A program made the position numbers and the translations under genes. Below are positions 1 through 64,000 of a DNA stretch of 64,000 bases, one piece after another; the stretch's first letter is position 1, and every line of letters starts with the position of its first letter. A model generated the notes under the pieces. That model worked only from the letters and a program-made list of their open reading frames with translations. It was not told the origin of the DNA and ran no database searches. Source of the DNA: Closterium sp. NIES-65 (lineage: Eukaryota; Streptophyta; Zygnematophyceae; Desmidiales; Closteriaceae); NCBI GenBank assembly GCA_948144175.1, contig CANXME010001258.1, forward strand, positions 1,907,001-1,971,000. The letters run 5' to 3'.

Positions 1-624
1 CGAGCCCATTATCACACCCAACGAAATCCTAAACCACCGAGTTCAAGACCCACGTGGAGCTCATAGGATGGAGTTCCTGATACGCTAGAAAGACCGCACA
101 TCCACCGAAGACAATTGGGTACCCTTGGACAAAATCGAAAACCACCCCGTCTTCACCGAGTATCTGCGCAGCCGCAATTTCCGAGATGTACACGCACTCT
201 CGTAAGGAGGGCCTCCTCAGGGGGGGGGGAGGGTAGTGTAAGGAAATGTCTTTTTCCTTACGCCGCATCCTTGCTTAGCGCGTACATCACTGTAGCACCA
301 CAGTCAGCACCGTTACCACTCGTGACCCTCGCTTCGACAACCTTCCCACCACTTCGCACGTCGCAACCCAGCCTCCTAGCTCGGCTGGTAACTCGCGCTC
401 CGGGCCTCCGCCTCGACACTTTCCCGACCTCAGTCCCAGGCCCGTTGCGCGTCAGCCACACTTCGTTACCATTGCCACTATGGCCTTCGCTTTTTAGTTC
501 TCGCTCATTCCTTCACTCACTGTATTGTTTTGCTTTGATAGTGCAATTCTCGCTCGCTCGCTCCATTGCACTCGTAACAGATGTATAAGAAGAGAGTGCG
601 CATAATGCAATATCGCGGATTACA
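1..624 (+). mobile_element. Element M: 3' end of a Ty3/gypsy chromovirus (fossil)
   Basis: Bases 2 to about 210 read as a chromodomain-like C-terminus of a gypsy integrase. There is an ILNHRV start, an EFLIR strand, then a TEDNWVPL segment and a final helix-like stretch, the order expected of a chromodomain. A guanine-rich tract (about 219-233) follows, in the right place for a polypurine tract, and directly after it TGTAAGG opens a probable 3' LTR. The rest of the element lies left of the window. The frame is broken, so this is a fossil. The domain call rests on recognisable spacing of conserved residues only. It resembles the chromodomain of element G. Confidence 0.6.
237..624 (+). repeat. 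Probable 3' LTR of element M
   Basis: This begins TGTAAGG just after a purine-rich tract and ends GGATTACA, giving short TGTAA/TTACA inverted ends. No second copy is in the window, so the right border is a judgement; GTAACA near 580 is an alternative end. Bases 625-750 between it and element A hold nothing I can recognise. Confidence 0.45.
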
Positions 625-750
625 CCTACTAGCAAAGTTATGAGACCTAGCATTGATATAGCGAAGGCTAGCTAGGCCGAGGCCGCGAAAGCGCATGGTT
701 GTGTAAGATCGGGTTGGAAAACCCAAAGGCGATGCGAGGGATGTTCAGAA

Positions 751-1706
751 TGTTGATATAACCCAAGGATCAAAGTGGACAGAATAAGTCTGCTAAGCAG
801 GCCTTCATATATCAGCGTAAAACACGCTGATTAGGCTGACTTTGTAGCGGTGATTTTCGTGTTCCCTAAAATTTCGATATCTTTATTATGTTTGCACTAA
901 TGTTTCAGTTTAAAGTAGGACTACCCTGATGAATTAGTGCTAAGGTGTACCTGTAACACTTAAGCCTCAGTATAATGTACCGAGTCACACTGATTCGGAC
1001 TTCGCAAAACGCATAGGGTACATAACATCGTATGCGAACACACTAATAAACCTCTCACACATGGGACGTGAACCCTGCACCTTTACGGTAACAGGGCGAA
1101 GCCTTGAACAGCTAGACAAGTAATGACGGGCCATAACGTTCAACTTGAATCACAACGCGGAAAATTCAGTTTGCCATGAAATTTTACCCTGACAAAATCA
1201 GCATAAAATAAACCCTTGACACTGATTTGGTCACGACTTTGGGCAGGGCACGCTGATCCATCAGCATGCTTTGAAACCAATATGAGGGCCTGCTGCTAAG
1301 TCTAGAAGAAGACAGTGAAGTCTTTGTAGTGACCTTGTTGATAAAAAATGAAAGAGAACAAGATGATTATAAGATAGGAGTACAAGGATACAAATAGCAA
1401 GCTAGCTAGCCATGTACTCTGAAGGGTACATTCCCTTATTAACTGTATTGAATTGCTACAGTAACCACAAATATTGCTCTTCTCGACGTTACCGTGTTGC
1501 AGCGGGTAACTACCGTGCGGTTAATGGACGGTCAAGAGTCACGACCGTTGACTGTCTTTGATTGTTGACCTTCGGGTGACCCTCCATCTTCCGCATGCCC
1601 TATATGAGCTATTGCGGTACTAATACAGTGCATTGTTCCATTATGGAGTGACACATTGGTAGAGAACCTTCGTGAATGCTATAATAACCTTTCAGTTATT
1701 CCAACA
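751..1706 (-). repeat. 3' LTR of element A, split by a MITE
   Basis: This starts TGTTGATATAAC and ends TTCCAACA. It matches 7216-7506 over its first part once the 798-1292 insert is removed. Net length is about 453 bp. CTCCCCTTAATTCC just to its right is the complement of the polypurine tract. Confidence 0.85.
798..1292. mobile_element. hAT-like MITE (non-autonomous DNA transposon)
   Basis: This is a 495-bp non-coding insert inside the 3' LTR of element A. Its ends are inverted repeats, CAGGCCTTCATAT on the left and the complement of CAGGCCCTCATAT on the right (12 of 13 match). It is flanked by a perfect 8-bp duplication, CTGCTAAG, at 790-797 and 1293-1300. The uninterrupted site is visible in the other LTR of A at about 7254-7262. 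Eight-bp duplications and CAGG-type ends are typical of the hAT superfamily. Short palindromes (811-831 and 1252-1265, both built on GCTGAT/ATCAGC) sit near each end, as expected of subterminal transposase sites. It has no coding capacity. Confidence 0.88.
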
Positions 1707-1773
1707 CTCCCCTTAATTCCTGAAGGTGAGCCACGTGGGATTTCTTCGTGATCCCGTAGAGGTCGGCGCAGTG

Positions 1774-1986
1774 CTAGAACTGTTGACGTGTCAGTTTCTT
1801 TGTCAGAAATTCGGCTGCCATGTCTCCAGTTGGGCAGTACGTGAGTTTGACCTTGCCCTTGTCAATTTCGTCTTTGACGAAAAAGTAGCGGAGGGCGATA
1901 TGCTTTGTGCGATTCACGAAGCCGGGTTTGTTCGCAATCTTGATCGCACTCTGATTGTCGCAGAGTAACGTGAAGTGCCCATTCAT
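1774..1986 (-). pseudogene. A: RNase H C-terminal piece
   Basis: This encodes the end of a copia RNase H. CDNQSAIKIANKP, RTKHIALRYFFVKDEI and DMAAEFLTKKL are the standard closing motifs of copia polyproteins. It lies next to the polypurine tract and 3' LTR, as expected. It is a fossil fragment. Confidence 0.85.
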
Positions 1987-2011
1987 TATTACTTTCGCTT
2001 CCTGCAGAAGC

Positions 2012-2386
2012 TGTCAGAATCCCAACCACTAGACCATTGGGATAAAAGGGCTTGTTTCAGTAGCGGGTCAGTGCGCCCATAACCCCCCAGGCGAACGCGC
2101 CTGTAACCCTCTCCAGGATCAATCGGGCATCCACAGTGCAGATCTACTGACACCCCCCCACACTGGGAGGCCCAGGACTAAGCACAGTGGCAACGGCCTA
2201 CATGTGCATACACCGGGAATCGAACCCGAGACCGCTCTGATACCATGTCAGAATCCCAACCACTAGACCATTGGGATAAAAGGGCTTGTTTCAGTAGCGG
2301 GTCAGTGCGCCCATAACCCCCCAGGCGAACGCGCCTGTAACCCTCTCCAGGATCAATCGGGCATCCACAGTGCAGATCTACTGACA
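2012..2386 (-). mobile_element. TRIM-1: terminal-repeat retrotransposon in miniature
   Basis: This is a 375-bp element of two 141-bp direct repeats (2012-2152 and 2246-2386), identical by eye, around a 93-bp middle. On the minus strand the middle begins with the primer site TGGTATCAGAGC and ends in a run of seven G (a polypurine tract). The element is flanked by a perfect 5-bp target duplication, GAAGC (2007-2011 and 2387-2391). It has no coding capacity, and both terminal repeats have TG...CA ends. The primer site lies beside a tRNA-like A box and B box. It sits inside copia A, so it is younger than A, and its identical repeats suggest very recent insertion. A second copy is at 11737-12113. 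Confidence 0.93.
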
Positions 2387-2587
2387 GAAGCTCCATCAGG
2401 TACAGTCCTTCGCGAACAGCTGCGCTGGCGGCGATGAATTCAGTTTCGGCTGACGGAAGAGCAATGAGTTCCTGCTACTGGGAGTTCCAAGAGATGAGTC
2501 CAGCAGGTTGGAGCTGAAAATTATTCTTGTGCGGGAGCATTTGTTGTCAATGTCTCCTTCGTGATCTGCGTCTACGTAGCCATGGAG

Positions 2588-3653
2588 CTAAAGAGTAGCG
2601 GTGAGGTTAGCTTCGTAGGTGAGTCTGATGTCAGGGGTAAAGACGAAGTATTGAAGTGCTCGGCATAGATCCAGTAGATTCTCCCCTTCAGGTCGCTTCG
2701 GGTACTGAGCGAGCTGGCTTGCGACGTAGGAGAGATAGATGATGGCACCCCAGCTGCTGCTGATATAGCCGATGATCTTCGATGGAGAGAGGTGTGGTAT
2801 CCGGTTCGTGATTAGGAGGAGGAGTGCGGAAGGGAGTAGTGAGGTTGATCGGTGCGACAATAAATTTCTTCGCGAGTGTTTTCGCGTATTTGGCGGCGGA
2901 GAGGTGAATGGAGGTGGCGAACTAGGTGATGTTGAGGCCCAGGAATTGCGTGACATTGTGATTGATTGTCACCTCGAGCTTCTCTTTGATGGCTACCTCA
3001 AATTGGTCTAGCAGCTCCGTGTCGTCGTCGGTGTAGAGGTCGTCGACATAGGCGACGATGAGAATAAACTTGCCGCGCGACTCCTTCCGGTACATCCCGA
3101 GGTCATGTGGCAGCTGTTTGAATTCGAGCTCCGCGAGGATGGTGTGCACGTACTGCTGCCATAGTCGAGGTGCTTGCTTGATCCCATGGAGGGAATTTAG
3201 AAGGAGACAAACGTCGCCATCGTTTTCCTCGAAGGCATGCGGCTGCTTGGCAAAGATAATGGCATCGGCGGGAGCGTACAGGAACGCACTGCCAACATCG
3301 ATTTGGCGGAGCGGGCGCTCTTTGTCAGCTGCGATGCAAATGAGGATGCGCACTGGGGTGTGCCTTCCGACAGGTGCGTAGGTGAGGTCGAATTCCACCA
3401 TATGAGTTTGCTCGAAGCCGCGTATCACCCATCTCGCTTTATATTTGCTGATGGAACCATCCGCAAACGTTTTGATGCGGAAGACCCATTTGCCACTAAG
3501 AATTTTTCTCCTCATGGCTGATGAGCGTGGGACCAATTTCCACGTGCCGGGGTTCTTCAATGCTGCGGCTTCTGCGGCCATGGCTGCATTCCGTTTCTCA
3601 CTCTCAAGGCTTCGGGAGGACAGCAAGTTGTGCAGCCGGACAGCGTGGTTCAT
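2588..3653 (-). pseudogene. A: reverse transcriptase and start of RNase H
   Basis: The part near 3650-2922 carries copia RT signatures: SGKWVFRIKT, KARWVIRGFEQ, RQIDVGSAFLYAPAD, LNSLHGIKQAPRLW and YVDDL. The piece near 2956-2588 continues into the RT thumb and RNase H side (a YPKRPEGENLLDLCRALQYF-like stretch). These parts are in different frames. Integrase lies to the right and RNase H to the left. Confidence 0.85.
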
Positions 3654-3947
3654 CGCAAACGGCTAATATTTTGTTGGGATGGCTGACTGCTTCATCAGGG
3701 CCCTCATCCTCGTAGCGAGGTTCCTGTTTGTCTGTTCTGCTACTCCTTGCTGCTCGTGAGTGTAGGGCAGGGACACCAGGTGCTCAATCCCCTTCTGCTT
3801 GAAGAGTTCCTTGAACTCGGTTGAGAAGAACACCAGGCCTCCGTCCGTCTAGTAACTTTTCAGTTTTAGTCCAGATTGTTGTTCAGCCCGCTTCATCCAT
3901 GCTACGAAGCACTCGAAGGCAAGAGAGCGGCAATCGGTGTTGATGGC

Positions 3948-4875
3948 TCAGACATAGCGGGTGCATGCGTCGATGAAGGTAAGCATGTAGTACTCGTCGT
4001 CGAGCCCTTCCTGGCTGAGAACCATAAAGTCACTGTAGACTTTGTCAAGCGGCTTGTAACGTTCATAGCCGGGGGTTAAGTCGGGGAAGGGCTTGTGGGC
4101 GAGTGACGTAGTCGGGCATACAGTGCATGGCGGGTCGTCTGAATCCGCTGTGAGGGAGCCTCCGTGGGGAAGAAGCAGTGCTTTGTTGTCAAAGACACCA
4201 GCCATGAGAGAATTCGAGCATGGCGTGTGAGGGGTGTCCGAGCCGCTGATGCCATGTTTCCGGTTCCGCACGGTATCCGACAGTCTTTTGATAATATTTG
4301 TGCCTTTCCGCTTCGTCGCTCTGCTGCTTTTCAAGGCCCGTGTCTGTGGCGGCATCGGCGTCAGCCGCGAAGGCTCGAACGGAGTCTCGTTCCAGGAGCG
4401 CGTGAGGGATTCTGATGATGTCATCTGTATCAGCAGCGTGGACTTGTTTGCCGTTGTCGAGCAGATGCAAAGATGGTGGAGCTTTGGGCCAATCGGAGAT
4501 GGGGAGTCCTATCATGGGGATGGGGAGGTAACTGTATTTGTCGCTGATGACCTCAATTTGTTGGGACCCTTGCTCCGGTGACGGTGGCTCCTCGGTAGGT
4601 TCCGGTAGTTCCGTTGCTTCCCCAAAGAACTTTTTCTGGTGTGTCAGGTGTGTTCTCGTCTGGAAGGGGAGGTCCGCCCCAGCTGGTGCCGTGAGTTGCC
4701 CAGTACGGGTCGACTGCTGCAACGTCCGCAGGAGGAAATTCCAGAGCTTTGGGATAGACCGGAGCTGACTGTCGTCATCCTTCTTCGGCCATTGAAGTTC
4801 CCCAGCCACCTCCGGTTGTTGCATTTCCCCAGCCGCCTCCAGCTGTTGAGGTTCCCCAGCCACCGCCAGCGGCAA
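3948..4875 (-). pseudogene. A: integrase region
   Basis: This holds the copia integrase. A zinc-binding histidine motif (WHQRLGHPSHAMLEF) is at the right, followed by a core with DKVYSDFMVLSQEG and FIDACTRYV. The upstream part of the same frame set is a Gln/Pro/Glu-rich linker. It is broken into several frames. Confidence 0.75.
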
Positions 4876-4956
4876 CGCTTGCTTCCGTCGTGGTGGTGAT
4901 GCCTCCTTCCGGTGCCAGGGTAGCGCCCCATCCGCTTGCTGCTGCTTCTTGTGGCG

Positions 4957-6094
4957 TTAAGATTTCTCCCCTGGGCAGACTGTGGGGTCGGGACTTCCCC
5001 AGCCAGTTGCTGGAGCTGTTGTGTTTTCTCCAGCGTCTGGTTCTGCAGTTGCTGACTTGCCACTGTCCCCTTCCACTTCCATTGTTGCGGTTCTGGTATC
5101 TCCTAGATTGGATGTTGATGCTGTTGGGATGGTGCGCAGTCGTAGAAGACGGACTGAGGCGGGGCGTTCAAGATCCATCTCATCGGGGTGTGACCTTTTT
5201 ATCGGCTCCGTGGGAGTGGTCTTCAGAAGAAGTGTTCGTTCTGAGTCGCCAGTGGTGCCTTGAGCCGAGAAGTTCAAGACGAAGACCCCGTCATCATCAT
5301 CAGCCTTGCCGATGTAAGTGTTCTTATATTGAAGTTTGAATGTCTTGTCTTGGCAATTGCTACGAATATCAACTTCGCACCTCATGAGTTGTGCCGAAGA
5401 AAGCAGGTTGTATTGCAGGTTAGGAACAACCAGCACGTCGCCAATGTGAATGGTGAAGCGATTATCTTCGGCCTCAAGGCAAATCTCTCCAATATTGTAA
5501 GCCTTGATACGTCCGTTGTTGGCGACTGTGATCTCGCATGGTCGTCGCATATGCCTTGAGTTACTGATGAATGTTGGTGATCCCACCATGTGTTGCCCGC
5601 AGCAGCTATCAAGGTACCAGGTGTTGATGCTTTCGAGGTTCCGTCGTGCAATTCCGGCAATTTTCGGAGTAACGACGCGGTCGAAGTCCCCGTTGTACGG
5701 TAAGAGATTGATGTATCATCTCGCGGAAATGCTGGGCGGAGACCCCGGAGTTGGTGGAGGCAACTCAAAATCAGGTGGGATGTTCGTTGGATGTTTGATC
5801 GAGCTGTGGATGGTGGGATAATTGTATGGACTGGGCATGATGGGGTTGATGGGCGCGTTAGGTGGGAATTTGACGCCGTCGTAGTATCCGATGCCTCTAC
5901 GACGGCGCGCCATGCAGCTCATGATTGACCCCTTGCCCTTGTCGTTGACCGTGATGCGTGCAGGAGTTTGCGAGGTGCTCGTGACTGAAGGTGGTGACAC
6001 GGTGGTTGTTGCAGCAGGAGATGTTAAGGGTGCCGAGGGCTGCTAGCCACAAGAGTTGTTGCGGCTCTCGTCGGCGGCCTTTCATTTGTAGCAC
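4957..6094 (-). pseudogene. A: protease and Gag-tail region
   Basis: Pieces read HMRRPCEITVANNGRIKAYNIGEICLEAEDN, then VLVVPNLQYNLLSSAQLM, the typical flank between copia protease and integrase. A Gln/Thr-rich Gag tail follows to the right. The frame is broken. Element L repeats the same region at 12840-13500. Confidence 0.65.
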
Positions 6095-6163
6095 CGATCA
6101 ATATTGTGGCTGGGTTTCTTACAGTACTTGCAAAATGTTCCCTTCTTTCCTTGCTGCTCCCCT

Positions 6164-7113
6164 TCAGTCGCTCCAGCATAGAAGACTAGCTTCTCCCACT
6201 TGTTGTTTTCTCATCATACAGATCGATCTCCTTCTGCTCAAAGAGAAGTGTGGCACATAAAGCGGACTCGGAAATGGTTTCTTGAGCACGGAGCAATGAT
6301 TGGCATTGGCGCCAATCGGGTCCGAGGCCGAAGAGAACCATCGACACGAACATGTGTCGGGGACGGTTCCGCCACACTTGATGTGGTCGCGCAAATTGCG
6401 GCACCGATTGATATACTGTCCCGCTTTCTCCCCTTGTTGCATTTTAACTGAAGTCAGTTGGCTGAGCAGGCGACTCATCGTTACTGGGTTTGTTGCCATG
6501 AGTTGCGTAGGTGCTCCCAAGATGCATGCGCGGGTGCCCACTCTGGCTTATAGGAGTGAATGCCAAGCTGCTCGGAGGGGGAGAGGTTTCGGAGAAGAGT
6601 GGTCTACGCGAGAAGAGATTCGTGGTAGTACTGGTGCCTTTCCTGGATGGTCCCTTCCAATGGGAAAGGTAAGGTTCCATCGTAGTACATCCAGATCTGA
6701 GCGGTCGTTGCAAGGAGTTCGAATTCAAAGCTCTACGTGTAAAAATCCTTGCCGTCGAAGGGAACTGAAGTCTTCAGCTTTGAAGTCAACAAAATCTTCG
6801 TTTGCATGGCAATTGATTCTGAATGTGCTCGTTGTGGACTGTCTTTTGCAGGAGCTGAAGCTTGATGGTTGTCAAAGGTGAAAGACCTCTCAGAGTTGAC
6901 GCGGCGGTCTTCTCCACGGAGAGGGAGTCCAGCTACTCCTCTTGCACAGCTGGAGCCATCGATGCTCATAGCTTGATGACTCTCAAGAGCGTTGATGCGA
7001 GCGACTAGCTGCTCGACGACAGCGGCGCTAACGGAGGTCACCGCTGATGGCGCATTAGTCGTTGCTGGTGGTGGGCCCGGGGAGTCTGCAGTGGCTTTTT
7101 CTTCAGGAGTCAT
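6164..7113 (-). pseudogene. A: Gag region
   Basis: This starts MTPEEKATADSPGPPPATTNAP at 7113, about 100 bp inside the 5' LTR. It continues through LKTSVPFDGKDFYT (a copia Gag core) to LTSVKMQQGEKAGQYINRCRNLRDHIKCGG, the usual C-terminal Gag helix region. It is spread over several frames. The Gag of H (PFDGKNFYTWSFKFEL; VQMQRGEKGMAYISRC) is clearly related. Confidence 0.75.
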
Positions 7114-7215
7114 AGTGATGCAGACTTGTAATGTATTGAGTGATGTTATAAAGAGTTTTTTCTAAGAAGAACAGAGACTTGACACGCCTTATAGTCCACT
7201 CTAGCTCTCATACCA

Positions 7216-7506
7216 TGTTGATATGACCAAAGGATCAAAGTGGACAGAATAAGTTTGCTAAGTCTAGAAGAAGACAGTGAAGTCTTTGTAATGACCTTGT
7301 TGATAAAAGTTGAAAGAGAACAAGATGATTATCAGATAGGAGTACAAGGATATAAATAGCAAGCTAGCTAGCCATGTACTCTGAGGGGTACATTCCCTTA
7401 TTAACTGTATTGCATTGCTACAGTAACCATGACTATTGCTCTTCTTGACAGTTACCATGTTGCAGCGCATAACTATCGTGCGGTTACTGGACGGTCAAGA
7501 GTCACG
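7216..7506 (-). repeat. 5' LTR of element A (cut short)
   Basis: This matches 751-797 plus 1301 onward of the other LTR up to the shared GTCAAGAGTCACG, after which the sequence becomes the Gag of element J. The primer site complementary to initiator-Met tRNA lies just to its left at about 7199-7215. The outer end of the LTR is not present. Confidence 0.85.
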
Positions 7507-10500
7507 CCCATGCCTGTCTTGCGGCGATCAAGGCCCATTACTTCACTCCCACCTCCGCCTCCCTTGGTCGTCTCTTCCTGCCTTTCCTTTTTCGTGACCT
7601 AGGCACGTTTACCCGCACTACCAACCCATCGCCCACCTCTGCTCGCTCGACGCTAGCTACCATGCTGCAAATACCAAGGCTCAGCTGGCGATTCTTCCCC
7701 CTCCCATGCCCATCACTATTCACTTCGTAGTCACTTCCCTCCCTAGCCGTCTTGCACTTGTCTGCAATGCGCTTCTTCTAAAGCACCCTACTGAGCTCAC
7801 TATCGAGGTCTTTGAGTCAGCACTCAAAGACATCGAGAACAACATCAGCTTCATTGCCTTTGCTTCTGGCGCTATAGTTCCCCCTCTCTTTCAAGGGTGT
7901 ACTGTTTTACAGCTTCCCACTCTCACTGCTTCTCTTGCCTCCACTACGTCTCCAACTACTGGTGAGATTGCAGCTGTGTACACTGCAGGTGGGCGGTCCA
8001 GGGGCAAGGGAGGTAAGAAAGATAGGAAGGGTGGTGGCGCTAGTGGTGGTGGCGCTAGTGGTGGCAGCGGGGGTGACACAGGGAGTGGCGGAGCTGGGGA
8101 CGGTCCTGGTCCGTCCCAGTCTAGTTGAGGATGCCCTAAAGGTGACCCTGGGCCTGCGGGCCCGACGGGAGGGAGGGCTGGCGTAGCTAGTTGGTACGCC
8201 ATGGCAGCAGCGCAACAGCAGAGGCGGCCCCAGCAGTAGTAGCCACAGCATGGACAGCCACAGCAGCAGCTGGGACAGTCGAAGCGGCAAGTACAGCAGC
8301 AGCCCCAGCAGTGGGGACCTGGTGGACCAGGGGGCTCTGGGCGTGGCAGTGGCGCGCCCAGCTGAGAGTCCCATGGTACCCCCCCCCCCCCCTCCCCTAC
8401 TCTTTGCACGTACCTTGTCCAAACTAGGACACATCAAGGTCAGCCCTGTGGCCGCTTTCACCCTCCATGACAGTGCTTCAGGCAGCTCATGGACCGCCTT
8501 CACGCGGAATACGGTGATGACCCCTCCCCGGATTGGGCCCCACTGGCTCATTCTCTTGGTCCGTCGTTGTTTTAGATGTCTGCAGTAGAGTTGTTTGCTG
8601 CCATGCAAGCTGCCTCTATGGTATATGCTAATGTTGACTATAGTGTTGCTGGATCCGTTTGCTCGCGTGTTCGTAGTTTAGACTCTTTGCCTGTTGCTAG
8701 TGTAGTTGCTTGTGCATCTAGTCTAGGTGCTTGTATAGCTACTAGCCTAAGTGCACCTCCTGCTGCGGCGTTGCTCTCTTTCATGCTGGACTCTGGAACG
8801 TGTCACTGCGTCATTCACGACCACACGAATCTCACTTCGCTTCCCACTCCGGTTCCGGTTGCACTGGCTGATACCTCAAGACCAGCAGTTGCACGCAGCT
8901 CTACCACCCTCCCATGCTTGTCTGTCCCCTATGGCATCCTTACTGATCTCCACATCCCCTCGTTCTGTAGGAACTTGGTGGGTGTTGGATATCTTCAAGA
9001 CCGCCACGCCGGCGTCTGTTTTCCACTGTTTGAGCGTGTCAGGACATGTGTAAACAGTGGCACTTACGCTCTACTAGCCACATTTGAGTGGGATTTAGGC
9101 CGCTCCGATCTCTACACATTATACACTCACTCTCCCCACGTCGCCCCGTCTGGTTTGGTAGCTGCTTCTAGTCAGTTTGCTCCGTCATGTTCCTGTCGTC
9201 GCTCGCCTACCCCACTGCCTTGTGGCACCATCGTCTTGGTCACCTGTCCCTCCCGCGTCTTCGCAGCATGGCTTGTTGGGGTCTTGTCTCTGGTCTCCCA
9301 CGCGTGCTAGAGTCACTCCCTTGTTCACCTGCGCCACCGTGCACTCCGTGCGTCGAGGGCCAGCTGCACGCCACTCCTCACCCCTCCTCCCTTCGCCCGG
9401 CCACCGCGCCTTTCCAGACTCTCCACTTATGCGTCTGGAGCCCCGCCCCTTGCCCTAGGCCCAAGATGGAGAGCTTCTTTTCAATGGTCATTGGCGACTT
9501 CTACGTCACTTGCGTGGTGGCTGCCCATCCTCTGTCTGCCGGGGGTGAGTCTGCCCTTGGCTTTGACGTCCTAGAGGATATGCGGTTTGAGTTGGAGTTC
9601 CTAACTGCCGCTTCTCCCCACCTCTGTGCCATGCTGCTAGCCCCTCAGGGAGAACCTGACGCCCTTCACATACCGACTCCTCGCACGTACCGTGAGGCTG
9701 TGTTAGTGTAGTGGGCCTCTCAGTGGATAGCAGCCATGGACTCAGACATGGCGTCTAGGAGACCCACATGCACTTACGTCGACGCAGTTCCCCCACCTGG
9801 GGCAAACATAGTCGATGGCATGTGGGTCTTCAAGGTGAAACAGCCACCCGGATCACCGCCTGTCTTCAAGCACGCTAAGTTACTAGTGGCTTCAGTCAGC
9901 GTGAGGGAGTTGACTTCTTCCAGACCTTCGCCCCGACCCCGAAGATGACCACTCTTCTAGTATTGCTCCACGTTGCAGCACAGTAAGACTACAAGCTGCA
10001 CTCCCTCGACTTCTCCACTGCCTTTCTCCAAGGCCGCCTGCACGAGAAGATCTGGCTGCGTCGTCCTCCTGGCTTCACTGGCACTTTCCTGCCTGGGACC
10101 CTGTGGAGCCTGAGAGGACCAGTCTATGGTCTCCACCAGGCGCCTCGTGAGTGGCACAGCACTCTTTGCTCCACTCTTGCTGACCTTGGTTTCCAACCTT
10201 CTACTACTGACCCATCGCTATTTGTTCGTGCTGGGCCCACACCTTCATTCGTTCTTGTCTACCTCGATGACCTATTCTTCTTCACAGCAGACTCGGTTGC
10301 TCTGGGTGAGGTGAAGTCCAAACTGCAGAAGAGGACACATGCACTGACCTGGGTGAACTGGGTTACCTTGGTTTGCAGATTACCAAGGATAGAGCCGCTC
10401 GCACCATCACATTGACTCAGTCATACATGGTGCAGCAGGTCCTACAGCGGTTTGGACTTCAGCACTCCACTACACTGCCCACTCCTCTTGCTGTTGACCA

Positions 10501-10534
10501 CAGACTCACCGGCCCTTCCGAAGCTACACTCTCT
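7507..10534 (+). mobile_element. Element J: truncated Ty1/copia copy (fossil)
   Basis: This is a plus-strand copia remnant that begins in mid-Gag and ends in RT/RNase H, with no LTR at either side. From the left it reads: Gag core and tail (to 8128) with Gly/Ser repeats; a protease-like segment (8780-8960, FMLDSGTCHCVIHD); integrase with WHHRLGHLSLPRLRSMA near 9225; RT pieces from 9736 (GANIVDGMWVFKVKQPPGSPPVFK) to 10314; and the ITKDRAARTITLTQSYMVQQVLQRFGLQ block near 10373. It is heavily broken (well over five breaks). It belongs to the same group as B, C, D, F and I but is more diverged, so probably the oldest of that group here. Confidence 0.85.
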
Positions 10535-11736
10535 ACTTCCAAGTTCACCTGGGGGGTCGAAGGATTTTTTCGATGCTGACACAGCTTCTCCTGGGCCTGG
10601 AACCTGTCCCTAAGCCTTTGCAGATGTGTAGGCTTCTCATGTGGGAAGTGGGAAGGCTTAACACATCGCTACTGGGAGACAATATTAACTCCTCGGAGCG
10701 CTCGACCCTTTTCAACACTACGGAGTTGTTTTCTCAACTTCTCAAGTACCTGAACTATTTCTAAAGGTTTTCTCTTAGCCTCTAATTCTCCCTTAAAATC
10801 CTAAAGGGCTTTGAAACAACGAGAAGTAATATTATTAATTAAAGTATCTTTATATGATAGCTTCAACAAATTCTTACTCTCGGGGTGTTGGGCTGGAGTT
10901 TCCCGGTCGGTGAAGAGTATTTTCTTGTGAAGTCTCCCTTCATCTCGATGACTCCACCTGGTGGCGGCCGGTCAAGATGTTTTATATTCGCGCCATCATT
11001 TTCTCCTTTTTACACCCGCTCTAAAGTCGCCACGTCGTCGCCTTTTTCATTTTCCGGATCTTTTTGCGATCGCCAGGTCGATCCGCGGCTACTGCCGACT
11101 CATATTTTTTTACCTCGTGAGTGCCTCACTATTTTAGCCCTGCAAATCCGCCTGTGCTTTCTTCAATCTCCAACACGCCAAGATTCGATGTCTATTTGCG
11201 TCGCAAAATTTGCACGTTTCAGATTTTGGCGGTCGCTGCTTCGCGTCGATCTTGTTGATATCCATCGGGTTGGCGCTCGTGGGGGGTGCCGATCATCCTG
11301 TGCCGGATTTTCTTGTTCACCATGTTGCATCATGTTTCGTGTTGACCCTTGGTCAGCGCGTCAAACCTTTCTGCTGCGCAGACCGTGTCACGGTAGCTAC
11401 TGTTGTTCGCTGCGATCACCTGCAGGCAGACTTCGTTTTTTGGCCTTCGGACATGTCGTTGATTCTGTTAAAGAAGTTTTTTCATCTGTTGCATGTACTG
11501 CGCTACATGCCGAATCGATTGGTTCGCGATCAATGCCTCTAGCCGTAGAAGCACCGCGTGGGTCTGCTCCTGCTCGGTCAGGAGTGCGGCAATTTCTTGA
11601 GCAAAGTTGTTGCCTTGCCCCTCCATGCCTGGTGACAGCGTTCGAAAACCGAATTGAGGAGGCCAAAAGTTTTAACGTGGAATCGGTTTTACGTACCCGA
11701 ATCGGCGCTTTTCGTTGTTACCATCGTTGTTTTTTT

Positions 11737-12113
11737 TGTCAGTAGATCTGCACTGCGGATGCTCGATTGATCCTACGGGGGGTTACAGGCGTGTTTGCCT
11801 GGGGGGTTATGGGCGCACTCTGACCCGCTACTTAACAAGCCCTTTTATCCCAATGGTCTAGTGACTGGGATTCTGACATGGTATCAGAGCGGTCTCGGGT
11901 TCGAATCCCGGTGTATGCACATGTAGGCCGTTGCCGCTGTGCTCAGTCCTGGGCCTCCCAGTGTGGGGGGGTGTCAGTAGATCTGCACTGTGGATGCCCG
12001 ATTGATCCTACGGGGGGTTACAGGCGCGTTTGCCTGGGGGGTTATGGGCGCACTCTGACCCGCTACTTAACAAGCGCTTTTATCCCAATGGTCTAGTGAC
12101 TGGGATTCTGACA
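11737..12113 (+). mobile_element. TRIM-2: second TRIM copy, inserted in gypsy K
   Basis: This has two 142-bp terminal repeats (11737-11878 and 11972-12113) around a 93-bp middle. TGGTATCAGAGC immediately follows the first repeat, and a seven-G polypurine tract precedes the second. The flanks show TTTTT on both sides (11732-11736 and 12114-12118), which fits a 5-bp duplication but is low complexity. The two repeats differ at about four positions (near 3%), so this copy is older than TRIM-1. K's leader continues on either side, as seen by comparison with G at 56800-56900. Confidence 0.92.
11854..11908 (+). promoter_or_regulatory. tRNA-like A box and B box across the TRIM LTR/primer-site junction
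   Basis: TGGTCTAGTG with downstream TGGGATTC at 11854-11873 resembles the A-box/D-arm region of tRNA-Glu. GGTTCGAATCC at 11898-11908 matches the B-box consensus and sits in a T-arm-like hairpin (CGGG TTCGAAT CCCG). The offset between the starts of the two boxes is 44 nt, as in real tRNA genes. TRIM-1 has the same pair on the minus strand (A box ending at 2270, B box 2216-2226) at the same offset. The A box lies in the LTR and the B box beyond the primer site. Function as a Pol III promoter is inference. Confidence 0.6.
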
Positions 12114-12175
12114 TTTTTAAGGCTGGAATTTTGTGGTTGAATCAATTCTCGTGTAAATGAGCTCTGATTACCAAG

Positions 12176-12470
12176 GGTGAGGATCAAAGAACTGGTTCAG
12201 AAAATCTATTATAATCACCCGGGTACAACACGAGGCTATCTATAGGCCCGACATAAGGCCAGTAAGCCTGGTGTTACAAGAAGGTTCCGCGGGACATGAA
12301 GTGTCCAGAACGGGTCCTTCCTGAATCTGGTAGAAGTAATTAGGTGGCTATCGAAAAGTAAGCAATGATTCTAAAGAAATTGAGCGCAAGCATGCATACT
12401 AGAATAGAACTAACCAATGTAAAGCATGATAAAGGTAAATCCAAGCAGGTAGATGCCTCGTACTCTCACA
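12176..12470 (-). repeat. 5' LTR of gypsy K
   Basis: This runs from GGTGAGGATC to CGTACTCTCACA. It aligns with the G LTRs (56904-57281), including GGTACAACACGAGGCTAT and GGTTCCGCGGG. It is shorter (295 bp against 378 and 367) and diverged. Confidence 0.8.
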
Positions 12471-15146
12471 TAGTTGTACTCAGGATTCATCATTGAAAAC
12501 TGAAATTGATCCTTCGATCCTCTCAAACGACGGTGGTTCCCCATTTTGCGCAGCTCGCCGTTCTTTTGGCGCCCCATGGAGTTCCCCAACCTCCTGTTGA
12601 TGTCTGTGTTATGGTACACTCAATTGTCCTGACGCACTGATTTCTAGTTCTTGTTCTTCCATTGTTGCAGGTTTGGTTTTGCCAGAAGTGGTGGTCGGCA
12701 GTTGGAAAAGCACGAGTTCGGCAAATGCCATCTGGACCAGGTCGCTCGAGATTAGTTTCTTATGTGTGCGTCCATATTGGCGGTGGTGAGGATGCGGTAG
12801 TCTTCAAAAGAAGTGTCCAGTCATTGTCGTTGTTATTTTACTGTAAGGTAAAGTTGAGGACGAAGACTCCATCATTGTCGACCGCCTTCCCGATGTAGGT
12901 CTTTTTGTAAAACAACTCGAACACCATTGCTTTGCAATTTGCCCATTTTTTCAACTCCACACTTCATGAGTTGTCCCAGAGAGAGAAGGTTGAACTGTAG
13001 GTCGCTGGCCACCAGGACGTCGTCGGCGTGGATGGTGAAGTTCTTGTCGTCAGACTACATGAAGATTTCTCCAATCTCGTAAACCTTGAGGTTGTTGCCG
13101 TTTACAACCGTTATTTAAGACGGGTGGTTTAGTCACCTTTGATTAACAATGAACGTCGCTGACCCGACCATGTGCTGTTTGCAGCAGCTGTCCAGGTACC
13201 ACTTGTTGAAGTTGTGTCAAGTGCATCGAGCGATGTTGGCGATTCGCAGCATGATGAAGTGGTCGAGGTCGACTTGATACTAGGTGATTTTGTTCTCGTG
13301 CGTGACAACGAAGTTGGGCAGCAACTCTGGTGAGCTCAAAGGTGAATTTGTAGTTCGGATGAAATTGCTGGCCTATCGTTCTAGGATGTGACAGTGGGAT
13401 CGTTGTCCGGATCTGGCACGAGGAGTTCGATTGGTCCAATTGGGAGAAAATAGATGTTATTGTAGTAGCCGGTTTTCTGCGACGAATTATGCAACTCAAG
13501 ATCGTGCCTTTTCCCTAGTCCTTAGCAAAGATGCGCGGAGGAATGTGCGAAGTGCTTGCGACTGCAAGAGGCGAACTCATCATCATAGCTTGAGACGCGC
13601 TGACGGTGCTGAAGAACGAGATGAAGGCCGATGCTGGAAGACGGGTGAGACTTTGTTGCGCCTTTCGTAGGCGGCTTTGCGTTTGAAGCAGCGGTCCATT
13701 GTGTGTCCTAGTTTCTTGCAATACTTGCATGTTTCTTTTCTCGAGAGGCGCACCAGCGTAAAATACTAACTTGCTTCTTTTGCCGATTCTCTTGTTGTAC
13801 ATGTCAATCTCTAGTTACTCTACGAGAAGCGTGGCGAAGAGGAAACCTTCGAAGATGGCTCCTTGTATGCGAAGCAGGTATTTGCATTGGTGTTATTCCA
13901 GTCCTAGTCCCGAGAGGACTATGGTGACAAACATGTTGTCAATAACGTTTCCTCTGCATTTCTTAAACTGGTCGCGCAAGTTTCTGCAGCAATTGATATA
14001 TGGTATATGGTACTGCTTTTTCACCTTGAGCCATTTTGACCGATGTAAGTTGACTAAGTAGTTGATTCATAGTAATTGGATCTATTGCCATGTACATATT
14101 TTGCAGGTACTCCCAAGAAGATTGTGCGTGCGCTCATTGAGTCTTGAATTATTGAATGCCAAGCTGCTCAGTGGGGGGGGGGGCTTGTTGTGAATGAGAG
14201 CGGTGTATGCGAGGAGGGACTCGTTGTAGAAGAGTGTATTTTCCTGGTCGATGCCTTCACTTGGCGTAAGAGTCCCATCGTAGTACATCCGAATTTGAGC
14301 AATGTTTGCAAGTAATTCGAAATTGAAGCTCCTCGTGTACAAGTCTTTGCAGAGACGCTAACACTACGGAGTGTGTTCGCTGATTGTCGTATATAGGTAC
14401 TGAAGCTTGATAATTGTCAAAGGTGAAGGACCTTTCAGAGTTTACTCGACGATTTTCACCAGGAAGAGGAAGGCCTACGACTCCTCTGACATAGCTTGAG
14501 CCGTCAATGCTCATCGAGTGATGGCGCTCAAGGGCGCTGATGCATGCGATGAGCTATTCAACAACGTTTGCATTAGCGGATATTACCATTGACGACACAT
14601 TTGTTGCCAGTGGTGGGTTCGGGGAGTCTGTCGTATGTTTGCCTTCATGAGGCGTGACGCAGAACTTGTAATGAAGAATTTAATAAAGGAAAGTTATATG
14701 AAGAACGATGGTCTGCCGTATTTTTCGCTTTGATACCATATTGATATAACCAAAGGATCTTTAGTGGACAGGATATGCTTGCCAGATAATCAAGACAACG
14801 GAATTCTTAGATGGCCTTGCTATAAAAGGTACAAAGAGGGTATATAGCTTCGTCATAACTAGCCATGTAATATGAGGGGTGCATTCCATTTCAACTGTTT
14901 TGCAAGCATCACTACGATTGCAGTGAATATTGTGATCCTTTACAGTTACCATGTCGCAGTTTGTAACCTCCTATGACAGTTGCGGGGTGGTCAATATTCG
15001 TGACAGTTAACTTTCCCGACTATTGACCTTCGCTGCGGGCTCTATATCAGCTACCGCGATATTAGTCGAGAAGAAGATTCATTAGGAACCAATGTGCTAC
15101 GATGAAACCTTCAAGAATGGCTAAAAAACCATTTGGTCATTCCAAC
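12471..15146 (-). mobile_element. Element L: 5' part of a Ty1/copia copy (fossil)
   Basis: This is a relative of A on the minus strand. Its 5' LTR is 14739-15146, with a primer site just left of it (TGGTATCAAAGC on the minus strand). Gag pieces occupy about 13860-14514 (MSIDGSSYVRGVVGLPLPGE, near-identical to A). A Gag tail and protease region lies at about 12840-13800. The left side stops at the end of gypsy K's LTR, and no RT or RNase H is present. There are many breaks. K's LTR border falls exactly at the junction, so either K landed here and the rest was lost, or the remainder was removed earlier. Confidence 0.8.
14739..15146 (-). repeat. 5' LTR of element L
   Basis: This begins TATTGATATAACCAAAGGATC and ends CATTCCAACA, matching the A-family LTR pattern (TGTTGATAT...CCAACA) but well diverged. 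Bases 15147-15255, up to element B, show nothing recognisable. Confidence 0.75.
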
Positions 15147-15255
15147 AGTAGCCGCTCACATCATGCTGCTTGACCCCTTGGTGCGACATTGTCGTCAACG
15201 CCCACAGCAGATTTGTCCCACGTGGAATTTTTCGGGCTAGCCCCAACGTGGTTTC

Positions 15256-15388
15256 TGTGAAACAAGGAAAACAGGAATGAATGAACTAGCAGAGAAAATG
15301 AGTACAAGTAGGAAACCCTAGAATTGTGTACCCCCTATAGGCTAACCCACTGTAGCCTACACAAGCATAACATATATAATGTTTGACA
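15256..15388 (-). repeat. 3' LTR of element B
   Basis: This is TGTGAAACAAGG...TGTTTGACA, 133 bp, identical to 19656-19788. It contains the inverted repeat TAGGCTA/TAGCCTA (about 15337-15360). CACCCCCATAGG to its right is the complement of the polypurine tract. Confidence 0.93.
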
Positions 15389-15598
15389 CACCCCCATAGG
15401 CAAAGTGGGGGAGAACAAGGGGTCACAAGACCAGTCAAGCAAAGCAAAGCAAGCTCAGGGTGGATCACAAAGTCACCACACAGTCCGAGCACAAGAGCAG
15501 GGCCAGAGGCCAGTTCACATGCAGGAGTACAGACATATATATAAAACTAGACAAGCAAGAGCAGGTATATATATATATATGTCACAGTACAAGTGAAG
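15389..15598 (-). other. B: conserved 3' non-coding region with TA microsatellite
   Basis: This lies between the RNase H stop and the 3' LTR. It holds the polypurine-tract hairpin (CCCCCA/TGGGGG arms at 15390-15412), the TGATCCACCCTGAGCTTGC-type segment and a TA repeat at about 15565-15581. The same order is seen in C, D, F and I. Confidence 0.7.
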
Positions 15599-15850
15599 TC
15601 AAGAGGAGAGCAAGTGAGGCAAGACAGGCACAAGACCCAACTGGGTGCAAAAGCGCTGATGGTCACAAGGCGCGAGTGCCTTGGTGAACACATCAGCAGT
15701 GTTGGCCTCAGAGGCCACGTACGCAAGTCGCAACTGACCACGCTGCTGCAGCTCACGAGCAAGGAAGTAGCGGAGAGCAATGTGCTTCGTTCTGTGCTCC
15801 AAGCGCTGCTCTCGACACAAGGCCAGCATGGCCTTGTTGTCTACGTCGGA
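15599..15850 (-). pseudogene. B: RNase H C-terminal part
   Basis: This carries RTKHIALRYFLARELQQRGQLRLAYVAS and NTADVFTKAL, then HQRFCTQLGLVPVLPHLLSS at the stop. It is nearly identical to the end of C's polyprotein. Confidence 0.85.
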
Positions 15851-15889
15851 CACGGAACACAGACGCATCGCCAACCTTCCCCGTCCACA

Positions 15890-17195
15890 GCAAGGCTGGG
15901 GACATCGCAGGCCGAGAGACCCGGGGGTGAAGGTTGAGCTGATGCGCCGCGTACCTCACCGCAAACGGCCACAGAAAATGGGGGGCAGCCGCATGCATCA
16001 TGGACGTACGAGCGACATCCATGACCATGCCAATGCGGCGCTCAGCAATCCCATTTTGCTGTGGTGAGTCCGGAAGCGTGAAGGTCTGGCGGATCCCCCG
16101 TGCACGACAGTAGTCCCGCAGAAGGCGAGAAGAGAACTCTCCGCCTCTGTCCGAGTGCAGACGCAGAACAGGAAAGTCCGAGCCGAAGCTCTTCCTGAGC
16201 TGGAGACGAGCCTCGCGGATCCAGTCAATCAGCACCTCAGTGACCGCATCCTTGCTGCGCAAGGGGAGGACTGTGGTGTAACGCGAGTAGTCGTCAACCA
16301 CCAACAGGAAGTAGCGCTCGTAACCCTGCCCACGGACGGGGGCTGGGCCCCACACATCCATGTGAAGCGTCTGCAGGGGAGCCTCTGTCGGGGGGAAGTG
16401 GGAGGAGTGAGGAGTAGCCCGGAGGCGACCCTCGACACAGGGGACACAGGAAGGTCCTGGCCCGGAGGGGAGAGGAGGGAGAGACTGGGGAAGACCAGAG
16501 ACAAGGACACGGGAAGCCATGCTCCGAAGACGGGGCAAGGAGGGGTGGCCAAGACGGTGGTGCCACAGGAGAGTCTCGTGAGACAGGAGGCGACAAGAAC
16601 AGGGGGCAGACTCAGGACCTGACCGGGACGCAGCAGCAAGCACCTGACCCGACGCAGCCACCTGACCAGACGCAGGGACAGGTTGAGACTCAACGGTCAG
16701 GGTGTAGAGACTCGACCCCGGCCGACGCGAGAACGTGGCCAGGTGTCGGCCTGTGCGTGCCTCCGTGCAGTGGGTCACCCGCTGACTCGCAGGAGTGAAC
16801 TGGTGAACCCCCACATCCTGCAGGTCCGCTCCACTCACCAAGTTCGTAGAGAACGAGGGAAGGTACAGACCAGACAGGGTGCCCGAAGGGGCAGCCGGAC
16901 ACGGGAGGACAGTGGAGAAGTGAGACAGGACAGGACCCCCAGAGGGGTCAGCAAGGGAGACCGCAACCGGCCGGCCGAGCGGCGTAAGGGTAGTGCGGTC
17001 TCGAAAGAAGGAGCGAGAAGCCCCGGAGTCAAGTGTGAAAGTGAGGGAGGACGAGGACGACGCAGTACCTGAGAGCGCAGTCTCACCAGTACCTGAGAGC
17101 ACAGACGCACTGGCACCTAGAGCAGCAGCCTCACAAGCACCTAGCGCAGCAGCACCAATGCCCGGGTCGGGCTGGAAACACCGGTAACCCTCATT
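15890..17195 (-). pseudogene. B: protease and integrase region
   Basis: From the right: a protease with FTLDSGASRSFFRDRTTLTPLG; a WHHRLGHPSLPRLRSMA zinc-binding motif; an integrase core with HMDVWGP, VVDDYSRYTTVLPL, LHSDRGGEFSS and QQNGIAERRIG (the D, D and E of the catalytic triad); then LWPFAVRYAAHQLNLHPRVS. The family's integrase-RT linker and RT do not follow. The part to the right of 17102 continues the family's Ala/Pro-rich segment between Gag and protease. Confidence 0.85.
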
Positions 17196-17204
17196 CTCCT
17201 CACT

Positions 17205-18590
17205 TTAATCCACAGCATACATAGCAGCAAGGATAGCATCAAAATCGAGATCAAAGATCGCTACACCAGCCCTAAGAAGCTCATCCCAGCGAGGGATCTC
17301 ACTAGCCCCAGGGAACTGCCGACGCCAAGCGTCCGTCAGGCGGCCAAAGCAGCGCTGAGTGGCGTGGGCACCCCCACACTGCTCACCCGCGCGGTCGCCG
17401 GAACGAAGAACGTAGGTGCAGGGACCAGTACCCCCACCCCTCTGACGCCCAGCGTACCACTCACGAAGCTGCTGAGGCGGAGGGATGTCCCGCGAGCGCT
17501 GCTGCTGCTGCCGCTGCGAGCGCTGGCCACCACCACCGCCGCTACGCTGGTGGGTACCACCCCGACCAGCCCCACCTCCTCCACCACCACCGCCTCCTCC
17601 GCTGCCGCCTCCACCGCCTCCACCTCCGCCGCCTCCACCTCCGCCGCTGCCACCACCACCACCGCTGGCACCACCACCACCGTCTCCGCCGCTGCTGCCA
17701 CCACCACCACCACCACCCCCGCCACTAGTCCCGCCACCACCCCCACTCCCTCCGCCGCCACCGCCGCCACCGCCACCGCCCCCTCCAGCTCCACCCGCGC
17801 CCTTGCACCCCTTGCCCTTGCTAGAGCGACGTCTCCCACTAGGGGTAGACGCCGCGCCGACCGACTCAAGACCAAGTAGGTCGGCAGCAGCAGCAGAGGC
17901 AACAGAGGGCAGCAAGGGGGAAGGAGAACACCCCTCAAAGATGGGGGTGCGAGGGTCACCACGAGAAGCACCTACAGCGACTATGCTCTTCTCCGCTGCA
18001 AGGAGGGCCTTCTCGAGGAGGTCGACGGTGAGGGTGGTGGGACAGACAGCGAGAAAGTGGTCCCTGACAACGCGAAGGGAGTCAGGGAGGCGCGCGACTA
18101 CGTAGTAGAGAGCGATGTACATGGGGGGGGGGTTCTTAGCGCAGAACTCAGCAGGAAGGGCGGCGCGGTAGCGAGTGTCACTAGTGCGGAGGTGCGTAAT
18201 GAGGTCAGCAACAGTGGGAAAGGCAGAGAGGTCAGGAAAGAGGTAGGGAAGCATGAGACGGCTCAGTGCAGCAGTGGCAGGGGAGGAGTAGCGCGCAACT
18301 ACAGCGTCGTACAAGGTCTGAGCACTCTTGTACTGGCTAAAGTGCGCACGCTCAGAGGTAGGGAGGTGGCGACGCACAGCAAGACGTGCAGCAGCATCGC
18401 GGGTGGCCCACTGAGAGCAGACAGAGGGATCAGCATCAGCAGCAGGAGGAGGAGAGGCGCCAGAGGTGAGGTCAAAGAGAGAAAGGTCGTCAGCCCTGTC
18501 GCACTGTAAGAACAGCTGCAGGTCGTCTAACCAGACCTCAAAATCAATGGCGCGACCCTCAGCGTCGAAAGCTAGGACACTAGGGGTAGC
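17205..18590 (-). CDS. B: Gag with glycine-rich tail
   Basis: The start used is MATPSVLAFDAEGRAIDFEVW at 18590; the open frame extends further upstream into leader repeats (to 18797). The copia-type Gag core includes FSQYKSAQTLYDAVVARYSSP, LMLPYLFPDL and YRAALPAEFCAKNPPP. A Lys-rich patch (RRRSSKGKGCKG) is followed by more than 100 residues that are mostly glycine, then Arg/Gln-rich sequence and LREWYAGRQ. Near the end is a Cys/His motif, C-x13-C-x3-H-x4-C (starting CTYVLRSGDRAG), where other copias have CX2CX4HX4C. It ends DAILAAMYAVD. The frame looks open throughout. Its likely roles are particle formation and RNA binding. Confidence 0.85.
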   Translation of the reverse strand, partial: ATPSVLAFDAEGRAIDFEVWLDDLQLFLQCDRADDLSLFDLTSGASPPPAADADPSVCSQWATRDAAARLAVRRHLPTSERAHFSQYKSAQTLYDAVVARYSSPATAALSRLMLPYLFPDLSAFPTVADLITHLRTSDTRYRAALPAEFCAKNPPPMYIALYYVVARLPDSLRVVRDHFLAVCPTTLTVDLLEKALLAAEKSIVAVGASRGDPRTPIFEGCSPSPLLPSVASAAAADLLGLESVGAASTPSGRRRSSKGKGCKGAGGAGGGGGGGGGGGGGSGGGGGTSGGGGGGGGGSSGGDGGGGASGGGGGSGGGGGGGGGGGGGGSGGGGGGGGGGAGRGGTHQRSGGGGGQRSQRQQQQRSRDIPPPQQLREWYAGRQRGGGTGPCTYVLRSGDRAGEQCGGAHATQRCFGRLTDAWRRQFPGASEIPRWDELLRAGVAIFDLDFDAILAAMYAVD

Positions 18591-18597
18591 CATGGCG

Positions 18598-19640
18598 ACG
18601 ACAGCGACGCAGTGAAAGCAGTAGGGACTGTGCTCACCAGGCAGGGCAGGTCGTGCAGCTCTGCAGAAAGGCGGCTCAGCGACCGGGCAGCTCGGGTGCA
18701 CAGCGGCTCGGCTCCCGGGCGGCTCGGTGGCTGGGCGGCTGGGGCGCAGGGCGGCTCGGCTCCCGGACGGCTCGGCGGCTGGGCGGCTCGGGTGCACGGC
18801 GGCTCGGCTCCCGGGCGGCTCGGCGGCAGGGCGGCTCGGGTCCCGGGCGGCTCGGCTCCCGGGCGGTTCGGCTGCTGGGGCGGCTAGGCCGGGAGATGCA
18901 GGGGCGGGGCCGTCAGGTGCAGCGGCGGGTCGACCGGTGCAGTGGCGGGCCGGCTGGTGCAGCGGCGGGCCGGCAGGTGCAGCGGCGGGCCGTAGGGTGC
19001 AGCGGCGGGCCGTAGGGTGCAGCGGCGGGCCGGCAGGTGCAGTGGCGGGGCCGTCAGGTGAAGCGGCGGGCCGCTGGGTGCAGCGGCGGGCCGGCAGGTG
19101 CAGCGGCGGGCCGGCAGGAGCAGCGGCGGGCCGGCAGGAGCAGCGGCGGGGCCGTCAGGTGAGGCGGCGGGCCGGCAGGAGCAGCGGCGGGCCGTAGGGT
19201 GCAGCGGCGGGGCCGTCAGAGGCGGCGGGCCGCTGGGTGCAGCGGCGGGCCGGCAGGTGCAGCGGCGGGCCGGCAGGAGCAGCGGCGGGCCGGCAGGAGC
19301 AGCGGCGGAGCCGTCAGAGGCGGCGGGCCGTAGGGTGCAGCCGCGGGCCGTAGGGTGCAGCGGCGGGGCCGTCAGAGGCGGCGGCGGGGCCGCGGCAGTA
19401 GAGGCGGGGCCGCGTCAGGGGAGGCGGCGGGGCCGCGTCAGGGGAGGCGGCGGGGCCGCGTCAGGGGAGGCGGCGGGGCCGCGTCAAGCAGGCGGCGGGG
19501 CCGCGATCAGGAGAGGTGGCGGGGCCGCGTCTGAGGGACAGCGGGGCCGCGAGGGAAAAGGCGACCCGAGGGGTCGCTAAAAAAAAGGCGCGCCTCGGGG
19601 CGCGCTTCGGTGGGCCCTAAAAAAACGGTCCTAAGGCAGG
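18598..19640 (-). repeat. B: GC-rich minisatellite leader
   Basis: This is the leader between the primer site and Gag. Bases 18690-18900 are variants of GGCGGCTCGG(CT)xxxGG. Bases 18900-19550 are tandem near-20-bp units of the form GCAGCGGCGGGCCGGCAGGT with many variants. It then reads GGGCCGCGTCAGGGGAGGCGG. It is non-coding in the sense direction, and the long open frames on the plus strand here are by-products of the repeat. Confidence 0.85.
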
Positions 19641-19655
19641 ACCCGCTCTATACCA

Positions 19656-19788
19656 TGTGAAACAAGGAAAACAGGAATGAATGAACTAGCAGAGAAAATG
19701 AGTACAAGTAGGAAACCCTAGAATTGTGTACCCCCTATAGGCTAACCCACTGTAGCCTACACAAGCATAACATATATAATGTTTGACA
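19656..19788 (-). repeat. 5' LTR of element B
   Basis: It is identical to 15256-15388. The primer site lies immediately left, reading TGGTATAGAGCGGGTCC on the minus strand. Confidence 0.93.
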
Positions 19789-21044
19789 GTTTCTAGCACC
19801 GGAGCTTCTATTTACTCATCTGGCGACTTGTTGCTGTCCGGTTTTGAGAGATGCTCCTCAAAAGCTGATGGGAGCAAGAGCGTGAGCACGAGCCAATCGC
19901 TCGTGTGTCTTGGAGCCGGCGGTATCGGAGGAGCAGGAGGAATAGGAGGAGCAGGGGGCGCAGGTGGCGTAGGAGGGTGTGATGGCTCTAGTGGCTTTGG
20001 TGGGACACGGCTATACCAGCTGTCAGCGGTAACTTGAAAGGCGGGCCTAGGCTTTCTCTTTAACAGAAAGTGTGTGCCAGCAAATTCCGCCATGGTTTTT
20101 GTAGCCAGGCGGGCGAAACAAGGACAACTGAATAAAAAAGCTGCAAGTATGGGCAAAGAAATGAAGTTCACAGGGGACCTCGTTGGGGAGAGGCGCGTAC
20201 CTCCCCTGCCTGAACTCGTAGTGGAGGGTTCGCAGCACCACACATGCTGCGCTGGCAGGGGACATTCGACCACCTTCTAGTGGGTTCGAATGAGATGCTC
20301 CTACTTGGCAGTGCATGCAGGGCTTACTTTATCAGACTAAAATGGTCGGATTGTCTGGAATCTCAAGGCATTTTGGAACGTTCCTGTTTTTTCAGAGTTG
20401 TGTGATTTTGAAACATGATGATTTCGGACTTGCACTTGTCTGAATACTGAGAAAATCATTGTAGTGACTATGCGAATAACGAGACTTCAGACTACACTGG
20501 GTACGAACCCAGAAACACGAATTTGGGATTTTTATGAAGGTTCGAGTACGTCATATGTTGTCGTTGTACAAAAACACCCTTCCGTCTATGAACAATTTTT
20601 GCCGCCTGTTTTCCTACGATTTGCAGACAAATTGCCGCGCTAAATCATTAACATGGCGAAATTGGCACAGGCATGCGGTGTCAGGGGGGAGAGGGGGGGG
20701 GGGAACCGGTATGCTGGAGCAGTCAAGTTTGTTCGTGCTGCAATTTGTACAGTACAAAAGTGGCAGTGCTGTGCTGTATAGTAGTGATGGGTGACGGGCA
20801 TGCCGGTGCAACACCACCGACGATGACAAACAACCACCCATCAACGTGTTAGGGGATTTGGCCGACAGTGGTGAGTGGGTTGGGGACTTCTACTCCAATG
20901 ATTCCTTTGCAACCCCGCTCTGCTTTGCTCGGCTGTCTTAGTTTTGTGTTGGTGCGACATTCTGTTTGACGCATTTCACTCCTGAGCCATAACAAACCAG
21001 GCGGTAACGCTTCTGCTGATGCAGATGAAGTGGTTAGGTCCGGC
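19789..21044. other. Non-transposon island; no confident gene
   Basis: This is the only stretch in the window with no recognisable transposon sequence. It is less GC-rich than its neighbours. It holds one small proline-rich open frame (19812-20093, minus) and otherwise no frame that I can defend. Element B inserted at its left edge, so bases 15147-15255 are its former left neighbour. Confidence 0.5.
19812..20093 (-). CDS. Hypothetical small proline-rich protein (weak)
   Basis: This is a 93-residue frame starting MAEFAGTHFLLKRKPRPAFQ and ending LSKPDSNKSPDE. A central stretch repeats PPAPPIPPAPPIPPAP. The same frame stays open upstream to 20273, so the true start is uncertain. The stop lies about 18 bp from the target duplication of element B, so B landed just beyond the 3' end. 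I do not recognise a family. Short length and low-complexity proline content make a chance frame quite possible. Confidence 0.22.
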   Translation of the reverse strand: MAEFAGTHFLLKRKPRPAFQVTADSWYSRVPPKPLEPSHPPTPPAPPAPPIPPAPPIPPAPRHTSDWLVLTLLLPSAFEEHLSKPDSNKSPDE

Positions 21045-21484
21045 CTCACACGAAAGATATTGTTCGTGCTTCTGATGTGTCGAGCACTACAATATAAACG
21101 AAGCGAAGTGCAGCAAAGCAACAGCGAGTCAACCAAAGCGGTTGACAAAAGCAATAGCAAGAGGTTAACCGAAGGTCAAAGGTCAGCGACCTTTGATCCG
21201 CCGAAAGCAGCGTGACAGCAAGGACACATAACAGACTCGCTATTGAGCAGTTACCCGAGTCCTCGATGTATCAAACCGCAACAGCAGTAACAGTTAGTTG
21301 AACCTTTCATATTCCTTGTAATCATATAAAGCCCTATATATCTTTGCTATTATCCACTTATCTTGTTCTCACACACCAGTGCAATGTGGTTCAATCAACC
21401 AGTTCACTAAGACGCTTCCGCTTCTACATCATTATCCTGAGCCTTAGTCTTGAAACAATCCTAAGGGCTTTCCTCAGCCCAACA
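21045..21484 (+). repeat. 5' LTR of element H
   Basis: The part from about 21061 (TGTTCGTGCTTCTGATGTG) matches the 3' LTR at 34186-34319. The exact left end is unclear, so the start is approximate. It ends CAGCCCAACA, directly followed by the primer site TGGTATGAGTGCC at 21485. Confidence 0.75.
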
Positions 21485-21545
21485 TGGTATGAGTGCCTGC
21501 AAGACAAGACTCAAATCTATTCAACTTCCTACTACAACAGAAGGC

Positions 21546-22507
21546 ATGGCAACACAGAAAGAAAGAAGCTCGTCTACAGGATCTCCCGGCATTACTCCTA
21601 CTCCACCGCCAGCCTTTGGACTGCAGACAGAGGAAGGCACAGCTCAAAGACCAGCTGTTGAGTCTACTGAAACCCCTGCGAATCAAGCAACCGGCTTCAG
21701 CCCAAGCATGATGGAGAAGTTCTTCTCCTTCATGTTGTTCTACGAACAACACCAACAAGCGACACGTGCACAGTCAAACAATAGCGGCAATAACAATGGA
21801 CTCCCATGAGTCTTGACGGCTCATATTTTGTACGCGGGAATCAGCAGCCTACCTTCGCACTGTATGAGCCTCAACGCGGCTCTGTCAGCTTCATGCCGAT
21901 TCGACTCCCACCTCAAGAAACGAAGACACTGGATGCACTTCAGTTGCAGTCACAACTTGCACATGTACTGAAACTGCAAACATCAACACCATTTGACGGG
22001 AAGAACTTCTATACCTGGTCCTTCAAATTCGAGCTGACGATGGGCGCTCAAATTTTTGGCTTCTTTGACGGCTCCCTGCCATATCCAACGCACGGGATAT
22101 AGTACGGCAAACAGCAGTACACATACTAGTCATTGATGGAGTACACCATACTCCTGTGAAACTTAACGGCAAACGAGCAGCAGAACATCCGAACTTATCG
22201 CGAATACGGTAACTCTACCGAACTCGTGTACAATCATCTGAAGAACCTGTATCGAGCAAACGACAGCGTGAATCAGAGTGGTCTCATGGCGCAATTGGCA
22301 ACAGTTCAGATGCAACGCGGCGAAAAGGGAATGGCTTATATTAGTCGCTGCCGTGGTCTACGAGACAGACTCCTTCGGTGCGGCGGGGCACTATCCGAAG
22401 ACGCCTTCATTTCTGTCATCATCTCAGGCCTTGGTCCTCAGTGGCGCTCCACCCGGGCCATTCTTCGAGCCCACGGAAGACTCTCCGAAGCAAACCTCTG
22501 CGCATAA
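21546..22507 (+). pseudogene. H: Gag region
   Basis: It begins MATQKERSSSTGSPGITP at 21546. A core follows with TSTPFDGKNFYTWSFKFEL, then ATVQMQRGEKGMAYISRCRGLRDRLLRCGG near 22300-22390. This is the same layout as the Gag of A. It is in several frames. Confidence 0.75.
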
Positions 22508-22929
22508 ATTCATGCCGAGCAACAAGATATGGACCTACATGAAGAACGACACAAGAACAAAGCATCAGTACCAGAGTTTGCCTTTCACACTCAGCGGCGC
22601 AACAACAACCGACAATACGAGAACCAAACACGAAGATACGTACCACCGTTCTCTCATCTCTGCCGAACGTCAGGCACACTCGCGTTCACTGCCCGAATCA
22701 ACAGCAATCGACACCACCACCACGTCAACTTCGACCTTCAAGTAGTCAAGTGGCCTCCACACATCCACATCCTTCCAACCAGGCACCGCCTTCAACGACA
22801 ATGTCACAACCTGCAGGAGGAACAAGAAACATCATATGCTGCATGACAAGAACGGACTCCTAGATCACTTGTTCACCACCGACTTACTCACCAGAAGAAC
22901 TCCTCGATGAAAGCACGCCTCGTCGCGAA

Positions 22930-24700
22930 TTGCTGGAACCAAATCCGACGTACGCAGCCATTGCTCAGAGCGAATTGTCCGGCCAAGACACTTGGTTCTT
23001 AGACAGCTACTGCGGACAACACATATGCTCTTCAAATCGCTTCATTCAGCGGGAACGACGCCTCAACCGAGAAGTCGTGATAACCGTCGCCAACAACCAG
23101 AACCTGCGCACACGACGACAATGAGTAGTTCAACTTCAGTCCCGCGAGACTAACGTCGTCTTACAGATGTCGAAGGCTTTGATTGCAGAAGGACCGGGCT
23201 ACAACTTACTCAGCGTCAGTCAACTCATGGCAAAAGGAATTCATCTTGAAGCTGACAGCACCACTCATGAATTCAAGCTGTACAACGGGAAGGGCGGACT
23301 TTACATCGGGAAAGCAGTCCTGAAGAACAACGTTTTTGTCCTCGATTTTGTCCCAGATCAAGGAACTGCTGACAGCGTCGCGATCGTCAACTTCACCACT
23401 TGGTCGCACCCACCAGATCTCGACCCAGACTTCAGCCCCGGAGGCTTCTAGTACTCGCACACTATACCTGAAGCAGAACGGAGATGGGCGTTGGCGGTAA
23501 TTCAACAAACAATAGAGGTAGCAGCAACATCGGCAGCAGAAGAGACAACAGCAGTAGCAGCGACATTGGCAGAAGCAGAAGCAACAACAATAGCACCAGC
23601 ACCAATTGCCAACTCTTCATCAGCATCAACTCCTGTCAATGATACCACATCGACTCCCACTCCACGCGACGTCCACAAAAGTACCAACATCACCGCAAGC
23701 TTCTACTCCAACTCCGACCTGTACAGACGTTCACCTGGACATCGCGCCAACAAATCGCTGTGGCATTAAAGGTTAGGACATCCTAACAACACGACACTGA
23801 ACAACACGATAAGAGCAGGAGTTCTCGACAAAGATTCGCTACTCTTACCAGACGGCAGAGAACTTCAACAAGTTTGTGGAGCCTGCTTTACCTGTCCCGA
23901 AGCCGACTTACCTCATCATCCATTCGTTTCTCACCACAACCCAAGCGCGCCAGCATACGCACCAATGGAGAAGGTTTACAGCAACATACTATATATCCGC
24001 GAAAGCGGACAAGGAGCATACAACTACGTAATCACATTCATCGATGCCGCCACCAAATACGTCTAGCACCTCAACCTTCAGAGTCGCGACATGGCCTTCA
24101 AAGCCTTCGTCGACTAGCTCCCAGTAGCAAAAAGGGAATCAGAGGAGTGAAGCTGAAAAGTTTTCGGTCAGACGGGGGAGGAAAATACCAGTCATAGAGG
24201 TTCAAGCTATACCTGGCTGAGAGAGGCATCAAGCGACTCATCTCTCTTCCTTACGCTCATCAAAAGCAAGGCGTGGCAGAAAGGATGAACAGGACTTTCC
24301 AGAACACCCAGCGCAAGCTGCTACGTAGCACGCGACTACCCAACCATCAATGGCCTTAGGCGATGGACCACGATGTGCTGCTGTACAACTTGCTTTCGTC
24401 ATCCTCGCTACCAAACAACGCATCACCGCATCTGCAGTGGACATGAATACTGGGCAACACAAGAATGCTACGAATTTTTTTATGCATGGTACATTACCGA
24501 CCCCACACTGCACAAGCCAAGCGATTCTCACAACGCACACAGTGGGGGCTACACCTGGGCATCGAAAAACATTACAACGCGAGGAAGATTTTCTACGTCC
24601 ACTCGAAGGGAACACTAGCAGCACGTGACGTGATTTTCTACGAACGACTCACTCTCCAAACGTACCTGGACAACTTGGCAGCTGAACGAGACCTCACGGT
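22930..24700 (+). pseudogene. H: protease and integrase region
   Basis: Protease-like pieces (DTWFLDSYCGQHICSS; GPGYNLLSVSQLMAKGIHLE) are followed by a Glu/Ala-rich segment and integrase pieces from about 23765 (HPNN histidine region, CGACFTCPEA, FIDAATKYV) to about 24650. It is broken into several frames. Confidence 0.7.
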
Positions 24701-24989
24701 TGGCTTCCGTGGCAACCAGGCCTTCGCTTCCCTAGCGGATGAGGCTGATTGGGATGAGCAAAACGTGGAGGGAGCATCGGAGGAAGCTAGACCTCTTCCC
24801 TACTGCTCGGTACCCGTTTCTATGGACAACAACCCTCGCGAAAGCATCAACGCCGAATTCTACTACAACTTCGCCGACAATGGTTATGTTACGCCCCACC
24901 CGGTCAACGCCAACATTTCAAAACGCATAGGCCCCAATTTCTTACCCAATCCAGAAGCAAGAGACGAAGAAGTCTATCCTGAGGATCCA

Positions 24990-25673
24990 AGTCTTCCCCG
25001 ACGCACACAGAGTGGGCTGCAGATTCTCGGTCTCGTCACTGCAGTCCATGGAGCATCGCCGCCGCGAGAGCCTACTACAGTTCAGCAGGCTCTTGGGGGG
25101 AGAGCACAGGGAGTTAAAGGTGCTGGAAAACAGAAACACTTGGAAGATAGTACCCATCAGAGTGGCACACAACAAAACCATACTCACGGGAAAATGGGTC
25201 TTCAACGTGAAGACGAAAGCTGGCGGAAAAATTGACAAATTCAAAGCACGATGGGTCATGCGTGGCTTCGACCAAGAGCACGGACAAGACTTCACCGAGA
25301 CTTTCGCGCCAGTCAGCCGACACACCTCTCTACGAATCCTCCTCGCGATAGCCACGATGAAGCGGAAGAAGCTTCAGCAAATCGACGTGGCCAATACGTT
25401 CCTCTACGCTCCCGTCGATGCAGAAATTGTCGTTGAACAACCGCACTGTTTTGTCATAGACCCTAATCAAGTCTGTCAGCTACTGAAGTCTCTGTACGGC
25501 ATCAACCAAGCTTCGATTAATCCGCATCGGCTTTCAGCAACTACCACACGACCAGGGAATGTACAAACTCACGAAGGAAGCCAAGTACATCATGCAGATC
25601 GTGTATGTAGACGACTTGCTCTACATAGGCTCCACCGACAGCATCACCGTCTGGTTTGAAGGGGAGCTGCAAC
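24990..25673 (+). pseudogene. H: reverse transcriptase (5' part)
   Basis: This carries ILTGKWVFNVKTKAGGKIDKFKARWVMRGFDQEHGQDF, then TFAPVSRHTSLRILLAIA, QQIDVANTFLYAPVDAE, LLKSLYGINQAS and YVDDLLYIG. The sequence breaks off where I is inserted. Confidence 0.85.
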
Positions 25674-25799
25674 TGTCAAACTTATATGCTATAGTCTGTG
25701 TAGGCTGTAGTGGGGTAGAAAATATGGGGTACAACACTTCTAGGTTTTCCTACTTGTACCCACCTGTTTCCTAGTGCATTCATTCCTCGTTCTTTCACA
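25674..25799 (+). repeat. 5' LTR of element I
   Basis: This is TGTCAAACTTATATGC...TTCTTTCACA, 126 bp. It is the same size as the 3' LTR with about five differences. Confidence 0.93.
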
Positions 25800-26746
25800 T
25801 GGTATAGAGCAGTTTCCCTAGTGGGAACGTTTCCTAGGGCCCACCACGATCGAAATTTTTTTTTTCCTGCCCGGAGCGCGCTTCGCTCCTGCCCGAGTCG
25901 CGCCCCGTGTGCCTACCCTCCCGTCGCGTCCCCTGCCCTTAGCGGCCCGTCGCGCTCTCTTACGGCCCCCCTAGCAGCCCCTCTCATGGCCCCTCGCGGC
26001 CCCTTCGCGGCTCCTTCGCGACCCCTACGCGGCCCTTCGTGGCCCCGCTCACGGCCCTTCGTGGCCCCTTCCGGCCCCTCGCGGCCCCTTCGTGGCCCCT
26101 CGCGGCCCCTTCTAGGCCCCGTCGCCGCCCTTTGCGGCCCCGTCACCGCCCTTCTCGACCCCGTCGCCGCACTTTGCGGCCCCTCGCGGCCCTTCTCGGC
26201 CCCGTCGCCACCCTTCGCGGCCCCTCACGGCCCCCTCTCGGCCCCGTCGCCGCCCTTCGGGGCTCCCTTCACGGCCCTTTGTGGCCCCTTCGCCGCCCTT
26301 AGCGGCCCCTTCTCGGCTCCTCCGCGGCCCCTTCTCGGCTCCCTCACGGCCCTGCCGCCCCGCCGTCGCCGCCCCTGCAGCAGCAGCCGTCGCCACCCCT
26401 ACGGCAGCAGCCGTCGCCGCCCCTGCAGCGGGAGCCGCCACCGCCGGTGCCGCCGACAGCAGCAGCCGCCGCCGCCACTATCGGGGCCACAGCGGCCGCA
26501 GCCGCTGACACCAGCGGCCGCCGCCGCCGCCGACAGCAGGGGCAGTCGCCGCCGTCCCGGCCCTGCCCTGCAGAGAGGAGCGGCACTCCTGTGCCGCCGT
26601 GTAGCGGCCCCGTCCCTGCCGGCGCGCCTCGGCCCTGCCCCACCATTTGCGGACCTCTACCCACCTGCCCTGGTAAGAGCACCGCCGAGCAGCGCCTCTA
26701 CTGTTGCTACTGCTGCTACTGTTGCTAGCCTGCTGCTGCTGCTGAC
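25800..26746 (+). repeat. I: leader with GC-rich minisatellite
   Basis: The primer site is at 25800. Bases 25930-26350 are variable tandem units around CTCGCGGCCCCTTCGTGGCC and GGCCCCGTCGCCGCCC. Bases 26355-26560 are GCAGCAGCCGTCGCC-type units. Gag starts at 26747. No sense open frame. Confidence 0.8.
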
Positions 26747-27980
26747 ATGGCTACCCCTAGCATTCTCACCTTTGATGCTGAGGGTCGGGCTGTCGACTTT
26801 GAGGTCTGGGTCGATGATCTACAGCTTTTCCTGCAGTGCGATAGGAAAGACGGTCTCTCACTGTTAGATCTCACGTCTGGCGCCTCTCCTGCCCCTACTA
26901 CCAATGCTGACAGCACTGTTCGCTCACAGTGGGCCATACGCGATGCTGCTGCCCGTCTTGCTGTCCATAGTCACTTGCCATCCACTGAGCGCGCGCACTT
27001 TAGTCAGTACAAGAGTGCTAAGACCTTGTACGATGCTGTAGTTGCACGCTACTCTTCCCCTGCCACTGCTGCCCTTAGCCGCCTCATGCTGCCGTACCTG
27101 TTCCCTGACCTCGCCGCCTTTCCCACAGTCGCTGACCTCATTACGCACCTTCGCACTAGTGACACCCGCTACCGCGCTGCGCTTCCTGCTAAGTTCTGCG
27201 CCAAGAACCCCCTCACCATGTACATCACCCTCTACTACATAGTCACCCGGCTCCCTGACTCCCTTCGCTCGGTCAGGGACCACTTCCTCTATGTTTGCCC
27301 CACTACACTCACCATTCACCTCCTCGAGGAGCGGCTCCTGGCAGCTGAGAAGAGTATAGTCGCTGTAGGAGCCTCTCGTGGTGACCCTCGCTCCCCCTTC
27401 TTTGAGGGGTGCTCCCCCTCCCCCCTTTTGCCCTATGTTACCTTTGCTGCTGCCGTCAACTTCGTTGGCACCGAGTCGGTCGGCGCTGCGTCTACCCCTA
27501 GCGGGAGACGCCGCACCGGCAAGGGCAAGGGGGGCAAGGGCGCTGGAGGAGCCGGTGGAGGTGGCGGTGAAGGCGGCGGAGGGGGTGGGGGTGGCGGTGG
27601 GAGTGGTGGTGGGGGTGGGGGCTTCGGTGGCAGCGGTGGAGGCGGAGGCGTTGGCGGCGGTGGCGGTGGGAGCGGAGGAGGTGGAGGAGGCGGCGGTGGC
27701 GGCGGTGGCGGAGGTGGTAGCGGCGGCGGTGGAGCTGGTCGGAGTGGCTCTGCGCAGCGGGGCGGCTTCGGAGGTGGTCAGCGCCAGCAGCAGCAGCGCA
27801 CTCGTGAGACCCCGCCCCCCCAAGCAGCTTCGTGAGTGGCACGCTGCTCGTCAGAGGGGTGGGGGTGTTGGTCCCTGTGCCTACGTCCTGCGTACCGGCG
27901 ACCGCACTGATGAGCCGTGCGGTGGCCCGCACACCATCCAGCGCTATTTCGGCCGCCTGACGGACGCTTGGCGTCTCTAG
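26747..27980 (+). pseudogene. I: Gag with glycine-rich tail
   Basis: This begins MATPSILTFDAEGRAVDFEVWVDDLQLFLQ and is close to the Gags of B and D. It has a Gag core, a Lys/Arg patch (GRRRTGKGKGGKG), a long polyglycine tail, then LREWHAARQ and a Cys/His region near 27880-27950, in a different frame from the first part. Confidence 0.85.
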
Positions 27981-28199
27981 TTTCTTGACGCTACTGAGAT
28001 CCCCCGCTGGGGCGAGCTGCTTAGGTCGGGGGTTGCTATCTTTGATCTGGATTATGATGCTATTCTTGCTGCCATGTATGTTACCTGTGTGTTCCGCCTG
28101 ACCCGGGCATTGAGGCTGCTGCTCTAGGTGCTGGTGAGGCTGCTGCTCTAGGTGCTAGTGCGTCTGCTGCCCCAGGTGCTGGTGAGTCTCCTCTCTCAG

Positions 28200-29372
28200 G
28201 TACCACGTCGGCTCAGGCCTTACACACCTTCACCCTTGACTCGGGTGCTTCCCGGTCTTTCTTTCGAGACCGCACCACACTCACGCCGCTTCGTCGGCCA
28301 GTTGCGGTCTCCCTGGCAGACCCCTCTGGGGGTCCTATCGTTGCCCACTTCTCCACTGTCTTACCGTGTCCAGCGGCCCTTTCTGGCACCCTGTCAGGTC
28401 TTTACCTCCCCTCGTTCTCTACGAACTTGGTGAGTAGTGATGATCTACAGGATGGGGGGGTTGACCAGTTCACTCCTCCGAGTCAGCGGGTGACCCACTG
28501 TACGTGTGCTCGGACGGGCCGACACTTGGCCACGTTTACCCGTCAACCGGGGTTGAGCCTGTACACAATGACTACTTAGTCTCCTCCGGCTACTGAGTCT
28601 GGTCAGGTAGCTGCGTCGGGTCAGGTGTTTGCTGCAGCGTCCAGGTCTCGTCTCCAGTCCAACCGGACCCTCCTCTGGCACCACCGCCTTGGTCACCCCT
28701 CCCTGCCTCGTCTCCGAGGCATGGCCTCCCATTACCTTGTCTCTGGTCTCCCCCAGTCCCTCCCTCCCCTCCCTCCGGGGCCTGCCCCTACCTGCGTTCC
28801 CCGCGTCGAGGGGCGGCAGCACGCCGCTCCTCACTCCTCCGAGTTCCCTCCAACAGAGGCTCCGCTGCAGACACTTCACCTGGACATGTGGGGCCCCATC
28901 CGCGTCCGTGGCCAGAGTCACAAGTGTTACTTCCTGTTGGTGGTCGACGACTACTCGCGTTACACCATGGTCTTCCCCTTGCGCAGCAAGGGTGAAGTCA
29001 CTAAGGTGTTGATCGACTGGATCCGCGCAGCTCGTCTCCAGCTCAGAGAGAGTTTTGGCTCGGACTTTCCTGTTCTGCGTCTGCACTCGGATAGAGGCGG
29101 AGAGTTTTCCTCTGACCTTTTGCGAGCCTTCTGTCGTGCACAGGGCATTCGCCAGACCTTCACGCTTCCGGCCTCTCCACATCAAAATGGGATTGCTGAG
29201 CGCCGCATTGGCATGGTCATGGACGTCGCTCGTACGTCCATGATCCATGCGGCTGCTCCCCATTTTCTGTGGCCATTCGCGGTTTAGTACGCGGCGCATC
29301 ACATCAACAATCAGCCCCGGGTCTCCTTGCCGGAGACGTCCCCTACTCTGCGGTGGACGGGGAAGGTTGGCG
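28200..29372 (+). pseudogene. I: protease and integrase region
   Basis: A protease-like segment runs at about 28200-28440. The integrase follows from about 28625, with WHHRLGHPSLPRLRGMA, MWGPIRVRGQ, VVDDYSRYTMVFPL, LHSDRGGEFSSDLL and HQNGIAERRIGMVMDVARTSM. It ends at the captured host segment; the family's next block (FVRDLSADKLSP) resumes at about 29691. Confidence 0.85.
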
Positions 29373-29377
29373 TTGCG

Positions 29378-29690
29378 GCGCAATCTCTTTTACAACTCAT
29401 AACAACACCCTTTCATTTGGGTCATGCCTTGTCGCAAAGATCCTCTTCTCCTCTGGAACAATAGGAGAGCTCTTTCAATTACTTCATACATCTTACCTTC
29501 CCACACGGCATGTTGAGCTCAGGATGGGTGGTGGTGGCGATAAGAACATGGGCTCCCTCCTCGCGAAGCTCCTCTGGAATGCCAGCAGCGGCCCGCAACA
29601 CACGTTTGTCAATGGAGACAGGCTTGAGCAGGCCGAGAGAGCTGAAGGGAACGGACGAGCAGGCATGAGCAGAGAGGGAACACAAAGTGG
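29378..29690 (-). other. Captured host gene segment: one exon with both splice borders
   Basis: This segment of about 313 bp is foreign to the copia family: C, D and F have only some 35 bp of integrase sequence here. On the minus strand it reads as intron-exon-intron. A pyrimidine-rich tract ends TTCCCTTCAG (29642-29651), then comes a 145-bp open exon (29497-29641), then GTAAGA (29491-29496) and an AT-richer tail. The exon encodes LLKPVSIDKRVLRAAAGIP and HVLIATTTHPELNMPCGK and ends at a codon boundary. I do not recognise the gene. It lies antisense to the element. Confidence 0.65.
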
Positions 29691-31380
29691 GAGCTTTTGT
29701 CCGCGACTTGTCTGCGGACAAGCTCTCCCCCCATGTTGTTCCCTGCGTCTTCCTTGGCTTCCCCCTGACGCGCCTGGTTGGCAGTTTTACAACCCCACCT
29801 CGCGCCGTGTTATGTCCTCCTAGGACGTCACGTTTGACGAGTCGGATCCGTACTACCGTCTCTTCCCCTACCGCACTGCGCCCCTCCCCCCGCCGCCGCT
29901 CTTCCTCGCGCCAGGTCCCCCCCCCCCGGTAGACCCCCTCCCTCCTCAGGGTCCTGCCCCCTCAAGTGTGTCCCAGGTAGACGCGGTCGAGCCTGTCGAG
30001 GTAGCTGTTGACTCTGGTGCTATTAGGGGTGCTGAGCCTACGGGTGCTGAGAGTGGGGGTGCTCAGCCTGGGGGTGCTGAGACTGGGGGTGCTGAGCCTG
30101 GGGGTGCTGAGACTGAGGGTGTTGAGTCTGGGGGTGCTGAGCCTGGGGGTGCGGAGCCTGAGGGTGCTGGGCGTGCTCGTGTGGAGTCTGGCGGTACTGG
30201 GTCTGGAGGTCCCTCAGATGCTTTGTCCCGGCGGGAGCTACCCTCACCAGAGGAGCTGCGCGAGTGGTTTGCTCAGCACTGGAGCCGTGTTGCTGGAGCT
30301 GGAGGTGCTGATGGCGCTGGAGGTTCTGCTGCTACTGAGGGTGTTGGTGCCACGGGTCCCAGAGGTGCTCGTACTGGAGGTACTGGAGCTGCTGGGCCTG
30401 GTGGTGCTCCTTGTGCTTGAGCTGCTGGCGGTGCTTCTTGAGCAGGTGCTGCTGGAGGTACTCGAGCTGTGGCTGTTGAGTCTTCCGGTGGTCCGACAGG
30501 AGCTGGAGCTGCTAGGGGTGTTGGCTCTGGAGGTGCTGCTGGCGCTGGCGCTGGAGGTGCTGCTGGCGCTGGCGCTGGTGCTTCTGAGGGTGCTGGAGTT
30601 GGCCGTGCTGCAGCTAGGGGTGCTACTGGTGCTGGTGCTATCCCTGCTGGCTCTGGAGGCGCTGCGCGGCCGTACTTCGTTCCGCTCCTTGAGCAGGTTC
30701 TTCGTCTCCCGCCTTCCGCTGGTCCTGCTCCTTCCTTAGAGTGTCCGCCACCTGTCCAGTTTGAGTTGCAATTACAGCCCGCCTCCCCACTGCCTGCTCC
30801 CTCTCCCTACACTAGTCCTACTGGAGGTCTTGCTGAGCGTCTTGAGCCTGCGTCTCGTCCTGCGTCGCCTGTTCGTATTGCTCGCACTAGTAGTTGTGTT
30901 CCGAGTCCGCGTCCTCCTGCGGTCCCAGGCAAACTCCAGATGGCACTGCGTCCTTCCACTGCTCCACTGCGTGTCCCGTTGCCGTCTCCTCCAGAGTCCT
31001 CTCTTCCTATTCTTGCTGACCCAGAGTCTAATTCTCTTCGTGCTGCCAGTCCTACTGTCACGCGTCTTCTGGCGACTGTTGTCACTGACCCTTCCTTTGA
31101 GTCCACTGTTGCGTCTGCCCTAGTCGCTGAGCTTGTCGACTTTGCTGCTCGCTGTCGTCTAGACTACGTCGCTAGTCTTGTTGCTGAGTCTGAGTCTGTC
31201 TGTCCTCCGTCCGTCGGGGATGAATGTGCTCTTAGCACGGACGTCCTTGAGGACAGGCAAGAGTTCCAGTGTTTTGCTACTGCTTTGCCTCATCTCGTGT
31301 CCATGCTGATTGCCCCTAAGGGAGACCCGGATGCACCAGACATCCCGACTCCTCGATCGTACGCTGAGGCGATCGAGGGT
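29691..31380 (+). pseudogene. I: integrase C-terminus and repeat-rich linker
   Basis: After FVRDLSADKLSPHVVPCVFLGFP the linker runs to RT. Bases 30015-30190 are tandem 15-bp units, GGTGCTGAGCCTGGG with variants, encoding GGAEP-type repeats. ELPSPEELREWFAQHWSR comes next near 30235, then an Ala/Gly-rich segment, a Pro/Ser-rich part and TVTRLLATVVTDPSFES near 31050. The same order is seen in C, D and F. Confidence 0.75.
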
Positions 31381-31407
31381 CCCTACTCCTCATAGTGGCA
31401 GTCAGCC

Positions 31408-32922
31408 ATGGACGCAGAGATGGCTTCCTGGAAGTCCACAGGCACCTACGTTGTCGAGGTTCTCCCACCTGGGGCAAACATCGTCAGTGGCATGTGGATT
31501 TTCAGGGTGAAGCGGCCGCCGGGTTCTCCGCCTGTCTTCAAGGCGCGTTACGTGGCTCGAGGCTTCAGTCAGCGGCAGGGAGTTGACTACTTTCAGACCT
31601 TTTCTCCCACCCCGAAGATGACCACTCTTCGGGTGCTGCTGCACATAGCCGCTCAGAACGACTACGAGCTTCACTCTCTTGACTTCAGCACTGCCTTCCT
31701 ACAGGGCAGCCTGCACGAGGAGACCTGGCTGCGCCGCCCACCTGGCTTCACTGGGTCGTTTCCCCCTGGTACCCAGTGGAGCCTCCGGCGGCCAGTCTAC
31801 GGTCTCCGCCAGGCGCCCCATGAGTGGCACGACACACTGAGGACTACACTTGTAGCTCTTGGGTTTGCTCCTTCTACTGCCGACCCGTCGCTGTTTCTAC
31901 GCACCGACACCTCTTTCTTGTCGTTCTACATCCTCGTGTACGTCGATGACTAGGTCTTTGCTACTGTTGACACTGCTGGACTCGCCCACGTGAAGTCCGA
32001 GCTGCAGAAGAGACACACGTGCACAGACCTGGGTGAACTGCGCAGCTACCTTGGCTTGCAGATCACCCGGGACAGAGCACAGCGCACCATTACCCTGACT
32101 CAGTCACACATGGTGCAGCAGGTCCTTCAGCGCCTCGACTTCACGTACTCTTCGCCTCAGGCCACTCCTCTGTCCACTCGCCACTCGCTCTCAGCTCTGC
32201 CTTCGGATGAGTTCGTAGAGCTGAGTGGCCCGTACCCAGAGCTTGTTGGCTGCCTCATGTACCTGATGACCTGCACACGACCTGACCTTGCATACCCTCT
32301 TAGCATCTTGGCACGCTATGTTGCTCCTGGGAGACACCGACCAGAGCACATGGCTGCAGCGAAGAGGGTGTTGCGCTATTTGTGCAGTACGTCGGGCATG
32401 GGGCTAGTGCTTGGAGGGCAGCGTCCAGTGGTCCTCACTGGTCACGCAGACGCTTCTTGGGCTGATGACCAGGCTACGCAGCGGTCGTCACAGGATTACA
32501 CCTTCAGCTTTGATTCCGGCTCTGTTTCGTGGTAGTCTACCCGCTCATCTTTTGTTCTCATCTCTAGCTGTGAGGGTGAGATCTATCCAGGGGCCATGGC
32601 TGCACAGGAGCTATGCTGGCTCACCTACCTGCTGACTGACCTAGGAGAGCCGCCTCGTTCTCCTCGATTTCAGTACGTAGACAACAAGGCCATGCTGGCC
32701 TTGTGTCGAGAGCACAGAGTGGAGCACAGAACGAAGCACATTGCTCTTCGCTACTTCCTTGCTCGTGAGTTGCAGCAGCGTTGTCAGCTGCGCCTTGCTT
32801 ACGTGGCCTCTCTAGCCAACACTGCAGATATCTTTACCAAGGCACTTCCGCCTTGTGATCATCAGCGCTTTTGTACGATGCTGGGTCTTGTGCCTACTTG
32901 GCCTCACTTGCTCACTTCTTGA
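31408..32922 (+). pseudogene. I: reverse transcriptase and RNase H
   Basis: RT motifs are GANIVSGMWIFRVKRPPGSPPVFKA, RYVARGFSQRQGVDYFQTF, LDFSTAFLQGSLHEE, VYGLRQAPHEWHDTL and YILVYVDD. These are followed by LGELRSYLGLQITRDRAQRTI, MTCTRPDLAYPLSILARYVAPGR, an RNase H with HADASWADDQATQRSS, and RTKHIALRYFLARELQQR to the stop at 32922. Confidence 0.9.
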
Positions 32923-33119
32923 CCTTGCTTGTACTGTGATCTGTCGATACCTGCACTTGCTTGTTTACCTTTATATATAATCTTGCATGTGAACTGGCCT
33001 TGTGGCCTTGAACTTGTGCTCGGAATGTGTGGTGACGTTGTGATCCACCCTGAGCTTACTGTGCTTTGCTTGACTGGTCTTGTGACCACTTGTTCTCCCC
33101 CACTTTGCCTATGGGGGTG
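32923..33119 (+). other. I: conserved 3' non-coding region
   Basis: This has the GGTGTGATCCACCCTGAGC-like block, GGTCTTGTGACC and the polypurine-tract hairpin CCCCCA-loop-TGGGGG (33098-33118) ending at the 3' LTR. Confidence 0.7.
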
Positions 33120-33245
33120 TGTCAAACTTATATGCTCTAGTCTGTGTAGGCTGTATTGGGGTAGATAATATGGGGTACAACACATTTAGGTTTTCCTACT
33201 TGTACCCACCTGTTTCCTAGTGCATTCATTCCTCGTTCTTTCACA
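33120..33245 (+). repeat. 3' LTR of element I
   Basis: 126 bp, TGTCAAAC...TTTCACA. It is followed by the target duplication GCAAC, after which element H resumes. Confidence 0.93.
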
Positions 33246-34319
33246 GCAACAGGATCTCTCACTCACGGTTTCCTCCACCGTAACCTAGTTCCTGGGACTC
33301 AACATACTCGACGTAGAGAACGCGATCTACCTCAGCGCTGCAAAATACGCGGACACAACGTTCTGGACTAACGCCAGCCGTCATCTCCACGCCCTATCGG
33401 TACACCACTAGAAATCACCAGGAAAAGTCTAATCCACTCGGACTTGCCTGACTACGTGACTACAAGCGAAAATTGGGATGCTTGCTCTTCGCAGCCGTCA
33501 CCTCTCGACCGGACTCATCGTACTCAGCGAGTCAACTTGCTACCTACCTCAAGTGGCCCGAAGCGCAGCACATGGCCGAACTCGATCATGCGTTACACTA
33601 CCTCGTCAGCATGCCAACGATCGGCCTAACCTACAACAAGACCAGAACCACAACTCCAAAGCTAATCAGCTACGTGGACGCTGACCACGTAGGCGATTCT
33701 GACAACAGGCAATCGCGCATCGGCTACATCTATTGACTTGAGCCCCTCGGTCCTATCTCGTGGCAGTCGACCAAGCAAGAGCTAATTGTTCTCTCCTCTG
33801 CTGAAGCAGAATACATTGCACTCTGCTCAGCCACCAAGGAAGGACTGTACCTTCGCAAACTTCTGGAAGAAGCAAAGCTTGCCCAGTTACCCGACTTCTC
33901 CCTCTTCTGCGACAACCAATCGGCAATTCTCATATCAAACAAAAACGGGTCCGCGAACCGAACGAAGCACATCGCCTTGCGCTACTTCTTCGTGAAGGAT
34001 GAGATCGAGAAAGGGAAACTCGAGCTATCCTATTGCCCCACGTCCGAGATGGCAGCAGATTACTTGACCAAGAAACTTGGAAAGCAGAAGTTCGAATAAT
34101 GCATGCTGCTGACTGGACCGGGCCACCTCATCAGCAATGAAGGCGACGACACTCCAGAAGCGAAGGGGGGTGTTGAAAACACATAGTTCGCGCTTCTTAT
34201 GTGTTGAGCACTACAATATAAACGAAGCGAACTATAGGGAAGCAACAGTGAGTCAACCAAAGCCGTTGACAAAAGCAACAGCAAGAGGTTAAGCGAAGGT
34301 CAAAGGTCAGCGACCTTTG
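33246..34319 (+). mobile_element. Element H, right part: RT end, RNase H, partial 3' LTR (fossil)
   Basis: This continues H. The RT end and RNase H include LLFAAVTSRPDSSYSASQLATYLKWPE, SYVDADHVGDSDNRQSRIGYIY, SSAEAEYIALCSATKE-like sequence and RTKHIALRYFFVKDEI. A purine tract GAAGCGAAGGGGGG then precedes the 3' LTR at 34171. The LTR is cut at 34319 by the 3' LTR of element F. By comparison with the 5' LTR, the missing remainder should begin ATCCGCCGAAAGC. Confidence 0.85.
34171..34319 (+). repeat. 3' LTR of element H (left piece)
   Basis: This is TGTTGAAAACACATAG...GCGACCTTTG, matching 21061-21195. Element F begins at 34320, so CTTTG (34315-34319) is the expected target duplication of F. Confidence 0.8.
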
Positions 34320-34451
34320 TGTTGAAATAAATGAACAGGAATGGATGAACTAACAGTGAAAGCAGTTCTAGTACCTAACCCTAGAATTGTGTACCCCCTA
34401 TAGGCTAACCCACTGTAGCCTAAACAAGCAGAACATATATAATGTTTGACA
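34320..34451 (-). repeat. 3' LTR of element F
   Basis: 132 bp, TGTTGAAATAAATG...AATGTTTGACA, related to the B and C LTRs. It includes the TAGGCTA/TAGCCTA inverted repeat. CACCCCCATAGGCGAAGTGGGG follows as the polypurine-tract hairpin. Confidence 0.85.
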
Positions 34452-34683
34452 CACCCCCATAGGCGAAGTGGGGAGAACTGGGGGTCACAAGACCAGTCAA
34501 GGCAAAGCAAGCTCAGGGTGGATCTCAAGGATACCACACAAATTCCGAGCACAAGCAAGTGGTCACAAGACCAGTTCACATGCAGGTTTATAATAGAACA
34601 AGAGGTACAATGATTACAACCTAGCAAGAGTAAACATGCAGATATATATATATATATATATAGAGATCACTGTACAAACAAAC
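34452..34683 (-). other. F: conserved 3' non-coding region with TA microsatellite
   Basis: This is collinear with the same region in B, C, D and I. It contains a TA run at about 34641-34662. Confidence 0.7.
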
Positions 34684-36668
34684 TCAAGAAGTAAGCAATT
34701 GAGGTCCAGTAGGCACAAGGCCTAGAAGAGTGCAAAAACGCTGATGGTCACAAGGCTGAAGCACCTTGGTGAACACATCAGCAGTGTTGGCCTCAGAGGC
34801 CACGTAACGCAGACGAAGCTGACCACGTTGCTGCAGCTCTCGAGCAAGGAAGTAGCGCAGAGCAATGTGCTTCGTTCTGTGCTCCAGTCTGTGCTCCTCA
34901 CACAAGGCAATGGCTGCCTTGTTGTCGACGTACAGCACTGGAGGAGAACGAGGCCGCTCTCCAAGGTCGGTCAGCAAGTAGGTGAGCCAGCATAGCTCCT
35001 GGGCCGCCATGGCTGTGGCGTAGATCTCAGCCTCACAACTGGAGCTGAGAACAGAAGAAGAGCAAGTAGAACGCCAAGAAACAGAACCAGAGCCAAGACT
35101 GAAGGTGTAACCCTGAGACGACCGTTGAGTAGCCTGGTCGTCTGCCCAAGAAGCGTCTGAGTGCCCAGTGAGAACAACTGGGACTCGCCCTCCAAGCACT
35201 AGCCCCATGCCCGACGTACTGCACAAGTAGCGCAACACCCTCTTAGCTGCATCCATGTGCTCCTTCCGGTGACGGCCGGGAGCGACATAGCGTGCAAGAA
35301 TGCTAAGAGGGTATTCAAGGTCAGGTCGAGTGCAGGTCATCAGGTACATGAGGCAACCCACAAGCTCTGGATACGGGCCACCCGGCTCTACGGACTCATC
35401 CAAAGGCAGAGCTGAGAGCGAGTGACCGGTAGGCAGAGGAGTGGGCTGAGGCGAGGAGTACGTGAAGCGGAAGCACTGAAGGACCTGCTGCACCATGTGT
35501 GACTGAGTCAAGGTGATGGTGCGGCGTGCTCTGTCCCGGGTATCCGCAAGCCAAGATAGCTTGTCAGTTCACCCAGATCTGTGCACATGTGTCTCTTCTG
35601 CAGCTCCGACTTCACGTGGGCGAGTGCCGAAGTGTCAGCAGTGGCAATGACCAAGTCGTCAACATACACGAGGATGTAGAACGACGTCAGCGAAGTGTCG
35701 GTGCGTAGATACAGCAACGGGTCAGCAGTAGAAGGCGCGAACCCAAGAGCCGCAAGTGTAGTCCTCAGTGTGTCGTGCCATTCACATGGCGCCTGGCAGA
35801 GACTGTAGACTGGCCGCCGGAGGCTCCACTGGGTACCAGGAGGGAACGACCTAGTGAAGCCAGGTGGGCGGCGCAGCCAGATCTCCTCGTGCAGGGTCCC
35901 CTGCAGGAAAGCAGTGCTGAAGTCAAGAGAGTGGAGCTCGTAGTCACGCTGAGCGGCGACGTGCAGCAGAACCCGAAGAGTGGCCATCTTCGGGGTCGGG
36001 GAGAAGGTCTGGAAGAAGTCATTTCCCTCTCGCTGACTGAAGCCTCGTGCAACGTAACGTGCCTTGAAGACAGGCGGAGAGCCTGGCGGCCACTTCACCC
36101 TGAAAATCCACATGCCACTGACGATGTTCGCCCCAGGCGGGGGAACCTCGTCAACGTAGGTGCCTGTGGACTTCCAGGAAGCCATCTCTGTGTCCATGGC
36201 TGACTGCCACTGAGAGGAGTAGCGACCGGCCATCGCCTCTGCGTAAGAGCGTGGGGTCGGGATGTCTGGTGCATCCGGGTCTCCCTCAGGGGCAACAAGC
36301 ATGGACACGAGATGGGGCAAAGCGGCAGCAAAACACTCAAACTCCTCCTGCCTGTCCTCAAGGACGTCAGTGCCAAGAGCACACTCACCCCCGACGGACG
36401 GAGGACAGACAGACTCAGACTCAGCAACTAGGCTAGCAGCGTAGTCTAGACGACAGGTGGCAGCAAAGTCGACAAGCTCAGCAACTAAGGCAGACGCAGC
36501 AGCGGACTCAAAGGAAGGATCAGTGACAACAGTAGCCAGGAGACGCGTGACAGTAGGACTGGCAGCACCAAGGGAGTCTGACCCCGGGTCAGCAAGAGCA
36601 AGAAGAGAGGACGCAGGAGGAGTCGGCAGTGGGACACGCTGTGGAGCAGTGGAGGGATGAAGCGCCAT
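34684..36668 (-). pseudogene. F: reverse transcriptase and RNase H
   Basis: This is in two overlapping frames. The right one carries the linker end (TVTRLLATVVTDPSFES), GANIVSGMWIFRVKWPPGSPPVFKA, LDFSTAFLQGTLHEE, FYILVYVDDL and KSELQKRHMCTDLGEL. The left one carries MVQQVLQCFRFTYSS, MTCTRPDLEYPLSILARYVAPGR, HSDASWADDQATQRSS, CEAEIYATAMAAQELCWL and TADVFTKVLQPCDHQRF. Confidence 0.9.
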
Positions 36669-36932
36669 CCGGTGAGTGCGTGGGACAGGAGGAAGAAGCT
36701 GACGCGGGACACGACTACCAGTGAGAGCTGCACGGACAGGCGACGCACGACGAGACGCAGGCGACGCAGGACGGGACTCAGGCTCACGACGCTCAGTAAG
36801 ACCTCCAGTCGGACCAGTGTAAGGAGTAGGACCAGGGAGAGAGGAGGCAGACGGTAGCTGCGACTGCAGCTGGACAGACGGAGGACACCCTAAGGAGGGA
36901 GGAGGACAAGGAGGAGGGAGCTGACCAAGAAC

Positions 36933-39728
36933 CTACTGAAGGAGCGGAACGAAGTACGGCCGCGACCGTGCAGTGACTCCAGAACCAGGGTCCTCAGCAA
37001 CAGCAGCAGCTCCAACTCCCGGGTCCTCAGCACCAGCCGCAGCCCCAACGCCCGGGTCCGCAGCACCAGCAGCAGCACCAACGTCCGGGTCCTCAGCACC
37101 AGCCGCAGCTCCAACGCCCGGGTCCTCAGCACCAGCAGCAGCACCAGCGTCCGGGTCCTCAGCACCAGCCGCAGCTCCAACGCCCGGGTCCTCAGCACCA
37201 GCAGCAGCACCAGCGTCCGGGTCCTCAGCACCAGCCGCAGCTCCAACGCCCGGGTCCTCAGCACTAGCCGGAGCTCCAACGCCCGGGTCCTCAGCACCAG
37301 CAGCAGCTCCAACGCCCGGGTCCGCAGCACCAGCAGCAGCGGGGTCCGCGACACGAGGCGCACCACTCCGAAGAGTGCAGCGCCGCTCGTACCACTCACG
37401 GATCCGCTCACGGGAGGGGAGCTCCCGACTAGGAGGAGAAGCACCAACACCAGTCCTAGTAGTACTCCTGGCTCCAGAGGTACCTCTCCTGAGGCTGCAG
37501 TACTGTACGTACCACTCACGCACCTGCTCCGAGGAGAGGGCTCCTCCAAGTGTAGGACTACGAGGCTCAGCACCACCAGACTCAGAACCCCCAGACTCCG
37601 GACTCTGCAGCTCAGCACCCCCAGGCTCAGCACCTACAGACTCAGCACCCCCAGGCTCAGTACCCCCAAGCTCCGCACCCCCAGGCTCAGCACCCCCAGA
37701 CTCCGCACCCCCAGGCTCAGCACCCCCAGGCTCCGCACCCCCAGGCTCAGCACCCCCAGGCTCAGTACCCCCAGGCTCCGCACCCGCAGCAGGACGAGAG
37801 TCGACAGCTACCTCAACAGGCTCAACCGGGTCTACCTGAGACACATTTGAGGGAGCGGCACCCTGAGGGGGGAGGGGGTCTACGACAGCAGCACCTGGCG
37901 CGAGGAAGAGAGGCGGGGGGGGGAGCGGGGCTGTGCGGTAGGGGAAGAGGCGGTAGTAGGGGACGGACTCGTCAAAAGTGATGTCCTGAGAGGGAAAGAC
38001 CCGGCGCGAGGTGGCGTGGTAAAACTGCCAACCAGGCGCGTGCGGGACAAAGCCAAGGAAGACGCAGGGAACAGCACGGGTGGAGAGCTTGTCCGCAGAC
38101 GTATCGCGGACAAAAGCTCGAGATCCCCAGACCCGGAAACGCGACGCATCACCAACCTCCCCCGTCCACAGCAGCGTGAGCGAAGTCTCCGGCAAGGAGA
38201 CACGGGGCCAGAGGTTGAGCTGATGCGCAGCGTACCGGACCGCAAACGGCCACAGAAAGTGGGGGGCAGCGGCATGGATCAAGGAGGTACGAGCGACCTC
38301 CATGACCAGGCCAATGCGGCGCTCCGCAACCCCATTCTGCTGTAGTGAGGCCGGAAGCGTGAACGACTGCTCAATGCCGTGCTCAGCACAGTAGGCTGCC
38401 AAGAGGTCGGAGGAGAACTCACCACCTCTGTCAGAGTGCAAGCGCTGGACAGGAAAGTCCGAGTGGAAACGCTCGCTGAGCTGGAGACGGGCTCTGCGGA
38501 TCCAAGGGATCAAGACATCAGGGACCTCACCCTTGGTGCGCAAGGGGAAGACCGTGGTGTAGCGCGAGTAGTCGTCAACAACTATAAGGAAGTACCTCTC
38601 CTGACCCTGACCACGGACGCGGGCTGGGCCCCACACGTCCATGTGGAGCGTCTGCAAGGGAGCAGTCGTCGGGGGAAACGAGGAGGAGTGAGGAGCGGCG
38701 CGCTGCCGCCCCGCGACACAGGGAAGACAGGGAGGAGCAGGTGAGGGAGGGAGGGGAGGAAGGACCCTGGGAAGGCCAGAGACAAGGTACCGGGAGTGCA
38801 TGGCACGAAGCCGCTTCACAGACGGGTGACCAAGGCGGTGGTGCCAGAGGACATTCTCGTGTGCCAGAGAGCGACATGAGCAGGGGGCCGACAGCTGACC
38901 TGACGCGGACGCAGACGCAGACGCAGCGACCTGAGGGGACTCAGTGGTCAGTGTGTACAGGTCCGACCCCGGCTGCCGAGTGAAGGTAGCCAAGTGACGG
39001 CCCGTACGAGCACACGTGCAGTGTGTCGCGCGCTCGTAGGCATGGGTGAACTGGTGAACACCCCCATCCTGGAGCGCACATCCTGCCAACAGGTTCGTAG
39101 AGAACGAGGGCAGGTGGAGACCTGACAGTGTGCCCGACAGGACCGCAGGACAGGGAAGGAAAGTGGAGGAGGTCGCAATGACCGGACCCCCAGAGGGGTC
39201 AGCGAGGGAGACAGCAACTGGCCGAGCAAGCGGCTCAAGGGTAGTGCAGTCACGAAAGAAGCAGCGAGAAGCACCTGAGTCCAGTGTGAAGGTGTGTAGT
39301 GCTGCAGTCGACTCAGTACCAGGGGGGGCAGACGCACAAGCACCTAGAGCAGTGGCCTCACCAGCACCTGGGGTAGCAGACACGCGAGTACCTGGAGCAG
39401 CAGACGCTCTAGACCTAATGCCCGGGTCGGGCGGCACACACAGGTACTCAGCACCCTCTCCACTAGTAGACATCACATACATAGCAGATAGAATAGCATC
39501 AAAGTCTAGAGCATAGATATCAATCCCCTTCCTCAGGAGATCAACCCAGCGGGGCAGCTCAGTGGCCTGAGGGAACTGAACACGCCAAGCATCGTTGAGA
39601 CGAGCGAAGCAGCGCTGTGTGGCGTGCGATCCTCCACACGGCTGACCAGTGCGGTCACCCGTGCGAATGACGTACGTGCAGCTAAAGCCACCCCCCCCCC
39701 CCTCCCCCGTGCTGTGAGTACCACTCAC
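36933..39728 (-). CDS. F: protease, integrase and linker (931-residue open frame)
   Basis: From the start (39728): a C-x13-C-x3-H-x4-C motif beginning CTYVIRTGDRTG; DAILSAMYVM; a protease with FTLDSGASRCFFRDCTTLEPLA; integrase with WHHRLGHPSVKRLRAMH, HMDVWGPARVRGQ, VVDDYSRYTTVFPL, LHSDRGGEFSSDLL and QQNGVAERRIGLVM; then LWPFAVRYAAHQLNLWPRVS and the FVRDTSADKLST block. A linker follows with GGAEP repeats, two REWY motifs (QVREWYVQYCS; RIREWYERRCT), and about ten 11-residue repeats of the form GAEDPGVGAAA. The whole stretch is open. It belongs to a fossil element. Confidence 0.88.
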   Translation of the reverse strand: MSGTHSTGEGGGGGFSCTYVIRTGDRTGQPCGGSHATQRCFARLNDAWRVQFPQATELPRWVDLLRKGIDIYALDFDAILSAMYVMSTSGEGAEYLCVPPDPGIRSRASAAPGTRVSATPGAGEATALGACASAPPGTESTAALHTFTLDSGASRCFFRDCTTLEPLARPVAVSLADPSGGPVIATSSTFLPCPAVLSGTLSGLHLPSFSTNLLAGCALQDGGVHQFTHAYERATHCTCARTGRHLATFTRQPGSDLYTLTTESPQVAASASASASGQLSAPCSCRSLAHENVLWHHRLGHPSVKRLRAMHSRYLVSGLPRVLPPLPPSPAPPCLPCVAGRQRAAPHSSSFPPTTAPLQTLHMDVWGPARVRGQGQERYFLIVVDDYSRYTTVFPLRTKGEVPDVLIPWIRRARLQLSERFHSDFPVQRLHSDRGGEFSSDLLAAYCAEHGIEQSFTLPASLQQNGVAERRIGLVMEVARTSLIHAAAPHFLWPFAVRYAAHQLNLWPRVSLPETSLTLLWTGEVGDASRFRVWGSRAFVRDTSADKLSTRAVPCVFLGFVPHAPGWQFYHATSRRVFPSQDITFDESVPYYRLFPYRTAPLPPPPLFLAPGAAVVDPLPPQGAAPSNVSQVDPVEPVEVAVDSRPAAGAEPGGTEPGGAEPGGAEPGGAEPGGAESGGAEPGGAELGGTEPGGAESVGAEPGGAELQSPESGGSESGGAEPRSPTLGGALSSEQVREWYVQYCSLRRGTSGARSTTRTGVGASPPSRELPSRERIREWYERRCTLRSGAPRVADPAAAGAADPGVGAAAGAEDPGVGAPASAEDPGVGAAAGAEDPDAGAAAGAEDPGVGAAAGAEDPDAGAAAGAEDPGVGAAAGAEDPDVGAAAGAADPGVGAAAGAEDPGVGAAAVAEDPGSGVTARSRPYFVPLLQ
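37010..37350. repeat. 33-bp minisatellite in F's linker (66-bp higher order)
   Basis: About ten units read GGGTCCTCAGCACCAGC with variable AGCAGC/CGCAGC and GCGTC/GCCC parts. Adjacent units alternate between two versions, giving a 66-bp period. On the minus strand each unit codes for 11 residues (GAEDPGVGAAA type). Confidence 0.85.
37555..37790. repeat. 15-bp tandem repeat in F's linker
   Basis: Units of CCCCCAGGCTCAGCA with CCGCA/GTACC variants encode GGAEP-type pentapeptides on the minus strand. Equivalent arrays are in C, D and I. Confidence 0.85.
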
Positions 39729-39740
39729 GGACCTCCTAGG

Positions 39741-40018
39741 TGCGGAGATAACTACTACAACGGGAGCTTAGAGTACTGGCTAGGCACGTGTGCTCGTGTG
39801 ATGTCTACGTTCGTTGGTCCTTAGCCGTTGAAGTCGGCCGTTGGCTTCCCAAGTCGGCGGTATTGCAGTGGCGCCGTGCAAGTCGACCAACCCCGTCGAC
39901 CAGCTCGTCCAAGTCGGCGTCGCCCACTGCTGCAAGTCGGCTGTACCTTCCGTACACCCCACCACGAAGTCGGCTCCGCCCAAGCGTGGACAGGGCCAAC
40001 ACACAACTCCCGTTGACA
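39741..40018 (-). mobile_element. Solo LTR of E's family, inserted in F
   Basis: This 278-bp sequence begins TGCGGAGATAAC and ends CCGTTGACA. It is the reverse complement of the two ends of E's 5' LTR (61521-62416). It is flanked by a perfect target duplication CTAGG (39736-39740 and 40019-40023) and has no internal element sequence, so it is a solo LTR left by LTR-LTR recombination. It is much shorter than E's LTR (896 bp); the difference lies in the middle. It separates F's Gag from the rest of F. Confidence 0.92.
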
Positions 40019-41068
40019 CTAGGGCGACGGAGTGTGCTGCTGGCCCTGGCCACCGCCAGCGCCTCCACGACCACCACCGCCGCCGCCACCTCCTCGACCA
40101 CCCCAATCCCTGCCGCCGCCGCGTCCACCGCCACCCCCACCACCGCCTCCGCCCTTGCCACCTCCCCCGCCGCTGCCGCCACCACCCCCACCGCTGCCAC
40201 TAGCCCCTCCAGTCGCGCCACCACCCCCACCGCCGCCACCGCCCCCACCACCGCCTCCCCCGCTGTCACCACCACCGCCCTTGCCCCCTTTGCCCTTGCC
40301 GCTGCGGCGCCCGCTCGAAGCAGACGCAGTCCCGACCTTCTCAGCACCAAGGAGGTCGACAGCAGCAGCAGAGGCGACAGAGGGAAGAAGGGGGGAAGGA
40401 GAACACCCCTCAAAGAACGGGGTACGGGGTTCGCCACGAGAGGCACCTACAGCTACGATGCTAGCCTCAGCTGCAAGCAGTTCCTTCTCGAGGAGGGCAA
40501 TGGTGAGCTCAGTGGGCCAGCGAGCTAGGAAGTGATCCCTGACAGCACGCAGAGTGTCAGGGAGGCGGGTGACTAGGTGGTAGAGAGTGAGCCAGAGTGG
40601 GGGGGGGTGCGTGGCGAGGAACTCATCAGGCATGGCGGCACGGAAGCGTGCCTCACTAGTACGGAGGTGCGTGATGAGGTCAGCGACTGTGTGGAACGAG
40701 GCCAGGTCGGGAAACAGGTAGGGGAGGGAGAGACGGCCTAGGGCGACAGAGGCAGGTGAGGAGTAGCGAGCAACGACAGCTGTGTACAGTGCCTGTGCAG
40801 TCTTGTGCTGGCCAAAGTGCTCGCGCTCATCTATCGGCAGGGAGTTGCGAAAAGCGAAGCGAGCGTGGGCATCACGAGTCTGCCACTGTGAGCGGGCAGT
40901 GCTGTCAGCAGTAGCAGCAGGGGCAGTGACATGGCCTAGGGCGTGGTCGTACAGTGAGATGTCGTCCTTGGCTGTGAGCTGTAGATAGAGGTGCAGGTCG
41001 TCTAGCCAGGTGTCAAACTTCTTAGGGCGGCCCTCAGCATCGAAAACTAGCACCTGTTGGCTAGCCAT
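40019..41068 (-). pseudogene. F: Gag
   Basis: This starts MASQQVLVFDAEGRPKKFDTWLDDLHLYLQ at 41068. It has the Gag core of the group (FGQHKTAQALYTAVVARYSSP, LSLPYLFPDLASF, RFRAAMPDEFLATHPPP), a GRRSGKGKGGKG patch and a long glycine-rich tail. The tail then meets the solo LTR. It is more diverged from B and D than those are from each other. Confidence 0.88.
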
Positions 41069-41686
41069 AGAACCCTAAACCCTAAACCCTAAACCCAGGA
41101 GGATGAAGCAGGTAGGGCGGCTCGGTTTAGGTAGGGCGGCGCGGCTCGGGTGGGGCGACGCGGTTCGGTTCGGGTCGCGCGGCTCGGCTCGGGTAGCGCG
41201 GCTCGGCTCGGGTCGCGCGGCTCGGTTCGGTCCTGGGCGGCTCGTTTCAGTCCTGGGCTGTGGCAGTCACGGACCGTTCGGGGCCTCTAGGGGCGGTGAG
41301 CGCGGGGCCGACGGGGCCGTTCGGGGCCTCTAGGGAGGTGAGCGCGAGGCCGTAAAGGGGCCTCTAGGGGCCGACGGGGCCATTCGGGGCCTCTAGGGGC
41401 CGACGGGGCCGTTCGGGGCCTCTAGGGAGGTGAGCGCTGGGCCGACGGGGCCTTTCGGGGCCTCTAGGGAGGTGAGCGCGGGGCCGACGGGGCCGTTAGG
41501 GGCGATCGCGGGGCCGACAGGGGCCGCTAGGGGCGAGCGCGTGGGCCGTTCGGGGCCTCTAAGGGCGAGCGCGGGGCCGTAAAGGGGCGAGTGCGGGGCC
41601 GTAAGGGGCAAGCGCGTGGGCCGACGGGGCCTTAAGGGGCGGATCGCGGGTCGCTAAGGGGTGGGTCGCGGGTCGCGGGGCCTTAG
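41069..41686 (-). repeat. F: leader with telomere-type repeats and minisatellite
   Basis: Immediately upstream of the Gag start is a (CCCTAAA)n-type stretch, 41071-41096, about 3.7 units. Bases 41110-41240 hold GGCTCGGTTCGG-type units. Bases 41270-41640 hold tandem variants of GGGGCCGTTCGGGGCCTCTAGGG. No primer site or LTR of F follows; D's 3' LTR starts at 41687. CTTAG (41682-41686) is the expected target duplication of D. Confidence 0.75.
41071..41096. repeat. Interstitial plant-type telomere repeat
   Basis: AACCCTAAACCCTAAACCCT continues to 41096: about 3.7 units of CCCTAAA, equal to TTTAGGG on the minus strand. It ends two bases before the Gag start codon of F. Confidence 0.95.
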
Positions 41687-41808
41687 TGAGAAAATGAGAA
41701 CGAGGATGAATGACTAAGGAATGGAGGTGATACAAATATGCAACCCTAGAAATGTGTACCCCATATAGGCTACCCCACTATAGCCTACACAATATTATAA
41801 ATTTGACA
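41687..41808 (-). repeat. 3' LTR of element D
   Basis: 122 bp, TGAGAAAATGAGAACG...AAATTTGACA. It includes TAGGCTA/TAGCCTA arms. It is clearly a different subfamily from F's LTR. Confidence 0.75.
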
Positions 41809-42019
41809 CACCCCCATAGGCAAAGTGGGGGAGAACAAGGGGTCACAAGACCAGTCAAGCAAAGCAGACAAAGCTCAGGGTGGATCACAACGTCACCACA
41901 CAGTCCGAGCACAAGGTCAAGGCCACAAGGCCACTTCACATGCAGGAGTACACATATATATATAAGGCTAAACAAGCAAGAGCAGGTATATATATATATA
42001 TGTAAGAGTACAAGCAAGG

Positions 42020-44005
42020 TCAAGGGGTGAGCAAGTGAGGCAAGACAGGCACAAGACCCAGTTGAGTGCAGAAGCGCTGATGATCACAAGGCGGAAGTGC
42101 CTTGGTGAAAACGTCAGCAGTGTTGGCCTCAGCGGCCACGTACGCAAGTCGCAACTGACCACGCTGCTGCAACTCACGAGCAAGAAAGTAGCGGAGAGCA
42201 ATGTGCTTCGTTCTGTGCTCCAGGCGCTGCTCCCGACACAAGGCTAGCATGGCCTTGTTGTCTACGTACAGCATCGGAGGAGAACGAGGCGGCTCTCCAA
42301 GGTCAGTCAGCAGGTAGGTAAGCCAGCGAAGCTCCTGTGCAGCCATGGCCCCGGCGTAGATCTCAGCCTCACAACTGGAGCCGAGAACAGAAGACGAGCG
42401 AGTAGCCCGCCACGAAACAGAGCCGGAACCAAGGCTGAAGGTGTAACCCTGCGACGACCGCTGCGTAGCCTGGTCGTCTGCCCAAGAAGCGGCCGCGTGC
42501 CTAGTGAGGACCACTGGACTCCGCCCTCCAAGCACTAGCCCCATGCCCGACGTACTGCACAAGTAGCGCAACACCCTCTTCGCTGCAGCCATGTGCTCTG
42601 GTCTGTGTCTCCCATGAGCAACATAGCGTGCAAGAATGCTAAGAGGGTATGCAAGGTCAGGTCGTGTGCAGGTCATCAGGTACATGAGGCAGCCAACAAG
42701 CTCTGGGTACGGGCCACTCGACTCTACGGACTCATCCGAAGGCAGAGCTGAGAGCGAGTGGCGAGTAGACAGAGGAGTGGCCTGAGGCGAGGAGTACGTG
42801 AAGCCGAAGCGCTGAAGGACCTGCTGCACCATGTGTGACTGAGTCAGGGTAATGGTGCGGCGTGCTCTGTCCCGAGTGATCTGCAAGCCAAGGTAGCTGC
42901 GCAGTTCACCCAGGTCTGTGCACGTGTGTCTCTTCTGCAGCTCGGACTTCACGTGGGCGAGTCCAGCAGTGTCAGCTGTGGCAAAGACCAAGTCGTCGAC
43001 GTACACGAGGATGTAGAACGGCGGCAGAGAGGTGTCGGTGCGTAGAAACAGCGACGGGTCAGCACTAGAGGGAGCAAACCCAAGAGCCGCAAGTGTAGTC
43101 CTCAATGTGTCGTGCCACTCGCGCGCGGCCTGGCGGAGACCGTAGACTGGCCGTCGGAGGCTCCACTGGGTGCCAGGAGGGAAAGTCCCAGTGAAGCCAG
43201 GTGGACGGCGCAACCAGATCTCCTCGTGCAGGCTACCCTGCAGGAAAGCAGTGCTGAAGTCAAGGGAGTGAAGCTCGTAGTCATGCTGAGCGGCTATGTG
43301 TAGCAGCACCCGAAGAGTGGTCATCTTCGGGGTGGGAGAGAAGGTCTGAAAGTAGTCAACTCCCTGCCGCTGACTGAAGCCACGAGCCACGTAACGCGCC
43401 TTGAAGAGAGGTGGAGAGCCCGGCGGCCGCTTCACCCTGAAGATCCACATGCCACTGACGATGTTCGCCCCAGGAGGGGGAACCGCGTCAACGTAGGTGC
43501 CTGTGGACTTCCAGGAAGCCATCTCTGCATCCATAGCTGCCTGCCACTGAGAGGAGTAGGGACCCTCTACGGCCTCCGCGTAAGAGCGCGGAGTCGGGAT
43601 GTCTAGTGCATCCGGGTCTCCCTCAGGGGTAAGGAGTACGGACGCGAGATGAGGTGAAGCAGCAGCCAGACACTGGAACTCCTCCTGCCTGTCCTCAAGG
43701 ACGTCCGTGCCAAGAGCACACTCACCCCCGACGGATGGAGGACAAACAGACGCAGACTCAGCAACAAGACTAGCAGCGTAGTCTAGACGATAGCGAGCAG
43801 CAAAGTCGACGAGCTCAGCAACAAGAGCAGACGCAGCAGTGGACTCAAAGGAGGGGTCAGTGACGACAGTAGCAAGGAGACGCGTTATAGTAGGACTGGC
43901 AGCACGAAGAGAGTCCGACTCAGGGTCGGCAAGCGCAGGAAGAGAGGACTCAGGAGGAGAGGGCAAAGGGGCACGCAGAGGAGCAGTGGACGGACGCAGA
44001 GACAT
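42020..44005 (-). CDS. D: reverse transcriptase and RNase H (661-residue open frame)
   Basis: It opens in the linker (PSTAPLRAPLPSPPESSLPA; TITRLLATVVTDPSFES). RT follows with NIVSGMWIFRVKRPPGSPPLFKA, RGFSQRQGVDYFQTF, LHSLDFSTAFLQGSLHEE and FYILVYVDDLVFAT. RNase H has TRHAAASWADDQATQRSS, SCEAEIYAGAMAAQELRWL, RTKHIALRYFLARELQQR and TADVFTKALPPCDHQRF. It ends at 42020. The first residues belong upstream of the M used here, and the element's earlier parts lie beyond gypsy G. Confidence 0.92.
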   Translation of the reverse strand: MSLRPSTAPLRAPLPSPPESSLPALADPESDSLRAASPTITRLLATVVTDPSFESTAASALVAELVDFAARYRLDYAASLVAESASVCPPSVGGECALGTDVLEDRQEEFQCLAAASPHLASVLLTPEGDPDALDIPTPRSYAEAVEGPYSSQWQAAMDAEMASWKSTGTYVDAVPPPGANIVSGMWIFRVKRPPGSPPLFKARYVARGFSQRQGVDYFQTFSPTPKMTTLRVLLHIAAQHDYELHSLDFSTAFLQGSLHEEIWLRRPPGFTGTFPPGTQWSLRRPVYGLRQAAREWHDTLRTTLAALGFAPSSADPSLFLRTDTSLPPFYILVYVDDLVFATADTAGLAHVKSELQKRHTCTDLGELRSYLGLQITRDRARRTITLTQSHMVQQVLQRFGFTYSSPQATPLSTRHSLSALPSDESVESSGPYPELVGCLMYLMTCTRPDLAYPLSILARYVAHGRHRPEHMAAAKRVLRYLCSTSGMGLVLGGRSPVVLTRHAAASWADDQATQRSSQGYTFSLGSGSVSWRATRSSSVLGSSCEAEIYAGAMAAQELRWLTYLLTDLGEPPRSPPMLYVDNKAMLALCREQRLEHRTKHIALRYFLARELQQRGQLRLAYVAAEANTADVFTKALPPCDHQRFCTQLGLVPVLPHLLTP

Positions 44006-44181
44006 CCGATGCGTGGAAGGGACAGGAGGAGGACGCTGACGCGAACTGCGACCACTAGTGCGAGCAGCACAAACAGGCGACGCAGGACGAGACGCAAGCT
44101 CACGACGCTCAGCAAGACCTCAAGTAGGACCAGTGTACGGAGAAGGAGAAGCAGTGGGGAGGCCGGCGGTAACTGTGATTG

Positions 44182-44548
44182 TGTGAGGATCTGGGATCGA
44201 GCTCAGAAAAGATGATTCAAATTGAATTGAATTGAATGTCCACCTGGGTACAACACGAGGCTATATATAGGCTCGACACAAGGCCCCGTAACCAGGTGTT
44301 CCGCGGGTCGCGAAGCATCCCGAACGGATCCTTACCGAATTCGGTAGAAGGCTATTCGGTGGCAACCGAAAAGCCAAAATTCGGTGCACGCAACCTAGCT
44401 CGGTGCTATAACTATAATAAAATATAGGAAAGCACCTAGCCTAGGAAATCAAGCAATTCATGCATGCATATGATTATCCTATGCTAGAAATAGCATAATA
44501 AAGTAAAGGCAAGCAAGCATAGCTGGCATAAGCCGTCGTACTCTCACA
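44182..44548 (-). repeat. 3' LTR of gypsy G
   Basis: 367 bp, TGTGAGGATCTGGG...GTACTCTCACA. It is nearly identical to 56904-57281. CGTCCCCCCCTCAAAG to its right is the complement of the polypurine tract. Confidence 0.93.
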
Positions 44549-44558
44549 CGTCCCCCCC

Positions 44559-44861
44559 TCAAAGCTGGGTGGCGTGAGATACACCCTGCTTGACAAGATA
44601 GTCCTTGAGAGCACGGCGTGCGTTGCCCATATCAGCTTCTGCAACCCAACTGACCTCAGTGGGGTCGTATCCCTTCCAGCGTATCAGGAACTCGAGAGTC
44701 TTGCCACCGCGGCGCCGATGAGAGAGAACGCGCTCGATCTCGTACTCGGGTTCATCCTGTATGAGAACAGGTGGTGGTGGCGGTAGTTGCCGTCCCTGGA
44801 ACTGTTGGTTGGGGTCCTTGTAGGGCTTCAGTAGCTGGACATGGAAAGCGTTGTGAAGCTC
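44559..44861 (-). pseudogene. G: chromodomain at the integrase C-terminus
   Basis: On the minus strand this reads HNAFHVQLLKPYKDP, then a Pro-rich link, then a chromodomain: EYEIERVLSHRRRGGKTLEF, LIRWKGYDPTEVSWVAEADM and a closing helix ARRALKDYLVKQG. It marks G as a chromovirus. It lies between the pol frame and the polypurine tract. Chromodomains in this clade are known to direct insertion toward heterochromatin marks. Confidence 0.85.
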
Positions 44862-47800
44862 TCATGTATCTGGTAAGCGCAAGCGGAATGTAAGTGGTGT
44901 CACCTGTGCCTCAACGAGAAAAGGACCACAGAAGCGAGGCCGGAGTTTGGATGGGAGGTGAGACAGGTTCAAGTTGCGCGTGTCAAGAAGCACCTGATCT
45001 CCGACTGCTACTGAGTGATCACGTCGCTGACGATCGGCATACTGCTTCTGGGAGTTCTGCATCGTGGTGAGACGTCGCTGAGTCTTCTCCCATAGCTGCT
45101 GCATGGTGGTGACGAAGTCATGTGCGGCTTGGACGTGTGCCGGTGTGGTTGGCTGCTGTGGTGTGAGTGGTTCCCGTCCGTAACACAGGAAGAAAGGAGT
45201 TTTCCCTGTGGCCGCATGTGATGCGTTGTTGTAAGCAAACTCTAGGGTCGGTAACTGTGTGTCCCAGTGGCTGACGTCGTCCTTGCAAGCTGTGCGCAGT
45301 AACTGTTCAACCACTTGATTGAGTCGCTCTATCTGTCCGTCAGTTTGGGGGTGGTATGCTGAAGACATTGCAAGCTTTGTCCCCAACAGTCCCATGAGCT
45401 CCTTCCAGAACTTACTCGTGAATTTGGGGTCTCTGTCTGAGATGAGTGTAGCGGGGATGCCGTGGATGGTGATGATGCGGTCGAAGAAGAGTCGAGCAGT
45501 TGCTTCAGCTGTAGCTGTGGCGTTGGTCGGTATGAAGTGACCCATTTTGGAGAACTCATCGATCACCACGAGGATGGAATCATGTCCCCGTGAGGTCGAA
45601 GGAAGTCCTGTGATGAAGTCGAGGCTAACGACCTGCCATGGCTGCTCCGGTACGGGTAGAGGCTGAAGTAACCCTGCTTTTTTCTGCTTGCTGCTCTTCA
45701 TCCGCTCGCACGTGTCGCAAGAGGTGACGAACTGCTGCACGTCTGCTGCCATCCCGGGCCAGTAGTAATACTTCGCTATCCCTGCTAACGTCTTGTTGCT
45801 CCCGAAATGTCCCGCGTAAGGTACGTCGTGAAACTCCTCCAATAGGATCTGCCGTAGCGGGGCGTAATTCGGTACCCAAATCTTTCCTGAACCCTTCCTT
45901 ACAGCTAAGTCTTTCTCCCACTCTAATAGCTTCTTGGTCTGTGCTGTAGCAATCTCTGCGTCCACGGAGTACCCATGTTGGAATAGACCCTTGAGCAGAG
46001 GGTTCATCCCATCGAGCTGGATGCCTGCTACATGTCCGGAGCGGCTCAACACGTCTGCCTTGTTGTGTAGCCCGGGCTTGTAGACGATGTCGTAGTGGAA
46101 GTGAGTTTCCAGGAAGTCCACCCACCGCACATGTCGTCGTGAGAGTGTCGGCTGTGACTTCAGGTATTTCAGACTGCAATGGTCAGTATAGACTGTAGTC
46201 TTGGCTCCCTCTAGGTAACACCTCCACGCCTTGAAGGCTATGACTATCGCTAAGGCTTCCTTGTCGTGAATGGGGTAGTTTAGTTCTGCTCCGTGTAGCT
46301 TCTTACTGAGGTAGGCGATGGGCTGTAAACCGCGTCCGTGATCCTGCATCAGTACTGCTCCGACTGCTTGGTCACTAGCGTCTGCTTCCACCACGTAGTC
46401 CTTGTCTGGATCTGGCAAGATGAGTACTGGTGCTGTAGTCAGTGCTGTCTGTAGCTGCTCCATGGCTTGCTGATGAAGGGTATCCCATTTGTAGGGCGTA
46501 TCCTTTTTCAGTAGGTTGGTCAGTGGCGTTGCTATCTTAGCGTACTGCGGCACGAACCTGTTGTAGTAGTTGGCGAAGCCTAGGAACTGCTGTAACTCCT
46601 TCACGTTCTCTGGTACTTTCCACTTCTTGACGGCTTCGATCTTCCGTGGGTCCACGTGTACGCCCTCGGCACTCACCATGTGCCCGAGAAACTGCACCTT
46701 CTTCAGGGCGAAGTCGCTCTTTGACAGCTTCACGTAGAACTTGTTTTTCCGCAGGATCTCGAACACCTTCCGCAGATGCTCCACGTGCTCCTTCATGTTC
46801 TTGGAGTAGATGAGAATGTCGTCCAGGTACACCACCACGCATTCGTCCAGCAGGGGTCGTAAGATGTGATTCATCTCCGCCTGAAACGTTGCTGATGCGT
46901 TGCAGAGTCCGAACGGCATCACCAAGTATTCGTAGGAGCCGTATCTGGTACGGAACGCTGTCTTGTGGACGGAGTTGTCTGCCATCTTGATCTGCCAGTA
47001 GCCCGATCGTAGGTCCGGTTTCGAAAATACTGTTGCTCCACGCAGTTGATCGAGTAGGTCGTCTATGCGCGGTATGGGATATTTGTTTTTTACTGTCGGT
47101 TTGTTCAGTGCGCGGTAGTCGATGCACATCCGTAGACTGCCGTCTGGTTTTGGAGTGAAGAGAACTGGTGCGCCGTAGGGAGAGGTGGATGGGCGGATCA
47201 GTTGTCTGTCCAGTAGATACTCTATCTGTTTTTTCATGTCTGTCAGTTCAGTCGGACTCAGTCGGTATGGTGCACGTGAGACGGGTTTCGCACCTGGTTC
47301 CTCCACGATCTCGTGCTCGTGGGTGCATGCTGGAGGTACGCCTGCAGGTAGGTCGTCGGGCATTATATCCTTGTACTGCTCCAAGACCTCTTTCACTGCT
47401 GCAGGTAGCTCGGAACTCGGCTTCTCCTCCTCTGCTGCTGCCATAACCAGTGCTAGGTAACCCGTGTTACTCTTGTTCACCGTCTGTTCGAACCGTGCCA
47501 TTGTCGTTTCAGGTACATCCCCTGTATCCGTCCAGCTTCGCAGTGCTATCCGCTTCCCATTGTTGTAGATGCACACCTTGCTGTTGACCCAATCGATCAC
47601 GGGGTTGAACCGCTTCAGGAAATCTCGCCCCAAGATAAAATCTAATCTTTTGATGTTGGTGACTGGTAGCTTCGGCTTCCACCTCAACGCACCTATATGC
47701 AGTTGCAGTGATGCTTCGCCGTGGATAGGAAGCTTCGTACCGTCCACCATGGTTGCTGAAAACTGGGTCTCTTCCGCCTTCTCTCCAATTTTCTCCAATG

Positions 47801-47873
47801 CTCCGCGGTCACACACCGAGTGAGATGCACCGCTGTCCACCAGTGCCTGGAGGCGTCGCCCATTGCATAACAC
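44862..47873 (-). CDS. G: gypsy Pol (protease, RT, RNase H, integrase; 1003 residues)
   Basis: Order of domains: retropepsin with DSGAS (13-17) and LGRDFL (81-86); RT at about 190-430 with [10 protein letters not shown] (248-257), [10 protein letters not shown] and the YLDD catalytic box (349-352); RNase H from about 490 with [13 protein letters not shown]; integrase with an HHCC zinc site (H682, H689, C719, C722) and D752, D813 and E849; and a GPF-type module near 960-980 ([12 protein letters not shown]). PR-RT-RH-IN order is diagnostic of Ty3/gypsy. All visible catalytic residues are of the normal type. The chromodomain follows at its 3' end. Confidence 0.95.
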
Positions 47874-47885
47874 CTCAAGGAGTAG

Positions 47886-48560
47886 TTATTTCTGCTGTGC
47901 TAAGTAGCCAAAGAGGGTCTCGTTAACAGGATCATAGGGTACATCAAACTGAATACCTTCCCTTTTTCCTATACCTGACTCAGCGCTTTCCAACTTCACC
48001 TGGGGGTTAGGAGGATTTTTCCGAGGCTTGTATAATTTCTTATGAGCCTGGATGTCTCCTCTAAGCCTTGGCAGCTGTGTAGGCTTCACCTGTGGGCGAC
48101 GGGGAGCCTTAACACTGTGCTGCGGGGAGAGAATATTAACTCCACGGAACGCACGACCCTTTTCTACGCTCCGTAGTACTTTGCCCAACTTCTCAGGTAC
48201 CTGAATAATTTCTAAAGGCTTTTTCTTGGCCTCTAGACCTCCCCTGAATTTTTTGAAGGCTTGTAAACCACGAGAAGCAATATTCTTCGTTAGAGCATCT
48301 TTATAGGATACTTTTAACGAATTCTTACTTTCGTGGGTGTTCGGCTGGAGTTTCCCGGTCGGTGCAGAGTCTTTTTTCGCGGAGCCTCCATTCGCCTCGG
48401 CGATTTCCCCTGATGCCGGCCGGTCGTGACGTTTTAAATTCGCGCCATCATTTTCTCCTTTTTTCACCCGCTCCGAAGTCGCCACGTCGTCGCCTTTTCC
48501 TGCTTTTCGGATCTTTACGCGATCGCCAAGTCGATCCGCGGCTACTGGCGATTCCCGTTT
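47886..48560 (-). CDS. G: lysine-rich segment between Gag and protease
   Basis: The open frame runs from 48668, but only the part below about 48560 is likely real, as the rest overlaps Gag in another frame. It is basic and Lys/Pro-rich (VKKRESPVAADRLGDRVKIRK; SYKDALTKNIASRGLQAFKK; RPQVKPTQLPRLRGDIQAHKK) and ends TLFGYLAQQK just before the pol frame. I do not recognise a domain. The same segment is preserved in gypsy K (10535-11000), so it is a stable part of this family. Confidence 0.6.
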   Translation of the reverse strand, partial: KRESPVAADRLGDRVKIRKAGKGDDVATSERVKKGENDGANLKRHDRPASGEIAEANGGSAKKDSAPTGKLQPNTHESKNSLKVSYKDALTKNIASRGLQAFKKFRGGLEAKKKPLEIIQVPEKLGKVLRSVEKGRAFRGVNILSPQHSVKAPRRPQVKPTQLPRLRGDIQAHKKLYKPRKNPPNPQVKLESAESGIGKREGIQFDVPYDPVNETLFGYLAQQK

Positions 48561-48562
48561 TT

Positions 48563-49324
48563 TTACTTCGGGGGTGCTCCACTGTTTCCGTCCCGGAGTG
48601 CCGCACGTGCCTTCTTCATTTTGTAGCACGACAAAAACTGATGTCCTGCTACGCCGCAAAATTCGCATTTTGTCGGCTGCTCCTTCGCGTCGTATTTGTC
48701 GATATCCATCGGTTCGGTGAACGTGGGGGGTGCCGATCGCTCCGTGCCGAATGTACGGTTTGGCGTGAAGCGTCGTGTTTCATGTTGACTTCGAGTCATC
48801 GCGTCGTATCGCTCGGCAGCACGCACGATGTCTCTGTAGCTGTTGTAATTCGCCGCAATCACCTGCCGCCGAATCTCCATTTTTAATCCTTCGGTGTACG
48901 CCTGGATTTTTTCGCCTTCGGTCAGGTCGGTGATACGGTTGAACAGTAACTCCATCTGCTGCGTGTACTGTGTTACACTGCTGTATTGCTTGTGTCGGTG
49001 TATCTGCTGCCGCGCCATGTAGGTTGTATTAATTGGTTCGAAACGCTCGATTAAATCTGCCCGAAACTGCTGCCATGTTTTCTCCCCGCGGGCTACGTCG
49101 GTGTAGTAAATCCATTCGAGAGCCGGTCCACGTAACAGTGTCGCTGCGAGCCGAATCCTTGCTGCGTCGTGTTGCGGGGTCGAACAGCCAATGGCCTCGA
49201 AGTAAATTTCGACGGTGGCCACGAATCGCCGGACGTCGGATCCCTTCGCGCTTGGATCGAACGCCTCCGGGAGCCTCGGTCGAGCTGCTTCGAGGTTCGG
49301 CGACAGTGGTGCCATTGGTCCGTG
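48563..49324 (-). pseudogene. G: Gag, main part
   Basis: This carries a gypsy Gag core (RRFVATVEIYFEAIGC, GPALEWIYYTDVARGEKTWQQF, LIERFEPINTTYMARQQIHR) and a canonical zinc knuckle CX2CX4HX4C (CEFCGVAGHQFLSC) near its end. The N-terminal part lies at 56274-56473 because copia C splits the gene. It is the only Gag in the nest with a standard knuckle, apart from E. Confidence 0.88.
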
Positions 49325-49453
49325 TGTCAAACATTATATATGTTCTGCTTGTGTAGGCTATGGGTTAGCCTATAGGGGGTACACAATTCTAGGGTTTCCT
49401 ACTTGTACTCATTTCACTGCTAGTTCATTCATTCCTGTTCGCTTATTCTCACA
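49325..49453 (+). repeat. 5' LTR of element C
   Basis: 129 bp, TGTCAAACATTATATATG...TTATTCTCACA. It is the same family as B's LTR. Confidence 0.95.
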
Positions 49454-50658
49454 TGGTATAGAGCGGGTCCTTCTACGGACCGTTTTTTTTGGGCCCACCG
49501 AAGCGCCCCCCGAGGCGCGATTTTTTTTAGCGACCCCTCGGGTCGTCATTTTCCCTGCGGCCCCGCCGCTTTCACTGACGCGGCCCCGCCGCCCTCTCTG
49601 ACGGGGCCCCGCCGCCGGCCCTTACGCGGCCCCGTCGCCGGCTCTCACGCGGCCCCGCAGCAGGCTCTGTCGCGGCCCCGCCCCGGCCTTTACGCGGCCC
49701 TGCCGCCTGCTCTCACGCGGCCCCGCCCCGGCTCCTTCGCGGCCCCGCCGCCTGCTCTCGCGCGGCCCCGCCCCGGCTTCTACGCGGCCCCGCCCCGGCT
49801 ATCACGCGGCCCCGCCGACGGCTTTGTCGCGGCCCCGCCCAGGCCCTTACGCGGCCCCGCCGCCTGCTCTCACGCGGCCCCGCCCCGGCTCCTTCGCGGC
49901 CCCGCCGCCTGCTCTCGCGCGGCCCCGCCCCGGCTTCTACGCGGCCCCACCCCGGCTTTCACGCGGCCCCGCCGACGGCTCTGTCGCGGCCCCGCCCAGG
50001 CCCTTACGCGGCCCCGCCGCCTGCCCCCGTCGCGGCCCGGTCGCCTCCTGACGGCCCCGCCGTCCCTTCGTGACGGCCCCGCCGTCCCTTCCTGACGGCC
50101 CCGCCGTCCCCTCCTGACGGCTCCTGCCGTCCCCTTCTACCGGCCCCGCAACTGCACCTGCTGGCCCCGCCGCTGCACCTACCGGCCCCCACCACCCACC
50201 CCCCCTTTTCCCGTCGAGGCCAGCAGAGGGGTGGCAGGTGTGTGGCCTCCCCTGCTTCTCCTCCTCCTTCATCGCTCACCTGCAGCAGCCGAGCCGCCCC
50301 ACCGCCGAGCCGCCCTGCACCCGAGCCGCCCAGCAGCCGAGCCGCCCTGCCGCCGAGCCGCCGGGTCGCTGAGCTGCTGAGCTGCAGTTGCTGCCGAGCC
50401 GCCCTGCCGCCGAGCCGCCGAGTCACCGAGCTGCTGAGCTGCAGTTGCTGCCGAGCCGCCTTGCCGCCGAGCCGCCCGAGTCGCCCGAGCCGCCGAGCCG
50501 CCGAGCTGCCGAGCCGCTGAGTCGCCGAGCCTACTCTTCCCCCCACTGGTGAGCTCTTGCCCTGCTAGCACGCTCACGCCGCCTGCTTGCCTGCCTGCCT
50601 GCCTTTTGGCTTGCCTGGCTGCCTGCCTTCCTGCTGCTAGTCCTGCTCCTGCTTCTAC
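49454..50658 (+). repeat. C: leader with two kinds of GC-rich tandem repeat
   Basis: After the primer site, 49560-50035 is a minisatellite of 18-24-bp units around ACGCGGCCCCGCC. A block of about 165 bp is itself duplicated (about 49687-49848 and 49857-50018). Bases 50040-50190 are TGACGGCCCCGCCGTCCC units. Bases 50280-50530 are GCCGAGCCGCC units, including a 57-bp unit twice (50355-50411 and 50412-50468). No sense open frame of note lies upstream of 50659. Confidence 0.85.
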
Positions 50659-53600
50659 TTGCGGAGCCAGATGCAGCCCCAGCGACGCCTGCGTGAGTCC
50701 CTCACGCCCCAGCAGCTGCGTGAGTGGTACGCTGGTTGGGGCTGTAGGGGTGGCGACGCTACTCCTACTTCCACTCCTGCTGCTTCTACTCGTGGTGGCG
50801 GCCAGATGCAGCTCCCGCGACCCTCTCGCGTGTCTCTCACGCCTCGCCAGCTTCGTGAGTGGTACGCTCAGAGTGGAGGGTCTCTCAGTGCTGTTCGCTG
50901 CTCTTACGTGATTCGCACTGGTACTCGGACTGGTCAGCCTTGTGGGACACGTAGTCATACACAGTCCCGCTGCTTCGCCCGTCTGAGCGACGCCTGGCGT
51001 ACCGTGTTTGGCGACGAGGCTGAGCTTCCCGACTGGGTGGAGTTGCTTAGGCAGAGGGTAGATATATATGCTCTTGACTATGATGCTATTCTCACTGCCA
51101 TGTATGCATTGCCTACTAGTGCTGACCGTGCCGGTCACCTGTGCGTCCCGCCTGACCCAGGTATAGGACCTGCTGCTCTAGCTACTGGTGAGGCTGCTGC
51201 TCTGGGTGCTAGTGAGTCTCCTGCTCCAGGTACAGGTGCGGCTGCTGCTCTAGGTGCTCGTGAGTCTGCTTCCTCAGGTGCGGGTGAGGCTGCGCTCTCA
51301 GGTACCGCGTTGGCTTCGGCCTCCCTCACCTTTACACTTGACTCTGGGGCTTCTCGCTCCTTCTTTCGGGACCGCACCACACTCACGCCGCTTGGTCGGC
51401 CGGTTGCTGTCTCCCTGGCTGACCCCTCTGGGGGTCCTGTCCTTGCTCACTTCTCCACTGTCCTCCCGTGTCCGGCTGCCCCCTCGGGCACCCTGTCTGG
51501 CCTGTACCTCCCCTCTTTCTCGGCGAACTTGGTGAGTGGTGCAGACCTACAGGATGCGGGGGTTCACCAGTTCACTCCTGCGAGTCAGCGGGTGACCCAC
51601 TGCACGGACGCACGCACAGGCCGGCACCTGGCCACGTTCTCGCGTCGGCCGGGGTCGAGCCTCTACACCCTGACCACTGAGTCTCCTCCTGTCCCCGCGT
51701 CCGGTCGGGTAGCAGCGTCGGGTCAGGTGTTTGCTGCTGCGTCCAGGTCTGGTCCTGAGTCTGCCCCCTGTTCGTGTCGCCTCCTGTCTCAAGAGACTCT
51801 TCTGTGGCACCACCGTCTAGGCCACCCCTCCTTGCCCCGTCTTCGGGGCATGGCTTCCCGTGTCCTTGTCTCTGGTCTTCCCCAGTCTCTCCCTCCCCTT
51901 CCTTCGGGACCAGGACCTTCCTGTGTCCCCTGTGTCGAGGGGCGCCTCAGGGCTGCTCCTCACTCCTCCCAGTTTCCCCCGACAGAGGCTCCTCTGCAGA
52001 CGCTTCACATGGACGTGTGGGGCCCGGCCCCCGTCCGTGGGCAGGGTCACGAGCGCTACTTCCTGTTGGTGGTTGACGACTACTCGCGTTACACCTCAGT
52101 CTTCCCCTTGCGCAGCAAGGGTGCTGTCACTGAGGTGCTGATCGACTGGATCCGCGAGGCTCGTCTCCAGCTCAGGAGGAGCTTCGGCTCGGACTTTCCT
52201 GTTCTGCGTCTGCACTCTGACCGAGGTAGGGAGTTCTCCTCTCGCATTCTGCGAGACTACTGTCGTGCACAGGGGATCCGCCAGACCTTTACGCTTCCGG
52301 ACTCTCCACAGCAAAATGGGATTGCTGAGCGCCGCATTGGCATGGTCATGGATGTCGCTCGTACGTCCATGATGCATGCGGCTGCCCCCCATTTTCTGTG
52401 GCCGTTTGCGGTTCGGTACGCGGCGCATCAGCTCAACCTTCACCCCAGGGTCTCTCGGCCCGCGATGTCCCCAGTGTTATTGTGGACGGGGAAGGTCGGC
52501 GATGCGTCTGCGTTCCGTGTCTGGGGATCTCGGGCGTTTGTCCGCGACTTGTCTGCGGACAAGCTGTCCCCCCGTGCTGCTCCCTGTGTCTTCCTTGGCT
52601 TCCCCCCTGACGCTCCAGGGTGGCAGTTCTACCACCCCTCCTCTCGTCGTGTTCTGTCCTCCCAGGACGTCACGTTCGACGAGTCAGTCCCCTTCTACCG
52701 CCTCTTCCCCTACCGTACTCCTTCCCTCCCCCCCCCACCGGACTTCCTGGTACCAGTTCCCCCCCCGGTAGACCCCCTCCCCCCTCAGGTTCCTGCCCCT
52801 TCAGGTGTGTCCCAGGTAGACACGGTCGAGCCAGTCGAGGTTGCTGCTGAGTCTGGTCCTGCTGCGGGTGCTGAACCTGGGGGTGCTGCTGCTGGGGGTG
52901 CTGAGCCTGGGGGTGCTGAGCCTGGGGGTGCGAGGCCGGGGGGTGCTGAGTCTGGGGGTGCTGAGCCGGGGGGTGCTGAGCCGGAGGGTGCTACGTCAGG
53001 AGCTGCTGAGCCTGGGGGTGCTGGGCCTGGAGGTGCGGAGCCTGCGCCTGCTGGACCTGGGGGCTCTCCGGTTCTTCCGTCGCGGCGGGAGCCGCTCTCT
53101 CCACAGGAGCTGCGCGAGTGGTTTGCTCGCCGCTGGAGGCGTGCTGCTGGAGCTGGAGCTTCTTTGCCTGCTGAGGGTGCTGCCGGTCCCGGAGCTGCTG
53201 GGCCTGCGAGTCCTACTAGAGCTGGAGCTACTGAGTCTGGGGGTGCTGAGTCTGGAGCTGCTGAGCCTGGAGGTGCTGAGTCTGGAGCTGCTGAGCCTGG
53301 GGGTGCTACGTCTGGAGCTGCTGTGCCTGGGGGTGCTGAGTCAAGAGCTGCTGAGCATGGGGTTTCTCCTGCTGCTGCGTCTCGCCGGGAGCCCCTCTCT
53401 CCACAGGAGCTGCGCGAGTGGTTTGCTCGCCGCTGGAGGAGTGCTACTGGAGCTGGAGCTTCGTCGACCGTCGAGGGTGCTGGTGCTGCCGGTCCCGGAG
53501 CTGCTGGGCCTGCGGGTCCTACTGGAGCTGGAGCTGCTGAGGGTGTTGGTGCTGAGACTACTGCTGTCTGTCCTGGCGGTGGTTCTGCTGCTGGTGCTGC

Positions 53601-55935
53601 TGGAGGTCCTGCCGCTGGAGGTGTTGGTGGCGCTGGTGCTGTCGCTGAGGGTGCTGGTGCTGTCCCTGCTGAGTCTGGAGCTGCCGCGCGGCCTCGGCCG
53701 TACTTCGTTCCGCTCCTACAGCAGGTTCTTGGTCTTTCTCCTTCGGTAGAGTGTCCACAGCCTGTCCAGTCGCAGTCACTGTTGGAGCCTTCCTCTCCTC
53801 TGCCTGCTCCCTCTCCTTACACTGGTCCTACTGGAGGTCTTGCTGAGCGTCGTGAGCCTGCGTCTCGTCCCGCGTCGCCGGTTCGTGCTGCTCGCGCTAG
53901 TGGTCGCGGTTCGCGTCAGCGTCCTCCTCCTGTCCCTGGCACGCACCGGATGTCTCTGCGTCCGTCCACTGCTCCTCTGCGTGCCCCTTTGCCTTCTCCT
54001 CCTGAGTCCTCTCTTCCTGCGCTTGCCGACCCTGAGTCGGACTCTCTTCGCGCTGCCAGTCCTACTGTCACGCGTCTCCTTGCTACTGTCGTCACTGACC
54101 CCTCTTTTGAGTCCACTGCTGCGTCTGCTCTAGTCGCTGAGCTCGTTGACTTTGCTGCTCGCTGTCGTCTCGACTACGCTGCTAGTCTTGTTGCTAAGTC
54201 TGCGTCTGTCTGTCCTCCGTCCGTCGGGGGTGAGTGTGCTCTTGGCACGGACGTCCTAGAGGACAGGCAGGAGGAGTTACAGTGTCTAGCGGCTGCTTCA
54301 CCTCATCTCGCATCTGTACTGCTTGCCCCTGAGGGAGACCCGGATGCACTAGACGTCCCGACTCCGCGTTCTTACGCGGAGGCCGTAGAGGGTCCCTACT
54401 CCTCTCAGTCGCAGGCAGCTATGGATGCAGAGATGGCGTCCTGGAAGTCCACAGGCACCTACGTTGACGCGGTTCCCCCTCCTGGGGCGAACATCGTCAG
54501 TGGCATGTGGATCTTCAGGGTGAAGCGACCGCCGGGCTCTCCACCTGTCTTCAAGGCACGGTACGTTGCTCGTGGCTTCAGTCAGCGGCAGGGAGTTGAC
54601 TACTTTCAAACCTTCTCTCCCACCCCGAAGATGACCACTCTTCGGGTGCTGCTGCACATAGCCGCTCAGCGCGACTACGAGCTTCACTCTCTCGACTTCA
54701 GCACTGCGTTCCTGCAGGGTAGCCTGCACGAGGAGATCTGGCTGCGCTGTCCACCTGGCTTCACTGGGACTTTCCCTCCTGGCACCCAGTGGAGCCTCCG
54801 ACGGCCAGTCAACGGTCTCCGCCAGGCACCGCGTGAGTGGCACGACACACTGAGGACAACGCTTGCGGCTCTTGGGTTTGCTCCTTCTACTGCTGACCCG
54901 TCGCTGTTTCTGCGCACCGACACTTCACTGCCGCCGTTCTACATCCTCGTGTACGTCGACGACTTGGTCTTTGCCACAGCGGACACTGCTGGACTCGCCT
55001 ACGTGAAGTCCGAACTGCTGAAGAGACACACGTGCACAGACCTGGGTGAACTGCGCAGCTACCTTGGCTTGCAGATCACTCGGGACAGAGCACGCCGCAC
55101 CATTACCTTGACTCAGTCACACATGGTGCAGCAGGTCCTTCAGCGCTTTGGCTTCACGTACTCCTCGCCTCAGGCCACTCCTCTGCCTACTCGCCACTCA
55201 CTCTCAGCTCTGCCTTCGGATGAGTCCGTAGAGTCGAGTGGTCCGTATGCAGAGCTTGTTGGCTGCCTCATGTACCTGATGACCTGCACACGACCTGACC
55301 TTGCATACCCTCTGAGCATTCTTGCACGCTATGTTGCTCCTGGGAGACACAGACCAGAGCACATGGCTGCACCGAAGAGGGTATTGCGCTACCTGTGCAG
55401 TACGTCGGGCATGGGGCTAGTGCTTGGAGGGCGGAGTCCAGTGGTCCTTACCGGCCACGCGGACGCTTCTTGGGCTGACGACCAGGCTACGCAGCGGTCG
55501 TCACAGGGTTACACCTTCAGCCTTGGTTCCGGCTCTGTCTCGTGGCGGTCTACTCGCTCGTCTTCGGTTCTCGGCTCCAGTTGTGAGGCTGAGATCTACG
55601 CCGGGGCCATTGCTGCACAGGAGCTTCGCTGGCTCACCTACCTGCTGACTGACCTTGGAGAGCCACCTCGTTCTCCTCCAGTGCTGTACGTAGACAACAA
55701 GGCCATGCAGGCCTTGTGTCGAGAGCAGCGCTTGGAGCACAGAACGAAGCACATTGCTCTCCGCTACTTCCTTGCTCGTGAGCTGCAGCAGCGTGGTCAG
55801 TTGCGACTTGCGTACGTGGCCTCTGAGGCCAACACTGCTGATGTGTTCACCAAGGCACTCGCGCCTTGTGACCATCAGCGCTTTTGCACCCAGCTGGGTC
55901 TTGTGCCTGTCTTGCCTCACTTGCTCTCCTCTTGA
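50659..55935 (+). CDS. C: Pol polyprotein (protease, integrase, RT, RNase H; 1758 residues)
   Basis: Order: two LREWYA motifs (near residues 22 and 62); C-x13-C-x4-H-x4-C (starting CSYVIRTGTRTG, near 75-110); DAILTAMYAL; retropepsin DSGAS near 228; integrase with WHHRLGHPSLPRLRGMA near 382, D in MDVWGP near 451, D in LHSDRG near 519, and E in QQNGIAERR near 554. A linker of about 500 residues is rich in GGAEP repeats and carries two copies of SPQELREWFARRWR. RT follows with RYVARGFSQRQGVDYFQTF near 1300 and YVDD near 1431. RNase H runs from about 1590 (HADASWADD; CEAEIYA; DVFTKALAP). PR-IN-RT-RH order is copia-type. There are no interruptions. Confidence 0.95.
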   Translation: MRSQMQPQRRLRESLTPQQLREWYAGWGCRGGDATPTSTPAASTRGGGQMQLPRPSRVSLTPRQLREWYAQSGGSLSAVRCSYVIRTGTRTGQPCGTRSHTQSRCFARLSDAWRTVFGDEAELPDWVELLRQRVDIYALDYDAILTAMYALPTSADRAGHLCVPPDPGIGPAALATGEAAALGASESPAPGTGAAAALGARESASSGAGEAALSGTALASASLTFTLDSGASRSFFRDRTTLTPLGRPVAVSLADPSGGPVLAHFSTVLPCPAAPSGTLSGLYLPSFSANLVSGADLQDAGVHQFTPASQRVTHCTDARTGRHLATFSRRPGSSLYTLTTESPPVPASGRVAASGQVFAAASRSGPESAPCSCRLLSQETLLWHHRLGHPSLPRLRGMASRVLVSGLPQSLPPLPSGPGPSCVPCVEGRLRAAPHSSQFPPTEAPLQTLHMDVWGPAPVRGQGHERYFLLVVDDYSRYTSVFPLRSKGAVTEVLIDWIREARLQLRRSFGSDFPVLRLHSDRGREFSSRILRDYCRAQGIRQTFTLPDSPQQNGIAERRIGMVMDVARTSMMHAAAPHFLWPFAVRYAAHQLNLHPRVSRPAMSPVLLWTGKVGDASAFRVWGSRAFVRDLSADKLSPRAAPCVFLGFPPDAPGWQFYHPSSRRVLSSQDVTFDESVPFYRLFPYRTPSLPPPPDFLVPVPPPVDPLPPQVPAPSGVSQVDTVEPVEVAAESGPAAGAEPGGAAAGGAEPGGAEPGGARPGGAESGGAEPGGAEPEGATSGAAEPGGAGPGGAEPAPAGPGGSPVLPSRREPLSPQELREWFARRWRRAAGAGASLPAEGAAGPGAAGPASPTRAGATESGGAESGAAEPGGAESGAAEPGGATSGAAVPGGAESRAAEHGVSPAAASRREPLSPQELREWFARRWRSATGAGASSTVEGAGAAGPGAAGPAGPTGAGAAEGVGAETTAVCPGGGSAAGAAGGPAAGGVGGAGAVAEGAGAVPAESGAAARPRPYFVPLLQQVLGLSPSVECPQPVQSQSLLEPSSPLPAPSPYTGPTGGLAERREPASRPASPVRAARASGRGSRQRPPPVPGTHRMSLRPSTAPLRAPLPSPPESSLPALADPESDSLRAASPTVTRLLATVVTDPSFESTAASALVAELVDFAARCRLDYAASLVAKSASVCPPSVGGECALGTDVLEDRQEELQCLAAASPHLASVLLAPEGDPDALDVPTPRSYAEAVEGPYSSQSQAAMDAEMASWKSTGTYVDAVPPPGANIVSGMWIFRVKRPPGSPPVFKARYVARGFSQRQGVDYFQTFSPTPKMTTLRVLLHIAAQRDYELHSLDFSTAFLQGSLHEEIWLRCPPGFTGTFPPGTQWSLRRPVNGLRQAPREWHDTLRTTLAALGFAPSTADPSLFLRTDTSLPPFYILVYVDDLVFATADTAGLAYVKSELLKRHTCTDLGELRSYLGLQITRDRARRTITLTQSHMVQQVLQRFGFTYSSPQATPLPTRHSLSALPSDESVESSGPYAELVGCLMYLMTCTRPDLAYPLSILARYVAPGRHRPEHMAAPKRVLRYLCSTSGMGLVLGGRSPVVLTGHADASWADDQATQRSSQGYTFSLGSGSVSWRSTRSSSVLGSSCEAEIYAGAIAAQELRWLTYLLTDLGEPPRSPPVLYVDNKAMQALCREQRLEHRTKHIALRYFLARELQQRGQLRLAYVASEANTADVFTKALAPCDHQRFCTQLGLVPVLPHLLSS
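52850..53350 (+). repeat. C: GGAEP-coding tandem repeats in the linker
   Basis: These are 15-bp units GGTGCTGAGCCTGGG with variants (52860-53050 and again 53225-53350), separated by one LREWFARRWR block. A second LREWFARRWR block follows at about 53408. Confidence 0.85.
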
Positions 55936-56141
55936 CTTCACTTGTACTGTGACATATATATATACCTGCTCTTGCTTGTCTAGTTTTATATATATGTCTG
56001 TACTCCTGCATGTGAACTGGCCTCTGGCCCTGCTCTTGTGCTCGGACTGTGTGGTGACTTTGTGATCCACCCTGAGCTTGCTTTGCTTTGCTTGACTGGT
56101 CTTGTGACCCCTTGTTCTCCCCCACTTTGCCTATGGGGGTG
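55936..56141 (+). other. C: conserved 3' non-coding region
   Basis: This holds TA runs (about 55953-55963 and 55986-55994), TGTGATCCACCCTGAGCTTGC, GGTCTTGTGACC and the polypurine-tract hairpin CCCCCA-CTTTGCCTA-TGGGGG (about 56119-56139), ending at the 3' LTR. Confidence 0.75.
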
Positions 56142-56273
56142 TGTCAAACATTATATATGTTCTGCTTGTGTAGGCTACAGTGGGTTAGCCTATAGGGGGT
56201 ACACAATTCTAGGGTTTCCTACTTGTACTCATTTCACTGCTAGTTCATTCATTCCTGTTCGCTTATTCTCACA
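56142..56273 (+). repeat. 3' LTR of element C
   Basis: 132 bp, identical to the 5' LTR except for three extra bases in the loop of the TAGGCTA/TAGCCTA inverted repeat. Followed by the CCGTG target duplication. Confidence 0.95.
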
Positions 56274-57281
56274 CCGTGAAATGTCGGTGTCGCCACTGCT
56301 GCTGGAGTTGTCGGTGCTTCAATCGCTGTGGTCGCTGCTGCTGCGGTGGCGAACCCTGGTTGGCTTGTCAGAAAAGCCTCGAGTCGACGAAGCGTCGCCT
56401 GCGTCTACTCCATGTCGGTGCGGAGGCTCGCGATGTTGCTCGTAGTCGCGTAGTTGTCGCCTTGGCCCTCCATTTGGTGATTTACAGGAAGATGCGCGAC
56501 GAAAATAATCGAATTCTAGGTGCAAGTCGACTTACTGCGAGTCAAATTGACTGTAGAATCGACGAGCGCGAATTCTGTAGGTTGCGTAAATCTCCCTTAG
56601 GTGAAATTCGCTTCCGATCTTGGCCGTTGAAGAGAAAATCGATCCGACGCTCCAAATTCCAACTTTTTTGGGCGAAATTCTCTGGGTCGTTGAGATGAAA
56701 CTCGATCGAACGGTCGAAACTCCAACCTTTCCACCAGTAAATCAGAGGGGTGTTCGAAAACCGAATCGAGGGGGACTTAGAAAAATTGCGCAGAACTGGT
56801 TTTACATACCCGTATCGGCGCTTTTGTCGACGCCCCCGCGGTTTTTAAAGGCCGGAATTATGCGGTTGAAGACCTCGCGTGTAAACCCGCTCTGATTACC
56901 AGGTGTGAGGATCTGGGATCGAGCTCAGAAAAGATGATTCAAATTGAATTGAATTGAATGTCCACCTGGGTACAACACGAGGCTATATATAGGCTCGACA
57001 CAAGGCCCCGTAACCAGGTGTTACGCGAAGGTTCCGCGGGTCGCGAAGCGTCCCGAACAGATCCTTACCGAATTCGGTAGAAGGCAATTCGGTGGCAACC
57101 GAAAAGCCAGAATTCGGTGCACGCAACCTAGCTCAGTGCTATAACTATAATAAAATGTAGGAAAGCACCTAGCCTAGGAAATCAAGCAATTCATGCATGC
57201 ATATGATTATCCTATGCTAGAAATAGCATAATAAAGTAAAGGCAAGCAAGCATAGCTGGCATAAGCCGTCGTACTCTCACA
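56274..57281 (-). mobile_element. Element G, right part: Gag start, leader and 5' LTR (fossil)
   Basis: On the minus strand from the right: 5' LTR (56904-57281), primer site (TGGTAATCAGAGCGGG, about 56888-56903), a 400-bp leader of ordinary composition, then the N-terminal part of Gag from an ATG at 56473 to the C insertion. The leader has none of the minisatellite seen in the copias. Confidence 0.9.
56904..57281 (-). repeat. 5' LTR of gypsy G
   Basis: 378 bp, TGTGAGG...CTCTCACA. It pairs with 44182-44548. Confidence 0.93.
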
Positions 57282-57299
57282 TATTGTGACTGGACAGGC

Positions 57300-58620
57300 G
57301 GTGGACACTCTAAGGGAGGAGGAAGACCAAGAACCTGTTGAAGGAGCGAAACAAAGTACGACCGAGGCCGCGCGACGACTCCAGACACAGCAGGGACAGC
57401 ACCAGCACCCCCACCGGCAGCACCAGCGTCAACAGCACCTCCAGCTCCAGTACCTCCAGTAGCACCAGCAGCACCCGCAACAGCAGGACCGGCTCCAGAA
57501 CTGACAGCAGTAGCCTCAGCGCCAACACCCGCAGCAGCGCCGACTCTAGTAGCACTCACAGGAGCAACTCCGAGACCGGCGGCACCAGCACCCGCAGCAG
57601 TCGAAGAAGCACCAGCTCCAGTAGTACGCCTCCAGCGCCGGGCAAACCACTCGCGCAGCTCCTGTGGAGAGAGTGGCTCCCGCCGTGACGAAGCACCCGG
57701 AGAACCACCAGGCCCAGCACCGCCAGACGCCACACGAGCAGGTCCAGCGGCCGCGGGCTCCGCACCCCCAGGCTCAGTAGCTCGAGACTCAGCAACCCCA
57801 GGCTCAGCAGCTCCAGACGCAGCACCCCCAGGCGAAGGACCCCCAGGCTCAGCACCCCCAGTCGTAGCACCCCCAGGCTCAGCACCCCCAGGCTCAGCAC
57901 CCCCAGACCCAGCACCCCCAGGCTCAGCACCCGCAGCAGTACCAGAGTCACCAGCAACCTCGACCGGCTCGACTGCATCTACCTGGGACACACCTGAATG
58001 GGCAGGACCCTGAGGGGGGAGGGGGTCTACCGGGGGGGGACCTGGCACAAAGAAGTACGGTGGCGGGGGGAAGGAAGGAGTGCGGTAGAGGAAGAGGCGG
58101 TAGAAGGGTACTGACTCGTCGAACGTGACGTCCTGGGAGGACAGAACACGACGAGAGGTGGGGTGGTAGAACTGCCACCCAGGGGCGTCAAGGAGGAAGC
58201 CAAGGAAGACACAGGGAGCAGCACAAGGGGAAAGCTTGTCCGCAGACAAGTCGCGGACAAACGCCCGAGATCCCCAGACACGGAACGCAGACGCATCGCC
58301 GACCTTCCCCGTCCACAGCAAGGCTGGGGAGGTCTCCGGCCTGGAGACCCTGGGGTGAAGGTTGATCTGATGCGCCGCGTACCGAACCGCAAACGGCCAC
58401 AGAAAATGGGGGGCAGCCGCATGCATCATGGACGTACGAGCGACGTCCATGACCATGCCAATGCGGCGCTCAGCAATCCCATTTTGCTGTGGAGAGTCCG
58501 GAAGCGTAAAGGTCTTGCGGATGCCTCGCGCACGACAGTAGGCTCGCAGAAGGCCAGAGCAGAACTCTCCGCCTCTGTCAGAGTGCAGACGTAGAACAGG
58601 AAAGTCCGAGCCGAAGCTCC
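57300..58620 (-). pseudogene. D: integrase and linker
   Basis: From the right: LHSDRGGEF-type and QQNGIAERR-type sequence; MVMDVARTSMMHAAAPHFLWPFAVRYAAHQINLHP; FVRDLSADKLSPCAAPCVFLGF; VSQVDAVEPVEVAGDSG; GGAEP-type repeats (57760-57940 in 15-bp units); then SPQELREWFARRWRR near 57640 and an Ala/Gly-rich tail. Confidence 0.85.
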
Positions 58621-58627
58621 TCCTGAG

Positions 58628-59650
58628 CTAGAGACGAGCTGCGCGGATCCAGTCGATCAACACCTCAGCGACATCACCCTTGCTGCACAAGGGGAAGACT
58701 GTGGTGTAACGCGAGTAGTCGTCAACCACCAGCAGGAAGTTGCGCTCGTGACCCTGTCCACGGACGCGGGCCGGGCCCCACACGTCCATGTGAAGCGTCT
58801 GCAGCGGGGCCTCTGTCGGGGGAAACTGAGAGGAGTGAGGGGCAGCTCGGAGCCGCCCCTCGACACAGGGGACACAGGAAGGACCAGGCCCCGGAGGAAG
58901 GGGAGGGAGGGACCGGGGAAGACCAGAGACAAGGACACGGGAAGCCATGCCTCGGAGACGAGGCAGGGAGGGGTGACCAAGACGGTGGTGCCAGAGGAGA
59001 GTCTCGTGAGACAAGAGGCGACACGAGCAGGGGGCAGACTCAGGACCAGACCTGGACGCTGCAGCAAACACCTGACCCGACGCAGCTACCTGACCAGACG
59101 CAGTGACTGGAGGAGACATAGTGGTCAGTGTGTACAGGCTCGACCCCGGCCGACGTGTAAACGTGGCCAGGTGTCGGCCTGTCCGAGCGTCCGTGCAGTG
59201 GGTCACCCGCAGACTCGCAGGAGTGAACTGGTGAACCCCCGTATCCTGCAGGTCAGCACCACTCACCAAGTTCGTCGAGAACGAGGGGAGGTAAAGACCA
59301 GACAAGGTGCCAGAGGGGGCAGCCGGACACGGGAGGACAGTAGAGAAGTGAGAGAGGACAGGACCCCCAGAGGGGTCTGCCAGGGAGACTGCAACCGGCC
59401 GACCAAGCGGCGTGAGTGTGGTGCGGTCACGAAAGAAGGAGCGAGAAGCCCCCGAGTCAAGTGTGAAGGTGAGGGAGGCCGAAGCCGACGCGGTACCTGA
59501 GAGCGCAGCCTCACCAGTACCTGAGGGCGCAGACGCGCTGGCACCTAGAGCAGTAGCCTCACTAGCACCTAGCGCAGCAGTACCAATGCCCGGGTCGGGC
59601 GGGAAACACCGGTAACAGTCACCCTCATCACTAATGGTCACAGCATACAT
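58628..59650 (-). pseudogene. D: protease and integrase N-terminal part
   Basis: It starts MYAVTISDEGDCYRCFPPDPGIG. A retropepsin with FTLDSGASRSFFRDRTTLTPLG follows, then WHHRLGHPSLPRLRGMASRVLVSGLP, HMDVWGPARVRGQ and VVDDYSRYTTVFPL. It is very close to C. Confidence 0.88.
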
Positions 59651-59763
59651 GGCAGCAAGGATAGCATCAAAGTCAAGATCAAAGATAGCTACACCTGCCC
59701 TAGACAGCTCTCCCCAGCGGGGGATCTCACTAGCCTCCGGGAACTGCTGACGCCAAGCGTCCG

Positions 59764-60991
59764 TCAGGCGGCCAAAGCAGCGCTGGGTGGGGTGAGCACC
59801 CCCACACTGCTCACCCGCGCGGTCGTTGGAGCGAATGACGTAGGTGCACGGGCCAAAACCCCCACCACGCTGACGCTGCGTGTACCACTCACGGAGCTGC
59901 TGAGGAGGGGGGATGTCCCGAAAACGCTGCTGCTGCTGCTGCTGCTGGGCTGACCACTCCCGGAGCCGCTCCGTTGAGAAGAACCACCCCGACCAGCTCC
60001 ACCTCCTCCACCACCGCCGCCTCCACCTCCGCCGCCACCGCCGCCTCCGCTCCCACCGCTACCGCCACCGCCGCCTCCGCTTCCGCCGCTGCCACCACCA
60101 CCTCCACCCCCGCCACCACCCCCACCGCCACCCCCACTCCCCCCGCCGCCTCCACCGCCACCTCCACCACCCCCGCTAGCTCCACCCGCGCCCTTGCCCC
60201 CCTTGCCCTTGCCAGATCGGCGTCTCCCGCTAGGGGCAGACGCCGCACCGACCGACTCAAGACCAAGTAGGTCGGCCGCAGCAGCAGAGGCGACAGAGGG
60301 CAACAGGGGGGAAGGGGAACACCCCTCAAAGATGGGGGTGCGAGGGTCACCACGAGAGGCTCCTACAGCGACTATGCTCTTCTCCGCTGCTAGGAGGGCC
60401 TTCTCTAGGAGGTCAACAGTGAGAGTGGTGGGACAGACTTAGAGAAAGTGGTCCCTGGCTACGCAAAGGGAGTTAGGGAGGTAGGTGACTATGTAATAGA
60501 GAGTGATGTACATGGGGGGGGGGGGGGGGGTTCTTGGCGCAGAACTCAGCAGGAAGCGCGGCGCGGTAGCGAGTGTCACTAGTGCGGAGGTGCGTAATGA
60601 GGTCAGCGACTGTGGGAAAGGCAGCAAGGTCAGGAAAGAGGTACGGTAGCATGAGGCGGCTTAGTGCAGCAGTGGCAGGGGAAGAGTAGCGCGCAACTAC
60701 AGCGTCGTACAAGGTCTGAGCACTCTTGTACTGACTAAAGTGCGCGCGCTCAGTGGTAGGCAGGTGGCGACGCACAGCAAGACGTGCAGCAGCATCGCGG
60801 GTGGCCCACTGAGAGCAAACAGTGGGGTCAGCATCAGCAGCAGGGGCAGGAGAGGCGCCAGAGGTGAGGTCAAAGAGAGAAAAACCGTCCGCCCTATCGC
60901 ACTGTAAGAACAGCTGCAGGTCGTCGACCCAGACCTCAAAGTCAATGGCTCGACCCTCAGCGTCAAAAGCGAGGACACTAGGGGTAGCCAT
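59764..60991 (-). pseudogene. D: Gag with glycine-rich tail
   Basis: This starts MATPSVLAFDAEGRAIDFEVWVDDLQLFLQ at 60991. A core as in B (LMLPYLFPDLAAFPTVADL) is followed by a GRRRSGKGKGGKG patch and a long glycine-rich tail. The Cys/His region of the family lies near 59780-59860. It is in more than one frame. Confidence 0.88.
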
Positions 60992-61520
60992 GACGACGGT
61001 AGACTAGCAGTGCAAGCAGTAGGGGAAGGGCACGCAGTGACAGAGAGGCTGTGCTCACCAGACAGGGCTGCTCGGGCGGCTCAACTGTAGGGCGGCTCGG
61101 CGGCTGGGCGGCTCGGCGGCTCGGCTGCGGGGCGGCTCGGCGGCTCGGCGGCTCGGCGGCTCGGCGGCTGGGCGGCTCGGCTGCACGGCGGCTCGGCTGG
61201 TGGGCGGCCTGGCGGCTTGGCGGCAGGGCAGCTCGGCTCCTCTGGTACAGGGCGGCGCGGCGGTCGGCGGCTCGGGCGCGCTGCTGCAGGAGGGGAGAGC
61301 AGCGGGGCCGCAAAGTGGGGCGGCGGGGCCGCAGCAGACGGGCGGCGGGGCCGCTGAAGAAGGGCGGCGGGGCCGCGAAGTGGGGCGGCGGGGCCGCAGC
61401 AGACGGGCGGCGGGGCCGCTGAAGCAGGGCGGCGGGGCCGCGAAGTGGGGCGGCGGGGCCGCGACGTGGGGCGGCGGGGCCGCTGAACAGGGCGGCGGGG
61501 CCCGTGAAGTAGGGCGGCAG
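60992..61520 (-). repeat. D: GC-rich minisatellite leader
   Basis: Bases 61070-61250 are GGCGGCTCGG units. Bases 61300-61515 are GGGCGGCGGGGCCGCxxxxx units of 18-24 bp. The arrangement parallels the leader of B. Confidence 0.85.
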
Positions 61521-62416
61521 TGTCAACGGGAGTTGTGTGTTGGCCCCGTCCACGCTTGGGCGGAGCCGACTTCGTGGTGGGGTGTACGGAAGGTACAGCC
61601 GACTTGCAAGGTCGCTGACTTGGGAGGTCGCCAACTTCAAGAGGTCAGTCTGGAAGTCGGCGCCGACGTAGAAGGGGCGTCGACCTGGTGACGCCGACTT
61701 GGGTAGCTGACAACTGCACTGGTCGACCAGGAGTGACGTCGACCTGGATCTGGTCGACCGGAGGAGTGGTCGACCTGGTGAGGTCGACCTGGTGTGGTTG
61801 TCGACTTGGGAGGTCGACGAGCACATACAGGAGCAGCTGGTCGACATAGTTGCCCGGTCGACCAGGATACCTGGGTGACGAGGTTCTGCGAAGGAGTGCG
61901 ACGGTCACCCAGGCGAAGTTGGCGAGACCGACCTCCATGGTGGTATCCCGAGGTCGTCGTGGCGGATCAGAGGCAGTCGCTAGCCCGAGGTTGACGTGGT
62001 GTGTGCGCTGTGCAGGTGACGAGACTTTGCATGCCAATCATCTGCGCGCACCTGCAAAGCGGGTGCACTGCTGTCCTGCGTGAGCAATGCTGGCACACCG
62101 TCAACCTGCAGCGTTGGCAAGCTGTTGACTTTGCACTGCTGTAGCGTGGTCGACCAAGTCGTGCTGGAACGCGGTCGACCATGCTGTGCTCGCAGTCGAC
62201 CAACTTGAATGCTAGCTCTGATGTAGTCTTGCATTGCCAACTTCATTGTACCATTATTGACAACTTTCTCTAGTGAAACTCTTGCCAAATTGCCCCGTGA
62301 ACTAGCAAGCAGTGTGAGCACTAGGAAAACGTCTAAGGACCAACGAACGCAGACATCACACGAGCACACGTGCCTAGCCAGTACTCTAAGCTCCCGTTGT
62401 AGTAGTTATCTCCGCA
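61521..62416 (+). repeat. 5' LTR of element E
   Basis: 896 bp, TGTCAACGGGAG...GTTATCTCCGCA. Both ends match the solo LTR at 39741-40018. The middle is rich in GTCGAC/GTCGACCTGG motifs (clustered at 61680-61860 and 62150-62200). The sequence after it, TGGTGCGGTGAGCG (62417), is in primer-site position but is not an obvious initiator-Met match. Confidence 0.85.
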
Positions 62417-62522
62417 TGGTGCGGTGAGCGTGGACGGCACACGACTTACCCTCCAGTCAGGTCGAGGTAGACACCACTAACCTATTTCGTAGTTACAGGC
62501 CGGCAACTGTGCGGTAGTCACT

Positions 62523-64000
62523 ATGGTAGGAGTCGTAGGGGACGCGGGGGTGGTAGACACCCTGGAGGCACGGTTGGAGAACGCGAGGAGGAAGCACGAG
62601 GCCAACGAGTATGGCGACTTGCCCTGGGCGGTCGTTGAGGCTGGACTCCGCTCCACGTGGGCGACGGAGCACCCGTCTCGACCTGCCTCTCCTCGTCCGG
62701 TGAACAACGATGGCGGCGTCGACGTGGGCGTCAACGCCGGTGGTGGTCAAGTCGGCAGCAGTGCTGGAGGCACGTCGAGGCAAAGAGGTGTGATACATGC
62801 CGGTGAAGTCGGCGCCGTTCAGGCGCGAGGGATGCAGACGTCGGCGGTTGCAGGCTCTTCGCAGGGTGACGTCGGAGGCCGACGTAGTGGGCTGTCGCCG
62901 ATGACGGCGACCCAGGTGACGGCAGGTGGGATTGCGCCGAGCTACGGCTACTTCAAGTTCACGCCGGACAGGATCTCGGTCACCCCCCCACTGTTCGGTC
63001 GACCCGACATTCTCACCTGGAAGGAAGCAATCGAGCCCCAGCTGGAGATGGCTGGGCTGATCGGCTTCGCCCGAGGGACCGTGGTGACGCCTGGAGAACA
63101 CCACCCCGACTTGCGGGCGGAGTTCCGCGCCGTGCAGCTTTTGACCTTCACGGTCATCTCGCGGTGCTGCTCGCCGGGCGTGCAGATCGCCTTAAAGTGG
63201 TGCCGGGAGTACATCGACGCCGGCCACCAGGCGTGGCACTTCATTGAGTCGACGTACCAGGTCACCGATGACCTGTTCATCGCCCAGCTGGAGGGACAGC
63301 TGACGCACCTGCGTATGGGTGACGAGGAGACAGCGACTGACTACTGCAACCGAGCCCGGCGAATTCTCGCCACTATCAGGATGGCCGGCGCGCAGTACTC
63401 CACGGCGTCGTACATCACCCATATCATGCAGGGACTTTCTAGCAGCTATAACCTCCTGAAACGGCTGTCCATGGCGCCGAGCACAAGGGCGACGCTCAAC
63501 GAGGACAACCTGACCTCATACATCCTGCAGGACGAGGCGATGCAGGAAGCTGAGCGGTCACAGGAACTCTTGGTGCAGGCCAACTTCGTCGCCCCGGCGA
63601 AGCAAGGAGGCCGACCAGGAGAGCGCGGACAGTCTGGTGGCGGCGGGAGCGGTGGCTGGAAGTCGACCAAGGAGGTCGAGAAGAAGTCGACCAAGGACGG
63701 CGGTCAAGGAGGGGGAGGTCGACGTCGGGAGTGCTGGATCTGCCACAGCCCCAATCACCTCTCCTTCGAGTGTCCCGACCGCAGTGACTCCGACGACGAC
63801 AACAAGGGCGGCCGCGGGAGGTCGAGCAGTCGTCGTCCTCGTCGAGGAGGAAACCGGCCGCGCAAGGAGAAGCAGTCGCCCAAGACGTCGACTTCGGCGA
63901 ACGACGCCGACTCCCCTGCTGGCAGCAAGGCGCGGGATGACAAGACGGCGTCGTGCTCGCTGGTCGGCGTCGTGGAGCCGACCGTCTCGCTAGCGCCGGA
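62523..64000 (+). CDS. E: Gag (partial at window end)
   Basis: An open frame starts with ATG at 62523, 106 bp beyond the LTR, and is still open at 64000 (492 codons). Residues 1-135 are low-complexity and Gly/Val/Ala-rich. From about 140 (SYGYFKFTPDRI; LFGRPDILTWKEAIEPQLEM) it reads like a copia Gag core, with FIAQLEGQLTHLRMGDEETATDYCNRARRI and YITHIMQGLSSSYNLLKRL. A Lys/Gly-rich basic stretch precedes a canonical zinc knuckle CX2CX4HX4C (C404, C407, H412, C417; CWICHSPNHLSFEC). After it comes an Arg/Ser/Asp-rich tail. The fusion to Pol, if any, lies outside the window. Confidence 0.85.
   Translation, partial: MVGVVGDAGVVDTLEARLENARRKHEANEYGDLPWAVVEAGLRSTWATEHPSRPASPRPVNNDGGVDVGVNAGGGQVGSSAGGTSRQRGVIHAGEVGAVQARGMQTSAVAGSSQGDVGGRRSGLSPMTATQVTAGGIAPSYGYFKFTPDRISVTPPLFGRPDILTWKEAIEPQLEMAGLIGFARGTVVTPGEHHPDLRAEFRAVQLLTFTVISRCCSPGVQIALKWCREYIDAGHQAWHFIESTYQVTDDLFIAQLEGQLTHLRMGDEETATDYCNRARRILATIRMAGAQYSTASYITHIMQGLSSSYNLLKRLSMAPSTRATLNEDNLTSYILQDEAMQEAERSQELLVQANFVAPAKQGGRPGERGQSGGGGSGGWKSTKEVEKKSTKDGGQGGGGRRRECWICHSPNHLSFECPDRSDSDDDNKGGRGRSSSRRPRRGGNRPRKEKQSPKTSTSANDADSPAGSKARDDKTASCSLVGVVEPTVSLAP

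Follow-up and report, generated by a model that had tools for sequence, protein, structure and literature searches.

The window, by which we mean the whole 64-kb stretch of DNA analysed, contains two complete TRIMs of 377 bp (copy 1) and 375 bp (copy 2; Table 1). Both show what characterises a TRIM, namely two short LTRs, a PBS and a polypurine tract (PPT) within less than 1000 bp and no coding capacity; the PPT of either copy has a G7 run, and 5-bp target-site duplications (TSDs) flank both. In both copies, the LTR tail carries TGGTCTAGTG, the LTR ends in CTGACA and the PBS TGGTATCAGAGC follows directly; we take this PBS to be of the tRNA-iMet type, as it resembles the tRNA-iMet complement. 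A perfect B box, GGTTCGANTCC, stands 7 nt past the PBS in copy 1 as well as in copy 2, and in each the A box of the LTR tail begins 44 nt before the B box begins, which on rechecking agrees exactly with an earlier sequence-only reading of this DNA. The A box of copy 1 is slightly off consensus because its last letter is A and not G. As the A box is found in both LTRs and the B box in neither, only LTR-internal junctions carry both boxes.

Table 1. Coordinates of the two TRIM copies and their parts in the window.
Feature	Position	Strand	Remarks
Copy 1, whole element	11737-12113	+	142-bp LTRs, 93-bp internal domain, TSD TTTTT
Copy 1, 5' LTR	11737-11878	+	142 bp, TGTCAG...CTGACA
Copy 1, T4 in 5' LTR	11843-11846	+	just upstream of the tRNA-like stretch
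Copy 1, A box TGGTCTAGTGA	11854-11864	+	in LTR tail; last letter off consensus
Copy 1, PBS TGGTATCAGAGC	11879-11890	+	12 nt, directly after LTR end
Copy 1, B box GGTTCGAATCC	11898-11908	+	internal domain; predicted T-arm-like hairpin, 7-nt loop
Copy 1, PPT	11961-11971	+	terminal G7
Copy 1, 3' LTR	11972-12113	+	A box present, no B box after it
Copy 1, TSD TTTTT	left 11732-11736, right 12114-12118	+	
Copy 2, whole element	2386-2012	-	141-bp LTRs, 93-bp internal domain, TSD GCTTC on both sides
Copy 2, 5' LTR	2246-2386	-	141 bp
Copy 2, A box TGGTCTAGTGG	2270-2260	-	in 5' LTR
Copy 2, internal domain	2153-2245	-	PPT ends at 2153
Copy 2, PBS	2245-2234	-	
Copy 2, B box GGTTCGATTCC	2226-2216	-	
Copy 2, 3' LTR	2012-2152	-	

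The window holds two matches to GGTTCGANTCC, both of which are the B boxes of the TRIM copies, compared with a mean of 0.14 in the shuffled window and at least two matches in one of 100 shuffles; two B boxes in 64 kb are unlikely to occur by chance. The flanks of copy 2 (window positions 2387-2600 and 1940-2011, minus strand) look like one coding stretch that contains the insertion and that, by its motif, we take to be a copia-type RNase H.

Programs that recognise whole tRNAs did not pick up the elements. ARAGORN found no tRNA in the 64-kb window, and Rfam at gathering score found no family, be it 5S, tRNA or other, anywhere in it. At E ≤ 10 on the B-box strand, the sole match of a tRNA-related clan among the matches listed is a 15-nt tmRNA piece (8.5 bits) that covers the B box; these matches omit one lower-scoring match of the same clan, and a weaker tRNA match at the junction is thus possible. 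At the level of the letters themselves, a putative Pol III promoter sequence of the tRNA type is present.

Copies and subfamilies across the genome

Pattern counts were made over the assembly of 874 Mb in 2400 contigs. Exact pairs of A and B boxes (TGGTCTAGTG-N30-38-GGTTCGANTCC) occur 3,512 times (1713 + 1799), compared with no match of the reversed pattern, although not every match is a TRIM, one of them being a tRNA gene according to ARAGORN (locus L002). PPT-LTR junctions number 3,330, matches of the PBS together with the B box 2,989 and mid-LTR seeds 9,075, each with a control of 0, and LTR starts with up to two mismatches number 5,599 (control 3). The position of the A box in the LTR end and of a perfect B box past the PBS, first noted for the window together with the tRNA-like spacing and the T-arm-like hairpin, thus extends with these to thousands of copies and three subfamilies. 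The rbcL product of the assembly matches large subunits of the green type (best match 9chz), which suggests a host of the green lineage, perhaps a green alga; a tRNA-Lys locus was set aside as evidence on the host since it lies on other contigs than rbcL.

The sample that we analysed comprises 100 of the 3,330 PPT-LTR junctions, collected with a seed that is blind to both boxes; it is not random because it consists of the first 100 in contig order. Classified by the downstream LTR, 56 copies belong to subfamily S3, 23 to S2 and 20 to S1, and one to none of these. A TRIM LTR tail lies upstream of the internal domain in 88 copies and is absent in 12. The A box is exact in 71 of the sampled copies, the B box in 83 and both in 59, and in those with both boxes the A box is always in the LTR and the B box in the internal domain. 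Their start-to-start spacing is 44 nt (30 copies), 47 nt (20), 48 nt (6), 45 nt (2) or 46 nt (1); spacings of 44-48 nt suit type-2 promoters. Some copies have a shortened A box, TGGTTAGTG (for example L128, L144, L145, L155 and L177).

TSDs were assessed for the 88 copies with an LTR tail: 54 are perfect, four have one mismatch, 13 copies have none, in 11 another PBS follows and six are not assessable. Three copies that lie far apart on contig C53 (L144, L145 and L146) have the TSD GAGGT and variants in common and therefore look like duplicates of one insertion. A comparison of the three subfamily medoids, each a real copy, shows that the LTR start and the middle of the internal domain differ between subfamilies, whereas the LTR tail through the PBS and the B arm is almost identical except that S3 has 3 nt inserted after the PBS. 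Little besides PBS, B arm and PPT is left of the internal domain in the S3 medoid.

The A region looks like animal-type tRNA-Glu, but the likeness to tRNA-Glu, which had been noted from the sequence, is not specific, as TGGTCTAGTGGT is common to the TRIM and the tRNA gene L002, which reads to the eye as tRNA-Gly-like. This gene (L002:1490-1566, minus strand) has an unusually long A-to-B spacing of 48 nt. A pattern search aimed at tRNA-Glu genes returned tRNA genes read as tRNA-Gly(TCC) and TRIM copies, and in an Rfam tRNA search in which 63 of 18,457 candidates were scored, the two loci examined (L039 and L055) were not nuclear-looking.

A putative split promoter and its rivals

The presence and spacing of the two boxes suggest, and we hold it with moderate confidence to be the most likely reading, that the TRIM RNA is made by Pol III from a type-2 promoter split between the LTR tail (A box) and the region past the PBS (B box). 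TFIIIC would bind both boxes only where an LTR is joined to an internal domain. The transcript would begin about 8-18 nt upstream of the A box in the 5' LTR, extend through PBS, PPT and U3 and, within the 3' LTR, either end at the T4 or continue past it. A tRNA of the iMet type would prime its reverse transcription, and the enzymes for reverse transcription and integration would come from larger LTR elements with the same PBS. As to the terminal repeat, we can only speculate that a repeat of about 10 nt would result if the RNA began at the CAA upstream of the T4 and that a start after the T4 would require read-through. More tentatively, and with somewhat less than even confidence, we suggest that a promoter complete only across the LTR/PBS joint confines transcription to the replication-competent junction, with 3' and solo LTRs Pol III-silent because they are without a B box.

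The T4 of the 3' LTR may serve as the Pol III stop. It is intact in 78 of the 85 assessable copies, and no T4 lies between the A box and this T4 in 82 of the 85; the T4-free path is permissive and not evidence, because 56% of mononucleotide-shuffled units are also without T4. In plants, T4 is a weak terminator.

Conservation was measured as departures from the majority of each subfamily in 88 aligned copies. Departures amount to 14 of 704 cells (2.0%) at the eight fixed A-box letters and 19 of 880 (2.2%) at the ten fixed B-box letters, compared with 30 of 1056 (2.8%) in the PBS, 273 of 6512 (4.2%) in the LTR tail outside the A box and 168 of 3752 (4.5%) in the remaining internal domain. The box letters are thus about half as variable as other sites, with modest significance: 78 of 5000 shuffles of the column labels equalled the conservation of the boxes, as did 438 of 20000 pooled circular shifts of the box pattern (by subfamily, 44 of 160 shifts in S1, 10 of 160 in S2 and 29 of 136 in S3). 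The expectation from the sequence-only reading that the boxes are kept above the LTR background is therefore mildly favoured overall but not in S1 when all 11 letters of each box are counted, as no excess conservation is seen there (A 0.957, B 0.952, all columns 0.961). Between subfamilies, the A box and the LTR tail around it are about equally invariant; as the second LTR half is near-identical between the subfamily medoids, the A box is not set apart from its neighbours. Given that the copies are young and that some of them are related (L144-L146), we regard the conservation of the boxes as moderate evidence only.

These figures bear directly on the possibility of Pol II transcription from the LTR, with the tRNA-like stretch as a captured tRNA or SINE relic that has no promoter function and is kept because the copies are young. 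Within-subfamily identity is about 96% everywhere, so that the retention of the boxes needs no selection, and S1 is without a clear excess of conservation at the boxes. Pol II transcription is also the usual case, applying to most LTR retrotransposons (PMC12786077). We nevertheless consider this origin of the RNA unlikely, as the box letters overall vary half as much as other sites and S3 kept the B arm while losing the remaining internal domain.

The boxes could also be RNA structure and not a promoter, with hairpins flanking the PBS guiding primer binding or packaging, which we think has only a small chance of being correct. U5-PBS structures have such roles in retroviruses and Ty1. The folding prediction gives three neighbouring hairpins: the first surrounds the A box, the second spans the LTR/PBS joint, which itself lies in a predicted 7-nt loop, and the third is the T-arm-like hairpin at the B box that had been proposed from the sequence. 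Moreover, ATCCCAA...TTGGGAT and ATCCCAG...CTGGGAT around the A box tend to co-vary among 170 LTR tails, with mixed exceptions of both kinds. However, the junctions fold no better than shuffled sequences (z -0.66, matched in stability by 42 of 200 shuffles, and z -1.08, matched by 28 of 200), the paired changes may each have arisen once and been inherited, and a perfect B box at tRNA spacing is not expected from a structural role.

That the B box is a by-product of an extended PBS, with the iMet T-arm complement itself resembling a B box, is very improbable: sequences ending ATCGAAACCTGGCTCTGATA (five of the 100 matches listed), presumably iMet genes, do predict TATCAGAGCCAGGTTTCGAT, but the extended complement is not colinear, complementarity ending after the 12-nt PBS and the B box being offset by several nucleotides, the B box has the elongator letters TTCGAAT, and the A box is left without such an explanation. 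Many matches of ATCGAAAC-GACGR-GCTCTGATA occur in the genome, possibly as the opposite strand of a further LTR family whose primer site is extended.

Three further lines were pursued and rejected. T4-truncated copies were considered as traces of Pol III RNA ends, for which GCCCTTTTGTCAG gave 8 + 19 matches (control 2 + 1); in the 10 of these 27 loci that were read, an LTR-LTR junction is present only at L069, a site already contained in L033, eight look like one coding stretch, by its motif presumably copia-type, and L073 is something else. LTR tails without an LTR body, as traces of RNA starts, gave no signal with 3 of 217 tails (L007, L034 and L180), of which L007 lies next to a foreign LTR end in inverted orientation and resembles a nested insertion, and the other two break elsewhere. 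Insertion into T-runs that supply terminators was dropped because the TSDs are varied.

Known relatives, foreign LTRs and arrays

If a split Pol III promoter indeed drives the element, several known systems invite comparison. tRNA-derived SINEs have a type-2 promoter with A and B boxes, as the present element does, but are without LTRs, PBS and fixed 5-bp TSDs; the LINE-type retroposition without LTRs that marks a SINE does not describe an element with LTRs, PBS, PPT and 5-bp TSDs. Pol III boxes also occur in retroelements such as BLV and foamy viruses, where the Pol III products are small RNAs of a Pol II-transcribed virus and not the replicating genome.

Among TRIMs, Cassandra is transcribed by Pol III from a 5S promoter and resembles the present element in its Pol III promoter (a candidate one here) and its tandem LTR-internal arrays, and the reported start and end of its RNA both fall within the 5S stretch (PMC10886601, PMC7215508, PMC12786077). 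In Cassandra, the 5S promoter lies whole inside the LTR and every LTR consequently carries a promoter, in contrast to the present element, and no 5S match at Rfam gathering score, as a 5S-derived promoter in the LTR would suggest, was found in the window. Ordinary plant TRIMs are similar in size, in forming tandem arrays and in having no genes, and a term search of a paper on them for tRNA, Pol III and promoter gave no match (PMC4717578).

A close parallel is Helenus (Kojima 2024), TRIMs of fungi, animals and one lycophyte whose LTRs contain tRNA-derived A and B boxes and which are grouped with Cassandra and Ajax as TRIMp3; their use of Pol III is likewise a presumed one (PMC10886601). Helenus and the present element have in common tRNA-type A and B boxes as the presumed Pol III promoter, a PBS, a PPT and short LTRs, as well as 5-bp TSDs (in the fungal and plant Helenus families) and tandem arrays (in one Helenus family); the Selaginella family, from the green lineage, has an LTR of 120 bp and an internal domain of 85 bp (PMC10886601). 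The present element thus seems, by its sequence, to work on the Helenus principle. The definition of Helenus does not cover it, as its B box is not part of the LTR: the tRNA-derived sequence of Helenus is in the LTRs, whereas here the LTR alone has the A box only and the B box lies past the PBS (PMC10886601). Because tRNA-type TRIMs were already published in 2024, the novelty that had been suggested for the layout beside Cassandra narrows to the split across LTR and PBS (PMC10886601). No promoter split in this way was found in a search of mainly freely accessible literature.

If true, the split promoter would add a third arrangement to the two described for Pol III-driven TRIMs, in which a 5S or a tRNA promoter lies whole inside the LTR; the Selaginella Helenus family is the only other tRNA-type case of the green lineage in the literature surveyed (PMC10886601). 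It would also account for the way in which an element of 350-380 bp keeps its 3' and solo LTRs free of promoter activity, and it would mean that the leader adjoining the primer site can serve as promoter as well.

Some copies carry foreign LTRs. In eight of the 100 sampled copies (L085, L102, L105, L116, L117, L136, L143 and L163), a foreign 5' LTR with a TAGTGGGG-type motif common to all eight is fused exactly at the PBS to a TRIM internal domain, and three further copies (L080, L086 and L162) have other foreign ends. Where the internal domain stands behind a foreign LTR joined to it at the PBS, the proposed promoter would be broken because the A box is lost, which makes these copies natural A-box deletions. 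At L116, identical 5-bp duplications (GTATC) flank two different LTRs, so that this copy seems to have been inserted as a unit. At L085 and L136, a TRIM LTR is followed by a PBS-like stretch and a non-TRIM leader. Such fusions would fit strand transfer at the common PBS between co-packaged RNAs, and the families that contributed the foreign LTRs may be the helpers. L098 is interrupted by a foreign LTR end. L086 combines a TRIM U3 with foreign sequence over the final 20 nt of the LTR, up to the PBS, and the break lies near the expected transcript start.

For comparison, we used 16 loci with the foreign LTR that is also fused to TRIM copies (two of them 7,063 bp apart on the same strand at C687), of which nine have a PBS-like stretch directly behind the LTR. 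None of the nine leaders of this larger LTR family contains a B box, even when two mismatches are allowed, and in seven of the nine the following ~100 nt contain T-runs of 7-10, which would hinder Pol III.

Tandem LTR-internal arrays with matching 5-bp duplications at their outer ends were found at L132/L133, L158/L159, L166/L168 and L171/L172, and three of these four arrays mix subfamilies.
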